Source of the DNA: Bacteroidales bacterium
GTDB lineage: Bacteria; Bacteroidota; Bacteroidia; Bacteroidales; UBA932
Direction of reading: 5' to 3'
Length of the DNA: 52,286 nucleotides
Assembly: GCA_017464245.1 (NCBI GenBank)
Contig: JAFUDV010000024.1
Location: 1 to 52,286 of the forward strand
Below the pieces are notes generated by a model, which saw only the letters and a list, made by a program, of their open reading frames with translations, had not been told where the DNA came from and did no database searches. The translations under genes were made by a program, and so were the position numbers. Shown here in pieces: positions 1 to 52,286 of the stretch. How positions within the stretch are numbered: the first letter of the stretch is position 1; each line of letters begins with the position of its first letter.

Positions 1-931
1 CTAACAGCACGCCCACCCAGTTGCCGGCGGCCTGGAACCCGGCAGTGGATGCGGCGCCCTCGGCCCCCATGTCCACGCCCCAGCAGTTCTCGGCCACGGC
101 GCCGTTCGTATAGGTCCACATGTACAGGAACGCTGCCCAGCAGAAGAACTGCACCAGGCCCACGGTCCAGAAGGTCTTTGGCGCCTCCACGAGGAGTTTC
201 ATCAGGCCCTTGTCGGACTTCTTCTCCTGGTTCTGAAGGTCGATGCCGTGGAACTCGGCATATTCCTTCGGAGGCATCTCCTTGACTCTCAGGAAAGTAT
301 AGAGGACACACAGGATAAGGATGGCCGCTCCGCAGTAGAACGAGTAGATCACGCTGTCGGGGACGACGCCTTCCGGGGCTTCATTGGCGATGCCGATCCA
401 GGTGAAGAAGATCGGGAAGAGGTAGCCCACAAGGGAGCCCGCGTTGCACAGGAAGCTCTGGATGGAGTAGGCGGTGGTCTTCTGCTCCTCGTTCACCATG
501 TCGCCCACCATCATCTTGAAGGGCTGCATCGCCACGTTGATGGAGGTGTCCAGGAAGATCAGGGAGAACAGGCCGAACCACATGGCCATGTTCAGGCCCA
601 GCAGCAGCCGGGCGGAGAAGTGCAGCGAGCCGGCGTTGGGGAGGAACAGCATCACCAGGACGGCGACGACCGCGCCCACGATCAGGTAGGGCTTGCGACG
701 GCCCATCCGGGTCCAGGTCCGGTCGGACCACTTGCCGATCAGGGGCTGGACGACCATGCCCATCAGCGGAGGGAGGATCCAGAACCAGGAGAGCTGGTGG
801 GGATCGGCGCCGAGGGTGGCGAAGATGCGGCTGATGTTGGCGCTCTGCAGGGCATAGGCGATCTGGACCCCGAAAAAGCCGAAGCTCAGGTCCACCATCT
901 GCCGGAAAGTCAGGTTGCGTTGTGTGCTCAT
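1..931 (-). CDS. MFS sugar transporter, SLC45/GPH type (partial, 3' end outside window)
   Basis: Reading leftward from the ATG at 931, an open frame of 310 codons runs off the window edge. It encodes a multi-pass inner-membrane protein. Residues about 10-25 carry the FGFFGVQIAYALQ stretch, and the loop after TM2 reads GKWSDRTWTRMGRRKPYL, the classical MFS loop motif in the form seen in the SLC45/GPH sugar symporters (sucrose and maltose carriers). Relatives have about 12 helices and 430-500 residues, so roughly two thirds is present. In Bacteroidales such carriers usually bring oligosaccharide breakdown products in by cation symport; the substrate cannot be told from sequence. It is transcribed away from the histidine kinase gene, with its own promoter core at 962-969. 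Confidence 0.85.
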   Translation of the reverse strand, partial: MSTQRNLTFRQMVDLSFGFFGVQIAYALQSANISRIFATLGADPHQLSWFWILPPLMGMVVQPLIGKWSDRTWTRMGRRKPYLIVGAVVAVLVMLFLPNAGSLHFSARLLLGLNMAMWFGLFSLIFLDTSINVAMQPFKMMVGDMVNEEQKTTAYSIQSFLCNAGSLVGYLFPIFFTWIGIANEAPEGVVPDSVIYSFYCGAAILILCVLYTFLRVKEMPPKEYAEFHGIDLQNQEKKSDKGLMKLLVEAPKTFWTVGLVQFFCWAAFLYMWTYTNGAVAENCWGVDMGAEGAASTAGFQAAGNWVGVLL

Positions 932-961
932 AGCGTTATCGATTCAGCGGTTGAGTGCACG

Positions 962-969
962 CAAAAATA
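962..969 (-). promoter_or_regulatory. Promoter -7 element for the MFS gene
   Basis: Read on the minus strand this is TATTTTTG, a perfect match to the Bacteroidota core TAnnTTTG, 30 bases upstream of the start at 931. No good TTTG box is visible at the expected distance. Confidence 0.5.
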
Positions 970-1062
970 AAATCTTTTCGCCGCAATTCCCTACGGGAAT
1001 GGCCCCAGTCCCCCATTTTGCCGGACGGGCGGTCCGGATTTCGGGACGAACGGAGCGCTGGA

Positions 1063-1094
1063 TTTGCACAATCTTTTGTTTTTTCCTAATTTAG
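1063..1094 (+). promoter_or_regulatory. Promoter for the LytS-like kinase operon
   Basis: TTTG at 1063-1066 and TAATTTAG at 1087-1094 (one mismatch to TAnnTTTG) are 20 bases apart, within the Bacteroidota range. The ATG at 1103 follows after only 8 bases, so the leader would be very short or absent. Confidence 0.45.
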
Positions 1095-1102
1095 CCGTAC
1101 TT

Positions 1103-2467
1103 ATGAGAAGGATCCGGACGCCCTGGCTCATCCACGGTTTCGCGGCGCTGCACGCCGCGGTGACCGTCGTGTGCACCCTCGCGGGCATTCCGGACTCGCT
1201 CCTGCTCACGGCCCTGACGATGCTCCTCACCGTCCTGATCTGCCAGCGGCGGGGGCTCACGGTGGAATTCACCGCCATCTGCGTCATCCTTGTGAACATC
1301 CTCGGGTACGCCCTGGGGAAGATGGGTGCGGAAGCCATCAACTTCCCGTCGGAACTGCTTAACCACGCCCTCGCCACCTTCCTCACCACGGAACTCCTGG
1401 GGTGGGCCCTGGACCTGTTCGCCAAGGCCTACCGCTCCCCCGAGGGACAGCGGACGTCCTGGAAGGACAACCTGGGCTGGCTCGTCTTCGCCGTCATCGT
1501 CGTGTTCGCCCTGCGGATCTTCATCGAACTGTTCGTCTTCCGGAAAGGGCCTTTCCAGGGGGTGGACGTCCTCCGCGAATTCCGGTTCTTCGTCGGGGAC
1601 TCCCTGGTGATGCTGCTGCTGTTCATCGCCACGCTGCTGTTCGTCCGCTCCGGCCATAACCGGCATTACAGCCTGGACCTCGCCACCATCGGCGCGACCC
1701 TGTTCATCGGCCTGTCCAGCCTGCTGGCGGCCCTCCTGCACACCCTGGGCGTGCCTTTCCGCTGGAACCCGTCCCCGGACATGGCCGAACTCGCACGGAA
1801 CATCGTCATCGCCCTCCTCGTGGAGATGACTTTCTTCGGGCTGGTGTACCTGGTGGAATACGCCGTGAACATCCGGCGGGAGCTCGCCGCCCAGCGGGAG
1901 AAGCGGCATCTCGCCGAGTACCGCTACCTGGCCCTCAAGAACCAGGTAAACCCCCATTTCCTGTTCAACTCCCTGAACATTCTGGACTCCATCGTCCAGG
2001 ACGGCGAGCAGGAGGAGGCCAGCCGGTACATCCACAAGCTCGCGGGCATCTACCGCTACATGCTCCAGCACGACGGCAGCAAGCTCGTCCGCCTGAGCGA
2101 GGAGGACACGTTCGTCACCATGTACTTCGACCTTCTCCGAATCCGGTTCCCGGAGGGTCTCTCCGTGGACAGGGGCATCCGGCCGGAAGACTTCTCCCGG
2201 ATGGTCGTCCCCTGCTCCCTGCAGCTCCTCGTGGAGAACGTCACCAAGCACAACGCCATCTCCGCCGCCGCGCCCGTCATCATCCGGGTCCGGACCGACG
2301 GCGATTACCTGACCCTGGAGAACAACCGCATTCCCAGGACGTCCCCGCCCGTCTCCACCGGCCTGGGACTCCCCTATATCCGAAAACAGTATCTGGACAT
2401 CTCCGGTAAGGACATCCTCGTGGAAGAGACCGATGACACCTTCCGGGTCCGCATCCCCCTCCTCTGA
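1103..2467 (+). CDS. LytS/YehU-type sensor histidine kinase
   Basis: A protein of 454 residues. The first 235 or so are hydrophobic, with about seven membrane segments. A short linker (RRELAAQREKRHLAEY) leads into a His_kinase domain (PF06580 type), with the phospho-acceptor histidine in NPHFLFN near residue 284. The C-terminal ATPase domain carries the N-box ENVTKHN and the G-box STGLGL. This family phosphorylates LytTR response regulators, and a matching regulator starts 5 bases downstream, so the two form an operon. I chose the ATG at 1103: a TTG 13 codons upstream would overlap the proposed -33 box. The membrane part has no recognisable ligand-binding domain, so the signal is unknown. Confidence 0.9.
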   Translation: MRRIRTPWLIHGFAALHAAVTVVCTLAGIPDSLLLTALTMLLTVLICQRRGLTVEFTAICVILVNILGYALGKMGAEAINFPSELLNHALATFLTTELLGWALDLFAKAYRSPEGQRTSWKDNLGWLVFAVIVVFALRIFIELFVFRKGPFQGVDVLREFRFFVGDSLVMLLLFIATLLFVRSGHNRHYSLDLATIGATLFIGLSSLLAALLHTLGVPFRWNPSPDMAELARNIVIALLVEMTFFGLVYLVEYAVNIRRELAAQREKRHLAEYRYLALKNQVNPHFLFNSLNILDSIVQDGEQEEASRYIHKLAGIYRYMLQHDGSKLVRLSEEDTFVTMYFDLLRIRFPEGLSVDRGIRPEDFSRMVVPCSLQLLVENVTKHNAISAAAPVIIRVRTDGDYLTLENNRIPRTSPPVSTGLGLPYIRKQYLDISGKDILVEETDDTFRVRIPLL

Positions 2468-2472
2468 CGCCT

Positions 2473-3264
2473 ATGAAAGCCCTCATCGTCGAAGACGAGC
2501 CCCGCGCCCAGCGCGTACTCGAGCATCTGCTGCAGCAGCATTTCCCGGAGATCCAGGTCATCGGCCGGACCGCCTCCGTGAAGGAGACCCTCGGCTGGCT
2601 GTCCCGGAACAAGGCCGATGTCATCTTCCTGGACGTGGAACTCCAGGACGGCAACTGCTTCGACATCTTCGCGGCCGGCCCCGTGGACGCGCAGGTCGTG
2701 ATGACCACGGCCTACGACAGTTACGCCGTCAAGGCCTTCGAGGTGAATTCGGTGGACTACCTGCTGAAACCCGTGGACGAAGATGCCCTGCGGCGGGCCG
2801 TGGAGCGGGTGAAACAGCGGCAAGGCACTCCGGGAACGGACTTTGCCCAGGTGCGGGAAGCGTTCCGGCAGGTCCAGGGGCCGGACGAACCGGAGGGTGG
2901 TTCCGTCGCGGCCGCGGCTCCCCGGGAGAAATTCCTCATCCGCCTGAACGACCGCATCGTCCCGGTGAGCGTCCGGGACATCGCCTATTTCTATTCGGAG
3001 GCGAAGAACACCTACATCGTGACGCGGGGGAAACGCACCTATGTCCTGGACGACTCGCTGGACGCCGTCGAGGCCTCCCTGCCTCCGAAGCAGTTCTTCC
3101 GCATCTCGCGGAGCGCCATCGTCGCGGAGAACGTCATCGAAAGCGTGTCCAAGCTCCTGGGCGGCCGCCTGCGTCTCTACCTGCAGGACAGCATCCCGTC
3201 GGAGACTGACCTCACCGTCTCCCGCGCCCGCGCCGACGCCTTCCTGGCCTGGCTGCAGGGGTAG
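2473..3264 (+). CDS. LytTR-family response regulator
   Basis: A protein of 263 residues with an N-terminal receiver domain (residues 1-120) and a C-terminal LytTR DNA-binding domain (about 150-263). The receiver has the acidic pair in VEDEP, the phosphorylation site Asp54 in FLDVEL, the conserved Thr/Ser region near 79, and Lys99 in LLKP. The LytTR part shows the family hallmarks IAYFYSEAKNTYIV and FFRISRSAIV. It follows the LytS-like kinase by 5 bases and is its presumed partner. The linker (about residues 115-150) is rich in Gly, Pro and Ala. The stop is TAG. Targets are unknown; the nearest candidate sites are the palindromes at 3323-3403. Confidence 0.93.
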   Translation: MKALIVEDEPRAQRVLEHLLQQHFPEIQVIGRTASVKETLGWLSRNKADVIFLDVELQDGNCFDIFAAGPVDAQVVMTTAYDSYAVKAFEVNSVDYLLKPVDEDALRRAVERVKQRQGTPGTDFAQVREAFRQVQGPDEPEGGSVAAAAPREKFLIRLNDRIVPVSVRDIAYFYSEAKNTYIVTRGKRTYVLDDSLDAVEASLPPKQFFRISRSAIVAENVIESVSKLLGGRLRLYLQDSIPSETDLTVSRARADAFLAWLQG

Positions 3265-3322
3265 CGTCCCGGGCTTTTTCCCTCCGTCATTCCCGGCCTC
3301 GACCGGGAATCTCCCCAGAATC

Positions 3323-3403
3323 TGTGTAAAACGGCAAGTTTTGCACATATTTCCATGATTTTGGCCGAGAAATGTGTAAACAAGGCCATTGTGCACATAT
3401 TTT
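3323..3403. repeat. Two palindromic elements in tandem, exactly 50 bp apart
   Basis: Copy 1 (3323-3353) and copy 2 (3373-3403) both begin TGTGTAAA and end TGCACATATTT, with start points exactly 50 bases apart. Copy 1 is an inverted repeat, TGTGTAAAAC and GTTTTGCACA around a 5-base loop, with one mismatch. Copy 2 keeps the outer arms but is less symmetric. They lie between the convergent response regulator and membrane LytTR genes. They could be binding sites for a dimeric regulator or part of a two-way transcription stop. Confidence 0.6.
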
Positions 3404-3426
3404 CGGCCGCCGCGGCGATCGGTCGC

Positions 3427-4137
3427 TCATCTCGTGAGCGAACAGGCGTTCAGGACTGCGTCCTTGTACTTCCGCGAAATGGGAAGTTCGAGGTCATTGA
3501 CGTAGAGGAGGTCTCCATCGACCCGGGTGATTGCGGCCTTATTGACGAGGTAGGAACGATGGATCCGGAGGAAGCGGGGGCCGAGGATGGCCTCCCACTG
3601 GGAAATGGGGGTCCTGTTCCGGAACCGGCGGCCGCCCGTGGCGATGACGGTGGTGATGTCGTCGTTGGATTCCACATACAGGATTTCCTCCAGCGGGAGC
3701 GTCACCGGTTTCCGGTCCGAGGTGAAGGTGATGGGCGCTGGCCGGGAGGGACGCTTCCGGTCCAGCCAAGATTCGAAGAAATAGCTTCCTGCGGCCAGGG
3801 CGGTCAGGATGATGGCGAGGAAAACGGGATTCGTCAAGATGTGGGGAATGTCCGGCCATTCCCAGACCGCACCGGGGAGATTCTCCCGGAAGGTGAGGAT
3901 GCTGAAGTGGGCGATCAGGAACATTAGCACTTCCCCGACCAGGATTCCCAAAGTGACGAACACCGTGTCCTTTACACCTCTCACTTTCGGGAAAAAGTAC
4001 TTGGCCGCCAGAGCGCCGGGGAGGAACATCGACCCGATGAACAGTGCCTCCAGGAAACGGTAACCAACGCTGGTGAGCACGATCGACACCAGCAAGATGG
4101 ATACAATCCAAAAGAATATGATCAGGAACCGTTTCAT
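3427..4137 (-). CDS. Membrane-anchored LytTR DNA-binding protein
   Basis: A protein of 236 residues. About four transmembrane helices fill residues 1-115, followed by a basic linker (WLDRKRPSRP) and a LytTR domain from about 135 to the end (ILYVESNDDITTV, RFLRIHRSYLVNK, LPISRKYKDAV). It has no receiver or kinase domain. Membrane LytTR proteins of this build are thought to regulate transcription directly from the membrane, often acting on their own locus. It converges on the LytTR response regulator and diverges from the small membrane protein at 4294, a frequent arrangement of such regulators with a small membrane partner. The promoter core lies at 4148-4155. A 7-bp inverted repeat (TCGCTCA/TGAGCGA) overlaps the stop codon. 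Confidence 0.88.
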   Translation of the reverse strand: MKRFLIIFFWIVSILLVSIVLTSVGYRFLEALFIGSMFLPGALAAKYFFPKVRGVKDTVFVTLGILVGEVLMFLIAHFSILTFRENLPGAVWEWPDIPHILTNPVFLAIILTALAAGSYFFESWLDRKRPSRPAPITFTSDRKPVTLPLEEILYVESNDDITTVIATGGRRFRNRTPISQWEAILGPRFLRIHRSYLVNKAAITRVDGDLLYVNDLELPISRKYKDAVLNACSLTR

Positions 4138-4147
4138 CGGTCAGATG

Positions 4148-4155
4148 CAAAAATA
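4148..4155 (-). promoter_or_regulatory. Promoter -7 element for the membrane LytTR gene
   Basis: Minus-strand TATTTTTG matches TAnnTTTG exactly, 10 bases before the start codon at 4137. No TTTG box is seen at 18-20 bases. Confidence 0.5.
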
Positions 4156-4228
4156 GCATAAAAAAGCGCATTTCCAGCGCGGTCCTGGTGCAAAAAGGGG
4201 TTTCGACATTTCATCGTGGGGTTTCGGT

Positions 4229-4259
4229 TTTGGAAAAGGACCGCCGCCGCTTACCTTTG
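4229..4259 (+). promoter_or_regulatory. Promoter for the small membrane protein gene
   Basis: TTTG at 4229-4232 and TACCTTTG at 4252-4259, spaced 19 bases: a textbook Bacteroidota housekeeping promoter. The expected transcript has a leader of about 25-30 bases, A-rich just before the ATG at 4294. Confidence 0.8.
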
Positions 4260-4293
4260 CAACAGAAAGTCAAACCCATTAAACAATAGTCCC

Positions 4294-4641
4294 ATGTTCA
4301 AGATTTTCATGCAGGGAGGAGCCGGCTACATGACCATCCTCACCGTCCTCCTGGTCGCCATCTTTTTCGCCGCCTGGAAAGCCCCGCGCTGGATCAAGGA
4401 AATCGGATCCTTCGCCCTGGTGTTTGGATTCCTGACGTACCTCATCGGCCTGTACCAGATGTTCCATGCATTGCAGCAGGTTGCCATGACCCTGGGGGAA
4501 GGAGTCAACGGCGTTTTCGACCTGATTTCCCCCGGCGTTTTCTTCGGTGGGATGAAAGTCGGCCTGATCCCTGTCTTCTACGGCGTAATCATCTATCTGA
4601 TTTCCCTCATCGTCCGGATCGTCAAGAAGCCAAGGCTGTAA
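4294..4641 (+). CDS. Small integral membrane protein, weakly MotA/TolQ/ExbB-like
   Basis: A protein of 115 residues with three predicted membrane helices (about 13-30, 40-62 and 86-110) and a basic C-terminus (RIVKKPRL). The last helix, with its preceding VGLIPVFYGVIIYLIS segment, resembles the pore helices of the MotA/TolQ/ExbB proton-channel family, but the protein is about half the usual length and the match is weak. I chose the ATG at 4294, not an upstream in-frame start, because the promoter core ends at 4259 and the leader is typical. It is divergent from the membrane LytTR gene and may be its target or partner. Function unknown. Confidence 0.7.
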   Translation: MFKIFMQGGAGYMTILTVLLVAIFFAAWKAPRWIKEIGSFALVFGFLTYLIGLYQMFHALQQVAMTLGEGVNGVFDLISPGVFFGGMKVGLIPVFYGVIIYLISLIVRIVKKPRL

Positions 4642-4674
4642 CGAAGCGCAGGGGCATCCCGAACCCAAGGTTGC

Positions 4675-4779
4675 AAAAACGGCCTCCTACGCATTGCGGC
4701 GCAACATATGCCCCATCGAAAGGTGGGGTATGCTGCATCCAGGCAGGTAGAAGGGCGATTTTGCTACCGGAGACTCGGT
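4675..4779 (+). repeat. Dispersed 105-bp stem-loop repeat, copy 1
   Basis: This intergenic stretch matches the reverse complement of 8202-8306 at 92 of 105 positions by eye, including 48 identical bases at 4685-4732. The core folds as a hairpin (arms 4701-4715 and 4724-4736) with a GAAA-containing loop. It lies between the small membrane protein gene and the lepA promoter. Confidence 0.85.
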
Positions 4780-4839
4780 GCAAAATGGCACCGCAAAACC
4801 GCAGCGGACGGTGAAGTGCGATATCTGCCGGAAAATGCG

Positions 4840-4847
4840 TATCTTTG
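4840..4847 (+). promoter_or_regulatory. Promoter -7 element for lepA
   Basis: TATCTTTG, a perfect TAnnTTTG core, 6 bases before the ATG at 4854. The transcript is probably leaderless. The -33 box is poor. Confidence 0.65.
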
Positions 4848-4853
4848 CAAGTT

Positions 4854-6641
4854 ATGAAGAACATCCGCAACTTTTGCATCATTGCGCATATCGACCATGG
4901 GAAGAGCACCCTGGCGGACCGGCTGCTGGAACTCACGCGCACGCTGAGCGACCGGGAGATGGAGAACCAGGTGCTGGACGACATGGACCTGGAGCGGGAG
5001 AAGGGCATCACGATCAAGAGCCACGCCATCCAGATGGAGTACACGCGCGGCGGGGAGACCTACCGGCTGAACCTGATCGACACCCCCGGCCACGTGGACT
5101 TCAGCTATGAGGTGTCCCGGTCCATCGCCTCGTGCGAAGGGGCGCTCCTGGTGGTGGACGCCTCACAAGGCATTCAGGCCCAGACGATTTCCAATCTGTA
5201 CCAGGCCATCGACCACGGGCTGGAGATTATCCCCGTGCTGAACAAGATCGACATGGATTCCGCGCAGCCGGAAGTGGTGACGGACCAGGTGTGCGACCTG
5301 CTGGGCTGCGAACCGGAGGACGTGTACCGCGTCTCCGCCCGCACCGGCGAAGGCGTGCCGGCCGTGCTGGACGCCATCGTGGACAAGGTCCCGGCGCCCA
5401 AGGGCGATCCCGACGCGCCGCTGCAGGCCCTCATCTTCGACTCCGTGTTCAATTCCTTCCGGGGCATCATCGCCTATTTCAAGGTCGTGAACGGGACCAT
5501 CCGCAAGGGCGACAAGGTGAAGTTCTTCAATACCGGCAAGGAGTACGAGGCCGAGGAGATCGGCAATCTCAAACTCAAGCTGAATCCCACGGGCGAGGTG
5601 CGCACCGGCGACGTGGGCTATATCATCTCCGGCATCAAAGCCGCCGTGGAAGTGAAGGTGGGTGATACCATTACGCATACGGACGCCCCCTGCGAACAGG
5701 CGATTGCGGGCTTCGAGGAGGTGAAGCCGATGGTCTTCGCGGGCCTGTATCCGGTCGATGCCTCCAAGTTCGAGGAACTCCGCGCCACGCTGGAGAAGTT
5801 CCAGCTCAACGACGCGTCCTTCGTCTATGAGCCCGAGAGCTCGCTGGCCCTGGGCTTTGGCTTCCGCTGCGGATTCCTGGGCCTGCTGCACCTGGAAATC
5901 GTCCAGGAACGGCTGTTCCGCGAGTTCAACATGGACGTGATCACCACCGTCCCGAACGTGTCCTACAAGGTCTATACGACCAAAGGCGAGGTCATCGACG
6001 TCCACAACCCGTCCGGCCTTCCGCCGCAGACGCTCATCGACCATATCGAGGAACCCTACATCCGCGCCCAGATCATCTCCAAGTCCGATTTCTACGGGCC
6101 CATCATGAAGCTGTGCATGGACAAGCGCGGCACGCTCATCGGCCAGCACTACATCACCACCGACCGGGTGGAGCTCAATTACGACATGCCGCTGTCGGAA
6201 GTGGTCTTCGACTTCTACGACAAGCTCAAGTCCATCTCCAAGGGCTACGCCTCCTTCGACTATCACGTGACGGAGTTCCGGCCGGCCCGGCTCGTGAAGC
6301 TGGATATCCTCCTGAACGGGGATCCGGCCGACGCCCTCTCCACCCTCATCCACGAGGACCACGCCTACGATTTCGGGCGGAAGATCTGCCTCAAGCTCAA
6401 GGAACTCATCCCGCGCCAGCAGTTCGACATCGCCGTCCAGGCGGCTATCGGCGCGAAGATCATCGCCCGCGAGACGGTGCGCCAGGTCCGCAAGGACGTG
6501 ACGGCCAAGTGCTACGGCGGCGACGTCACGCGTAAGCGCAAGCTCCTCGAGAAGCAGAAGGAAGGCAAGAAGCGGATGCGCCAGATCGGCACCGTCCAGG
6601 TGCCTCAGAGCGCATTCATGGCGGTCCTGAAACTCGACTAG
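4854..6641 (+). CDS. lepA: Elongation factor 4 (LepA) GTPase
   Basis: A protein of 595 residues, the normal LepA length. It is a ribosome-associated translational GTPase that acts on stalled or back-translocated ribosomes. The G1 loop AHIDHGKST lies near residues 11-19, G3 DTPGHVDF near 78, and G4 NKID near 130. The LepA-specific C-terminal domain ends in the basic stretch [16 protein letters not shown]. Elements IV and V are complete. I chose the ATG at 4854 over an in-frame TTG at 4845, which lies inside the promoter core. The stop is TAG, directly followed by the ATG of the next gene, so lepA, the GT2-like gene and menA form an operon. Confidence 0.97.
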
Positions 6642-7304
6642 ATGAAAACCGTCGCCCTCCTCGTGTACGCCGAGGCCACCGAGGCCGTGGTCGCCGAATG
6701 CCGGCGGCAGGCAGGCCTCGTCCCTGCCGAGGAATACACCTTCGAGATCTTTGTCAATCCCGACCTGGACGCCGCCTGGCGCGAAGCCGGGGAGAAGGAT
6801 TTCTATATCTGGGTCCACGGGCTCGTCATGCCGGTTGACGGCGCCATCTACAGCTTGCTGGACAACTCCTCCTTCCTCGGCGACCGGGCCCTGCTCGCGG
6901 GCACCGTGGAGGATGCGGAAGGGCATATCGTCAGCGGCGGTTTCGGCCGCGGCCGGCGCCTCCTGCAGCCCGATCCGGTGATTCCCGTCGCCTGCCGGAT
7001 GTTCGACGGCCTGTTCGCCCTCGTCCCCGCGGTCGTGTACCGGAAGATCGGCGTCCTGGGCGGACGCTACCGCGGGCAGCTCGCCGGTTTCGACTACGCC
7101 ATGCGCGCCCGGAAGGCAGGCCACCCCAGCGTGATCGCCCCGGGCATCACCTGCACCTGTCCGGTCCGTCCGGACCCAGACCGCACCCTGGCCGCCGATT
7201 TCCTCCTGGACCTCCGCTCCAAGGGACTCTTCACGGCCGTCTGGTTTTTCTTCCGGTCGGCTTTCCGCCGTTTCGTGATCCACAATCTATCCGTGTATGA
7301 ATAA
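6642..7304 (+). CDS. GT2-like glycosyltransferase-family protein
   Basis: A protein of 220 residues that starts at the base after the lepA stop. The central part (about residues 115-170, RMFDGLFALVPAVVYRKIG through GFDYAMRARKAGH) resembles the acceptor-side half of GT-A family 2 enzymes, where the family shows a D/E-D-Y-x-x-R-A-R-K-x-G motif. The upstream strand DFYIWVHGLVMP lies where the metal-binding DxD would be, and no DxD is visible. It may therefore be a divergent or inactive family member; a substrate cannot be named. No signal peptide is seen. Its end overlaps the start of menA by 8 bases, so translation is coupled. Confidence 0.6.
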   Translation: MKTVALLVYAEATEAVVAECRRQAGLVPAEEYTFEIFVNPDLDAAWREAGEKDFYIWVHGLVMPVDGAIYSLLDNSSFLGDRALLAGTVEDAEGHIVSGGFGRGRRLLQPDPVIPVACRMFDGLFALVPAVVYRKIGVLGGRYRGQLAGFDYAMRARKAGHPSVIAPGITCTCPVRPDPDRTLAADFLLDLRSKGLFTAVWFFFRSAFRRFVIHNLSVYE

Positions 7305-8202
7305 GTTCCGTGCCGCGGTCCAGTCCATGCGGCTCCGCACCCTGCCGCTGTCCGCCGGCGGCGTCCTTCTCGGCATCCTCCTTGCGACGGCCGATTTCCG
7401 CGTGAATCTCTGGGTGGCTGTCCTCATCGTCCTCACCACCGTCTGCCTGCAGATCCTCTCGAACCTCTCCAACGAACTCGGCGACGTCCTCCACGGCACC
7501 GACACGGCGGACCGCAAGGGCCCGCAGTACGGGCTCAACGGTGGCGTGCTCACGATCGGCGGGATGAAGGCGCTCATCGGCCTTTTCGTGGGCCTGTGCA
7601 TCGTCTCCGGAACGGCGATGACCCTGGTCTCCTTCGGCACCCTGTGGGACCTGACGCCCATCCTGGTGCTCCTGCTCGGCGCCGGCGCCATCATGGGTGC
7701 GATGAAATATACCCTGGGCCGCAACCCGTATGGTTACCGGGGGCTCGGGGACCTGTACGTGTTCCTTTTCTTCGGCCTCGTGGCCGTGCTGGGGGCCTAT
7801 TTCGTGGCGAGCCACACGCTGTTCTGGCGGCTGCTCCTGCCCGGCGCCGCCGTGGGCTGCTTCTCCATCGGGGTACTGAACGTGAACAACATCCGAGACA
7901 TGGAGACCGACGCGAAGAACCGCGTCACCGTGGCCATCCGGCTGGGTGAGCGAAAGGCGAAAATCTACCAGACCGTCCTCATCGTCCTGGGATGGCTTTT
8001 CATGCTGGCTTACTGCCAGTTGCGGATGTTCTCCTGGTGGCATTACCTCTTCGTGGTCACCCTGCCGCTGTATGTCCTGCACCTACGCGGCGTCTGGCGA
8101 CGCACCGGCAAAGCCCTCGACCCGATGCTGCCCCTCCTGGTGATCTCCACCTTCCTCTTCTGCCTCCTCGCCGGCCTCGGCTTCTGCACGCATCTGTTCT
8201 AA
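7297..8202 (+). CDS. menA: 1,4-dihydroxy-2-naphthoate polyprenyltransferase (MenA)
   Basis: A protein of 301 residues from the UbiA membrane prenyltransferase family. It joins 1,4-dihydroxy-2-naphthoate to a polyprenyl diphosphate to give demethylmenaquinone, the membrane step of menaquinone synthesis. The first Asp-rich motif is NELGDVLHGTD (about residues 59-69) and the second is NNIRDMETDAKN (about 196-207); both bind Mg-diphosphate. Eight or nine membrane helices are predicted. The 8-base overlap with the upstream GT2-like gene implies coupled expression. The downstream repeat at 8202-8306 begins at its stop codon. Confidence 0.92.
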   Translation: MNKFRAAVQSMRLRTLPLSAGGVLLGILLATADFRVNLWVAVLIVLTTVCLQILSNLSNELGDVLHGTDTADRKGPQYGLNGGVLTIGGMKALIGLFVGLCIVSGTAMTLVSFGTLWDLTPILVLLLGAGAIMGAMKYTLGRNPYGYRGLGDLYVFLFFGLVAVLGAYFVASHTLFWRLLLPGAAVGCFSIGVLNVNNIRDMETDAKNRVTVAIRLGERKAKIYQTVLIVLGWLFMLAYCQLRMFSWWHYLFVVTLPLYVLHLRGVWRRTGKALDPMLPLLVISTFLFCLLAGLGFCTHLF

Positions 8203-8306
8203 CCGAGGTCGCGGTAGCAAAATCGCCTTTGTAGGTGCCTATATGCAACATACCCCACCTTTCGATGGGGCATATGTTGCGCCGCAATGCGTAGGATGTC
8301 GTTTTT
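8202..8306 (-). repeat. Dispersed 105-bp stem-loop repeat, copy 2 (inverted)
   Basis: The reverse complement of this interval matches 4675-4779 (92 of 105 positions by eye). Its identical core is 8249-8296. In this copy one mismatched pair of the copy-1 hairpin becomes a Watson-Crick pair, so the fold is kept or improved. It fills the gap between the convergent menA and MATE genes. Confidence 0.85.
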
Positions 8307-8318
8307 ATGAGCCGCGGC

Positions 8319-9650
8319 TCAATACCCATACCGCTTGCGGTAGGCCAGCAGGAGCGCGACACAGAGGATGAGGCAGCAGAAATCCGCCGCATCCACGGCG
8401 AGCCAGATGCCGTCGCCGCCGAGGAGGGCCGGCAGCAGGAACACGAAGCCCAGTTCGAACACGAGGTTCCGGATGAAGGAGACGGTGGCGGAGACCTTGC
8501 CGTTCCCGAGACCCGTGAACCAGGCCGACGTGAAGAGGTTCACGCCCGCAATGAAGAAACTGATCATGTACAGCCGGATGGCGTGCTTCGTGAGGGCTGA
8601 CAGGTCCGGGTCGTAGCCCACGAACAGGCGGGCGGCCGGGCCGGCGGACAGTTCGGACACCAGCGTCATCAGGAAACCCAGCACCAGCAGCAGGATCAGG
8701 GAATGCCGCAGCAGACTCTTGAGTTCCTTCGTGTCCCCCGCCCCGTAATTGTAGCCGATGACCGGGGTGACAGCGATGTTATACCCAAAAAAGACGGCCG
8801 CGAAGATGTATCCGTAGTAGAGCAGGACCGAGTAGGCCGCCACGCCGTTCTCCCCCATCATCCTGAGCAGCTGGAGGTTGTAGCAGATGGCGAGGACGTT
8901 GAAGGAGATGTTGCCCACATACTCGGACAGACCGTTGCTGCAGGCCTGGAGGAGAGGCTCCCGTTCGAACTTCCCGGGCACCATCCGGAGCGAACTCCGG
9001 TTGTGATGGCCGGAGAAATACCACAGCGGGAAGAAGCCGCCCACGCAGCAGGCGAGCATCGACGCAGCCGCCGCGCCGGCAAGCCCCCATCCGAACCCGA
9101 CGATGAAAAGGGCGTCCAGGGCCATGTTCGTCACCGCGCAGACGATGGACATCAGCGTCCCGAGCTGCGGACGCTCCGCCGTCATGTAGAACGACTGGAA
9201 ACACATCTGCAGCATGAAGGCAGGAAGGCCCACGGTACAGATGGAACCGTATATCACACAGAGTCTTACCGTCTCACCCTCGGCCCCGAGGAGCCGGGCA
9301 AGCGGCTCCATGAAAAGGAGCAGCGGCACCATGAAGACCAGCGAGAGGAGAATCGTGAAACGGATGAGCATCGAAAAGATGACATCGGCCCGGTAGCAAT
9401 CGCCCTGACCCATCGTCTGGGACACCAGGGCCGACCCGCCCGTCCCGATCATGAGGCCCAGCGCCCCGACGATCATCACCGCCGGCCAGATGATGTTCAG
9501 CGCCGCGAAGGCCGATGTCCCCACGAAATTGGATACGAACAGCCCGTCCACGACACTGTAGATGCTCCCCACGAGCATCATCAGGATACTCGGGATGGAC
9601 GACCTGACCAGCCGCCTGTAGCCATAATGTCCGTGCAACGCGATTTCCAT
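8319..9650 (-). CDS. MATE-family efflux transporter
   Basis: A protein of 443 residues with twelve predicted membrane helices in two six-helix halves. The N-terminal half contains the family signature SIYSVVDGLFVSNFVG, and GTGGSALVSQTMGQGD follows TM2. The second half has the equivalent VTPVIGYNYGAG. Such proteins export drugs, metabolites or lipid precursors using a Na+ or H+ gradient. The specificity is unknown. It has its own promoter (core at 9659-9666) with the ATG only 8 bases downstream, so it is separate from the EamA operon behind it. Confidence 0.92.
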   Translation of the reverse strand: MEIALHGHYGYRRLVRSSIPSILMMLVGSIYSVVDGLFVSNFVGTSAFAALNIIWPAVMIVGALGLMIGTGGSALVSQTMGQGDCYRADVIFSMLIRFTILLSLVFMVPLLLFMEPLARLLGAEGETVRLCVIYGSICTVGLPAFMLQMCFQSFYMTAERPQLGTLMSIVCAVTNMALDALFIVGFGWGLAGAAAASMLACCVGGFFPLWYFSGHHNRSSLRMVPGKFEREPLLQACSNGLSEYVGNISFNVLAICYNLQLLRMMGENGVAAYSVLLYYGYIFAAVFFGYNIAVTPVIGYNYGAGDTKELKSLLRHSLILLLVLGFLMTLVSELSAGPAARLFVGYDPDLSALTKHAIRLYMISFFIAGVNLFTSAWFTGLGNGKVSATVSFIRNLVFELGFVFLLPALLGGDGIWLAVDAADFCCLILCVALLLAYRKRYGY

Positions 9651-9658
9651 AAGGGCTG

Positions 9659-9666
9659 CAAAGATA
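9659..9666 (-). promoter_or_regulatory. Promoter -7 element for the MATE gene
   Basis: Minus-strand TATCTTTG, a perfect core, ending 8 bases before the ATG at 9650. The mRNA is probably leaderless or nearly so. Confidence 0.6.
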
Positions 9667-9691
9667 GCACTTTTGCACGAGAAAGACGCAA

Positions 9692-10978
9692 TCAGGCCAG
9701 TTCCGCGGCGATCAGCGGGAGGAGGTCCTCATCGGCAGGGAGCCAGCGGACGGAGGACAGCTCCCCGGCGGAAAGCCAGCGGGCGGCCTCGTGCTCATTG
9801 AGGTGCAGGGCCTCCGACTCCAGGAAGCACAGGTAGCAGTGCAGGGTCAGGTGGAAGGCGGGATAGTCCCATTCCACGGTCCGGAGAAAGGAGTCGATGC
9901 GGATGTCGGCGGAAAGTTCCTCCCGGATCTCCCGGACGAGCGCCTGTTCCCGGGTCTCGCCCGGTTCCATCTTCCCACCGGGGAACTCCCACCAGTCTTT
10001 CCAGTCGCCGTAGCCCCGCTGCGTGGCAAAGATGCGGCCGTCCTTCCGGATGATGGCGGCGACGACCTCGATCCGCTTGCGCTGCGCCGCCGAGCGGCTC
10101 CGGCTAACAAGGATCACGCCCCCCACGATAAGCACCGTGGCGAGGCACTTCTGCCAGGTGAGGACATCCAGCCCTGCCCAGATGCTCACGACCGCCGCTA
10201 GGATGGGCTGCAGGTAGGAATACATGCTCACGAGCGTGGGCCGCAGGTGCTTCTGGCCCACGGGGATCAGGAAATACGCGACGAAAGTGGCGAAGAAAAC
10301 CAGGTAGCCGATCTCCCAGCGCACATTGACCGGAATCGCCGCATAGTCCGTCTCCAGCAGTCCCTTCGCCGAGAACGGCAGCACGAGCAGCAGGCAGAAC
10401 AGGAAGGCCCACTTCATGAAGGTGACCACGCTGTATTTGGCGATCAGCGGACGGAACTTTCCCAGGTACAGGGCGAACGTGAGACTGTTCACCAGCAGCA
10501 GTACGATGCCCCAGGGGCTCGAGGCCGACACGCCCCCCTTATGGACCGAGTTCAGGATCAGGAACAGGACGCCGGCGAAGCTGAGCGCCACGCCGCCCGC
10601 CTTCTTCCCAGTGATCGGCTCCTTCAGGAACAGGTAGGCGAAGAACATCGTGAAGATGGGGCCCAGGGTGCTCAGGATGGCTGTGTCGATGGCCGTGACC
10701 ATGGGGATGGCCAGCAGGAAGGCCATCTGGGTCAGGAACAGGCCGAAGAACCCGGCCAGGGCGATCTTCGGCAGGTCCCCTTTCTCCACCTTCTCCCGGG
10801 GCAGGAACAGGGACAGCGCCCAGAACAGGGCCGATGCGCCGATGGCCCGGAAAGTGAACAGCACCACGGGCGTCACGGCCGCCGAATTCGCAATGTCCTT
10901 GCAGAAGACGATGTTCAGCCCGAAGATCGTATAGGCGCCCGCCGCGGCGAGGTGGCCGATGAGCTTGTTCCTGTCCAT
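9692..10978 (-). CDS. EamA (DMT) transporter fused to a Nudix hydrolase
   Basis: One uninterrupted frame of 428 residues. Residues 1-295 or so are a complete ten-helix EamA/DMT transporter with two EamA repeats. After a short basic linker (SRSRSAAQRKR) comes a full Nudix domain (about 302-428) of the MutT/CTP-pyrophosphohydrolase type: WWEFPGGKMEPGE, then the Nudix box GX5EX7REIREEL near 332-355, in which the last Gly of the consensus is Ser. MutT-type enzymes hydrolyse nucleoside triphosphate derivatives in the cytosol. Why this activity would be tethered to a metabolite transporter is not known. It starts directly after the TAG of the double hydrolase gene and is the last gene of that operon. 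Confidence 0.88.
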   Translation of the reverse strand: MDRNKLIGHLAAAGAYTIFGLNIVFCKDIANSAAVTPVVLFTFRAIGASALFWALSLFLPREKVEKGDLPKIALAGFFGLFLTQMAFLLAIPMVTAIDTAILSTLGPIFTMFFAYLFLKEPITGKKAGGVALSFAGVLFLILNSVHKGGVSASSPWGIVLLLVNSLTFALYLGKFRPLIAKYSVVTFMKWAFLFCLLLVLPFSAKGLLETDYAAIPVNVRWEIGYLVFFATFVAYFLIPVGQKHLRPTLVSMYSYLQPILAAVVSIWAGLDVLTWQKCLATVLIVGGVILVSRSRSAAQRKRIEVVAAIIRKDGRIFATQRGYGDWKDWWEFPGGKMEPGETREQALVREIREELSADIRIDSFLRTVEWDYPAFHLTLHCYLCFLESEALHLNEHEAARWLSAGELSSVRWLPADEDLLPLIAAELA

Positions 10979-12697
10979 CTAGCGGATGTATGGCTGCAGG
11001 AATTCCGCGATACGGTCCAGCCAGGTGTAGCTGCCGGTGCCCGGGGAGGCCGTGCGCTGGAAGCAGTGCTCCCGGAGGGCGAGGGTGTGGAGCTCGGCGG
11101 GAATGCCCATGGCGCGGAGTTTCTCCCAGATCTTGACGGAGCCCATGGCGGCATACCCGTCGGCATCGCCGTGGACCATCAGCAGGGGCGCGGTGTCCAG
11201 GTCGAAGGTGAATTCCGGGACCAGGAGGTCGCCGTCCTCGTTGCCGTGGTGCGCATTATGGCCGTCGGCCCCGTCCGTGAGGGTGTAGGCGGGATAGATG
11301 CCGATGCCCCACTGGACCTTGCAGGAAAGGCGGTCGATGTCATCGACAGGCAGGTAGGAACGATGCCGGGACGAAGTCGTGCCCATCAGGGTGAGGTGGC
11401 CGCCGGCCGAGGAGCCCATGATGCCGATCCGGTCGGGATCCAGGCCGTAGCCAGCCGCCTTGCTCCGGACCACGCGGACGGCCCGCTGGAGGTCCTGCCA
11501 GGCGTTGGTGTGCTTGGAAAGCCGTTCCGGACGCGGGGTGCGGTAGCGCATCGTCACCACCGTGACGCCCAGGTCGTTGAGGTAGCGCCGGGCGGGCGTC
11601 ACCTCGAAACTCTCCGGGCCGTTGCCGACATAGGCGCCGCCGGAATAGATGATCTGGATGGCCGTAGTCTTCCGCACCTTGGGGAAGTGCCACTCAATGT
11701 AGGGCGTTCCCTGGTTCTCCTGCACGTCGGGCATGCGGCCTTCCGGCCAGATGTCCTCGCGGATATACTGCGCCCGCGCCTCATCGGAGGTAAAACGTTC
11801 ATCCAGCGGGACTTCCGGCTCCATGGCCCCCAGATAGCCCATCTGCCGCATGAACTCGACACCCCGTTCCAGCCCGAAGGCGCCATGTCCCTTGCCCGGG
11901 TACAGATGGACCTCGGCGGGAATGTCCCGCTTCCGGAGTTCCCGGTACACCAGGGTGGAGGCCGTAGGGGTATAAGGGTCGATCTCCCCGTGGTGCAGGC
12001 TCATCGGGCAGGTCTTTCCGTCGAACTTGAACACATCGGAAAGCCGCACGTCCGTGCCATAGCCCTCCCGGGTCGCCGGGGTGCCGGTCTCGCCGTCCGT
12101 GGTGGCGTAGGCGGGCGCATTGACGATCGCCCAGTTGATGTGACAGGGAATGTCGTCGGTCCTGTCGATGCGGGCGTAGGCCGGCGTCTGGCTGCTCGTC
12201 GCGAGAAGGAGCGCCAGGTGCGAGCCCGCCGACATCGAGATCACGCCGATCTTCTCCGGGTCGAAGCCCCGCTTCGCGGCCTCTTTCCGCACGAGGCGGA
12301 CTGCCCGCTGGCCGTCTTCCCAGGCCGTCTGCCAGATGGGAAGGCCTACGGGGCGCGGCGTCCGGTACACGAAGTTGACGCACTGGACGCCCAGCTCGGT
12401 AAACCGCTTGTGCCACTGGTCGATCAGCCCCACATCGCAGCAGTTCATGTAGCTGCCGCCGGAGATGAGGATCATGCAGGCGCCGGTCGGGTTCGCCGGT
12501 TTCTCGAACCATTCCAGGTAGGCGACGCGGTGCTTGTCGGGATTGAAATCCGGCAAGCCGGCTTCGTCGGTCATCGCGGCGATCTGATGCGCCTGTGCAT
12601 CGGGCATCCTGCCCTTGGGCCAGACGGGAACGCGCTCCTGGGCGCACAGGGCGAGGGTGACGAGGAAAAGGGAAAGGATCGTGACGGCTCTTTTCAT
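10979..12697 (-). CDS. Secreted protein with two tandem alpha/beta hydrolase domains
   Basis: A protein of 572 residues with a signal peptide (MKRAVTILSLFLVTLALCAQ). Two homologous esterase-like domains follow (about 22-290 and 300-572). Each has a start like VPVWPKGRMPD/IWPEGRMPDVQ, a strand ending in YRTPRP, a nucleophile elbow, and a late Asp and His. The first elbow reads SMSAGS (near residue 153), with Ser in place of the first Gly of GxSxG; the second is a normal GSSAGG (near 426). The family contains acetyl-xylan and other carbohydrate esterases. The pairing with the GH20-like gene suggests glycan deacylation, which is an inference. The start is the ATG at 12697, 4 bases after the stop of the GH20-like gene. 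Confidence 0.88.
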   Translation of the reverse strand: MKRAVTILSLFLVTLALCAQERVPVWPKGRMPDAQAHQIAAMTDEAGLPDFNPDKHRVAYLEWFEKPANPTGACMILISGGSYMNCCDVGLIDQWHKRFTELGVQCVNFVYRTPRPVGLPIWQTAWEDGQRAVRLVRKEAAKRGFDPEKIGVISMSAGSHLALLLATSSQTPAYARIDRTDDIPCHINWAIVNAPAYATTDGETGTPATREGYGTDVRLSDVFKFDGKTCPMSLHHGEIDPYTPTASTLVYRELRKRDIPAEVHLYPGKGHGAFGLERGVEFMRQMGYLGAMEPEVPLDERFTSDEARAQYIREDIWPEGRMPDVQENQGTPYIEWHFPKVRKTTAIQIIYSGGAYVGNGPESFEVTPARRYLNDLGVTVVTMRYRTPRPERLSKHTNAWQDLQRAVRVVRSKAAGYGLDPDRIGIMGSSAGGHLTLMGTTSSRHRSYLPVDDIDRLSCKVQWGIGIYPAYTLTDGADGHNAHHGNEDGDLLVPEFTFDLDTAPLLMVHGDADGYAAMGSVKIWEKLRAMGIPAELHTLALREHCFQRTASPGTGSYTWLDRIAEFLQPYIR

Positions 12698-12701
12698 AGG
12701 A

Positions 12702-13820
12702 CTATCGGGCCAGGTTCGTAAAAGTAGCGATGACGGTCTGGAGGGCATGGGCATCGTCCCAATGGGCCTCGTCGGGCTCCTTTTCGCCCTTGACGGCATT
12801 GAACCGGCGCAGGAAGGGACCGAAACCGGACCAGACGGTGTGGATATAGCCCTGGAGCCGGCCGGCGGTCTCCGGGGCGGACTGCTTGCGGAAGCGGACC
12901 ATGTCGCGGATCTGCTGCTCGCAGAGGGAAGGGTTCCGGTAACCGCAGGCGGCGACGGGGAGCCCCTTCGTGGCGAAATACACGCCCGTCAGGTCCGCCC
13001 GCTCATAGTGCCAGTCGCAGATGAAGACATCCTTCGGAATCAGGTCGATGGCCCGCCAGGTATAGTTGTAGCTGGCCTCCCACTCGCCGAGGCCGGTGGT
13101 GCGCCCGTCCAGGAGGCGGTCGCCCCAGATGAAGAGCTGGCGGCCCTTCTCGGCCAGATGGTTCCGGATGAGGGTCACCTCACCGGCGAACAGCTCGGCC
13201 TTGTCTCGGCCGTTGCAGCGGGGGCATTCCTTCTCTCCGAGGTAGAACACCTCGTCCATACCGGCATGGAAGGCGTCGGTCTCGAAGGCGTCGCAAAGCT
13301 CATCGACCACGTCGAACACCACCTTGTGCACGTCCGGGTGGAGGGGGCAGTAGCTCTTGCAGTACAGGCCGTCCGGGTTGGGCCAGGACGAATAGTTCTC
13401 CGTCTTCACGGAAGGGGTCTCGTCGAACTCGGGGTACACCCGGAGCAGGGCGTTCGTCTCCTTCGCCCAGGACTGGTGGCCCAGCAGGTTGATCTGCGGG
13501 ACCAAGCGGATGCCCCGGTTCCGGCACACGGCGACGATGCGCCCCACATCCTCGCGGGACAGCGGATCGGGATCCCGCAGCTCAGGGTGCGACTCGTAGG
13601 CATAGCCCCAGTCCACCCGGAGGATCAGCAGGTTGAAGTGCGCCGGGACGAGCTCACCCTCGACGAACTTGAGGAAGTCGTTCATCTGCTGCGGCCGGGG
13701 CGCCTCGATCGCCAGCCCCCGCACGGGAAGCAGTTCATCGATGGGGTCGCCGGCGGCCCGGGCGGAAAAGGCAGCGGCGACGACGGCCGCCAAGGCAAGA
13801 AGAATCCGTTTCATGTCCAT
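12702..13820 (-). CDS. Secreted GH20-like glycoside hydrolase
   Basis: A protein of 372 residues with a signal peptide (ending near AAFSARA) and a single (beta/alpha)8 domain. FHAGMDEVF near residue 185 matches the HxGxDE signature of family 20 hexosaminidases, whose Asp-Glu pair carries out substrate-assisted cleavage. LVPQINLLGHQSW and the Trp-rich WGDRLLDG, DWHY and HTVWSGFG segments fit the GH20 barrel. The usual N-terminal GH20b domain is missing and the protein is short, so specificity may differ from chitobiase. It is the first gene of an operon with the double hydrolase and EamA-Nudix genes. An alternative ATG two codons downstream (13814) is equally possible. Confidence 0.75.
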   Translation of the reverse strand: MDMKRILLALAAVVAAAFSARAAGDPIDELLPVRGLAIEAPRPQQMNDFLKFVEGELVPAHFNLLILRVDWGYAYESHPELRDPDPLSREDVGRIVAVCRNRGIRLVPQINLLGHQSWAKETNALLRVYPEFDETPSVKTENYSSWPNPDGLYCKSYCPLHPDVHKVVFDVVDELCDAFETDAFHAGMDEVFYLGEKECPRCNGRDKAELFAGEVTLIRNHLAEKGRQLFIWGDRLLDGRTTGLGEWEASYNYTWRAIDLIPKDVFICDWHYERADLTGVYFATKGLPVAACGYRNPSLCEQQIRDMVRFRKQSAPETAGRLQGYIHTVWSGFGPFLRRFNAVKGEKEPDEAHWDDAHALQTVIATFTNLAR

Positions 13821-13836
13821 GTCTTTGTATAAGGTA

Positions 13837-13844
13837 CAAAATTA
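13837..13844 (-). promoter_or_regulatory. Promoter -7 element for the GH20-like operon
   Basis: Minus-strand TAATTTTG, a perfect TAnnTTTG, 16 bases before the ATG at 13820. It lies back to back with the divergent core at 13859-13866. Confidence 0.5.
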
Positions 13845-13858
13845 GTGAAAATATTTGG

Positions 13859-13866
13859 TATCTTTG
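13859..13866 (+). promoter_or_regulatory. Promoter -7 element for the repeat-protein gene
   Basis: TATCTTTG, a perfect core. The first ATG (13870) is 3 bases downstream and opens a six-codon frame; the gene's own ATG is 20 bases downstream, at 13887. Confidence 0.6.
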
Positions 13867-13869
13867 CCC

Positions 13870-13890
13870 ATGGCATCCCCCTGCGCATGA
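13870..13890 (+). CDS. Putative six-codon upstream leader ORF (MASPCA)
   Basis: ATG at 13870, then five codons and a TGA at 13888-13890 that shares ATGA with the start of the next gene. The ATG lies 3 bases after the promoter core, probably near the transcription start. It may be a translated leader that couples into the secreted repeat protein, or simply chance. Confidence 0.25.
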   Translation: MASPCA

Positions 13891-14423
13891 AAACCGTCCT
13901 CACCCTCCTGTCCCTCCTCCTGCTGCTTCCGGCCGCCTCCGGCCGGGAAGTGAAAGTGTACCGCGGAGACTCCCGCTACGCCAGCGACATCCTCTGCACC
14001 GTCCGGGACGGCAAGGTGTACAAGGGCCGCTCCTCCTACGCCTCCGACATCCTGCTCCGCATCGACGGGAACGACATCTACCGAAGGAACTCCACCTACC
14101 GCTCCGACATCGTCCTGAACCTCCGGGAAAACGGCGGTGACGTGACCATCCATGAAGGCCGCTCCTCCTATCTGTCCGACATCCGCTGGACCCTGCGCGA
14201 CGGCTTCTTATACAACGGCCGCTCCTCCTACCGCAGCGACATCGTCGCGAACCTTACCGCCAGGAACGGCCCCGGCGGCAGCACCCAGGGACCCGGCGGC
14301 AACGGCATCCAGGTCCACCGGAGCACCTCCACCTACCGGTCCGACCTCCTTTTCACCATCGACGGTCCCCTCTCCCCCGCGGAATTCATCGCCGTCTGGT
14401 ATGCCGTGAACCACCTCCTCTGA
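13887..14423 (+). CDS. Secreted protein of short YxSDI repeats
   Basis: A protein of 178 residues with a signal peptide (MKTVLTLLSLLLLLPAASG). The mature part consists of about six short repeats of the pattern S-x-Y-x-S-D-I/L followed by a beta strand: SRYASDIL, SSYASDIL, STYRSDIV, SSYLSDIR, SSYRSDIV and STYRSDLL. A Gly/Pro-rich linker (GPGGSTQGPGG) precedes the last repeat. The pattern recalls the small all-beta repeat proteins annotated as DUF6150/septoil-knot, but I cannot confirm membership. The C-terminus (AEFIAVWYAVNHLL) is hydrophobic. The start at 13887 gives a clean signal peptide; an in-frame GTG at 13845 lies upstream of the promoter core. Function unknown. Confidence 0.7.
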   Translation: MKTVLTLLSLLLLLPAASGREVKVYRGDSRYASDILCTVRDGKVYKGRSSYASDILLRIDGNDIYRRNSTYRSDIVLNLRENGGDVTIHEGRSSYLSDIRWTLRDGFLYNGRSSYRSDIVANLTARNGPGGSTQGPGGNGIQVHRSTSTYRSDLLFTIDGPLSPAEFIAVWYAVNHLL

Positions 14424-14427
14424 CGGA

Positions 14428-14510
14428 TTCGGCGGCAACATCCAGGGATCCGGCGGCAGCACCCTGGAACCCAGCAGCAGCCAGGTCCGGCGGAGCACCT
14501 CCACCGACCA
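14428..14510 (+). repeat. Degenerate out-of-frame copy of the linker and last repeat of the preceding gene
   Basis: After the stop codon the DNA again reads a Gly-rich linker followed by QVRRSTSTDHA, clearly related to the in-gene GGSTQGPGGNGIQVHRSTSTYRSD segment (14272-14340) but in another frame. It looks like a decayed duplication of the 3' end. Confidence 0.55.
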
Positions 14511-14535
14511 CGCCAGCCCCTTTGCACACCTTGTT

Positions 14536-14764
14536 GGCGCAGGTGTCGGGTCTCTTTGGGGGCTCCTTGGCGCAGGTGTTACGTACTCCCGGCGCAGGTG
14601 TTACGTACTTCTGGCGCAGGTGTGTTTTTTGGGTGGGGACCTGCGCCGCAAAACGGGTATTCACGCCTTCCTTTGGCGCAGGTGAAGCTCCCTTTTTCTC
14701 ACCTGCGCCAACACAGGGGCTCACCTGCACCAACAGAGGGGCTAACACAGGGGCTCACCTGTAC
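14536..14764. repeat. REP-like palindrome array, left of the RAYT module
   Basis: GGCGCAGGTG occurs at 14536, 14569, 14591, 14613 and 14675. Its inverse occurs at 14639 (ACCTGCGCC), 14700 (CACCTGCGCC), 14722 (CACCTGCACC) and 14756 (partial). The copies at 14569, 14591 and 14613 are exactly 22 bases apart, as are those at 14700 and 14722. Pairs form hairpins: 14613-14647 (9-bp stem) and 14675-14709 (perfect 10-bp stem, 15-base loop). The array is homologous to 16626-16811 and in the same orientation. Confidence 0.85.
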
Positions 14765-14788
14765 AGCATGCCCCATTCTCCGCACAAG

Positions 14789-14928
14789 CCAGCGCCCTCC
14801 CGTGTACTGCAGCCAGCCAGCGCCCTCCCGTGTACTGCAGCCAGCCAGCGCCCTCCCGTGTACTGCAGCCAGCCAGCGCCCTCCCGTGTACTGCAGCCAG
14901 CCAGCGCCCTCCCGCGTCCTGCAGCAAA
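14789..14928. repeat. Five-copy 28-bp tandem repeat (minisatellite)
   Basis: A 28-base unit beginning CCAGCGCCCTCCCGTGTACT is repeated head to tail at 14789, 14817, 14845, 14873 and 14901. The first four copies are identical and the fifth is diverged. Each unit contains a CTGCAG palindrome. There are no spacers. Because 28 is not a multiple of three and the unit has no stops, all frames stay open across the array; I see no sign that it is coding. Confidence 0.92.
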
Positions 14929-15243
14929 CTCCCGCCCGCATCCCGGAAGACCTCCTTCAAGACCTCGTTCGAAGTCCTCGCTCGAAGAGGGGTATGTCGG
15001 CATCTATCGGCATCAAGCATTTCGGCATGAAATCCTTGCAGGACGAAATTGAGTAACAGACTGGAGGACAGGATCTTACGTGATCTCCCTGAGCAGAAAA
15101 ACATCACATCAAATATTAACTCATTACCAATCAACCAGTTGCAACGCAAGGATATTCTCGGTCCCATCCTTGGGAAGCCGGCGATTAATCCGTAATATTG
15201 CAGCGGGTCTCCAACAAAGGCGACCGCTCAAACACACAGACGT
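14929..15243. other. Non-coding or decayed stretch with an AT-richer core
   Basis: No complete gene is visible. From about 15060 to 15200 the base composition falls clearly below the surrounding GC. One frame from about 15021 to 15195 is open and reads like a protein tail (RLEDRILRDLPEQKN and further, stopping at 15193-15195), with no start codon of its own. It may be a remnant of a former gene. The right end carries the probable promoter of the next gene. Confidence 0.35.
15169..15200 (+). promoter_or_regulatory. Possible promoter for the RAYT-partner operon
   Basis: CTTG at 15169-15172 and TAATATTG at 15193-15200 (one mismatch to TAnnTTTG) are spaced 20 bases. The expected leader before the ATG at 15244 is about 35-40 bases. 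Confidence 0.35.
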
Positions 15244-15666
15244 ATGAGAAAGTTTTTGGAAGTGCTGGTGGACGGGGACGGAAAGTTCCATTTCTCTACC
15301 GACGAAAGTTTTCAGGAATTATCCGACCCCCGCCAGTATGACAAACAGTTCAAGCGGCTTCTCCAGGCCATGACGGAATTCATGTGGGAGAATCCGCAGC
15401 AGAAAGTCAGCGCGGCCGTGCGCTTGCTGTCCATGGCGGAGATGCTGGGGTGCAGCCAGCCCTACGACCAGGCAGAGGAGTTCTGGAGCGCGATGATGTT
15501 CCATGCCATCCCCCAGTACGAGGACTTTGCCGCCCGGATCAAGCGACCCTACGGGTTCGACGACAGGGCCGTCGTCCGGCCGATCGTCCACGGAGACACC
15601 TCCTTCTTCTCCCCCAGTGCCTGGCAGTTTCCTCTCGGCGTCCCTGTCGACAAGGATTTCAGCTGA
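15244..15666 (+). CDS. Conserved-looking hypothetical protein, partner of the RAYT transposase
   Basis: A soluble protein of 140 residues with no signal peptide or membrane segment. I do not recognise a family. It is rich in acidic and aromatic residues, with a predicted helical middle (KRLLQAMTEFMW, SAAVRLLSMAEMLG, YDQAEEFWSAMMFHAIP) and a Pro/Phe-rich tail. Its stop lies 2 bases before the ATG of the Y1 transposase, so the two genes are almost certainly co-transcribed and probably coupled. Both lie between the two REP-like arrays, which argues that this gene belongs to the mobile or domesticated module, perhaps as a specificity or regulatory factor. That role is inference only. Confidence 0.7.
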   Translation: MRKFLEVLVDGDGKFHFSTDESFQELSDPRQYDKQFKRLLQAMTEFMWENPQQKVSAAVRLLSMAEMLGCSQPYDQAEEFWSAMMFHAIPQYEDFAARIKRPYGFDDRAVVRPIVHGDTSFFSPSAWQFPLGVPVDKDFS

Positions 15667-15668
15667 GC

Positions 15669-16616
15669 ATGTCCTTCGAAAGAATCTGTTTCCGAAGACT
15701 GCCCGACGGCAGTTTCCGGAAAGTATATCCTTACCATGTAAGCCTGGAAGGGATGGCGGAGCTTGTCCTGTGCCGGGATGACGAGGACTACGACGTCATG
15801 GTAAAATACCTTTTTCTCTGCGCCCGGAGGAAGAACGTCATCGTGGTCATCCATATCGCCATGTCCAACCATGGACACGCGACCATCCTCGCCGCCGGAC
15901 AGGAGGATGCCGATGCCTTCAAAGTCGAATGGCTCCGGATGTATTCCCAGTACTTCAGCCACAAGTACCGGCAGAAAAAAGTCCTTCGCCATACTTCGGC
16001 CGTCGCACTCTATCTGGACTCCGACTGGTATGTCCGGAATGCATTGGCCTATGTCCCCAAGAACGCGCTGGATGCCCTGTCCCGGGTGGAGGACTACCGT
16101 TGGTCCGGCTACCGGGGCATGTTCTGCCAGGGAAGGACGCCGGCGGGGTTCCGGAGGGCCAGCACGCTGACCCGTCGCGAGAAGGAAGCCTGTTTCCACA
16201 CCCACGATTCCCTGGACAACCTCCCCTGGATCCTCAATGCCGATGGAGAACTGGAGCCGGCATCGGCCTGTGACTATGCCTACCTGGAATCGGCCTTCGG
16301 AAACGACCAGGCCTTCTTCCTCAAAACCATCGGCACGGTCAATATGGCAGAGATGCAGCAGAAGCTGGTGGACAGTCCCCGGCGGCGGCAGAACGACTCC
16401 GAGATGATCAGGATTGTGGACAGTGTCTCCAAAGGCTGGTTCGGCAGTCCGGTCCTGGAACTTCCCCGGGAGAAAAAGATCCGGCTCATTCCCTACATCT
16501 ACCGGAACTACAGGACCTCCATCCCGCAATTGGCCCGGTGCTTCAGCCTGGAGCCCGACTTCGTCGCCCGCATCGTGGGCCTTCCTCGCAAAATGAAGGA
16601 AAACAACCCGGCATGA
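15669..16616 (+). CDS. RAYT-type Y1 transposase (REP-associated, IS200-like HUH)
   Basis: A protein of 315 residues. Residues 1-160 or so follow the TnpA_REP/Y1 layout: YPYHVSLEG, then DDEDYDVMVKYL, then the metal-binding HUH motif in AMSNHGHATIL (His pair near residues 68-70). The candidate catalytic Tyr lies in MYSQYFSHKY (near 91-95), and AYVPKNALDALSRVEDYRWSGYR is the family's C-terminal signature. Residues 230-315 form a helical extension with a possible HTH (IPQLARCFSLEPDFVARIVG). RAYTs nick and join single-stranded DNA at REP palindromes. This one sits between two homologous palindrome arrays. I chose the ATG at 15669; longer in-frame starts overlap the upstream gene. No terminal inverted repeats or target duplication are seen. 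Confidence 0.85.
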   Translation: MSFERICFRRLPDGSFRKVYPYHVSLEGMAELVLCRDDEDYDVMVKYLFLCARRKNVIVVIHIAMSNHGHATILAAGQEDADAFKVEWLRMYSQYFSHKYRQKKVLRHTSAVALYLDSDWYVRNALAYVPKNALDALSRVEDYRWSGYRGMFCQGRTPAGFRRASTLTRREKEACFHTHDSLDNLPWILNADGELEPASACDYAYLESAFGNDQAFFLKTIGTVNMAEMQQKLVDSPRRRQNDSEMIRIVDSVSKGWFGSPVLELPREKKIRLIPYIYRNYRTSIPQLARCFSLEPDFVARIVGLPRKMKENNPA

Positions 16617-16625
16617 GGCTCGCGC

Positions 16626-16811
16626 GGTGCAGGTGGGGCTCAGTATTGGCGCAGGTGGACCCAGGTATTGGCGCAGGTGGGGTTTTCGGGTGGGGACCTG
16701 CGCCACCGGAGATCGTTAAGAGCACGTTTTGCGGCGCAGGTCAACCGCCTTTTTCCACACCCGCACCAGCAGTCGGCCACACCTGCACCAGCAGCCAGCC
16801 ACACCTGCGCC
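16626..16811. repeat. REP-like palindrome array, right of the RAYT module
   Basis: GGYGCAGGTG occurs at 16626, 16648 and 16670, exactly 22 bases apart. ACCTGCGCC follows at 16696 and GGCGCAGGT at 16733. Three inverse copies, beginning CACAC at 16756, 16778 and 16800, are again 22 bases apart. The hairpin 16670-16704 has a 9-bp stem. The segment from GGCGCAGGTG through GGGTGGGGACCTGCGCC is shared almost base for base with 14613-14647. The array starts 9 bases after the RAYT stop. Confidence 0.85.
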
Positions 16812-16872
16812 AACAGATGACAAAACAAGGCAACCGCATCCTGTCCTTCCGCTCAAGAGCCGCGCCACCACA

Positions 16873-16915
16873 TCCCTATCCCGGCAGATAGGCATCGATG
16901 GCGCGGATGGTCTGG
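16873..16915 (-). pseudogene. Duplicated 3' tail of the adjacent gene
   Basis: On the minus strand this segment reads QTIRAIDAYLPG and a stop, mirroring the end of the gene at 16938 (QTILSIAASIDAYLPE and stop). The plus-strand sequences 16873-16901 and 16935-16963 differ at only a few positions, and the longer copy has about 12 extra bases. It looks like the remnant of a second gene copy or a tail duplication at the edge of the REP array. Confidence 0.55.
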
Positions 16916-16937
16916 CAAACGGGCCAGGCCATCGTCC

Positions 16938-17318
16938 CTATTCCGGCAGATATGCGTCGATGGAGGCGGCGATGGAGAGGATGGTCTGGTAGAAGAGGAT
17001 GTTGGAGTTCTTGAGCGGGGCCCAGTGCTCCTCGGAGCGGGAGCTGCGGAGGTAGCGGTCCGTGTACAGGGTGCCGTAGGTGCCGATGTACACCAGGACG
17101 CGGCCGGCGTCATCGACCTTCATCGCCCGGATGGGGAAGGTTTCGGTGTATCCTTTCCGGGTGTCGAAGACAAGGGCGTTCATGTCCGGCTTGGCGCCTT
17201 CGTTGTTGGAGCAGTTCACGAAGCCGCCCGCCGTCCGGACGGATTCCCGGATGGCGTCGTGGATGGCGTCGCCGGCCTGGCGGTAGGTGGCGGCGAGGTC
17301 GGTCAGTTCCTTTCTCAT
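16938..17318 (-). CDS. Hypothetical protein, last gene of the Gfo/Idh/MocA operon
   Basis: A soluble protein of 126 residues without a signal peptide; I do not recognise a family. It starts with a helix (RKELTDLAATYRQAGDAIHDAI). A beta-rich middle follows (GGFVNCSNNEG, NALVFDTRKGYTETFPIRAMKVDD, VLVYIGTYGTLYTD), and the C-terminal helix contains NSNILFYQTILSIAASIDAYL. Its ATG overlaps the stop of the oxidoreductase gene in an ATGA junction, so translation is coupled. Its 3' end is partly duplicated at 16873-16915, next to the REP array. Confidence 0.7.
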   Translation of the reverse strand: MRKELTDLAATYRQAGDAIHDAIRESVRTAGGFVNCSNNEGAKPDMNALVFDTRKGYTETFPIRAMKVDDAGRVLVYIGTYGTLYTDRYLRSSRSEEHWAPLKNSNILFYQTILSIAASIDAYLPE

Positions 17319-18595
17319 ATCACGCTGTCGGGTATGTCCACGCGACCGCCCAGGCGGGTGGCCCGGTCGCCCAGCAGGGCGAGCAGAGTGGACCAGTAGG
17401 CCTCCTCCACGATGCCGGCAGGCTGGCGTCCGGTGATGACCGCCAGGCAGAAGGCATGCATGAGTTCCACGGAGCCGTCGCCGGCCGCCCCGACGGAACT
17501 GGCTCCGTCATTGACCGTTACATTTTCCGCGAAGCGCACACCGGCATCCTTGGACGCCTCTTCCGTCGCCCAGGAGGTGCCCGCAAAGGCGGCATTGGAC
17601 AGGATGCCCTGCTCAATCTGGTCCAGGAGCTGCCGGATGCCGGAGCGGCGGACACCCGCCTCGCTATACATGATGCCTCGGACCAGGTCGATGGTACCCT
17701 CGCTGCCCAGGATCTGCTCCCCCATCCCGAAATGCTTGTTGGAGATGATGGATTCGAAGGTCATGTGCACCCCGTTCGGATACTGGTAGATCGCAGCGAC
17801 ATTGTCGAAGACCTCGCGTCCGTCCTTCCAGTACAGGATACTGCCGGTACCTGTGACGAAGGAGGGCTGGATGCCGCCCATGGCCCAGGAGCCGTTCTGC
17901 AGCTGATGGCACGCGAGTTCGGTCATCAGGCCGCGGGAGTATTCGTCATAGAGGCGCCAGTTGATGCGGCGCTCGAATTCGGGCGACGGCACTTCCCGCC
18001 GCCAGTCGTTGTTGCGGTACCAGTAGTTGCGGATGCCCACCACCTCGCCGATCGCCCCGCCCCGCACGAGTTCCATCGCTTTCACATACTTGGGGTCGTA
18101 CAGCCGCTGCTGGCCCACCATCAGGACCCGGGAGCCTTCCTTCCAGGCACGGTACATCGCGGAAAGCTGTTCGGGCGTATGGGCCATCGCCTTCTCGCAG
18201 AAGGTATGCTTTCCGGCGGAGAGGGCGTCCAGGGTCATCTGCGCGTGCATGGACAGCGGGGTGCAGATGATGACCCCGTCCACCTCCTTGTCTTCCAAGA
18301 GTTTCCGGTAGTCCGTGTAGCGCCGGGCACCCGGGCACATCGCCGACGCCTCGTCCAGGTGCGGCGGGAAATCGTCGCACAGGGCAACGACCTGCGCCGA
18401 CGGGTCCTGCAGCAGGTTCGCCAGATGGAACCGTCCCCGCGACCCGGTGCCGATGATGCCCAGCCGCGCCTTCTCGCCCGCCGCCTCCTTCTGCCGGTCG
18501 GGCGTGCAGCCGGCCAGCCAGGGGAACAGGGCCAGGGAAGCCCCGCCGAAAGCCAGGTGCTGCAGAAAATCTTTCCGTGTCATCCGTTCGTTCAT
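17315..18595 (-). CDS. Gfo/Idh/MocA-family oxidoreductase (exported, probable lipoprotein)
   Basis: A protein of 426 residues. The N-terminus RKDFLQHLAFGGASLALFPWLAGC is a signal segment with a lipobox-like LAGC, so it is probably exported. The Rossmann motif GIIGTGSRGR follows (about residues 45-54), with the family hallmark CEKAMAH near 140 (the usual EKP position). The C-terminal alpha/beta domain contains NYWYRNNDWRR and ELACHQLQ, where family members carry the substrate-binding His. Exported members act on sugars or glycosides with NAD(P)-type cofactors; the substrate is unknown. The ATG at 18595 is set by an ATGA overlap with the apbE remnant, and its own stop overlaps the next start in the same way. 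Confidence 0.88.
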   Translation of the reverse strand: MNERMTRKDFLQHLAFGGASLALFPWLAGCTPDRQKEAAGEKARLGIIGTGSRGRFHLANLLQDPSAQVVALCDDFPPHLDEASAMCPGARRYTDYRKLLEDKEVDGVIICTPLSMHAQMTLDALSAGKHTFCEKAMAHTPEQLSAMYRAWKEGSRVLMVGQQRLYDPKYVKAMELVRGGAIGEVVGIRNYWYRNNDWRREVPSPEFERRINWRLYDEYSRGLMTELACHQLQNGSWAMGGIQPSFVTGTGSILYWKDGREVFDNVAAIYQYPNGVHMTFESIISNKHFGMGEQILGSEGTIDLVRGIMYSEAGVRRSGIRQLLDQIEQGILSNAAFAGTSWATEEASKDAGVRFAENVTVNDGASSVGAAGDGSVELMHAFCLAVITGRQPAGIVEEAYWSTLLALLGDRATRLGGRVDIPDSVI

Positions 18596-19160
18596 ATCGT
18601 CCGTGTCCATGCCTCCCCGTCGGTCCGGCACAGGATTTCCCACGCCCGGTAGCCTTCGAAGGCCGATATCAATCCGCCGCGCCTGTCCGCCGGTGCCACC
18701 CACAAGGCCGTGGACAGCACCTCCGTCACCATCGCGGAAGGTCCCGTCACGGCGACCAGGCCTTCCTTTTCCACCGTATTCCCCGTGGAAGGGTCGATGA
18801 TGTGCCCTCTCCCGTGGGGATCCTTTCCCGACACCGACAGCGATTCCCCGGACAGGGGGAAGGTATGCGCCGTCCGCGACGGATAATACGCATGCGCCAC
18901 GCTCGCCGGCCAGGGCTCCCCGAAGGGATGCTTCCCCACCGCGGCCGTGGAACTGCCGCCGAAGGACAAGAGCGCGCAGTCCGTCTCTGCGTACACCAGG
19001 CGCGCCGCCTGCTCCAGCACGTATCCTTTGACGAACCCGCCAGCTCCTGCAGGGCCGAGAGCCGGGCATGGGTCTCGTCCAGCTCGGCCTGCACCGGTTC
19101 CGTACAGGCGGGCAGGACGGCCAGGAGGGCGGGGAAAAACCATTTCAAACCTGTTCGCAT
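18592..19160 (-). pseudogene. apbE: apbE remnant (FAD:protein FMN transferase) with internal deletion and frameshift
   Basis: From the ATG at 19160 one frame gives a lipoprotein signal (MRTGLKWFFPALLAVLPAC) and about 25 residues (VQAELDETHARLSALQ). Another frame then holds the ApbE C-terminal half from GGFVKGYVLEQAARL (the family's GxxxKGY) through FGGSS, GRGHIIDPSTGN and TEVLSTALWV, ending at 18592. The roughly 130 residues that normally separate these parts, including much of the FAD pocket, are missing, and the frames do not match. The conserved Asp in the last motif is Glu. ApbE attaches FMN to Rnf/Nqr-type proteins; this copy should be inactive. Its 3' end still overlaps the oxidoreductase start. 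Confidence 0.75.
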
Positions 19161-19177
19161 AATCAGTTCTTTGCATA

Positions 19178-19185
19178 CAAAGATA
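19178..19185 (-). promoter_or_regulatory. Promoter -7 element for the apbE-remnant operon
   Basis: Minus-strand TATCTTTG, a perfect core, 17 bases before the ATG at 19160. It still serves the downstream oxidoreductase operon even though the first gene is broken. Confidence 0.55.
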
Positions 19186-19206
19186 TGAATTTCCGCCGTA
19201 AATCCT

Positions 19207-19214
19207 TATATTTG
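19207..19214 (+). promoter_or_regulatory. Promoter -7 element for the operon 19242-24652
   Basis: TATATTTG, a perfect core, 27 bases before the ATG at 19242 and divergent from the core at 19178-19185. Confidence 0.55.
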
Positions 19215-19241
19215 TAGATTGGAAACAAAAGATATCAAGAT

Positions 19242-19850
19242 ATGAAACACGCACGTATCCTCCTCATCCTTGCCTGCGCAGCCTGCCTGCTTGCCGGCTG
19301 CTCCCGCACCCAGAAATTCACGGTCGCTTCGGACCCCGCATCCGCCCGGATACCGGAGGCCCAGGCCGTCCTCGTCATCAGTGAAGGACTGGCACAGCCC
19401 ATCGAGGCGCCCGTCACCGACGGAAGCTTCACCCTTCAGGGAGAAGTGAAGAAGCCCGCTTTCGCCTACCTGCTGCCCAAGAACGGTACGCGCAAGGACT
19501 ACCGCGGGTTCATCCTGGAAAAGGGCGCCATCTCGTTCCAGGAAGGACATGCCACCGGCACCCCGCTCAACGATGCCGTCAACGCCTTCGTCCTTCGCCT
19601 CAGGGACGTCCGCGCCCAGTATTCCACGCCGGGTGCGGAGATGACCAAGGCCATCGAACAGGAATATCTCTCCTTCGTCACCGAGCACAAGAACGACCCC
19701 TGCGCCATCTATGCCATCCTGCAGTCCAACCGCCGGATCTCCGAAGACGCCCAGCGGAAACTGATCGAGGCTGTTTCTCCGGAAATCCGGAACAACGGAG
19801 AAATCCGTCTGGCGGCCAACCGGCTCAAGAGCGGAGCCCGGAATGAATAG
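19242..19850 (+). CDS. DUF4369-type lipoprotein
   Basis: A protein of 202 residues with a lipoprotein signal peptide (ILACAACLLAGC; the Cys near residue 20 is the lipidation site). The mature N-terminal half (KFTVASDPASARIPEAQAVLVISEG through DGSFTLQGEVKKPAFAYLL) has the beta-sandwich pattern of DUF4369. In Bacteroidota that domain usually precedes a TlpA-like thioredoxin domain. Here the thioredoxin part is absent and is replaced by a helical tail. It is the first gene of a five-gene operon. Its end overlaps the phosphodiesterase gene by 8 bases. Function unknown; it probably faces the periplasm. Confidence 0.75.
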   Translation: MKHARILLILACAACLLAGCSRTQKFTVASDPASARIPEAQAVLVISEGLAQPIEAPVTDGSFTLQGEVKKPAFAYLLPKNGTRKDYRGFILEKGAISFQEGHATGTPLNDAVNAFVLRLRDVRAQYSTPGAEMTKAIEQEYLSFVTEHKNDPCAIYAILQSNRRISEDAQRKLIEAVSPEIRNNGEIRLAANRLKSGARNE

Positions 19851-21054
19851 GGTCCTTCGCCTTGCGGCCGTCGTCCTGCTGGCCGTCACTGCCTGCAACC
19901 GGCACGACCACTATACGGTCATCGTCTCGCTGGACGGTGACCGCTGGGACTATCCCGACCTGTACGACATGCCGTTCTTCGACTCCCTCGCGACCGTAGG
20001 CGTGAAGGCGGCGATGGAACCTTCCTTCCCCGCTTCCACCTTCCCGAACCACTACACGATGGCAACGGGCTGCGTCCCGGACCACAACGGCATGGTGCAC
20101 AACAGCTTCCGGGATCCGGATGACGGCTCGCACTACGCGATGAAGGACTCTTCGAAGCGCTTCAACCCCAAGTATTACCTGAAGGAACCCATCTGGATCA
20201 CGGCCCAGAAGCAGGGCCTGAAGACCGGCAACATCTACTGGCTGGGCGGCGACGTCGCCATCCAGGGACAGTACCCCACCTACTGGCGCAACTGGAACGA
20301 ACAGCCCCACTGGGAGTTCGACGAGCGGGTGGACGAGGCCGTACGCCTGATGTCCCTCCCGAAGAAGGAGCGCCCGCGCCTGATGATGGTCTATTTCGAC
20401 GAGCCCGACCACACGGGCCATGTCACCGGCCCCGTCTCAGCGGAGACGGCGGAGATGACCCATCGCATGGACAGCCTCATGCACGCCTTCTACCTCCGGC
20501 TCAAGGCCCTCCCCCACGGGAAGAAGATCAACTTCATCCTGGCGGGCGACCACGGCATGACGGAGCTCAGCGACACGCGGTTCGTCTCCTGGGCGGAAGC
20601 CCTGGACGACAGCTGGGTGGAGGACATCGCCGGGGCCACTCCCACCAGCATTTTCTGCAAGGAAGGCTACGTGGACACGGTGTACAACGCCCTGTCGCAG
20701 ATTCCCCACCTGAACGTGTACCGCCACGGCGAGATGCCCGACTCCCTGAACTACGGCACCTCCGACCGCCTGGGCGACATCATCGTGAACCCGGACCTGG
20801 GGTGGCAGTTCAACTTCGCCCCGTCCCGGAACAAGGGTTCCCACGGCTATGCACCGCAGGAGGCCGACATGCTCGTGTGCTTCCGCGCCGTAGGCCCCGA
20901 TTTCAAGAAGGGCTACGAAGCCGTCCCCTACGAGGAAGGCCGGCTTGCGGCCTTCAAGAACATCGACCTGTACCCGATGCTCTGCCACCTGCTGGGCATC
21001 ACCCCCGCTCCCGTGGACGGGGATCTGGAACGAATCAAACTAATCTTAAAATAG
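19843..21054 (+). CDS. Ectonucleotide pyrophosphatase/phosphodiesterase family protein
   Basis: A protein of 403 residues with a lipoprotein-like signal (VLLAVTAC). It belongs to the alkaline-phosphatase superfamily, nucleotide pyrophosphatase/phosphodiesterase branch. Metal-site and nucleophile motifs are in order: SLDGDRWDY (Asp near 29), PSFPASTFPNHYT with the nucleophile Thr, DEPDHTGH, AGDHGM, and GSHGY. The enzyme would cleave phosphodiester or pyrophosphate bonds of nucleotides or nucleotide sugars in the periplasm using two Zn2+. Position between the DUF4369 lipoprotein and the zinc peptidase gives no clear pathway; the amino-sugar genes downstream make scavenging of UDP-linked or phospho-sugar material possible. 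The stop is TAG. Confidence 0.9.
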   Translation: MNRVLRLAAVVLLAVTACNRHDHYTVIVSLDGDRWDYPDLYDMPFFDSLATVGVKAAMEPSFPASTFPNHYTMATGCVPDHNGMVHNSFRDPDDGSHYAMKDSSKRFNPKYYLKEPIWITAQKQGLKTGNIYWLGGDVAIQGQYPTYWRNWNEQPHWEFDERVDEAVRLMSLPKKERPRLMMVYFDEPDHTGHVTGPVSAETAEMTHRMDSLMHAFYLRLKALPHGKKINFILAGDHGMTELSDTRFVSWAEALDDSWVEDIAGATPTSIFCKEGYVDTVYNALSQIPHLNVYRHGEMPDSLNYGTSDRLGDIIVNPDLGWQFNFAPSRNKGSHGYAPQEADMLVCFRAVGPDFKKGYEAVPYEEGRLAAFKNIDLYPMLCHLLGITPAPVDGDLERIKLILK

Positions 21055-21061
21055 GAACATC

Positions 21062-21931
21062 ATGAAACTTGACGGAAGACGTGAAAGCTCCAATGTGGAA
21101 GACCGCAGAGGAATGAGCGGCGGCACGGTCGCCGGACTGGGACTGGGCGGCATCGCCCTGGTGGCCATCATCACTTTCCTGATGGGCGGAAACCTGGGCG
21201 ACGTGGTCCAGAACGTCCAGAATGCAGGCGGACTCGGCTCCATGACCGAGCAGGCCTCCTACGAACCCACGGCCGAGAACGAGGCCCTTGCCAAGTTCTC
21301 CCGCCAGATCCTCGCCTCCACCGAGGACGTGTGGAGCGCCTATTTCCGGCAGAACGGCATCGGCACGTACCGGAATCCGACCCTCGTGCTCTACACCGGC
21401 ACCACCACCACCAGCTGCGGCACCGGCCAGGCGGCCATGGGCCCGTTCTACTGCTCCGCCGACGAGAAGCTGTACATCGACCTGAGTTTCTTCTCCACGA
21501 TGCGCCAGCAGCTCGGGGCCGACGGCGACTTCGCCTACGCCTACGTCATCGCCCATGAGGTGGGCCACCACGTGCAGAACCTCCTCGGCACCCTGGGCAA
21601 GGCCCATCAGCAGATGGCCAAGATGTCCTCGGCCAACGCCAACCGGGTGAGCGTCCGCATCGAGCTCCAGGCCGACTTCTATGCCGGCGTCTGGGGCCAC
21701 TACGAGAACAGCATGTTCGGATCCATCGAGGACGGAGACCTCATGGAGGCCATCCAGTGCGCCTCCGTCATCGGCGACGACTATCTCCAGAAAAAGGCCC
21801 AGGGTTACGCCGTGGAGGAATCCTTCACCCACGGCACCGCCGCCCAGCGCATGAAGTGGCTCAAGAAGGGCCTGCAGACGGGCGACATCCGCCAGGGCAA
21901 CACGTTCGAACTCTCTGACAGCCAGCTATGA
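21062..21931 (+). CDS. YpfJ-type neutral zinc metallopeptidase
   Basis: A protein of 289 residues of the PF04228 family. The start KLDGRRESSNVEDRRG is the conserved family N-terminus, followed by one membrane helix (GIALVAIITFLMGG). The zinc-binding HEVGH lies near residues 164-168, with the third ligand probably in the helix ELQADFYAGVWGHY. The family is widespread and its physiological substrate is not known. The gene follows the phosphodiesterase by 7 bases, and its stop overlaps the ATG of the NagB-PIG-L gene (ATGA). Confidence 0.9.
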   Translation: MKLDGRRESSNVEDRRGMSGGTVAGLGLGGIALVAIITFLMGGNLGDVVQNVQNAGGLGSMTEQASYEPTAENEALAKFSRQILASTEDVWSAYFRQNGIGTYRNPTLVLYTGTTTTSCGTGQAAMGPFYCSADEKLYIDLSFFSTMRQQLGADGDFAYAYVIAHEVGHHVQNLLGTLGKAHQQMAKMSSANANRVSVRIELQADFYAGVWGHYENSMFGSIEDGDLMEAIQCASVIGDDYLQKKAQGYAVEESFTHGTAAQRMKWLKKGLQTGDIRQGNTFELSDSQL

Positions 21932-23856
21932 GCAAGCATTTTACCTTACCTTATGAGGGGGGCCTGATCGAGAAGAACCTTCCGAAGGGCATCCTCCACA
22001 ACTATGAAAAGATCTGGACCGAGATCTATCCCGAATCCCGTCCCGCTTCCTATGCCGTCGCCGACCTCATCGTGGACAGCATCAAGGCCTGCCCCGAAGG
22101 CCGCCTGTTCCGCCTGGGCCTCACGACCGGCGCCACGCCCACGTCCCTGTACAATGAACTGGCCCGCCGCTACCAGGCCGGACAGGTTTCCTTCAAGAAC
22201 GTGGAGATCTTCTCCATCGACGAATACTATCCGTCCTCCAAGGACGAACTCCAGAGCCGCAACCACCGCCTCCACGAGACGCTCCTGGACAAGGTGGACG
22301 TGAAGGAGGAGCATGTCCATATCCCCGACGGCACCGTCCCCCAGGCCTTCGTCTCCCAGTACTGCGCCGAGTTTGACAAGCAGGCCCGGAACCTGGACCT
22401 CCTGGTGATCGGCATCGGCGAAGAGGGCCAGGTGGGCTTCAACGAGGCGGGCAGCAACGAGAAGACCCGCACCCGCACCGTTCGCCTTTCCTACAAGTCC
22501 CGCAAGCGCCAGGCCCGCTCCTTCAACCACGACATCACCGCCACGCCGCAGAGCGCGATCACGATGGGCATCGGCACGATGCTCACCGCCAGCCGCATCA
22601 TCCTGATGGCCTGGGGCGAATCCAAGGCGGAGGCCGTCAAGGCCATCGCCGAGGGCGAGATGACGGGCGCCTGCCCGGCCTCCCTGTTCCAGCGCCACGA
22701 CCACATCCACTTCTTCGTGGACGAGACGGCCGGAGCCCTCCTCACCCGCGTGGTGGCCCCCTGGCTCGTGGGACCGTGCGAATGGACCCCGAAGTTCATC
22801 CGCAAGGCGGTCGTGTGGCTGTGCCAGACCGTCGGGAAGCCCATCCTGAAGCTCACGGAAAAGGACTACCTGGAGAACTCCCTCGGCGAGCTGCTGGAAA
22901 AGTTCGGACCCTTCGACAAGATCAACATCGACGTCTTCAACGACCTCCAGCACACGATCACCGGCTGGCCGGGCGGCAAGCCCGGGGCCGACGACAGCAC
23001 CCGTCCCGTGGCGGCCACCCCGTACCCGAAGACGGTCCTTATCTTCTCCCCGCACCCGGACGACGACGTCATCTCCATGGGCGGCACCTTCATCCGCCTG
23101 GCCACCCAGGGCCATGACGTGCATGTCGCCTACGAGACTTCCGGCAACGTGGCGGTCCATGACGACGTCGTGCTCCAGCACATGGACGCGGCGTACCAGC
23201 TGGGCTTCGCCGACAAGTTCGCCGAGGTGAAGGCCCTCGTGGACAGCAAGCGTCCCGGCGAACCCGAGCCGCGGAAGCTCCTGGAAATCAAGGGCGCCAT
23301 CCGCCGCAGCGAGGCCCGCGGCGCCGTCCGCTCCTTCGGCCTCAACGACAACACCAACGCACACTTCCTGAACCTGCCGTTCTACGAGTCCGGCGGCATC
23401 AAGAAGAACCCGCGCACCCAGGCCGACGTGGACATCATCAAGGAACTGATCCTGAAGCTCAAGCCGCACATGATCTTCATGGCGGGCGACCTGGCGGACC
23501 CGCACGGCACGCACCGCGTGTGCACCGAAGCCGCCCTCGAGGCCGTGGAGCAGCTCAAGGCCGAGGGCAACGACTGGCTTTCCGAGACCCACATCTGGCT
23601 CTATCGCGGCGCCTGGATGGAGTGGGAGCTGGGCCGCGTGGACATGGCCGTCCCGCTGAGCCCGGACGAGGTCGTGAAGAAGCGCCACGCCATCTTCCGC
23701 CACCTCTCGCAGAAGGACATCGTCCCGTTCCCGGGCGAGGATCCGCGCGAGTTCTGGCAGCGGGCCGAGGAGCGCACCCAGAACACCGCCAGGCTCTACG
23801 ACCAGCTGGGCATGGCGGAATACCAGGCCATCGAAGTATTCTTAAAACTCTGCTAA
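21928..23856 (+). CDS. NagB-like deaminase fused to PIG-L/LmbE-type deacetylase
   Basis: A protein of 642 residues. Residues 30-280 or so form a glucosamine-6-phosphate isomerase/deaminase (NagB) domain: GLTTGATPTSLYNEL, FSIDEYYP and GIGEEGQVGFNEAG. The last differs from canonical GxGxDGHxAFNEP in losing the His, so this deaminase site may be altered. Residues 365-600 or so are a PIG-L deacetylase domain with metal-binding SPHPDDDVISMGG near 373 and ADPHGTHR later. Such fusions are known in Bacteroidetes. The combination suggests N-acetylglucosamine deacetylation coupled to amino-sugar phosphate turnover. It is followed after one base by an ordinary nagB. Confidence 0.88.
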   Translation: MSKHFTLPYEGGLIEKNLPKGILHNYEKIWTEIYPESRPASYAVADLIVDSIKACPEGRLFRLGLTTGATPTSLYNELARRYQAGQVSFKNVEIFSIDEYYPSSKDELQSRNHRLHETLLDKVDVKEEHVHIPDGTVPQAFVSQYCAEFDKQARNLDLLVIGIGEEGQVGFNEAGSNEKTRTRTVRLSYKSRKRQARSFNHDITATPQSAITMGIGTMLTASRIILMAWGESKAEAVKAIAEGEMTGACPASLFQRHDHIHFFVDETAGALLTRVVAPWLVGPCEWTPKFIRKAVVWLCQTVGKPILKLTEKDYLENSLGELLEKFGPFDKINIDVFNDLQHTITGWPGGKPGADDSTRPVAATPYPKTVLIFSPHPDDDVISMGGTFIRLATQGHDVHVAYETSGNVAVHDDVVLQHMDAAYQLGFADKFAEVKALVDSKRPGEPEPRKLLEIKGAIRRSEARGAVRSFGLNDNTNAHFLNLPFYESGGIKKNPRTQADVDIIKELILKLKPHMIFMAGDLADPHGTHRVCTEAALEAVEQLKAEGNDWLSETHIWLYRGAWMEWELGRVDMAVPLSPDEVVKKRHAIFRHLSQKDIVPFPGEDPREFWQRAEERTQNTARLYDQLGMAEYQAIEVFLKLC

Positions 23857-23857
23857 C

Positions 23858-24652
23858 ATGAAGATCATCATCCGCGACAACGCGAAACAGGGCTCCCTGT
23901 GGGCCGCCCGTTATATCGCTTCCAAGATCAACGAGAAGGCCGCCCGGACCTCCGAGCCCTTCGTGCTGGGCCTGTGCACCGGCTCCACCCCCATCGACAC
24001 CTATGCCGAGCTCATCCGCATGGTGAAGGCCGGCGAAGTGTCCTTCAAGAACGTGATTTCCTTCAACATGGACGAGTACGTGGGACTTCCGGTGGAGCAT
24101 CCGGAGAGCTACCACTCCTTCATGCACCGCTACCTGTTCGACCACATCGACGAGCCGGCGGAAAACATCCACATCCTGGACGGCAACGCGGCCGACACCG
24201 AGGCCGAATGCGCGGCCTACGAGAAGGCCATCGTCGAGGCCGGCGGCTTCGACCTGTTCCTCGGCGGCGTGGGCGAAGACGGACACATCGCCTTCAACGA
24301 GCCGTTCTCCTCGCTGAGTTCCCGCACGCGCGTCGTCACCCTCACCCAGGACACCCGCGAGGTCAACGCCCGCTTCTTCGGCGGCAATCCCGAGGCGGTT
24401 CCCGCCCAGGCGCTCACCGTGGGCGTCGCCACCGTCCTGTCCTCCAAGGAGGTCGTCATCCTCGCCTTCGGTTCCAAGAAGGCCCGCGCCCTTCGCGATG
24501 CCATTGAAGGGCCGATGTCCCACTACTGCACGCTCAGCGGCCTGCAGAACCACCCGGCGGGGACCATCGTCTGCGACGAGGCTTCCATCGGCGAGGTGAA
24601 GGTGAACAGCTACCGCTACTTCAAGGCCGTCGAGGCCGCGGAGAGCCGGTAA
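23858..24652 (+). CDS. nagB: Glucosamine-6-phosphate deaminase
   Basis: A protein of 264 residues, the normal NagB length. It converts glucosamine-6-phosphate to fructose-6-phosphate and ammonia in the cytosol, the last step of GlcNAc catabolism. The catalytic residues of the E. coli enzyme are present: Asp72 in NMDEYVGL, and Asp141, His143 and Glu148 in GVGEDGHIAFNEP. The phosphate loop LCTGSTP is intact. It is the last gene of the operon. Its TAA directly abuts the stop of the convergent MBOAT gene, with no room for a terminator hairpin between them. Confidence 0.95.
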   Translation: MKIIIRDNAKQGSLWAARYIASKINEKAARTSEPFVLGLCTGSTPIDTYAELIRMVKAGEVSFKNVISFNMDEYVGLPVEHPESYHSFMHRYLFDHIDEPAENIHILDGNAADTEAECAAYEKAIVEAGGFDLFLGGVGEDGHIAFNEPFSSLSSRTRVVTLTQDTREVNARFFGGNPEAVPAQALTVGVATVLSSKEVVILAFGSKKARALRDAIEGPMSHYCTLSGLQNHPAGTIVCDEASIGEVKVNSYRYFKAVEAAESR

Positions 24653-26539
24653 TCAGAACTGGAAATAGATGAAGGTCTGGAGGCCGGCGGTGATGAACTG
24701 ATACACCCCGAAGACGATCGCCACCACGGCCAGGGCCATCACAGGCAGCGGAAGCGTCGCGAACCGGATCCGGTAGCGGCGCTTCCAGCGTTCCGGAAGC
24801 CAGTGGACGAGCATGCCGAAAAGGAACACGAGCAGTACGCCGCGGTGCTGCCAGGCCATCGCCGGGACGAGGGACAGGTCCCAGGCCGACCCGATCTGCT
24901 TCACCATGCTCTTCGCGGCGAACCAGGCCTGCTCGTTCGCCAGGGCCGGGTCCAGGTTGGATCCGCTCCGGAAGAACAGGCGGGTGAAGGTGATGAAGAC
25001 GAAGGTCTGGAAGACGGCCCAGGCGTTGGAGATCCAGGACACGGTCTCCGCCGGGCCGTCTGATGACGGCCTGGAATCCTTCGAAAGAAGGTAATACCCC
25101 AATCGGACGAGGGTGCCCAAGGCAAGGACCAGGGTCCAGACGAAGAAGAGGTTCCAGACGGGAGCGGGGGCGAGGCGGGAGAGGGCGTAGCAGAACCCGC
25201 ACAGGCCGCAGATGACGGCGCTCTGGACCGGACGGCTCCAGCGTGCCCAGAACTTGTAGATGATCTGCCCGATGCCGTTCAGGCCGCCCCAGATCATGAA
25301 GTTCCAGCTGGCGCCGTGCCACAGGCCGCCGAGGAGCATCGTGTCCATGGAATTGACCTGCGTCCGGAGGAATTTCCGCTGGTCGGGCCGGGCCCATCCA
25401 TACAGGAGGAGGAGAACCGCCACCGTACCCACGGCGACGGCCACCCACCAGGAGCCGGAGAGGAAAGAACCGATGACGGCCACGGCGAGGATGATGATCC
25501 AGGTGCCCCAGGTCGCATTCCGGTTGCCGCCCAGGGGGATGTACAGGTAATCCCGGAGCCAGCGCGAAAGGGACATGTGCCAGCGGCGCCAGAACTGCTG
25601 GGCGTTCTCCGCCTTGTAGGGGGAGTTGAAGTTCTGCGGCAGGTGGAAGCCCATCAGCAGGGCGACGCCCGTAGCGATGTCCGTGTAGCCGGAGAAATCG
25701 GCATAGACCTGGAGGGAATAGCAGAACAGGGCCGAGAGGTTCTCGAAGCCGGTGTACAGGAGCGGGTTCTCGAAGACCCGGTCGCTGAGGTTCACGGCAA
25801 GGTAGTCGGCGAGGACGAGCTTCTTCACCAGGCCGTTCATAATCCAGAAGACAGCGATGCCGAACCAGCGGCGGCTCAGGTTGTAGGGCTTGTGCAGCTG
25901 CGGGAAGAACTCGGGCGCGCGGACGATGGGCCCCGCCACGAGCTGCGGGAAAAAGGTCAGGAAGAAGCCGAAGTCCAGGAAGTTCCGCAGCGGCTCCACC
26001 TTCTCCCGCTTTACGTCCATGATGTAGCTGATGGCCTGGAAGGTGAAGAAGGAGATGCCGACGGGGAGGACGATGGCATCGACCCGGAACACCGAGGTCC
26101 CGGTGAGCTGGTTCATCAGTTCCCCGAGGACGTCCCGCACCTGGATGGACAGGCCGAACAGGTCGTTCAGGAAGTCCGCCAGGAAATACGCGTACTTGAA
26201 GTAGGCCAGCACCCCGAGGTCCACGACCACCGACAGCACGACCCAGAAGGTCTTCCAGCCGGTGCGCGCCCTCGGGAGCGCCCGCGCCGCGAAGTAATTG
26301 TACACCACGACGAAGAGCAGGAGCGCCAGGAACACGCCGCTCGTCTTGTAGTAGAAGAACAGGCTCACGAAGAACAGGTAGGCGTTCCTCAGGAGCGGCT
26401 TGGAATGGATGAGCGAGAACAGGGCGAACACCAGCGCGAAGAACACCCAGAAATAGAACTGGGTGAACAGCAGCGGGTGCGCGCTGTCAAAGGAAAGGAG
26501 CGCGTGCAGGAAATCCCGTATGACATCCAGGGGGGTCAC
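24653..26539 (-). CDS. MBOAT-family O-acyltransferase (AlgI/DltB-like)
   Basis: A protein of 628 residues with about 12 or more membrane helices. The MBOAT signature is complete: QFWRRWHMSLSRWLRDYLYIPLGG near residues 318-340, and the catalytic His in GLWHGASWNF near 405. AlgI- and DltB-type proteins move acetyl or other acyl groups across the inner membrane onto an extracytoplasmic acceptor. I chose the GTG at 26539, which forms a GTGA overlap with the stop of the upstream SGNH gene; upstream in-frame codons lie inside that gene. The C-terminus continues with several helices (VMALAVVAIVFGVYQFITAG). Together with the two SGNH proteins it should make one O-acetylation machine. Confidence 0.93.
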   Translation of the reverse strand: MTPLDVIRDFLHALLSFDSAHPLLFTQFYFWVFFALVFALFSLIHSKPLLRNAYLFFVSLFFYYKTSGVFLALLLFVVVYNYFAARALPRARTGWKTFWVVLSVVVDLGVLAYFKYAYFLADFLNDLFGLSIQVRDVLGELMNQLTGTSVFRVDAIVLPVGISFFTFQAISYIMDVKREKVEPLRNFLDFGFFLTFFPQLVAGPIVRAPEFFPQLHKPYNLSRRWFGIAVFWIMNGLVKKLVLADYLAVNLSDRVFENPLLYTGFENLSALFCYSLQVYADFSGYTDIATGVALLMGFHLPQNFNSPYKAENAQQFWRRWHMSLSRWLRDYLYIPLGGNRNATWGTWIIILAVAVIGSFLSGSWWVAVAVGTVAVLLLLYGWARPDQRKFLRTQVNSMDTMLLGGLWHGASWNFMIWGGLNGIGQIIYKFWARWSRPVQSAVICGLCGFCYALSRLAPAPVWNLFFVWTLVLALGTLVRLGYYLLSKDSRPSSDGPAETVSWISNAWAVFQTFVFITFTRLFFRSGSNLDPALANEQAWFAAKSMVKQIGSAWDLSLVPAMAWQHRGVLLVFLFGMLVHWLPERWKRRYRIRFATLPLPVMALAVVAIVFGVYQFITAGLQTFIYFQF

Positions 26540-27753
26540 CGGCCCATCCGTTCGGCGTACGTGTCCATGAGGGCGTTGAAGAGGAGGTTCCCCAGGATCG
26601 CGTAGCCCTCGGGCGTGAAGTGGATGTGGTCCGCGCGGGCATAGCCGCCACTGACCCACGCATCCATGGACCCGGCCCCGCCCATGATGCCGAAGAGATC
26701 CCAGAAGGCCCCGTCACAGCCGGCGGCGATCTCCTGGAAGGCCTGCTGCGCCCGGGCGCCGAAGGGATTGGAGCGGCCGTTCTTCCAGCTGTCGTTGCAG
26801 GAAGTGAAGAGGAAGGCGCAGTGCGGGTTCGCGTGCCGCACGAGCTGCACCAGCCGGCCGTAGTTGGCAACGAACCGGCGGGCGTCGAAGTCCACGCCCT
26901 GCAGGTCGTTGATGCCGATGGAGAAGATCACGAGGTCGGGCTTCACCACCTTGAGGTCCGCCACGAAATCGTCGCACTTGAGGAAGGAGGACGTCGCGGC
27001 GCCGTTGACCCCTACCTCGCTCACCGTCAGGCCGGTAGCAGGGTTGTCCACATAGATGCCCTTGATGGTGAAACGGCCCGGGAAACCCTGGAAGCCGATG
27101 CGGATGAAATCGGCGTAATACGGAAGGTCGAAGCGCCAGTTCTCGCCCACCTGCCGTCCCCGGACGGTGTCCCGGCCCATGATGACGACGGGTTCCAGCT
27201 CCCCGTAGCCCAGCACGTCCACCGACCGGACGGTGTAACGGACGTCCCACTGGCGGCGCTCCTCCGGAAGAAGGTCCAGGGACACCGTCGCGGCGGTATC
27301 GGCCGTGGACACGGTCATGCCGCTGAGGCCCATCACGGTGTCGGGCTTCAGGCACCGGCTGGAGGTCCAGGTCCCCGTGTAGGAGGTCTGGTAACCTACC
27401 GGCGTATTGGTTCCGGCCGCCGCGTAGGGGAACAGGAGTCCCCGGCCGCCGTCCAGGCCGTACCGCATGGACAGGAGGTCCTTGCGGAGCGTATTGGTCC
27501 AGGTGCCGCCCTGGACGTGGGAACCGCCGATGTGGACGATCCTCACGTCGCCCCGGCCCGTCAGGACCAGGGTGTCCAGCTTGCGCAGGAAGGCGTCGAA
27601 ATCGGGCGATTCGCCGCCGGGAAACTGGAGGACGTTCCGCTCCTGGCGGAGGTACCCCAGCGGGGGGATGCGGGTATGGAACCGGAGCTGCTGGGCACCG
27701 GTGGGGAGAAGGGTCGCCAGGACGGCGACCAGGAGAAGGACGCTTCGTTTCAT
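26536..27753 (-). CDS. SGNH/GDSL-family secreted acyl-handling protein (MBOAT partner 1)
   Basis: A protein of 405 residues with a signal peptide (MKRSVLLLVAVLATLLPTGAQ). The SGNH fold blocks are VHIGGSHVQGG (block I position, with Gly-Ser), FSIGINDLQG (block III, Asn), and DHIHFTPEGYAILG near residue 373 (block V, Asp and His). An inserted beta domain (about 130-230) lies between blocks I and III. Such proteins transfer acetyl groups received from an MBOAT onto the polysaccharide, or remove them. The ATG at 27753 overlaps the preceding stop as ATGA, and the end overlaps the MBOAT start as GTGA. Confidence 0.85.
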   Translation of the reverse strand: MKRSVLLLVAVLATLLPTGAQQLRFHTRIPPLGYLRQERNVLQFPGGESPDFDAFLRKLDTLVLTGRGDVRIVHIGGSHVQGGTWTNTLRKDLLSMRYGLDGGRGLLFPYAAAGTNTPVGYQTSYTGTWTSSRCLKPDTVMGLSGMTVSTADTAATVSLDLLPEERRQWDVRYTVRSVDVLGYGELEPVVIMGRDTVRGRQVGENWRFDLPYYADFIRIGFQGFPGRFTIKGIYVDNPATGLTVSEVGVNGAATSSFLKCDDFVADLKVVKPDLVIFSIGINDLQGVDFDARRFVANYGRLVQLVRHANPHCAFLFTSCNDSWKNGRSNPFGARAQQAFQEIAAGCDGAFWDLFGIMGGAGSMDAWVSGGYARADHIHFTPEGYAILGNLLFNALMDTYAERMGR

Positions 27754-29186
27754 CTTTCCATGCTTTGTTCGACGAGCTCGGACGGAACCGTCTTCCGCAG
27801 GTCGTAGAAATCGTAATAAGTCAGGAAGGAGCGGGAAAGGGTCTCTCCCACCACCTTCGCGCCGGCCGGGGTGAAATGAACATAATCCGGTCCGGCGAGG
27901 GCCGGGCTGTGCCGGACCCACTGGGGCATCGAATTGGCCCCGCCCATCATCCCGTACAGGTCCCAGTAGGCGGCCCCGGCCGCGAGCGTGACGGCCTTCA
28001 GCGAGTCCACCACCTCCGCCAGGTGGCGGTAGGAATGGATCCGGCCTTCCTCTTCGTTCCAGACGGCCATGTCGGACGGGCCGATGAAGAGGACTTTCCC
28101 GCCGGGGACTGCGTCCTGGAACCAGGCGATCTGCTCCCGGACCTCGTCCATGTACCCGGAGATGGCCTTGGACGACCGCGCCGCCGGCATGAAGTTGCCG
28201 CCGAACTGCAGGATGACAAGCTGGGTGTCATCCAGTTCGTAGGCCGTTTTCATGAGGGTCGTGTCGATGCGGGTGAGCACCGTTCCCGTGCTGCCGCGCA
28301 TCGGGACATTGTCCACGGTGACACCGGCCGTGCCGTCCGTGGCGAGGCCGTAGATCTCGGCGGTTCCGGTGAATCTCAGGGTGGCCCGGTCGACAGGCCG
28401 GGCGAAGGTCCAGGTGGTCCAGGTGACGCCGTCACGGGTCCGGGTGACGGGCCGCGGCTTCAGCGTATCGGACTGTGCCGTCACGGAGAAGTCCTCCCCC
28501 GCCTGCCCATAGAGGACGGACACGGAGGAAAAGGTCCTGACACGCTCCAGTGTCGATTTCTCCCGAAGCCCCCGGATGGTCACGGTGCCGTCGGCATAGG
28601 CGCCCACCAGCTGCGCCAGAGGGCCGTAACGGCGGTGCGCCGCACGGCGCGTCGTGGAATCCCCCACCAGCTGGTAGGCCACGAATCCGCCCGACGCATA
28701 GTGCGAGACGGAGGCCATGGGCGTGGTCGTCAGCGCCGGGAACATGCCCGTTCCCTCACCCCCGAAACGTTCCTGCAGGGCGTCCCGCAGGTTGGACGAA
28801 ATGCGGTCCAGCTCGATCTGCGAGTCCCCGTAATGCACGACGCGGACGGTCCTTCCCTCCTCCCGTGCCCGTTCGAAGGCACGGAAGACCGGGTCGAAGA
28901 ACGTGTAATCGTCGTCCGGCAGGTAGATCCGGTCCGGATTCCCATAGAAGAAATCCCGGTAGTAGGCCAGCGTATCCTGCTGCATCGCAAAACGCTGCTG
29001 CACCGCGTTCAACAGGGAATCCACGTCCAGTTTCCGTTCCGTCAGCTCCCGGACGCGCCCCTCGTACGAGGCGAAACGCAGCCGTTTGCCGGCAAGGCGT
29101 ATCCCGTCCGCCGGGAATACGGCCCACGCCGCCCCCAGCATCAGGAACACACCCAGTATGAAAAGCAGGACCTGCCGCGCCTTCAT
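27750..29186 (-). CDS. SGNH/GDSL-family membrane-anchored protein (MBOAT partner 2)
   Basis: A protein of 478 residues with one N-terminal membrane anchor or signal (VLLFILGVFLMLGAAWAVF). SGNH block I is VHYGDSQIE near residue 117, block III is LQFGGNFMP, and block V is DYVHFTPAGAKVVGE near 432, giving the Ser-Asp-His set. A beta insert carries many Thr and Val residues, as in its neighbour. The two SGNH proteins share organisation (GMMGGANSM against GIMGGAGSM before block V) and probably arose by duplication. It heads a three-gene coupled operon with the promoter at 29209-29240. Confidence 0.85.
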   Translation of the reverse strand: MKARQVLLFILGVFLMLGAAWAVFPADGIRLAGKRLRFASYEGRVRELTERKLDVDSLLNAVQQRFAMQQDTLAYYRDFFYGNPDRIYLPDDDYTFFDPVFRAFERAREEGRTVRVVHYGDSQIELDRISSNLRDALQERFGGEGTGMFPALTTTPMASVSHYASGGFVAYQLVGDSTTRRAAHRRYGPLAQLVGAYADGTVTIRGLREKSTLERVRTFSSVSVLYGQAGEDFSVTAQSDTLKPRPVTRTRDGVTWTTWTFARPVDRATLRFTGTAEIYGLATDGTAGVTVDNVPMRGSTGTVLTRIDTTLMKTAYELDDTQLVILQFGGNFMPAARSSKAISGYMDEVREQIAWFQDAVPGGKVLFIGPSDMAVWNEEEGRIHSYRHLAEVVDSLKAVTLAAGAAYWDLYGMMGGANSMPQWVRHSPALAGPDYVHFTPAGAKVVGETLSRSFLTYYDFYDLRKTVPSELVEQSMER

Positions 29187-29208
29187 TCCGAACTTTGCTG
29201 AAAACTTA

Positions 29209-29240
29209 CAAAGTTACTCAAAATCCGGCGCATCGGCAAA
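29209..29240 (-). promoter_or_regulatory. Promoter for the SGNH-SGNH-MBOAT operon
   Basis: On the minus strand, TTTG (29237-29240), 20 bases, then TAACTTTG (29209-29216), a perfect core. The ATG at 29186 is 22 bases downstream. The element lies in the gap after the hppA stop. Confidence 0.75.
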
Positions 29241-29249
29241 CAGATGGCC

Positions 29250-31457
29250 CTAGTGCAGCATCACCGTCAGGCCCGCCATGACGATGGACACCATGGACAT
29301 GAGCTTGATGAGGATGTTCAGGGACGGACCGGAGGTGTCCTTGAAGGGATCGCCCACGGTATCGCCCACGACGGTGGCGTGGTGCGAGGAGGAGTTCTTG
29401 CCGCCGAAGTGGCCTTCCTCCACGTACTTCTTCGCATTGTCCCAGGCGCCGCCGGAATTGGCCAGGAAGATCGCGAGGACGAAGCCGGCGCCGAGTCCGC
29501 CGGCCAGCAGGCCGATCACGCCCGCAGGACCCAGCAGCACGCCCACCAGCATGGGCACCACGATCGCCAGCACCGACGGGAAGATCATCTCGTGCTGGGC
29601 GGCCTTGGTGGAGATGCGCACGCAGGATGTATAGTCCGGACGCTGCTTTCCTTCCAGGATGCCCGCAATCTCACGGAACTGGCGGCGGACCTCCACGACC
29701 ATCTTTTCGGCAGCGCGGCCTACGGCATTCATCGTGAGGCCGCAGAACAGGAAGGCCATCATGGAGCCCACGAACACGCCCACCAGGACCTTCGGGTTCA
29801 TGAGGGTGATGTCGTAATAGCTGACGATGTCCGTGATGGTGGCGGAGACGGTGTCCACCGTCCGGTCGCCGACCTCCAGGACATGCTTGCCGATGTGCCC
29901 GAGGCCGATCTTGATTTCCTCGATATAGGACGCCAGCAGGGCCAGGGCGGTGAGGGCCGCCGAGCCGATGGCGAAGCCCTTGCCGGTCGCGGCCGTCGTG
30001 TTGCCCAGGGAGTCCAGGATGTCGGTCTTCTCGCGCACGGACGGATCCAGCTCGGACATCTGGGCATTGCCGCCCGCATTGTCGGCGATCGGGCCGTAAG
30101 CGTCTGTCGCCAAGGTGATTCCCAGGGTGGAGAGCATGCCCACCGCTGCGATGGAAATGCCGTAAAGGCCCAGCGACAGGGTGTCCGTGGAGAAATGGAA
30201 GCCCGTCGCGAAGCCATAGGCCAGCAGGATGGCGGCCGCGATGGTCACCACCGGCACCGCCGTGGAGATCATGCCCAGGCCCACGCCGTTGATGATCACG
30301 GTCGCCGGGCCCGTCTGGGAGCTCTCCGCGAGCTTCTGCGTAGGCTTGTACGAATGGGAGGTATAATACTCCGTGACCTTGCCGATGATCACGCCCGCCA
30401 AAAGGCCGGAAATGACCGACAGGGACAGCTGCCACCACTCCGGCAGGCCGTTTTCGGCCTTGAATCCGAGCACGTAGAACACGCCGAAGGTGAGGATGCC
30501 GATGAGCACGGCCGCCAGGTTCGTCCCCACGCTGAGCGACTTGAGGAGGTCCTTCAGGGAGGCCCCTTCCTTGGTCCGGACGGCGAAGATGCCGATGATG
30601 GACAGGACCACGCCGATGGCCGCGATGAGCATCGGAGCCATGATGGCACGGATCTGGACGTCGGTGCCGGCGTTGAAGAAGGCCGAGGCGCCGAGGGCCA
30701 TGGTCGCGAGGATGGAACCGCAGTAGGACTCGTACAGGTCCGCGCCCATGCCGGCGACGTCACCCACGTTGTCGCCCACGTTGTCGGCGATGGTGGCCGG
30801 GTTCCGGGGATCGTCCTCCGGGATGTCCTGCTCCACCTTGCCCACGATGTCGGCGCCCACGTCGGCCGCCTTCGTGTAGATGCCGCCGCCCACGCGGGCG
30901 AACAGTGCCTGGGTGGATGCGCCCATGCCGAAGGTGAGCATCGTCGTCGTGATCACCACCAGGGTCTGTGCATCAGAGGCTTCATGGACAAAGGCGCGGA
31001 GGATCATCCACCAGATGGAAATGTCCAGCAGGCCCAGGCCCACGACGGTAAGGCCCATCACGGCGCCGCTGCGGAAGGCGACCTGCAGGCCGCCGTTGAG
31101 CGACCGCATCGTCGCATTGGCCGTACGCGCGGAGGCATAGGTGGCCGTGCGCATGCCCACATAGCCGGCGAGGCCGGAGAAGAAGCCGCCCGTCAGGAAG
31201 GCGAACGGTACCCAGGGATTCTGCACGCCGAAGCCGTAGGCCAGCACGGCAAACAGGCAGGCCAGCACCGCAAACACGATGATAACCACCTTGTATTGCT
31301 GCTTGAGATACGCCATGGCGCCTTCGCGCACATACTGGGCGATCTCTTTCATCGTCGGTGTTCCCTCACTCTCCTTGAACATCTGCCGGAAGAAGATCCA
31401 GGCAAACAGGAGCGCCACCACCGCGGCGGCGGGAACCAGGTAGAACAGGGTATTCAT
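29250..31457 (-). CDS. hppA: Membrane-bound ion-translocating pyrophosphatase
   Basis: A protein of 735 residues with about 16 membrane helices. It hydrolyses cytosolic PPi and pumps H+ and/or Na+ out across the inner membrane. The PPi-binding loop [30 protein letters not shown] is visible in parts, with [12 protein letters not shown] after it. [10 protein letters not shown] near residues 485-494 has Ala where K+-independent enzymes have Lys, which predicts the K+-dependent subfamily, to which Na+ and dual Na+/H+ pumps belong. It follows mgtC by 16 bases and is probably co-transcribed with it. A phosphate-handling operon lies just upstream. Confidence 0.95.
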
Positions 31458-31473
31458 GGTTCAGTCGGTTAGA

Positions 31474-32097
31474 TCAGTTCAAGTCTTCGATCGTGAAGCC
31501 GTCCAGCCGCTCCACGAGGCGGCGGAGGGTCTCCACGTAATTCCTTTGATGCAGGCGGACCGTCAGGTGCACCTTGCTGCTGAAAACGGAATAGGTCTCC
31601 ACATTGACGCCCTCGCTTTTCAGCACGTCCAGCATGGCCAGCAGGTCCTGGTTCCCCTGGGACTTCAAGGTCAGGTCCACCACCTTCTCGCCATAGCGGA
31701 GATGGAAGAAATGCACCAGCTCCAGGCAGATGACGGTCATCAGGGCGGAGGCGCAGGCCACGTCGTACATCCCGGCCCCGCAGGCCAGGCCGATGGCGGC
31801 GGCGACCCACAGGCCCGCGGCCGTGGTCACGCCCCGCACGACGTTCTTCTGGAAGATGATGACGCCGGCACCGATGAAGCCGATGCCGGAGACCACCTGC
31901 GCGGCCACGCGCGCGGCGTCGAAGCGCCCCGAGAACGCGTACTGCGAGATGATCATGAACAGGGCGCTGCCCAGCGCCACGATGAAATGCGTACGCAGGC
32001 CGGCCTCCTTCGCGCGGAGTTCCCGCTCGAGGCCGATGCAGGCGCCCATCAGGCCGGCGATGACCAGGCGCATTATCAGGTTCCAGTCGATACTCAT
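31474..32097 (-). CDS. MgtC/SapB-family membrane protein
   Basis: A protein of 207 residues. Residues 1-130 or so have the MgtC signature: RLVIAGLMGACIGLERE, KEAGLRTHFIVALGSALFM, GIGFIGAGVI and VRGVTTAAGLWVAAAIG. A soluble C-terminal ACT-like domain follows (about 140-207). MgtC proteins affect survival at low Mg2+ and can inhibit F-type ATPase; they are not Mg2+ carriers. Placement before hppA suggests a role in membrane energetics or phosphate/Mg2+ balance, which is an inference. The promoter core at 32102-32109 is only 4 bases from the ATG. Confidence 0.9.
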   Translation of the reverse strand: MSIDWNLIMRLVIAGLMGACIGLERELRAKEAGLRTHFIVALGSALFMIISQYAFSGRFDAARVAAQVVSGIGFIGAGVIIFQKNVVRGVTTAAGLWVAAAIGLACGAGMYDVACASALMTVICLELVHFFHLRYGEKVVDLTLKSQGNQDLLAMLDVLKSEGVNVETYSVFSSKVHLTVRLHQRNYVETLRRLVERLDGFTIEDLN

Positions 32098-32101
32098 GCG
32101 A

Positions 32102-32109
32102 CAAAGATA
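32102..32109 (-). promoter_or_regulatory. Promoter -7 element for mgtC-hppA
   Basis: Minus-strand TATCTTTG, a perfect core, 4 bases before the ATG at 32097. The message is expected to be leaderless. It sits in the short gap after the SLC13 gene, so mgtC-hppA may be read both from here and from the upstream operon. Confidence 0.6.
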
Positions 32110-32116
32110 GTCATTT

Positions 32117-33724
32117 TCACTGGAAAAGCCCCGGCGTGATGCCCAGCCACTTGAGGACGGTGCCGCCGAACAGGAGGATGAGGGCCCAGGAGAAGGTCAT
32201 CATGGTGATGCCGAACTTGAAGGCGTCCGTCTGGCTGTACTGGTTCGTGTTGTACAGCAGGGCGGCGGGCTTGCTGTTGAACGGGAGCACGTAGCAGTGC
32301 TCGATGAGCATGGACACCGGCAGGGCCAGGCTCATGGTCGGGAAGCCGAAGCGTTTCTCCACGCCCAGGGCGATGGGCACGAACACCATCGTCCGGATGG
32401 TCTTGGACTGGAACACCAGGCCGGAATACATCATCAGGAAGGTGAGGATGACGTACAGCACCCAGAAGGGCGTGTCGGCGGTGATGCCCATGGAGTCGAA
32501 GGCCGCATTGACCATCGTGCTCGGGAGGTCGGTGGCGTTCAGGCCGCTGCCCAGCACATAGGCGCCGGCGGAGAAGAGCATCAGGTGCCAGGGAATGTCC
32601 ACGTCGTTCCATTTCACGACGCCGATCCCCGGCAGCAGGGCGAGGACCGCGCCGATGAGGGCGACGATGGTCTCGTCGATGTGGTGGAAGGTTCCCTTGG
32701 TCACCCACAGGAACAGCACCACGAGGAAGATTGCGACGGCCTTCCATTCCTCCCGGGACATCTTGCCCATGCCGGCAAGTTCCTCCTTCAGGCGGTCGAT
32801 GCCCCCGTCGATCTGGGGCACCTGCTCCTCCTTCTTCATGGGGAAGAACACGTACATGCCCAGCAGGAGGCCCACCACGAGGATGATCACCGACATCGGC
32901 CCCACGGCGATCAGCCACTCCTTGTAGCCGAAGTCGCAGGAGCCCAGGAAACCGGCGATGAGGGAGATCGCAAGCAGGTGCGCACCCGATCCGGTATAGA
33001 AGGCATTGGCTCCGATGTTCACCTGGAACAGGTTCTGGATCACGAGATTGCGTCCGAAGTTGTTCCGGTGGCCGTTGGACGCGCCGTAGATGGCGCAGAT
33101 GACCATGAAGATCGGGAGCATGATGGTCGCCTTCACCGTCGTCGCGGAGATGAAGGCGGAAAGCACGAGGTTGATCACCAGGAAGCTCCACAGCACGCCC
33201 TTCGCGCTCTTGCCGAACTTGATGACGAAGGCGAGGGCGAGGCGCTTGGCGAACTGCGTCTTCACGAGCATGGACGCCAGCACGAAGCTCAGGATGTTCA
33301 GCCACATCACCGGATGGCCCAGCTGGGCGAGCGCCTCCTTCTGCGTGGTCACGTTGAACAGCACTACGAACAGGATCAGCAGGAGGGACGTCAGGTAGTT
33401 CGGAAGGGCTTCCGTCATCCACAGGATGAGACTCGCCACGAAGATGCCCAGCATCGCGTAGTTCGCCCGGATGAAGCCGTCCAGCCCCAGGGCGTCCAGC
33501 CGCTTCTGCGCCGTGGAGGCGAGCAGCGAGGTGTCCAGGTTGTCGATGAAGCCGATGTGGCAGAACCAACAGATCCAGACGAAGGCGACGACCGCGAGGG
33601 GACCGCCCAGGCGGGCCATCCACACCTCGAATTTCGACTTCTGCATCTTGGGCAGCTTCTCGATCTTGTAGTTGTCCATGTCCAGCGGGTCGAACGCCGC
33701 CTTCGTCTTGGTATCCGTCGTCAT
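32117..33724 (-). CDS. SLC13/DASS-family anion:Na+ symporter
   Basis: A protein of 535 residues with 11-12 predicted membrane segments. It follows the DASS pattern: an early LWMTEALPNYLTSLLLILFVVLF, a re-entrant loop region SATTVKATIMLPIF, and a second half with GAVLALLPGIGVVKW and LPVSMLIEHCYVLPFNSKPAALLYNTNQY. The SNT motifs of dicarboxylate carriers are not exact here, so the anion could be a carboxylate, sulfate or phosphate. Context (OprO/P porin, two CYTH proteins) makes phosphate worth testing. The N-terminal 40 residues are hydrophilic and basic (IEKLPKMQKSKFE). It is the last gene of the porin operon, 7 bases after the CYTH gene. Confidence 0.85.
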   Translation of the reverse strand: MTTDTKTKAAFDPLDMDNYKIEKLPKMQKSKFEVWMARLGGPLAVVAFVWICWFCHIGFIDNLDTSLLASTAQKRLDALGLDGFIRANYAMLGIFVASLILWMTEALPNYLTSLLLILFVVLFNVTTQKEALAQLGHPVMWLNILSFVLASMLVKTQFAKRLALAFVIKFGKSAKGVLWSFLVINLVLSAFISATTVKATIMLPIFMVICAIYGASNGHRNNFGRNLVIQNLFQVNIGANAFYTGSGAHLLAISLIAGFLGSCDFGYKEWLIAVGPMSVIILVVGLLLGMYVFFPMKKEEQVPQIDGGIDRLKEELAGMGKMSREEWKAVAIFLVVLFLWVTKGTFHHIDETIVALIGAVLALLPGIGVVKWNDVDIPWHLMLFSAGAYVLGSGLNATDLPSTMVNAAFDSMGITADTPFWVLYVILTFLMMYSGLVFQSKTIRTMVFVPIALGVEKRFGFPTMSLALPVSMLIEHCYVLPFNSKPAALLYNTNQYSQTDAFKFGITMMTFSWALILLFGGTVLKWLGITPGLFQ

Positions 33725-33731
33725 AGCAGGG

Positions 33732-34208
33732 TTACTTCCAGTTCTTGTAGGGGTTCTTCATGAGCATGGAGTTGAAGTACTTGGGGTCGCCCGTGACTTC
33801 CTCTCCCAGCCAGTCCGGCTTGTCGAAGGGCTCGTTCTCGTCGGCGAGCTCCACCTCGGCCACGGTGAGGCCGTCGTTGTCGCCGTAGAACTCATCGACT
33901 TCCCAGACATGCTTGCCGTCGGTGTTCTTCACCAGGTAGCGGGTCTTGTCGATGACGCCCGGCTCGGCGAGGTCCAGGAGGGCCTTCACGTCCTCGACGG
34001 GGATTTCCTTCTCCCATTCGAAGCGGGCGGCGCCGGAGGCGTTGCCGATGCCCTTGACGGTGATGAAGCCCTTGTCCCCTTTCACGCGGATGCGCACGGT
34101 GCGCTCCGGAACGGAAGAGAGGTAGCCCTGGGTGATGCGGGTGGCCTTGAAGGCGTCGGCCTTGAAGTCGCCCTTCACCAGGAATTTCTTTTCAATTTCC
34201 TGTGCCAT
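33732..34208 (-). CDS. CYTH-domain protein (triphosphate tunnel metalloenzyme)
   Basis: A protein of 158 residues, a single CYTH domain. The N-terminal EIEKKFLV is the diagnostic ExExK motif, followed by beta strands with alternating charged residues that line the tunnel: RTVRIRVKGDKGFITVKG, FEWEKEI, DKTRYLV, HVWEVDEFYG and LTVAEVEL. Stand-alone bacterial CYTH proteins of this length are often inorganic triphosphatases that release Pi from PPPi with Mg2+ or Mn2+. It has no signal peptide and should be cytosolic. It is flanked by a second, divergent CYTH-like gene (6 bases upstream) and the SLC13 carrier. Confidence 0.92.
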   Translation of the reverse strand: MAQEIEKKFLVKGDFKADAFKATRITQGYLSSVPERTVRIRVKGDKGFITVKGIGNASGAARFEWEKEIPVEDVKALLDLAEPGVIDKTRYLVKNTDGKHVWEVDEFYGDNDGLTVAEVELADENEPFDKPDWLGEEVTGDPKYFNSMLMKNPYKNWK

Positions 34209-34214
34209 GGTTTC

Positions 34215-34853
34215 TTACTCGTTTGCTAAGGGTTTGTCGATCATGCCGATTACGCGCTTGATGGCCTGGAGGTAATTGATGTTCTCCACGCCCTCGAGGC
34301 CGCAGTCCGCGATGGTCTTCTTGATGTCCTCGATTTCCGTGGACTCGGAGTTGATGGTGACGACCTTGGCGCCGTTGATCAGGACGTTGCCCACCTCGCA
34401 GATCGTGTTGTTCACCATGTAGCCGAAGCGCTGCTTGTGCACGCGGACGGCGGCGAGGTCCGGATTGGCCTTGACCATCGCGATGAACTCCTCGTAGGTG
34501 TAGGTATCCTTGTCCAGCTTGGGCATCTCCACCATGAAGGCGGGGAAGACCTCCTTCTCCAGCACCTCGCGGGAGATCGGGAATTCACCCTTCATGAGGG
34601 GGTTCCACTGCTCGAGGCCGTCCACGGTCTGGACATAGGTCTTGATGTCCATCTTCCCGCCGCGGATCTTGGTGTTGTTGATGTCGTTCTTCGCGGAGAT
34701 GATGTAGATCTCGTCGCTGGTGCGCTCCCATACCTTCTCGGGGACAGGGACGGAAAGGCGGGCCATCCGCTTGTGCGCTTCGCAGAAGCACTGTCCGAAG
34801 CTACGGAACTCGAAGCGGGGTTTCGACTGTTCGCCGATTTTCAATTCTGCCAT
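34215..34853 (-). CDS. Divergent CYTH-like protein
   Basis: A cytosolic protein of 212 residues. RFEFRSF near the N-terminus stands where CYTH has ExExK. The segment EIYIISAKNDINNTKIRGGKMDIK is the CYTH-type pattern of strands ending in KIR and DIK, and GLEQWNPLMKGEFPI follows. The C-terminal half repeats the layout (AAVRVHKQRFGYMV, NTICEVGNVLINGAKVVTINSES). The missing acidic/basic residues of the ExExK motif suggest altered metal or phosphate binding, so it may be regulatory or use another substrate. It sits directly before the canonical CYTH gene; both are in the porin operon. A family name cannot be fixed without a profile search. Confidence 0.65.
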   Translation of the reverse strand: MAELKIGEQSKPRFEFRSFGQCFCEAHKRMARLSVPVPEKVWERTSDEIYIISAKNDINNTKIRGGKMDIKTYVQTVDGLEQWNPLMKGEFPISREVLEKEVFPAFMVEMPKLDKDTYTYEEFIAMVKANPDLAAVRVHKQRFGYMVNNTICEVGNVLINGAKVVTINSESTEIEDIKKTIADCGLEGVENINYLQAIKRVIGMIDKPLANE

Positions 34854-34873
34854 AATATCAGTGTTTAAAGGTT

Positions 34874-35698
34874 TCAGTTCTTGGCATAGTCATCTTCCGT
34901 GGCGTCCGTGGAGTTGGCCTCGCCGGGGGTGAAGGTGTCCGTGCGCATCCACTTGCCGGTGCCGTCCGGCACCCGGCTCCAGGAGCCCTTGTAGTTGGTG
35001 ATGGAGGCACCCCAGGCGCCCGTTTCGTCCTTGTCGCCGCGCTGGAAGGTGTCCAGTTTCTTGCCGGACGGGTCGAAGAGCTCCACGATGACGCTCTTCT
35101 TGGCGGAGAAGCCGCTGGAGAAGCCCCTTTCCGTCAGGCCCTTGGCGCCGATGATGGCGAAGAAACCATGGGCGGGAACCACTTCGCCGTCGATGCCGGT
35201 CCAGGTGAGCGCCTCGTCCTTGTTGATGGTCACGCCGTTGAGCTTGATCGGGAAGTCGCTGAGGTTCACGAGCTCGAAGAACTTCTCCTCGTCCGCTCCG
35301 GCGCCATACACCTCGTTGAGCTTGAGCTTGGTCCAGTCGGTGGCCGGGTCGCCCACCTTGTAGGAGAACTTGTCGGAAGTGGTCGTGAAGCCGGCCTCGT
35401 TGGCGACTTCCACGGTGAAACTGACCTCGGTACCGTCCGCCATCGCAGGGATGGTCGCGGTGTAGGAGGTGCCGGAACCGGTCATCGGGACGCTCGTTCC
35501 GTTGTATTTGAGCGTGACGGAGGTCACCTTCTGGATGCCCGTGACGGTGGCCGTCACCTGCACGTCGGTATTGGAAGTCGGAGCTTCCGGGGAGAAGACC
35601 ACCTTTTCGATGGTGGAAGGGCCCTTGTACAGTTCATCCTTCACGCAGGCCGTGAAAGCCAGGAGAGCCGCTGCTGCGATCAAAAATATCTTTTTCAT
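34874..35698 (-). CDS. Lamin-tail-domain lipoprotein
   Basis: A protein of 274 residues with a lipoprotein signal (LIAAAALLAFTAC). An Ig/FN3-like beta domain (about 30-115: VVFSPEAPTSNTDVQVTATV, YTATIPAMADGTEVSF) is followed by a lamin-tail (LTD) fold (about 125-265: LKLNEVYGAGADEEKFFELVNLSDFPIKLNGVTI, then SWSRVPDGTGKW and FTPGEAN). LTDs are binding modules on secreted bacterial proteins; no enzymatic residues are seen. It is co-transcribed with the porin before it and the CYTH pair after it, so an outer-membrane accessory role near the porin is plausible but unproven. Confidence 0.85.
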   Translation of the reverse strand: MKKIFLIAAAALLAFTACVKDELYKGPSTIEKVVFSPEAPTSNTDVQVTATVTGIQKVTSVTLKYNGTSVPMTGSGTSYTATIPAMADGTEVSFTVEVANEAGFTTTSDKFSYKVGDPATDWTKLKLNEVYGAGADEEKFFELVNLSDFPIKLNGVTINKDEALTWTGIDGEVVPAHGFFAIIGAKGLTERGFSSGFSAKKSVIVELFDPSGKKLDTFQRGDKDETGAWGASITNYKGSWSRVPDGTGKWMRTDTFTPGEANSTDATEDDYAKN

Positions 35699-35719
35699 AA
35701 TTTCCGGATCTGTTAAGGG

Positions 35720-37084
35720 TTAGAAGTCGATCTCGAAACGGACGGCCAGCATGTGGTAGTCCACGCCCGCCTTGCCGGCGGCGGTGACGACCTTGGTATA
35801 GTCCTTGGTGGGATTCCCGGCGGCGTCCAGGCCTACGTTGAGCTTGTCCTTGCCGTTGGCGTAGCGGTCGTTGTTGTTGAACTGGTAGTTGAGCTGCATC
35901 TTCACGTTGTTGTTCACCCAGAAGTTCAGACCCAGGGTATAGGCCTCGGCGCAGCCGCCATAAACCGCCCCGTCATTCAGGTTGCAGAACTCATAGCGTC
36001 CGCACAGTTCGATGTCGCCCCACTTGCGGCCGCGCTCCACCTTGGTGTACTTGCCGCCGTTGGCGTCATAGCGCTGCTTGCCGCCGAACAGCAGGTAGCC
36101 GGCCTGGGCGTACCAGCCGTTGAAATTGAGGGTCGGAGCATCCTTGAAGAGGACGTTGTCGGCGACGTAGGCGGCCTCATAGCGGAGCCCGCCCCAGTGA
36201 CCGGCCAGTTCCACGGTCCAGAGATTGTGATGGTCCAGGCCCGGGAGGTTGTTGGTGTCCAGGTACTTCTTGCGGTTGATGCTGGTGGAGTTGCGGGCGC
36301 TGGCCCGGTAGGTGCCCCATTCACCGGTCGCCTCGCTCACCAGGGAGGTGCGGTAGGAATAGGCGGCGCCGAGGTGCAGGCTGGCGTTGCTCAGCTTGTA
36401 CAGCGGACGGAAGACGGCCTTCGCCGTGAGGGAGTAACCGGAATTGCGGCCGAAGTCCTTGTTGTTGTCGGCCACGTTGGTCCACTCCTCCTCGCCGGCC
36501 ACTTCCTGGGCGAAAGCGCCCGCGGAGAGCCAGAGCCAGTCTTTCGCATACTTGGCGTTGAAGCCCAGGTGGCGGGACGGGGTCAGCGCGGAGCACACCA
36601 TCGGACGCTCCATGAACTGGAGGTAACGGGAGGTGGTGTTGCGCTGGATGGAGAAATTCTCCTTGAAGTTGCCCACCTGCAGGTCCAGGTTGGGGATGCC
36701 GGTGAAGCGGACGATCGCGTCCTTGAGTTCCACCAGGCCGTTCGCGAGGTCCATGTCGAACTCACCGTACCAGTTCTCGTCGATCTGGCCTTTCACGGCG
36801 AAACGGGCGCGGCGGATCTGGACGCCGTTGCCGATCGGGTCGGCATAGTCGGGAGCGCCGAAGAAGACGGCGCCGTCGGCCTGGGCCCGGACGTCGAACC
36901 AGAGTTTGTAGCCCGAATTCGGGGATGCGAGGACGAGGATGCCGTCCTGGGCCTCCACGTCCAGGCGGTCGGACTGCACGGCAACGCCGTACTGGTTGTA
37001 CTTGACCGCCTTCTGCGCAAAAGCCGCCTGCGAGAAGAGCAACAAGGCGGCCATCAAATAAAATAATTTACGCATAACTGACAT
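35720..37084 (-). CDS. OprO/OprP-type (phosphate-selective) porin family protein
   Basis: A protein of 454 residues with a signal peptide (LFYLMAALLLFSQAAFAQ). The mature part is a beta barrel with many amphipathic strands, aromatic girdles and a terminal strand ending in VRFEIDF, as outer-membrane porins have. Segments such as IRRARFAVKGQIDENWYGEFDMDL, LQVGNFKENFSIQRNTTSRYLQFMERP and RWHLG-like repeats match the porin O/P family (PF07396). Family members in Pseudomonas are phosphate or polyphosphate channels; in Bacteroidota specificity is untested in most cases. The start is 37084, or the second ATG at 37075. It is the first gene of a five-gene operon. Confidence 0.88.
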   Translation of the reverse strand: MSVMRKLFYLMAALLLFSQAAFAQKAVKYNQYGVAVQSDRLDVEAQDGILVLASPNSGYKLWFDVRAQADGAVFFGAPDYADPIGNGVQIRRARFAVKGQIDENWYGEFDMDLANGLVELKDAIVRFTGIPNLDLQVGNFKENFSIQRNTTSRYLQFMERPMVCSALTPSRHLGFNAKYAKDWLWLSAGAFAQEVAGEEEWTNVADNNKDFGRNSGYSLTAKAVFRPLYKLSNASLHLGAAYSYRTSLVSEATGEWGTYRASARNSTSINRKKYLDTNNLPGLDHHNLWTVELAGHWGGLRYEAAYVADNVLFKDAPTLNFNGWYAQAGYLLFGGKQRYDANGGKYTKVERGRKWGDIELCGRYEFCNLNDGAVYGGCAEAYTLGLNFWVNNNVKMQLNYQFNNNDRYANGKDKLNVGLDAAGNPTKDYTKVVTAAGKAGVDYHMLAVRFEIDF

Positions 37085-37113
37085 AGGTTAGTGTTTTGTG
37101 TTCGTTTGCTAAT

Positions 37114-37143
37114 CAAAGATATATATTTTCGTTGAAATACAAA
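37114..37143 (-). promoter_or_regulatory. Promoter of the porin-LTD-CYTH-SLC13 operon
   Basis: On the minus strand, TTTG (37140-37143), 18 bases, then TATCTTTG (37114-37121), perfect. The 29-base leader before the ATG is A-rich. The surrounding 37100-37190 is the most AT-rich stretch nearby. Confidence 0.8.
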
Positions 37144-37189
37144 AACTTTTGTAAAATTTTTAATTCAATTTCGCCGAAAAGACAAAAGA

Positions 37190-37229
37190 AAGAGGCTGAC
37201 CGAAAAGGAGATTCTTAGGTCAGCCCCTT
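37190..37229 (-). terminator. Rho-independent terminator after the M6 protease operon
   Basis: A 12-bp stem (AAGAGGCTGACC with GGTCAGCCCCTT, one mismatch) around a 16-base loop. On the minus strand it is followed by a T-rich tract (37180-37190). It lies 15 bases after the stop of the last M6 gene and closes the eight-gene operon. Confidence 0.85.
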
Positions 37230-37244
37230 CGTGTCCGGGTGAAT

Positions 37245-38999
37245 CTACTGTACGTCCAGTTCGAGCGTCACGTCCCGGCTGTGGCCGTCGGGATAGGCGA
37301 GACGCGCCTCGACGGTATGGCGTCCGGCCGTAAGGACGACCGAAGCGGCCTCCGCAGGCTCGTCGTCGAAGTACCACGCCACGGAAACCGGGCGGACCTC
37401 CTCTTCCTCCACCAGTGCGAACGTGAAACGGTCGCCGGCCCTGTAGGGTCCTTCGCTCGCGATCGTATCGAGCGTCAGTCCGTCATAGGAAGCCTGGACA
37501 TCCACTGTCACCGTCCCGCCGGCATAGGCGATCCGGGAGAAGGAGACCTCGCCCTCGACTCCGTTCCAACTGACCGGCACATAGGAATCGACATTGCCGG
37601 AGGGGAAAGGGATCCGGGATTCGCTATAGGTGTGGAGCGAGCTCTGGTTTCCGGCCGGAACGATGTAGAAACAGGGATGGGAGCCGTTCTCGTTGATGCT
37701 GTTCGACTCCTCCCAGCGGTACCACAGGTCATGGGCCGTCGCCGTATAATAGGCGGTCCGGACCGGACGCGAGGACTTGTCGGCATGGTACACGACCATG
37801 CCGGCGGCCGGGATGTACCGGTCCCAGCCGGTCTTCGTCCGGTTCTCATAGATGAAAAACTCGCCGTCCATGTCCGTGAAAGTGCGGTACGCCACGTTCC
37901 CGTTGATGGGAGGAATCGTATAGGTGCCGGCCCTGGGGAATTCCTTGTAGTCGTCTTCGGTGACCCAGCCCAGATACATCCGTTCCTCGAAATTGAAGTA
38001 CGGAGGCGTACGCATGTCGTTGTTGTAGGAGCCGGAGCACATGGTGGAATAGGAGTACAGGCCGCCGGCGTAGCCGTTGGTATAGTAATCCGTGTCGTAC
38101 ATGTCCGGGAGGCCCATCGCATGGCCGAACTCGTGGCAGGCGGTTCCGATGCCGCCCATCTTTCCGGCCAGCTCGCCCTGGCCCGCCAGCTCGTTGGAGC
38201 AGGCATACTTGTCCACGCGGACGCCGTCCAGTGTCACGCTCTTGCCGGCCGCCGACAGTTCCCATTGGTGCGGCCAGATGGAATCGTCGTCCGAGGAGTC
38301 CGCCTCGCCGTAGCCGGCATAGTACATGAAGACCATGTCCACTTTGCCGTCGCCGTCGTTGTCATACCGGGAGAAGTCGATCTGCCCGTCCAGCGCCTGG
38401 CAGCCTTCAACAACCGCCTCCTCCGGATTCTTGTCGTTGCCGCTGCCGTCGTTGCCGCCGTAATAGGAATACTTGCGGGACAGTTTCACAGGACCGTACA
38501 CGTCGAAGACGGGCTCGAAAAGGCCGCCCGAATTGTCATAGTAGAAATCCCGGGCCGACCCGGTCGCTCCGTTCCGGGAATACCCCGGTTCGTTCATCTG
38601 GCGGTCGTAGGCCGCCTGGGGATCGTCGGAGGACGTGAAGGAGAGGTCGGAGAACTCCACCAGGATCACGAGGAAGTGCTTCTTTCCGATAGCGACATGC
38701 TCCCCTGCCTTCGCGGCGGAAGCCCGGAAAGCCTGCGTCCTGCGGGCGCCCGCCCGTCGACGGACCTCCCCCAGGTCGATGTCGGGGACCTCACGGAAGA
38801 AGCCGTCCGCATCCTTGCGGACCGTCCGTCCAGTGGCATCCGTCGTCCAGTGCGCGAATTCGTCCCCGTGCCGCTGGAGGACGATCCGGGTGCCGTCAGG
38901 CTGGACATACACCAGTTTTCCGGGATGGGCGGGGACCGCCAGGAGGACCTGGAGACCCGTCAGAAGGATGGCTGCGGCCGATAAGATCTGCTTTTTCAT
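37245..38999 (-). CDS. M6-family secreted metalloprotease, cassette copy 3
   Basis: A protein of 584 residues with a signal peptide (ILSAAAILLTGLQVLLAVPA). The prodomain has the family pattern PGKxxxxQPDGT and HGDEFAHWTTDATGR (about 25-70). The catalytic domain has IGTACHEFGHAMGLPDMYD (HExxHxxGxxD zinc site, near residue 286) and the Met-turn-like STMCSG. The Ca-binding-like DNDGDGKVDM precedes it. The last 80 residues are an Ig/PKD-like domain (YRAGDRFTFALV, AWYFDDEP, GRHTVEARLAYPDGH). Immune-inhibitor-A-type proteases act outside the cell. It follows the fimbrillin-like lipoprotein by 9 bases. No peptide gene follows; a terminator does. Confidence 0.93.
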   Translation of the reverse strand: MKKQILSAAAILLTGLQVLLAVPAHPGKLVYVQPDGTRIVLQRHGDEFAHWTTDATGRTVRKDADGFFREVPDIDLGEVRRRAGARRTQAFRASAAKAGEHVAIGKKHFLVILVEFSDLSFTSSDDPQAAYDRQMNEPGYSRNGATGSARDFYYDNSGGLFEPVFDVYGPVKLSRKYSYYGGNDGSGNDKNPEEAVVEGCQALDGQIDFSRYDNDGDGKVDMVFMYYAGYGEADSSDDDSIWPHQWELSAAGKSVTLDGVRVDKYACSNELAGQGELAGKMGGIGTACHEFGHAMGLPDMYDTDYYTNGYAGGLYSYSTMCSGSYNNDMRTPPYFNFEERMYLGWVTEDDYKEFPRAGTYTIPPINGNVAYRTFTDMDGEFFIYENRTKTGWDRYIPAAGMVVYHADKSSRPVRTAYYTATAHDLWYRWEESNSINENGSHPCFYIVPAGNQSSLHTYSESRIPFPSGNVDSYVPVSWNGVEGEVSFSRIAYAGGTVTVDVQASYDGLTLDTIASEGPYRAGDRFTFALVEEEEVRPVSVAWYFDDEPAEAASVVLTAGRHTVEARLAYPDGHSRDVTLELDVQ

Positions 39000-39008
39000 G
39001 ATTCCCTC

Positions 39009-40673
39009 CTACTTCTTGATGATGAAACCCTGGCCCATGGCCGTGGCAAGCCACACTTTCGGTCCTTCTTCCTTGACGACCGTACACACATACTCTCCGC
39101 TCAGGAGGATGTTCTTTCCCTTGCGGAACGAGACGGAGACCCGGGCGGTGCCGCCCTTGGCCAGCGTCGGATCATAGCCGGAAACCACCAGCTGCTCCTT
39201 CGCATCCGCATTCAGGAGGGAGAACTCCTCCGTCCCGTCCGGCAGGACGGCGCGGGAGAGCTGGTCCCCGCCCCGCACATAAGTCCGGCGAAGGGTCGGG
39301 AGATAGCATCCGTAATCCTGCTCGTCCATGAGCGGGTTGTCGGCGACGGGGCCGTCCGTCGCGATGCCCCGCCGGTAGATGGCGATATCCTTCATGTTCG
39401 TGGCCGACAGCTTGAAGCAGGAGAAACGGCTGGCCGCCGAATTGTACTTGATGAAGGCGGACTCCCCTTCCTGGGCGAACACGGAGGCGATGCCGTCCGT
39501 GACCGTGACCGTCCAGCTGGAGAGGGCGTCCTTCCGGTCGGTCTCCTGCAGCACGTTCTTGGAAGCGGCCGCCGTCAGGTATCCGGTGCCGGTATGGAAG
39601 GCCCACGTGCCCGCGGTGGCGCCTGCCTCCACGGTCAGGACCGTCAGTCCGGCGTAATCGAGGATGCGCCCGTCCTCGACCGTCACCGCCACGCGGTCCC
39701 GGTGGGGGGTTCCATTGTCATTCTGTGCGCCCAGCCCATAGGTGCCTGCAGTATTGACAATCAGGATCTCGTCCCCTTCCTGGAGGGATCCGGTCTCCAG
39801 GATCGAGAACACGGGCGTGATGTCCTGGATTTCGACGCCGGCGAAGTCCACGGAGAAACGGGCCACCTTGCCGGATTCGAAGCGGCGTCCTTCGGGGAAG
39901 GTGATCTCCTTGCTCAGGACGCCCCGGTCGGTGTACACGTTCAGGGTCATCGGCGTTCCGGACACGTCCACCGGAGCGCAGGCAAACCAGAGGTCGGCGG
40001 AAGCGTCCGTGAGGAGCGTGATGGTGTGGGAGGCTCCGTTGGAAGCGAGCGAGCCGTCCTCGCCCCAGTACCATTCGCCCACGACGGGCGTGGCGAAGAC
40101 AAGGTCCGCCTTCCGGACCGCGGCACCGTCGAGTCCCAGGTTCTTCAGGGTCACGCGCCCGTAAGCCGTCAGGTGCGAGAAATGGATGTCCACCTCGTCC
40201 GGCAGGGTGGCTGAGGAAGCGGATTTCGCCACCAGGAGCTGGGCAGCCTCGTCCACGGAGGTAGCAGAGGGTCTCTGCTCCGCGGCGATGGAGACGCTCC
40301 AGGCCTTCCGGCTCGGGCTGATGGCCCGGGCGGAGGACGCCGGGGAAACCGCATAGAAGGTAAAGGGGGCCGAGGTGCCCGCCGCATCGAAGGAAGCCTC
40401 GAAGGTGGCCGACACGCCGTCGGCGGAGGCCGTCAGGGAGGACGGTGCGGCCTTCCCGTAGTTCAGGGAAAGGAGGATTTCACGGTCGTTGTCGGTCCAC
40501 AGCGTCCGGTACACGCCGGAACCGGCCTCGGAGAAGGCGGTACGGGTCCCTTCGCCGGCCATGGCGTGGAAATGCACGGTCTTCTCCCCGGTGGCGGGGA
40601 TTTCCTGCCCGGCATTCCGGCAGCCGGCAAGGACGGAAAGGGCGGCGAGCGCCGCAAGAGAGGTCTTCTTCAT
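39009..40673 (-). CDS. Fimbrillin-like lipoprotein, cassette copy 3
   Basis: A lipoprotein of 554 residues (signal LAALSVLAGC). The N-terminal 270 residues resemble the fimbrillin/Mfa-like family: GEGTRTAF, TLWTDNDREILLSL, LLVAKSASS and VDIHFSHLTAYGRVTLKNL. The C-terminal part holds a beta-rich module (EGDEILIVNTAGTYGLGAQ, TGTGYLTAAAS, SRFSCFKLSATNMKDIAIYRR) and a final domain that ends FIIKK. It has exactly the same length as the lipoprotein at 42665-44329 and is its clear paralogue. Fimbrillins are shaft or tip subunits of surface fimbriae; whether this one polymerises is unknown. It precedes the M6 gene by 9 bases and follows the peptide gene by 9. Confidence 0.85.
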   Translation of the reverse strand: MKKTSLAALAALSVLAGCRNAGQEIPATGEKTVHFHAMAGEGTRTAFSEAGSGVYRTLWTDNDREILLSLNYGKAAPSSLTASADGVSATFEASFDAAGTSAPFTFYAVSPASSARAISPSRKAWSVSIAAEQRPSATSVDEAAQLLVAKSASSATLPDEVDIHFSHLTAYGRVTLKNLGLDGAAVRKADLVFATPVVGEWYWGEDGSLASNGASHTITLLTDASADLWFACAPVDVSGTPMTLNVYTDRGVLSKEITFPEGRRFESGKVARFSVDFAGVEIQDITPVFSILETGSLQEGDEILIVNTAGTYGLGAQNDNGTPHRDRVAVTVEDGRILDYAGLTVLTVEAGATAGTWAFHTGTGYLTAAASKNVLQETDRKDALSSWTVTVTDGIASVFAQEGESAFIKYNSAASRFSCFKLSATNMKDIAIYRRGIATDGPVADNPLMDEQDYGCYLPTLRRTYVRGGDQLSRAVLPDGTEEFSLLNADAKEQLVVSGYDPTLAKGGTARVSVSFRKGKNILLSGEYVCTVVKEEGPKVWLATAMGQGFIIKK

Positions 40674-40682
40674 CGCCGGTTG

Positions 40683-40841
40683 TCAAAAATCGCCCCACGG
40701 ATCGTCCGTGCCCGGGTCGATGGTTCCGGTTCCTCCGGACTGGAGGAACGAAAGCTCCGGGCGGGTATCGACCACACGCACCACGGGAGCGTCATAGGGG
40801 AGTCTGTTCGTTTCAAGCTGCATAGGCATGGGAAATTTCAT
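40683..40841 (-). CDS. Mini-peptide gene, 52 residues (cassette 2)
   Basis: ATG at 40841, TGA at 40683-40685. The 52-residue product has no signal peptide. Its C-terminal two thirds, from VRVVDTRPELSFLQSGG to IDPGTDDPWGDF, is nearly the same as in the 43-residue product at 44337-44468, in protein and DNA. The start shares TGATG with the stop of the M6 gene before it, so translation is coupled to the protease. The pattern (Pro-x-Val-x-Val-Val and a Gly/Asp/Trp tail) resembles the very short, poorly known peptides common in Bacteroidales. It could be a substrate, ligand or export-guided peptide of the adjacent M6 protease; this is inference. Confidence 0.75.
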   Translation of the reverse strand: MKFPMPMQLETNRLPYDAPVVRVVDTRPELSFLQSGGTGTIDPGTDDPWGDF

Positions 40842-42658
40842 CAATCGGCAAGGATTTCCAGGAGGAGGACCGTCGTCCGCCCGTCGGCATAGGAGAGCCG
40901 GGCTTCGACCGTATGTCCGCCGGCGGTAAGGGACACGGAATCGGACCGGACGGGCTCGTCGTCGAAATACCAGGCGACGGAAGCCGGAATGTCCGTCTGC
41001 GCGTCCTCGGGATACACCAGCGAGAAGGCGAAGCGGTCCCCGGCCCGGTAGGACCCGGTATCGGCGATGGTCGGATACTCCAGCTCGTCCGAGGGAACGA
41101 TGGCTTTCAGGGTCACCTTGCCGTCGGCATAGGTGATGTCGCTGAAGGAGATGTCCCCCTCCACGCCGTTCCAGCTCTTCGGGACGTAGGACGTGACCTT
41201 CCCGGCCGGGAAAGGAATGCCGGGATAATTCTCTTCGTTGAAATAGTAGCCGTAACCGGGATAGTACTCATAGCCGTACATCAGGTTTTCCTGGTCTTCG
41301 GCCGGGACGACATAGCAGCAGGGGTGCGAGCCGTTCTCGTTGATGGCGTTGAGCGAGCCCCAGTCCGCCCACAGGCTGTAGGGAGTCGTCGTCGTCGCAT
41401 AGTAGCCTTCGAAGACGGTGATCTTCCGCTGGGACTTGTCCACATGGGTGACCAGCAGGCCGTGGGCCCCGAGTCCGGCATCCCAGCCGTTGGAGGCGCG
41501 GCATTCATAGACGAAGTACTCCCCGTCCATGTCCGTGAAGGTCCGGTAGGCGACGTTGTCATCGACGGTGGTCAGGGTGTAGGTGCCCGTCTTGTCGAAC
41601 GTGCGGAAGGCGTCCTCCTCCTTCAGCCAGCCCAGCAGGATCCGTTCCTCGATGGTGAAGTAGCACGGCCGGCGGCCCTCTTCGTTGTAGGCGCCGGAGT
41701 CCATCGTGGAGAAACCGAACATGGCCGCCGCCTGGCCCTTGTCGTCATAGTCGGTGTCGTAGAAATCCGGCAGGCCCATGGCATGGCCGAACTCGTGGCA
41801 GGCGGTTCCGATGCCGCACAGCTTGTCCGCATAGCGGCCGGTGCCTTCGATCTCGTTCGTACAGGCGTAGCTGTCAATCTTCTTCCCGTCCAGGGTCAGG
41901 GATTTCCCGGCCGAGGAGATCTCATACTGGTGGGGCCAGATGGTGTTGTCGTCGTCGTGGTCGGCCTCGCCGTAGCCGGCATAGTACATGAAGACCAGGT
42001 CCACGTCTCCGTCTCCGTCATTGTCATAGCGGGAGAAATCGATCTCGTCATCCAGGGCCTTGCACCCGTCAATGACGGCCTGTTCCGCGTTCTTGTCACT
42101 CCCCTGGTAGTCGTTCGCCCCATAATAGCTGTAGGGATGCTCCAGGGTCACGGGGCCGTACACGTCGAAGACGGGCTCGAACACCCCGTGGGAGTTGTCG
42201 TAGTAGAAATCCCGGGCGGATCCGACGCCGCCGTTCTCGCTGTACCCCTGCTGGTTGAGCAGCTGCGTGAACGTAGCCTGAGGGTCGTTGCCGGCCGTCG
42301 TAAACGCCTTGTCGCTGAACTGCACGAGAATGACCAGGAAATGCTTCTGTCCCAGGGCGACCGGTCCGGACGCCTGGGCACGGACCCGTGCCCGGGCCTG
42401 CGAGCGGCGGGCGGCGGCATGGCGGCGCAGCGTTTCGACATCGGTGTCCGTCACTTCGCGGAAGAAGCCGTCGGCATCCTGCCGGACCAGGCGGCCCCGG
42501 CCGTCCGTCGTCCAGTGGCCGAACTCGTCGCCATGGCGGAAAAGGGTGACCGTCGTCCCGTCAGGCTGGGTATGGAGAATCTTGCCGGGGCGGGCCGGGA
42601 TGGCCGTCATCTGAAGGCCGGCCAGGAGCGCTGCAAGCGCAAGGATAAGCTTTTTCAT
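40841..42658 (-). CDS. M6-family secreted metalloprotease, cassette copy 2
   Basis: A protein of 605 residues with a signal peptide (LILALAALLAGLQMTAIPA). The prodomain has HGDEFGHWTTDGRGRLVRQDADGFF-type sequence, nearly as in copy 3. The zinc site is HEFGHAMGLPDFYD (near residue 286), followed by FGFSTMDSG, and DNDGDGDVDLVFMYYAG precedes it. The C-terminus is the shared Ig/PKD-like domain (YRAGDRFAFSLV, AWYFDDEP, GGHTVEARLSYADG). It is about as long as copy 3 and much shorter than copy 1. It lies 6 bases after its lipoprotein gene; its stop overlaps the peptide start by one base. Confidence 0.93.
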   Translation of the reverse strand: MKKLILALAALLAGLQMTAIPARPGKILHTQPDGTTVTLFRHGDEFGHWTTDGRGRLVRQDADGFFREVTDTDVETLRRHAAARRSQARARVRAQASGPVALGQKHFLVILVQFSDKAFTTAGNDPQATFTQLLNQQGYSENGGVGSARDFYYDNSHGVFEPVFDVYGPVTLEHPYSYYGANDYQGSDKNAEQAVIDGCKALDDEIDFSRYDNDGDGDVDLVFMYYAGYGEADHDDDNTIWPHQYEISSAGKSLTLDGKKIDSYACTNEIEGTGRYADKLCGIGTACHEFGHAMGLPDFYDTDYDDKGQAAAMFGFSTMDSGAYNEEGRRPCYFTIEERILLGWLKEEDAFRTFDKTGTYTLTTVDDNVAYRTFTDMDGEYFVYECRASNGWDAGLGAHGLLVTHVDKSQRKITVFEGYYATTTTPYSLWADWGSLNAINENGSHPCCYVVPAEDQENLMYGYEYYPGYGYYFNEENYPGIPFPAGKVTSYVPKSWNGVEGDISFSDITYADGKVTLKAIVPSDELEYPTIADTGSYRAGDRFAFSLVYPEDAQTDIPASVAWYFDDEPVRSDSVSLTAGGHTVEARLSYADGRTTVLLLEILAD

Positions 42659-42664
42659 GGTCCG

Positions 42665-44329
42665 TTACTTCTTGATGATGAGACCTTTCCCGGAGCCGTC
42701 CCCGAGCCATACCTTCGATCCGTCCTCCCGGACGACCGTCAGGTCGAAGGAGGATTCCAGGATCCGGCGGCTGCCTTTCCGGTAACGGACATTCACCCGG
42801 ACGCCCTGCCCCTTGGCCAGGGACGGGTCATAGCCCGTCACGACGAGCTGCTTCCGCTCCGCCGCGTTCAGCAGGGTGAACTCAACCTTCCCGTCCGGCG
42901 TGTAGGTCCGGGAAATCTGGTCGGAGCCCTTGGCATAGGTCCATTCCGCACCCTTGAGGTAACAGCCGTATCCGCTCTCCGCCGCCAGCGGATCGTCAGC
43001 GACGGGGCCGGAAGGGCCGGAGGACTTGCGGTAGAGGACGACGTCCACCATGTTCTTCGAAGATGCCTTGTAGCAGGAGAAACGGGGGCTGGACGAATTG
43101 TACTTGATCAGGTTGGACGCGCCGGCTCCGGCCTGGAGGGTGGTGAGGGATCCGGAAATGCTCACCGTCCAGCTGGAATAGTCGTTCTTGGAGGAGACTT
43201 CCGTCAAGGCGTTGCCGGAGGATTTCGAAGCCAGGTATCCGTTGCCGGTGTTGAAAGCCCAGGTGCCGGACGAGGAACCGGCCTCCAGGGTCAGGACCGT
43301 CGCCTCGCCGGGATCGGCAATCACGCCGCCCGTGGCGTTCACGGAAACTTCCTTGCGATAGCTCGACTGCTGCGCGCCGAGGGCGTACGTCCCGTCCTTG
43401 CTGACTACGAGGACTTCATCTCCTGCCTGGAGCTCGGAAGCGTCGGTGACGAGGAAAAAGGTGTCCCCGCCCTGGATTTCAATGCCCGCCATGTCCACGG
43501 AGAAACGCGCCACCTTGCCGGAGTTGAACTTGCGGCCCTCGGGGAAGGTGATTTCCCGGGTCAGGTTGCCCTGGTCGGTGAACACGACCAGTTTCAGCGT
43601 CTGGCCGGACACGTCCACCGGCGCGCAGGCGAACCAGAGGTCGCCGGAAGCGTCGGTGTCCAGGGTGATGGTGTGCGAGTCGCCGTTGGCGGTCAGAGCG
43701 CCGTCCTCACCCCAGTACCATTCGCCCACGACCGGCGTGCTGAAGACCAGGTCCACCTTGCGGACGGTGGCGTCTCCGAGTTCCAGGTTCTTGAGCGCGA
43801 TGCGGCCGTAGGCCGTCAGGTGCGAGAAATGGAGGTCCACCTCGTCGGGAAGCGTCGCGGAAGCGGCGGATTTCGCGACCAGCAGCTGCGCGTCTTCGTC
43901 CACGGACAGGGCCGACGGACGCTGGCTGGCGGCGATGTACACGCTCCAGGCGCTGCGGCTCGGGCTGATGGCCCGGGCGGCGGACGCCGGGGAGACGGCG
44001 TAGAAAGTGTAGGGAGCCGACGTGGCGGAAGCGTCGAAGGACGCTTCGAACGAGGCCGTCGTCCCGTCCGCGGAGGGCGTGACGGCGGAAGCCTCGGCTT
44101 TCCCGTAGTTCAGGGAAAGCAGGATGTCGCTGTCGTTCTCGGTCCACAGGGTCTGATAGACCCCGTCCACGGCTTCGGCGAAAGCGGTGCGGGTGGGTGC
44201 CGTGCCGGCATGGAACCGGACCGTCTTCACGGAAGACGCCTCCGGGACTTCCTGCTCGACGTTGCGGCAGCCGGACAGCGCAGCCAGGGCCAGGAGGGCC
44301 GTGACGGAGATTTGGAAAAACTTCTTCAT
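42665..44329 (-). CDS. Fimbrillin-like lipoprotein, cassette copy 2
   Basis: A lipoprotein of 554 residues (signal ALLALAALSGC). It has the same organisation as copy 3: TRTAFAEA, TLWTENDSDILLSLNYGK, LLVAKSAASATLPDEVDLHFSHL and PVVGEWYWGEDGAL, then the module with AGDEVLVVSKDGTYALGAQ, TGNGYLASKSSGN and RFSCYKASSKNMVDVVLYRK, and the end GLIIKK. The middle module resembles carbohydrate- or ligand-binding beta folds but cannot be named. Spacing to the peptide gene upstream is 7 bases and to the M6 gene downstream 6. The strong similarity to copy 3 points to recent tandem duplication of the whole cassette. Confidence 0.85.
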   Translation of the reverse strand: MKKFFQISVTALLALAALSGCRNVEQEVPEASSVKTVRFHAGTAPTRTAFAEAVDGVYQTLWTENDSDILLSLNYGKAEASAVTPSADGTTASFEASFDASATSAPYTFYAVSPASAARAISPSRSAWSVYIAASQRPSALSVDEDAQLLVAKSAASATLPDEVDLHFSHLTAYGRIALKNLELGDATVRKVDLVFSTPVVGEWYWGEDGALTANGDSHTITLDTDASGDLWFACAPVDVSGQTLKLVVFTDQGNLTREITFPEGRKFNSGKVARFSVDMAGIEIQGGDTFFLVTDASELQAGDEVLVVSKDGTYALGAQQSSYRKEVSVNATGGVIADPGEATVLTLEAGSSSGTWAFNTGNGYLASKSSGNALTEVSSKNDYSSWTVSISGSLTTLQAGAGASNLIKYNSSSPRFSCYKASSKNMVDVVLYRKSSGPSGPVADDPLAAESGYGCYLKGAEWTYAKGSDQISRTYTPDGKVEFTLLNAAERKQLVVTGYDPSLAKGQGVRVNVRYRKGSRRILESSFDLTVVREDGSKVWLGDGSGKGLIIKK

Positions 44330-44336
44330 CGCTGTC

Positions 44337-44468
44337 CTAATAATCGCCCCACGGATCGTCCGTGCCCGGGTCGATGTTTCCGCCTCCGGACTGGAGGAAG
44401 GTCACCTCCAGGCGCGTATCGACCACACGCACGGCCGGAGTCTCATAATTCTTTTTGTCGTTTTTCAT
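44337..44468 (-). CDS. Mini-peptide gene, 43 residues (cassette 1)
   Basis: ATG at 44468, TAG at 44337-44339. The product starts MKNDKKNYETPA, then shares VRVVDTRxExxFLQSGG and IDPGTDDPWGDY with the peptide at 40683-40841; only the N-terminal dozen residues differ. An in-frame ATG two codons upstream (44474) would overlap the M6 stop as ATGA and give 45 residues; either start fits coupling. The DNA over the shared tail is almost identical between the two genes. No signal peptide is seen. It lies 7 bases before the next lipoprotein gene. Confidence 0.75.
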   Translation of the reverse strand: MKNDKKNYETPAVRVVDTRLEVTFLQSGGGNIDPGTDDPWGDY

Positions 44469-44470
44469 TA

Positions 44471-46990
44471 TCATTCAGCTTGAATGGTCAGGCGGATGAC
44501 CTCGACGGCCCCGTCCGGATAAGTCAGATGCGCTTCTACCAGATGCTTTCCCGCTGTCAGGGTGACGGAGCCGGACTGGACGGCCTGCCCGTCGAACGTC
44601 CACGAGAGAGAGGTGTACGGGTCGTCCGCATACTGCACCAGGGCGAGTTCGAAACGGTCGCCCGCGGCATAAGTCCCGTTCCCGGGGTTGGCGATGTGGT
44701 TGAAGCCCAGCTCGGGCTGCACGGGCTCGCCCACGGTGGCGGAAAGGACGGGCGTATAATACGTCCCGTCTTGGGACATATCATTCCAGGAGATGGGCCG
44801 CGTGCCGTTGTAGATTCCGTAATAGCCCATCTTGTCGGAGGTGCAGGCCTGGACAAGGAGCGGATCGGCCTCGGACGGGCCGACGACGCCATATCCGATA
44901 TACATCGACGAGCCGGAGGGAATCAGGAACTCCTGGGCGACGATGTTGACGGTATTCAGGGCGCCGAACACCACCCGGTCCGCCCGCTGGGTCAGTTTCC
45001 GGCGGCCGCCCACCTCCACGAAGACATAGACGTTCCCGACCGTGGACGACGCATTCCCCGCCAGCTGGAACGAAATGGATTTCAACTGCTTGCCCACATA
45101 GGGCGCCAATTCGTCGGCCGTCAGCAGGATACCTGCGGCGAGGTCGGAAGCTTCTCCGTCCCCGAACGGGAGCGTCGATGCGGAAGGGTCATATTTGCGG
45201 AAGGACGCTTCCTCGGGTTCATCGACCTTGCGCAGATAGAAATCCAGGGTGATCTCTTTCCGGCCCACGGACACGGACTCCTCCGCCGGCACGAAACCGT
45301 CGCAGGTAACCGAGACGGTGAAGGTCTTGTCCGCCAAATCGACGCCCGTGAAAGCGTAGGTTCCGTCCACGTCCGTCACGGCCGTGCGCTGGATCCCGCT
45401 GCCGGAAAGGGAGACCGTCGCGCCGCGCACGGGCTTGACCGACGTATTCAGCACCCGGCCGGCAACGCCCGGCGTCGTGGTGTAGGAGACCGTCATCGTC
45501 ACCGCTTCGTTGCTGAAGGTGATGTCCGTAAAGCGGTAATCGGAATCGACGCCTTCCCAGTCCACCGGAAGGTAGGTCTTTACCCGCTTGGTCCCCGGGA
45601 AGGGAATCTTCGGATACTGGGAACTGTCGAAACCATACACCGGATTGCCGCTGTCGTCATTATAGAAGAACCGGTAGCCAAACTGCAGGTTGCTCTGGTC
45701 CGCGGCAGGAACCAAGTAGAAGCAAGGATGGTCCAGATAGGCGTTGATCTTGTTGTACCACTCCCAATTGGCCCAATGGTTATAGGCCGTCTGGTTTCCC
45801 GCCCGATGGGCCGTGGACTTGTCCACGTGATACACCAGCAGGCCCCCGTTCGGAATATACCGGTCCCAGCCGGTCTTGGTGCGGCACTCGTACACAAAGT
45901 ATTCCCCGTTCACCGAGGTCGGCGTCTTGTAGGCGATCTCGTTCTGGACCGGGCCGATGGTGAGCGTCCCCTGCTGCGAGATTTCCGTCTGCCCTTCCAT
46001 CCATCCCAGCAGGATCCGCTCCTCGGAATTGAGATAGGGCGGCGTGCGGCCGTTGTTCAGATAGGCACCCTCGCACATGGTGGAGAAACTGTAAAGGCCT
46101 CCGGCATATCCGTTCTCCTCGTAGTCCGTGTCATAGAAATCAGGCAGGCCGAGCGAGTGGGCGAATTCGTGGGTGGTCGTTCCGATGCCGCACATCTGGT
46201 TTCCCGTCCCTTTCAGTTCGGAGGTGCAGAAATAGCGGTTCAAATACTTCCCGTCCAGCTGCGGATTGTTCCAGCCCGAGACGTACGACTGATGCGGCCA
46301 AATGGTGGTCTCGTCGCCCGTCTCGGCCTGGTTGTGGCCGGCATAGTACATCAAGGCCATGTCCACCCTGCCGTCTCCGTCCGAATCGTACTGGGAGAAA
46401 TCGACCTCGCTGTTCAGTCCCTTGCAGGCCTCCACCAGGGCGTTCGCGGCATTATTGACATAAGACGAACGATTATTGGACAGGACATACGGACCGAACA
46501 CGTCGAAGACGGGGGTATAACGCCCGCCGGAATTCTCGATATAGTAATCACGGACCGATCCCGTTCCGCCATTGGTGGAATAGCCCTCCTCGTTGAGCAA
46601 GGCGTCGAAGGCCGCCTGGGGATCCTGGATGATGAAATCGGTATCCTTGAAAGCGACCAGGATGACGGGAATCCGGTGGACGCCCTGGGTCAGGGAAGAG
46701 GCCCTGGCGGCGGCCTGCATCTGCCGGGCCGCGCGGCGCATCGACTGCGCCTCTTCGCGTTCCACGGCGGTAGGCTTGGTCGCCGGACGGAAGAACCCGT
46801 CTTCGCCCCGGGCGACAACGCGCCCGCGCTCGTCGGTCACATAATGGAGCCATTCGTCACCGTGGACCTGGATCGTGATGACGCTGCCGTCGGGCTGGGT
46901 CACCTTGATCTTGCCGGGATAGGCGGGGATGGCGGAGAGGATATGGAGGGCGCCCAGAAGGAGCGCGAAAGTGGCAAGGATTCTTTTCAT
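44471..46990 (-). CDS. M6-family secreted metalloprotease, cassette copy 1 (long form)
   Basis: A protein of 839 residues with a signal peptide (FALLLGALHILSAIPA). The prodomain pattern HGDEWLHYVTDERGR is followed by the M6 catalytic domain with IGTTTHEFAHSLGLPDFYD (zinc site near residue 270) and YSFSTMCEG. It carries an insert absent from the two shorter copies: a carboxypeptidase-regulatory-like beta sandwich (VAGRVLNTSVKPVRGATVSL, AVTDVDGTYAFTGVDL) and a jelly-roll-like module (AAGILLTADELAPYVGKQL to TYYTPVLSATVG). The C-terminal Ig/PKD-like domain is shared (YAAGDRFELALV, SWTFDGQ, GKHLVEAHLTYPDG). The ATG at 46990 is 2 bases after the stop of the interrupted lipoprotein gene. Confidence 0.93.
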   Translation of the reverse strand: MKRILATFALLLGALHILSAIPAYPGKIKVTQPDGSVITIQVHGDEWLHYVTDERGRVVARGEDGFFRPATKPTAVEREEAQSMRRAARQMQAAARASSLTQGVHRIPVILVAFKDTDFIIQDPQAAFDALLNEEGYSTNGGTGSVRDYYIENSGGRYTPVFDVFGPYVLSNNRSSYVNNAANALVEACKGLNSEVDFSQYDSDGDGRVDMALMYYAGHNQAETGDETTIWPHQSYVSGWNNPQLDGKYLNRYFCTSELKGTGNQMCGIGTTTHEFAHSLGLPDFYDTDYEENGYAGGLYSFSTMCEGAYLNNGRTPPYLNSEERILLGWMEGQTEISQQGTLTIGPVQNEIAYKTPTSVNGEYFVYECRTKTGWDRYIPNGGLLVYHVDKSTAHRAGNQTAYNHWANWEWYNKINAYLDHPCFYLVPAADQSNLQFGYRFFYNDDSGNPVYGFDSSQYPKIPFPGTKRVKTYLPVDWEGVDSDYRFTDITFSNEAVTMTVSYTTTPGVAGRVLNTSVKPVRGATVSLSGSGIQRTAVTDVDGTYAFTGVDLADKTFTVSVTCDGFVPAEESVSVGRKEITLDFYLRKVDEPEEASFRKYDPSASTLPFGDGEASDLAAGILLTADELAPYVGKQLKSISFQLAGNASSTVGNVYVFVEVGGRRKLTQRADRVVFGALNTVNIVAQEFLIPSGSSMYIGYGVVGPSEADPLLVQACTSDKMGYYGIYNGTRPISWNDMSQDGTYYTPVLSATVGEPVQPELGFNHIANPGNGTYAAGDRFELALVQYADDPYTSLSWTFDGQAVQSGSVTLTAGKHLVEAHLTYPDGAVEVIRLTIQAE

Positions 46991-46992
46991 GG

Positions 46993-48705
46993 CTACTGGA
47001 TGCAAACGATGAAACCGGTTCCGGTCCCCGCCATGAGCCAGGCCTTGCCATCTTCGAGATGGACGACCTTCGCGGAGAAGGTGGAAGAATGGGTGACCGC
47101 CTGCTTGACATAGCGGGCAAGCCGGACGCTCAGGCGGTCGCCCTCGGCGACACCGACAGGGATGCCGGTCACCTGGAGGACCGTGTAGGTAGCCGGTTCG
47201 AAGATCCGGAAAGCGATGGTCTCCGCCCCGGTCCGGACGCTGATCTGGCCGGTCCCTTCCTGATAGAGCCAGTCGGCCCCTTCATAGGAATAGACACCGG
47301 GCACCGTATTCTCCAGGAAGGCGTCCACCGCGTCTTCGCTGTTCTGCAGTTCATACAGGAACGGGTAGATTCCGGAATCATCGGTCTTCCGGACCTGGAA
47401 GGCGGCGACATCCGGGTTGTACTTGATCTGGAACAGGCGGTTCGTGATGACGGCCCGTTTCCAGGAATCCATGGTAATGGTCCAATAGGAGCCGGTCTTG
47501 ATATCGGTATCGGCATAGAGGTCGCTGACGCTCACCGAGTTCCTGTTATATAGATACCGGCCGTCCGCCTGGCGGATCAGGGTGCCGTATTCGCTCTCGT
47601 AGAAGGTGAAGGCGTCCTGCCGGGAGGAGAGGGTGATGATTCCGTCCTACACCGTCACTTCCCGGGCGGTCAGGGGGGCGTTCTTGGTCCCTTCCGGAAT
47701 GGCGCTCGCCATGAGCCGGTGCACCTCGCCGTCCTCATCGGTATCCTCCGCCACGAAGATGTACGTCTTCCCGGGCGAGAAGGTATCGACCTTCTTGAAA
47801 TAGTAGGTTCCCTCCTCCGACGGGGCCGACGGATCCAGGGTCATGTTCAGCGTCTTGATCTTCCCGGCAGGGAAAGCGCTGTCCTTGGCGAGGGTCACGG
47901 TGCGCACCTGGTCGTTCACCTGAAGGGTGAGCGTCGCCCCGGCCTTGGCCACGAAAGGCTTGATTCCCAGGTAGAAAACAGCGTTCTCGCCCTTTTTCAG
48001 GAGGGCGCTCACATCCAGTTCCAACACGGCCTCGGCAGAAGCGGAGACCGCCTTGAACACCGGTTCGGCGCCGGTAGCGTCCACGGTGAAAGTGCCCACG
48101 ACAGGTTCGGATGCCGTGAAACGGACGCTGGAGACGAGGGCGTCGCCCTCGCCGGGATTGGTCACGTTGACGGCGACGACCGCCACCGCCGGGGAAACGG
48201 CAAGGCGGGGCGTCTCGTCCCGGCCCACGGAAAGGGCCCTGCCGATGAGCGGGAAGGCCTCGCCGGCCAGGTGGGACATGTCGTCCGCCGCGGCCTGGAC
48301 CTGGGCGGTGCCGGAGGGCGCCCCCACCGTCACGGGGACGGAAGCGGGCGATGCGGCGCCGGCGGCATGGGGATAGACAAGATACCAGTCGGAAGCGTCA
48401 CCGGACAGGGCGGTCACGGTTCCCCGGGCATGGCCGGTGTCGGGATCATCCACGGAAAAGGCGCCGTCGGAGACGTAGGCGGTGGTGCCGCTTGTCGCAT
48501 GGAACAGGCTGAAGGCATCGCCGGTGACCCAGAGCGTGGACAGGCCGTCATTGGCCGTACGGGTGTCCACCGGCGTCGCAAATATCTCGAAATTGCCCCC
48601 TGACGGGGCCTGGACCTCCACTTCCTGCACGGAAGCACACTGCGTGAGGGCCATCACCACGACGGCACCCGCAATAGATCGGCTGATTTTCATTCTTTCG
48701 CGCAT
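46993..48705 (-). pseudogene. Fimbrillin-like lipoprotein, cassette copy 1, interrupted by one in-frame amber codon
   Basis: From the ATG at 48705 (or 48693) one frame runs 571 codons to 46993, broken only by a TAG at 47647-47649 (codon 353). The first part is a lipoprotein (signal ending ALTQC) with fimbrillin-like features: VDTRTANDGLSTLWVTGDAFSLF, and LDVSALLKKGENAVFYLG. After the TAG the same frame continues DGIITLSSRQDAFTFYESEYG through SGIYPFLYELQ to AGTGTGFIVCIQ, the same kind of C-terminus as copies 2 and 3. At the break copy 3 reads VTVEDGRI and this gene VTV-stop-DGII, so GAG to TAG explains it. TAG is an ordinary stop in other genes here, so the 352-residue truncated protein is the likely product. 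Confidence 0.8.
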
Positions 48706-48711
48706 ATCGGA

Positions 48712-48742
48712 CAAATATACGCAAAAAACAGGGGATATCAAA
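48712..48742 (-). promoter_or_regulatory. Promoter of the lipoprotein/M6 cassette operon
   Basis: On the minus strand, TTTG (48739-48742), 19 bases, then TATATTTG (48712-48719), perfect. The ATG at 48705 is 6 bases downstream, so the mRNA is probably leaderless. This would be the only strong promoter for the eight genes down to 37245. Confidence 0.8.
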
Positions 48743-48759
48743 AAAGGAGCCCCCGAGGG

Positions 48760-50241
48760 TTATTCCGGCGTGGAAAGGGTGTGGACAAACAGGCCTCCCG
48801 GACGGAGACGGGAGGCTCCGGGGACGGGCTCCAAAGCAGGCGGTTCCGCTCCGGAACCGACGGAACGGGTGCGACCGTCGATGAGTTCCAGTGCCGCGGA
48901 GAGCATCGTCTCGCGCGGGTCGCCCAGGGCATAGCCGTCCAGAGGGTCGTCATCGACCTCATAATCGGGGGCGATGCCGTCGGGCATGCTCAGGGTCCGG
49001 CCGTCGCGGTCGGCATAGCGGGCGAACATCACGTAGATGCCCCAGTTGTCCACATACGGGAGGGCTTCCTCGTACTCCCCTTCTTCCAGGGCGTCCTTGA
49101 CCTCGCCGTACCAGTCCTCGGCCTTCATCAGGAAACCGGCGCAGTACTTGCCGGCCGTCCGCCCGCCCAGGAGGATGACGTCCATATAGGGCTTGAGACC
49201 GCAAACCAGGCTTTCCGAGGCCGATGCGCTGGCGCCGGTCACGAGGACGTACAGGCGCGGCAGGTCGGGATTGGCGCCCCGGGTGGACACGACATGGAGG
49301 GATCCGCCGGAACGGTACGTGAAACCGGTCTTGAAGAAGGTCGTGTCGGCCTTCCATTCCTCCGCCAGCGTCTCATTGTAGATCTCCCGGGACAAGATGC
49401 TGCCGGCCTCCACTTCGCGCACCGGCGCCAGGAGGAACGCCAGCACCGTCTCCGTGATGACATATCCGCCGCCGTTGTAGCGGAGATCCAGGACCAGGTC
49501 GTCGATCCCTTCCTGCGTGAAGCCCTGGAACACATCGACCAGCTCCTCGCAGGAATCCAGGGTGAAGGACGTGTAATGGAGGTAGCCCACCTTGCGCCCG
49601 CCGTCACGCTCCAGGACCCGGACCGTCTGCACCGGATCCTCGTACATGTCCACGGCCGTCAGCGTGACCGTCCGCCCGTCCCGCAGGCCGGCCTTCACGG
49701 TGCCGCCGCCCAGAAGCCGGTCCTGGACCAGGTCGCGGTAATTGTCCGGCGTCAGCTCCTCTCCGTCCAGGGTGAGGATGGCATCCCCGCGCCCGAGTCC
49801 GGCCTTCTCCGCCGGAGAACCGGCGCAAGTGTAAGTGACGACGGCACAGACGCGGGTATGGGCCTTGTCCGCATAGTAGAGCCGGAAATCCAGGCCCATC
49901 GTCCGTGTATGGCCGGACACGCCCCCGCTCAGGGAGGCGAAATCGTCCGTGAGCATCGTCCAACGGTCGATATCGTTCCCTTCCGCATCCTTGTACCGCA
50001 CATCCGCCACCTTCCGGATGGGCTCCGCCCATCTTTCCCACGCCTTCATCGCAGGGTCGATCTCGCTCCGCCACAGGTAGTAAGTGTCCATGACGTTCCA
50101 GGCGAACAGGTTCACATATTCCCGCCGCGTCCGGGTCTCCTCGTCCAGGTCCCGGTATTCCTTCGGCATCCGCAACTTTCCGCAGCCGGACACCAGCACG
50201 CACGCCGCCGCCAGGGCGCATATCCATCGGTTCACTGTCAT
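48760..50241 (-). CDS. S41-family (C-terminal processing) peptidase, lipoprotein
   Basis: A protein of 493 residues with a lipoprotein signal (CALAAACVLVSGC). A helical N-terminal region (about 20-110) with YVNLFAWNVMDTYYLW is typical of the Bacteroidota S41 branch. A PDZ domain follows (about 125-215: AGSPAEKAGLGRGDAILTLDGEEL). The protease core has DLVLDLRYNGGGYV, the nucleophile Ser in TGASASASESL (near residue 338) and the Lys of GGRTAGK. Such periplasmic proteases trim or degrade exported proteins. I chose the ATG at 50241, placed 4 bases after a perfect promoter core. It is a single-gene unit between the cassette operon and the rplQ terminator. Confidence 0.9.
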   Translation of the reverse strand: MTVNRWICALAAACVLVSGCGKLRMPKEYRDLDEETRTRREYVNLFAWNVMDTYYLWRSEIDPAMKAWERWAEPIRKVADVRYKDAEGNDIDRWTMLTDDFASLSGGVSGHTRTMGLDFRLYYADKAHTRVCAVVTYTCAGSPAEKAGLGRGDAILTLDGEELTPDNYRDLVQDRLLGGGTVKAGLRDGRTVTLTAVDMYEDPVQTVRVLERDGGRKVGYLHYTSFTLDSCEELVDVFQGFTQEGIDDLVLDLRYNGGGYVITETVLAFLLAPVREVEAGSILSREIYNETLAEEWKADTTFFKTGFTYRSGGSLHVVSTRGANPDLPRLYVLVTGASASASESLVCGLKPYMDVILLGGRTAGKYCAGFLMKAEDWYGEVKDALEEGEYEEALPYVDNWGIYVMFARYADRDGRTLSMPDGIAPDYEVDDDPLDGYALGDPRETMLSAALELIDGRTRSVGSGAEPPALEPVPGASRLRPGGLFVHTLSTPE

Positions 50242-50245
50242 GCTG

Positions 50246-50253
50246 CAAAGATA
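50246..50253 (-). promoter_or_regulatory. Promoter -7 element for the S41 peptidase gene
   Basis: Minus-strand TATCTTTG, a perfect core, 4 bases before the ATG at 50241; a leaderless start is likely. Its upstream region overlaps the T-tract of the rplQ terminator. Confidence 0.6.
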
Positions 50254-50275
50254 ACGAATCTCCGCCCATAAAAAA

Positions 50276-50299
50276 ACACTCCCCTGCGGAGGGAAGTGT
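50276..50299 (-). terminator. Rho-independent terminator after rplQ
   Basis: Minus-strand stem ACACTTCCC with GGGGAGTGT (one G-T wobble) around a 6-base loop, followed by seven T. It ends the ribosomal-protein/rpoA transcript 27 bases after the rplQ stop. Confidence 0.92.
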
Positions 50300-50326
50300 C
50301 TTTCATCGGTATGAATCCGTAGGAGA

Positions 50327-50788
50327 TTACTCGGCAGCGGGAGCCTCGGCGGCGGGAGCCTCGGCCTCGGCCTTCTTGGCGCGGCTGCGACGGGTGGTCT
50401 TCTTCTCCTTGGGGGCGGTGAGGGCCGCCTCGTTGAAGTCCACCAGCTCGACGAGCACCATCTCGGAAGCGTCACCCTGACGGAAGCCGGTATGGAGGAT
50501 ACGGAGGTATCCGCCCGGACGGTCAGCGATCTTCGGAGCGATCGTGCGGAAGAGCTCGGAAGTGGCGTTCTTGTCCTTCAGGTAGCTGAAGACGACACGG
50601 CGGTTGTGCGTGGTGTCCTCCTTGGACTTGGTGATCAGGGGCTCCACATAGGGCTTGAGGGCCTTGGCCTTGGCCTCGGTGGTCTCGATCCGCTTGTTCA
50701 GGATCAGAGAGGATGCCATGTTGGAAAGCATCGCCTTGCGGTGACCGCTCTTGCGCCCAAGATGATTGAATTTTCTATTGTGTCTCAT
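50327..50788 (-). CDS. rplQ: 50S ribosomal protein L17
   Basis: A protein of 153 residues. The N-terminus [19 protein letters not shown] is the L17 hallmark, followed by [25 protein letters not shown] and the PGGYLRI segment. A Lys/Ala/Glu-rich tail of about 35 residues ([17 protein letters not shown] and AAEAPAAE) extends past the bacterial core of about 118 residues, as is usual in Bacteroidota. L17 sits at the peptide exit of the large subunit. It follows rpoA by 2 bases and ends the operon at a terminator. Confidence 0.97.
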
Positions 50789-50790
50789 TG

Positions 50791-51798
50791 TTAAACGATC
50801 TTTTTCTTAGGTTCAATGTTGTACTTGGTGACATCCATTCCGAAATTGAGCTTCATCTTCTCGACGAGCAGGTCGATTTCGTTGAGGGACTTGCGGCCGA
50901 AGTTGCGGAACTTCATCAGTTCGGCGCGGCTGTAGGACACAAGGTCGGCGAACGTGTCGATGTCGGCGGCCTTCAGGCAATTGAAGGCGCGGACGGAAAG
51001 ACCCATGTCGGAAAGCTTCGTCAGCAGCAGGTGACGCATGCGCAGCGACTCCTCGTCCAGCTCCTTGCTGTCGGATTCGACCGTGCTGTCCAGGGAGATC
51101 TTCTTGTCGTCGGTGAACAGCTTGAAGTGGTAGATGAGGATGTTGGCGGCGTCCTGCAGGGCGGCTTCCGGGGAGATGGACCCGTCGGTCACGATCTCCA
51201 GGAGGAGTTTTTCATAGTCGGTCTTCTGTTCGACACGGAAGTTTTCCACCGTCCAGTTCACCTTCTTGATCGGAGTGTAGATGGCGTCCACGGGAATGGT
51301 GCCGATGGGCGTATTCTCGTCGCGCATCTCCTCGGCCGGGACGAAACCGCGGCCTTTGGTGATCACGAGGGTGATTTCCAGTTTGACGGAGGGCTCGAGG
51401 GAGCAGATGTGAAGCTCGGGATTCAACACCTTGAAAGAAGACAATCCCTTGGAGATGTCCTCAGCGGTGAACTCCTGCTTACCGCTGATCGTGATATTCG
51501 CCGTCTCGGTGTCCACAGTGTCCACCATCCTGCGGAAGCGGACCTGCTTCAGGTTCAGGATGATGTCCTGCATCCCTTCGATCACGCCGGGAATGGTCTG
51601 GAACTCCTGGTCCACACCGCCCACCTTGATCTGGGAGATGGCGAAACCTTCCAAAGAGGCGAGGAGGATGCGGCGGAGGGCGTTGCCGATGGTCTGTCCG
51701 TAGCCGGGCTCAAGCGGCCTGAACTCGAAACGACCCACGGTCTCGGTGCCTTCGAGCATGATCACCTTGTCGGGTTTCTGAAAAGCTAAGATTGCCAT
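50791..51798 (-). CDS. rpoA: DNA-directed RNA polymerase alpha subunit
   Basis: A protein of 335 residues, the normal length. The N-terminal assembly domain has [25 protein letters not shown]. The C-terminal domain (about 260-330) has the UP-element and activator-binding helices [21 protein letters not shown] and [12 protein letters not shown]. Alpha dimerises to start polymerase assembly. The order rpsD-rpoA-rplQ is the conserved end of the ribosomal-protein super-operon. The gap to rpsD is 28 bases. Confidence 0.98.
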
Positions 51799-51826
51799 AA
51801 CTCTTGTTTCTTGGTGTTAAATTCGA

Positions 51827-52286
51827 TTACTGCTTGGAGTAGATGTCGACGATCAGCTGCTCGTTGATGTTCTCCGGAATCTCGGTGCGGGCCGGGATGT
51901 TCAGGTACTTGCCCACAAGGGTCTTGGGGTCGAACTCCAGCCAGGAATACTTCGAAGCGGAAGCGACGCTGGCCTGGATGACCTCGAGGCTCTTGGAGCG
52001 CTCGCGGACGGCGATCACCTGGCCGGGCTTCACCTGGCAGGAAGGAACGTTGCACACGACACCGTCGAGGGTGATGTGGCGGTGGAGGACCAGCTGACGG
52101 GCGGCCGGGCGGGTCGGGGCGATGCCCAGGCGGTACACGATGTTGTCCAGACGGGACTCCAGGAGGAAGAGGAGGTTCTCACCGGTCTGGCCCTTCATGC
52201 GGGCGGCACGGGCGTAGGTGTTGCGGAACTGACGCTCCAGGACACCGTACATGTACTTCACTTTCTGCTTCTCCTTGAGCTGGGTA
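51827..52286 (-). CDS. rpsD: 30S ribosomal protein S4 (partial, 5' end outside window)
   Basis: The frame is open from the right window edge to the TAA at 51827 and covers about the last 152 residues of S4; family members have about 200. The S4 RNA-binding domain is complete: RLDNIVYRLGIAPTRPAARQLVLHRHITLDG, VPSCQVKPGQVIAVRER. The end IPENINEQLIVDIYSK is the typical S4 C-terminus. S4 nucleates assembly of the small subunit body and in many bacteria represses its own operon; no repressor site can be judged here because the start is not included. Confidence 0.97.
   Translation of the reverse strand, partial: TQLKEKQKVKYMYGVLERQFRNTYARAARMKGQTGENLLFLLESRLDNIVYRLGIAPTRPAARQLVLHRHITLDGVVCNVPSCQVKPGQVIAVRERSKSLEVIQASVASASKYSWLEFDPKTLVGKYLNIPARTEIPENINEQLIVDIYSKQ

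Follow-up and report, generated by a model that had tools for sequence, protein, structure and literature searches.

An array of lipoprotein and M6 metalloprotease genes in a gut/rumen-type Bacteroidales bacterium, and a mini-peptide family associated with fimbrillin-like lipoproteins

The window, a stretch of 52,286 nucleotides, comes from the genome of a gut/rumen-type Bacteroidales bacterium (97 contigs, 84.7% complete) and contains an array of three M6 metalloprotease genes, with a lipoprotein gene ahead of each and two peptide genes in between. Every gene of the array lies on the minus strand (37245-48705), and the features are given below from the upstream end.

48712..48745, minus strand: promoter-like site ahead of the array, from a scan (10 of 12)
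47647..48705, minus strand: lipoprotein 1, N-terminal part, likelier start at the ATG at 48693, ending at an in-frame TAG
46993..47646, minus strand: lipoprotein 1, part past the TAG, carrying the C-terminal partner domain (46996-47340)
44471..46990, minus strand: M6a, predicted metalloprotease of 839 aa (TIGR03296 168.6 bits; Pfam; HEFAHSLGLPD at 274)
44337..44474, minus strand: peptide 1, 45 aa, or 43 aa from the second ATG (family searches, selection test)
42665..44329, minus strand: lipoprotein 2, 554 aa, with a fimbrillin-like N-domain (Mfa_like_1, 29.1 bits) and the C-domain at 42668-43012
40841..42658, minus strand: M6b, predicted metalloprotease of 605 aa (TIGR03296 173.6 bits)
40683..40844, minus strand: peptide 2, 53 aa from TTG or 52 aa from ATG (family searches)
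39009..40673, minus strand: lipoprotein 3, 554 aa, with a fimbrillin-like N-domain and the C-domain at 39012-39356
37245..38999, minus strand: M6c, predicted metalloprotease of 584 aa (TIGR03296 181.7 bits)
37190..37229, minus strand: terminator-like inverted repeat with a T-rich tail

The catalytic domains of M6a, M6b and M6c all scored above the curated TIGR03296 cut-off of 110.8 bits and each carried the zinc motif HExxHxxGLPD, in agreement with the initial annotation; judged by sequence, the three genes encode M6 peptidases, with proteolytic activity predicted. M6a additionally contained a CarboxypepD_reg insert by Pfam and had a C-terminal domain, and the last ~85 residues of M6c make up the protease C-terminal domain that is common to the partner proteases described below. 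The other two copies were 61 and 50% identical to M6c. In a quick M6 tree, M6a fell into a clade apart from M6b and M6c, both of which had nearer relatives in other genomes, and the number of cassettes at orthologous loci was one, two or three. The array had been described as a triplicated operon; as a recent event, triplication was rejected on the basis of this tree topology and of the orthologous cassettes elsewhere, and the copies are old.

Of the three lipoprotein-M6 pairs described before, the three M6 genes were found as stated, but the first lipoprotein gene was split into two ORFs. Intact homologues of lipoprotein 1 (568-593 aa) occupied the same place in loci L088, L089, L093, L094 and L097. 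Because TAG also terminates M6c, lipoprotein 3 and peptide 1, the in-frame TAG was taken as a true stop and its decoding as a residue was not favoured; it may stem from an assembly error, the genome being in 97 contigs. By eye, lipoboxes LSGC and LAGC were recognised in lipoproteins 2 and 3, and lipoprotein 1 had a non-canonical LTQC. Against the Mfa_like_1 cut-off of 27 bits, lipoprotein 2 scored 29.1, lipoprotein 3 26.9 and the N part of lipoprotein 1 19.0, so the earlier fimbrillin-like assignment holds at Pfam level for lipoprotein 2 and falls short for the other two. The name as used here rests on a home-made N-domain profile, which matched lipoprotein 1 at 48160-48708 and also finds orthologues of lipoprotein 2.

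The second and third lipoprotein genes stop 6 and 9 nt ahead of the second and third M6 genes, respectively, and the peptide genes end 7 and 9 nt ahead of the following lipoprotein ATG. Both peptide genes overlap the stop codons of the preceding M6 genes, as had been noticed at first sight, and no peptide gene stands ahead of the first lipoprotein gene. The promoter proposed earlier was recovered as TTGATA-16-TATATT at 48741-48714 (10 of 12), a quality reached at four sites in the region, where shuffled sequence gave 2.0 (sd 1.6); it also fits the Bacteroidetes -7 box, TAnnTTTG. A nearly identical TATATTTG context was present directly ahead of the peptide gene in loci L090 and L092. The proposed terminator is visible at 37190-37229 as a GGCTGACC...GGTCAGCC repeat followed by a T-rich tail, but it was not among the sites listed by the scan.

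The C-domain of the lipoproteins, ~110 residues long, matched no Pfam or NCBIfam family above cut-off, and neither its profile nor the full lipoprotein matched a solved structure at E below 0.1. All 34 C-domain matches (E up to 1e-4, 61 genomes) adjoin a protease, 26 of them M6 and eight C10; the M6 adjacency is partly by construction, the model having been built from M6-coupled lipoproteins, which does not apply to the eight C10 cases, all confirmed by Pfam. By coordinates (at most 1.2 kb, same strand) 25 M6 and 8 C10 neighbours were counted, and one further M6, cut by a contig start, was read by eye. Three more matches were obtained among 247 order-level genomes, each with a protease-like neighbour by eye: an HExxH M6-like protein in two and, in one, a protein with the protease C-terminal domain at its end.

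Seen from the protease genes, a lipoprotein was found by rule directly upstream of M6 in 69/86 cases compared with 40/445 other ORFs used as the control (91 M6 ORFs in 75 of 78 named loci, five edge ORFs being left out), and 13 of 16 rule failures resembled lipoproteins by eye. The rule is a home-made pattern; applied to the genes behind set B peptides (see below), a stricter first version gave 34/54 against 12/703, after which the pattern was relaxed and applied anew to both test and control ORFs. The commonest gap between lipoprotein and M6 was 6 nt (30/69). The earlier proposal that lipoprotein and secreted protease form a conserved unit is supported. Furthermore, of 65 M6 matches, 24 extended into the protease C-terminal domain, and 22 of these had a C-domain neighbour, compared with 3 of the other 41 (Fisher p 4.5e-12). 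The same protease domain was detected in five of the eight C10 neighbours, though these are catalytically unrelated to M6, and was undetected in the remaining three. The C-domain lipoproteins span 148-794 aa with exchangeable N-terminal halves, and small ones of 133-176 aa adjoin M6 genes (L248, L250-L253). As far as gene neighbourhoods tell, M6 goes with the C-terminal domain of the lipoprotein and not with its N-terminal half.

In the reading that we favour and regard as rather probable, lipoprotein and M6 protease form a cognate surface pair, and the mini-peptide serves the fimbrillin-like half as a leader cistron. The C-domain would be the dedicated partner of the exported protease, in contact most likely with the protease's own C-terminal domain, and the lipoprotein would hold the protease at the cell surface and/or keep it in check there. 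Its N-terminal half would serve as an exchangeable anchor or stalk, fimbrillin-like in this array and coiled-coil or of other types elsewhere (the labels coiled-coil, S41 protease, porin, rpoA and rplQ were assigned by eye). Concerning the contact site, C-domain similarity tracked the catalytic domain and the protease C-terminal domain alike (partial correlations 0.36 and 0.32), and no difference was obtained between the two (bootstrap interval -0.27 to 0.12).

It is also a serious possibility, though we lean against it, that the C-domain is mainly a protease inhibitor, as BtiA/BtiB/BtiZ and Bfi are, and that holding plays no part. The small C-domain lipoproteins beside M6 genes, and others beside C10 genes, would suit such a role; however, the association tracks the non-catalytic protease C-terminal domain, and one inhibitor fold serving the active sites of both zinc and cysteine proteases would be unusual. 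A precedent in its favour is given in PMC3462683, where Bacteroides C10 genes are separated by 4-14 bp from neighbours whose small products (116-138 aa) are predicted beta-sheet inhibitors and in some cases lipoproteins.

The two window peptides share VRVVDTRxExxFLQSGG and IDPGTDDPWGD, as first noted. The peptide family was found in 30/61 relatives (E up to 0.01), with up to 15 matches per genome, and in 28/149 genomes of the taxonomic family (E up to 1e-4); in the 78 M6 loci, peptide-like ORFs numbered 17 at E up to 1 and 11 at 0.001. The peptide genes are real and under purifying selection, not neutral, as was expected from the start: the pooled pN/pS was 0.46 (tail 0.18, first half 0.64), where pooling joins non-independent pairs whose individual values lie between 0.14 and 0.90. 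That these are chance or spacer ORFs, as their shortness and the want of a Pfam, NCBIfam or PHROGs family above cut-off might suggest, is already contradicted by this selection and by the distribution of the family, and we give the idea practically no credence. The near identity of the window peptides had been attributed to selection or recent gene conversion. The tail was kept in 9/9 orthologous cassettes, which points to selection, but the window pair alone shows little of it (dN/dS 0.65); gene conversion between these two short genes, with dS 0.34, may have occurred.

A lipoprotein gene lay directly behind the peptide in 42/49 loci of set A and in 46/54 of the independent set B, compared with 19/693 small ORFs of the same loci. 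Set A comprised 49 of 68 search rows, without both peptides of the window and a further 17 weaker rows, and is not independent of alignment A2 (38 hand-chosen peptides from set A and the window); set B comprised all 54 non-own rows of the family-genome search. On the other hand, an M6 gene was present in the fetched stretch (~6 kb each side for 49 loci, 3 kb for 54, less at contig ends) at only 3/103 peptide loci outside the window, and at 1/54 in set B. These counts speak against the peptide as an M6 companion. The initial annotation had made it a substrate, activator or ligand of the protease, conserved beside M6 genes; the first part is not sustained, and the second fails for the family at large and holds within the M6b/M6c clade, where the peptide was present in 9/9 other members.

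The N-domain was carried by 49/50 peptide-led lipoproteins of set B and by 25/108 other lipoproteins of peptide loci (p 6e-21). Among 78 C-domain lipoproteins, a peptide accompanied 12 of the 26 having an N-domain and none of the 52 without it (p 2e-7), with none detected for the remaining 14 of those 26 that carry both domains. In the window's own genome, 9/9 peptide matches (E up to 0.01) ended within 80 nt of an N-domain match. The C-terminal halves of peptide-led lipoproteins were unrelated to each other (nuclease, LRR, M64, CotH, BACON, C-domain), and Mfa_like_1 (E up to 0.01) was reached by only 3 of 67 scanned, out of 80, the longest and some near-duplicates being left out. The peptide thus appears to accompany the fimbrillin-like lipoprotein half rather than the protease.

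We infer that the mini-peptide acts as a cytosolic leader cistron, translated just ahead of the lipoprotein and with its amino-acid sequence itself selected, which most likely tunes or assists lipoprotein synthesis. The distance from peptide stop to lipoprotein ATG was between -25 and +30 nt in 81/93 cases. The idea that translation of the peptide opens a hairpin at the start codon was rejected, as RNA structure at the lipoprotein start was no different after a peptide. Alternatively, the peptide could be a small cytosolic protein that assists fimbrillin-like lipoproteins in trans, as their chaperone or targeting factor. Such a role would agree with the motif Y.[AT]P.[VI][ER][VI]..[VL]..E..[IFL][CL].S, conserved across lipoproteins of very different C-terminal type, with tails common to paralogues (one G012 pair, some G017 pairs) whose lipoproteins are 21-50% identical over the first 230 residues, and with locus L100, where one peptide gene precedes two consecutive lipoprotein genes; yet a position directly ahead of the gene in so many cases exceeds the need of a trans factor, and we hold it to be unlikely. 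Over all pairs, the peptide tail did not correlate with its own lipoprotein (Spearman 0.01).

We judge it very improbable that the peptide is exported, be it as ligand, substrate or activator of protease or lipoprotein or as a double-glycine-like secreted peptide. The tail is nearly identical across orthologous cassettes, and the glutamate and hydrophobic positions ahead of a small-residue pair resemble double-glycine leaders. However, no signal peptide was seen by eye, hence no obvious path by which the peptide would reach the exported protease, and M6 genes are rarely near. Double-glycine export is further disfavoured by the scarcity of the C39 peptidase (PF03412), which was found in 2/37 genus genomes and not in the other 35, the window's own 84.7% complete genome among them; many of the genomes searched are incomplete, and several C39-negative ones hold many peptides.

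The favoured leader-cistron and surface-pair reading may be extended, tentatively and with some doubt, to a general rule. The shared protease C-terminal domain would fit the shared lipoprotein C-terminal domain as a plug fits a socket, hanging unrelated M6 and C10 proteases on the surface, and undescribed leader peptides of 40-55 aa would govern the synthesis of lipoproteins whose first half is fimbrillin-like, irrespective of the second half. One odd operon leads to two general, testable rules for rumen and gut bacteria, one end of the lipoprotein going with the protease and the other with the mini-peptide. If this is right, gene order alone could reveal surface proteases together with the holders or inhibitors cognate to them, and two domains without a family model are pinpointed together with a peptide family absent from Pfam, NCBIfam and PHROGs as used here.

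In titles and abstracts of the open-licence papers that the literature searches listed, no description of such peptides or of M6-lipoprotein pairs was found. Leader peptides and translationally coupled leader cistrons are a general class of short ORFs directly ahead of another gene. The mini-peptides resemble them by gene position, being short ORFs directly upstream of a partner gene, with TAnnTTTG within 70 nt upstream in 33/103 against 26/693 control ORFs; they would differ in an amino-acid motif conserved over the whole family. Mfa_like_1 (PF13149) lipoproteins are similar in lipobox and N-terminal domain, with lipoprotein 2 over the Pfam cut-off, whereas here this domain is joined to unrelated C-terminal domains and preceded by a mini-peptide gene. 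The proteases resemble M6 peptidases of the immune inhibitor A type (TIGR03296, PF05547) in their HExxH catalytic domain above family cut-offs, and PDB 4yu5/4yu6 was the one solved structure matched in sequence searches (E up to 0.001). Secreted M6 enzymes were reported in 20/30 S24-7 family genomes (PMC4936053); the window enzymes differ in having their own C-terminal domain and a coupled lipoprotein partner, which goes unmentioned in the portion of that paper at hand. Finally, the Bacteroides bfp/bfi and btp/bti pairs, as described in PMC3462683, likewise combine the gene of an exported protease with one, a few nt away, for a beta-rich partner that is exported and often lipid-anchored, and they occur as several paralogous pairs. 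Here, too, the partner gene is coupled to the protease gene, and some C-domain lipoproteins stand beside C10 genes; likened by gene order and description, the present pairs appear to differ in that the protease is mostly M6 and the partner domain forms the C-terminal end of the lipoproteins.

The three lipoprotein-M6 pairs and two peptide genes described in the initial annotation were present, all on the minus strand, in the following order:

47647-48705 and 46993-47646, minus strand, lipoprotein 1 (interrupted)
44471-46990, minus strand, metalloprotease M6a
44337-44474, minus strand, peptide 1
42665-44329, minus strand, lipoprotein 2
40841-42658, minus strand, metalloprotease M6b
40683-40844, minus strand, peptide 2
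39009-40673, minus strand, lipoprotein 3
37245-38999, minus strand, metalloprotease M6c

The array is flanked by rpoA, rplQ and an S41-type protease gene upstream and by a porin-like gene downstream (labels by eye); the genome assembly comprises 97 contigs and is 84.7% complete. All three proteases (3/3) passed the M6 domain cut-off and kept the zinc motif, and M6a was set apart by an inserted carboxypeptidase-regulatory-like domain. An in-frame TAG at 47647-47649 divides lipoprotein 1 into two ORFs; since its same-site homologues were uninterrupted in five relatives, the copy seen here has either been disrupted or reflects a faulty assembly.

Of the 78 named loci of M6 relatives, the majority come, judging by assembly titles and their RUG prefix, from ruminant-stomach assemblies. 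At least one flank of the window was common to nine of them (L088-L095, L097). Where the window carries three cassettes (lipoprotein plus M6 gene, with or without a peptide gene ahead), the shared site held one in L090, L091 and L092, two in L088, L093, L094, L095 and L097, and two plus a partial further M6 at the locus edge in L089. The rpoA-rplQ-S41/porin-like site thus looks like a constant location where cassettes are gained and lost, several loci showing one flank only. In the protease tree, M6a fell in one clade and M6b and M6c in another, and the nearest kin of M6b and of M6c were proteins of other genomes. The proposed triplicated operon is therefore present as three pairs and is not a recent triplication; separate clades, closest kin elsewhere and varying cassette number indicate that the array is old and that its cassettes are gained and lost over time.

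The peptide had been proposed as a companion of the protease, which was not borne out: an M6 gene occurred anywhere in the fetched stretch at just 1/54 loci of an independent set (family-level peptide matches, none used to build the profile) and 2/49 loci of the seed set. Conservation beside M6 genes thus failed in the family at large and held within the M6b/M6c clade, where in 9/9 other members the lipoprotein is preceded by a peptide that carries IDPG(T/I)DDPW close to the end. In L090 and L092, which carry a lone cassette of this type, the peptide is the first gene after the promoter-like TATATTTG.

What adjoins the peptide is a lipoprotein, which started directly behind it (-25 to +80 nt from the peptide stop) in 46/54 independent matches, compared with 19/693 ORFs of 35-60 codons in the same loci. 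Four of the eight exceptions had the lipoprotein about 120-150 nt further (both G063 matches, G205:C3 and, by a wider rule, G205:C22), and another peptide ended at a contig edge. The C-terminal parts of the 67 peptide-led lipoproteins scanned were very diverse (nuclease, LRR, M64, CotH, BACON and others); that at L007:5389-7893 has a DNA/RNA non-specific endonuclease domain (PF01223) at its end. On the other hand, one N-terminal domain (N-domain) was found in 49/50 peptide-led lipoproteins of the independent set versus 25/108 other lipoproteins of peptide loci. We call it fimbrillin-like because its profile also picks up the lipoprotein 2 orthologues, with E about 1e-30; Pfam Mfa_like_1 reached just 3 of the 67. 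In the window's own genome, the N-domain lay directly behind 9/9 peptide matches, while 9/32 N-domain matches (E up to 0.001; several short) had a detectable peptide. One peptide relative there (G000 C28 10628-10756, L230), whose profile match crosses a TAG, is directly ahead of an N-domain match near the contig end.

Outside the window, this genome encodes four clear paralogues of the two peptides, and the wider profile gave nine matches in all (E up to 0.01). Counting this genome, peptides were found in 30/61 relatives (E up to 0.01), 28/149 genomes sampled at family level (E up to 1e-4) and 5/247 at order level (E up to 0.001), which places the centre of the family, as judged by profile matches, in one Bacteroidales family. 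Its members read Y.[AT]P.[VI][ER][VI]..[VL]..E..[IFL][CL].S followed by a tail that is acidic (net charge -4.1 on average) and that in 76/102 has an aromatic residue within the last three positions, where the remainder of the tail would predict about 28%; Pfam, NCBIfam and PHROGs gave no family above cut-off. Selection on the peptide genes was upheld by a pooled pN/pS of 0.46 over eleven genes (two of the window, nine of relatives), being 0.64 ahead of SGG and 0.18 after it, but not by the window's own pair alone (0.65); single pairs spread widely. Near-identical tails were seen within G017 (C102, C47, C45, C68) and in G012 C74 (loci L052-L054, L070, L074), and the lipoproteins behind them shared just 21-70% identity in their first 230 residues. 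Such tails within one genome may be recognised by a shared reader, or may stem from gene conversion.

Selection on the amino-acid sequence implies that the peptide itself matters. We favour a role as a leader cistron that would act on synthesis of the fimbrillin-like lipoprotein; almost as probable is that the peptide acts in trans as a cytosolic partner.

The protease showed its own association. The 78 loci held 91 M6 ORFs (in 75 loci), 86 of them not at an edge, and a lipoprotein was directly upstream by rule in 69/86, versus 40/445 other ORFs of the same loci; 13/16 rule failures were lipoproteins by eye. These lipoproteins vary in their N-terminal half (fimbrillin-like, coiled-coil or almost none) and have in common the last ~110 residues (C-domain), ending in G.GFIIKK or a variant, for which a family search gave no match. 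All 34 C-domain matches in the 61 genomes lay beside a protease: 25 M6, eight C10 (streptopain-like) enzymes with an I69 prodomain (L239-L244, L246, L247) and one M6 cut by the contig start (by eye). Three more at order level fitted this pattern by eye. A C-domain neighbour was found for 22/24 M6 proteases having the protease C-terminal domain (the last ~85 residues of M6c) versus 3/41 without it, and 5/8 C10 neighbours also have that domain. C-domain lipoproteins were preceded by a peptide in 12/26 cases having the N-domain (by rule) and 0/52 without. Lipoproteins of 133-176 aa, hardly more than a C-domain, stand beside M6 genes in L248, L250-L253, L256 and L257, some downstream of the protease rather than upstream; that of L256 adjoins a protein ending in the protease C-terminal domain.

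The lipoprotein is most likely a two-ended adaptor: one half, which is exchangeable, would lie towards the membrane and the other towards the protease, and the C-domain of this second half would touch the protease C-terminal domain and hold the enzyme at the surface. We favour this contact because the C-domain goes with two catalytic types that mostly share the protease C-terminal domain. Restraint of protease activity by the lipoprotein is a close second, and a mirror-tree test did not tell the two apart.

Searches of an open-licence collection of papers, a weak test, yielded neither the M6-lipoprotein pairing, the two domains nor the exchangeable halves, and as far as these searches show the peptide family is undescribed. 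One study reports secreted M6 enzymes in S24-7 genomes (PMC4936053), and a review mentions surface-tethered proteases of Bacteroides (PMC13271334). C10 enzymes of Bacteroides are known to have small inhibitors as partners, which are exported and in some cases are lipoproteins (PMC3462683); the system in the window resembles these pairs in that a protease is matched with an exported partner.
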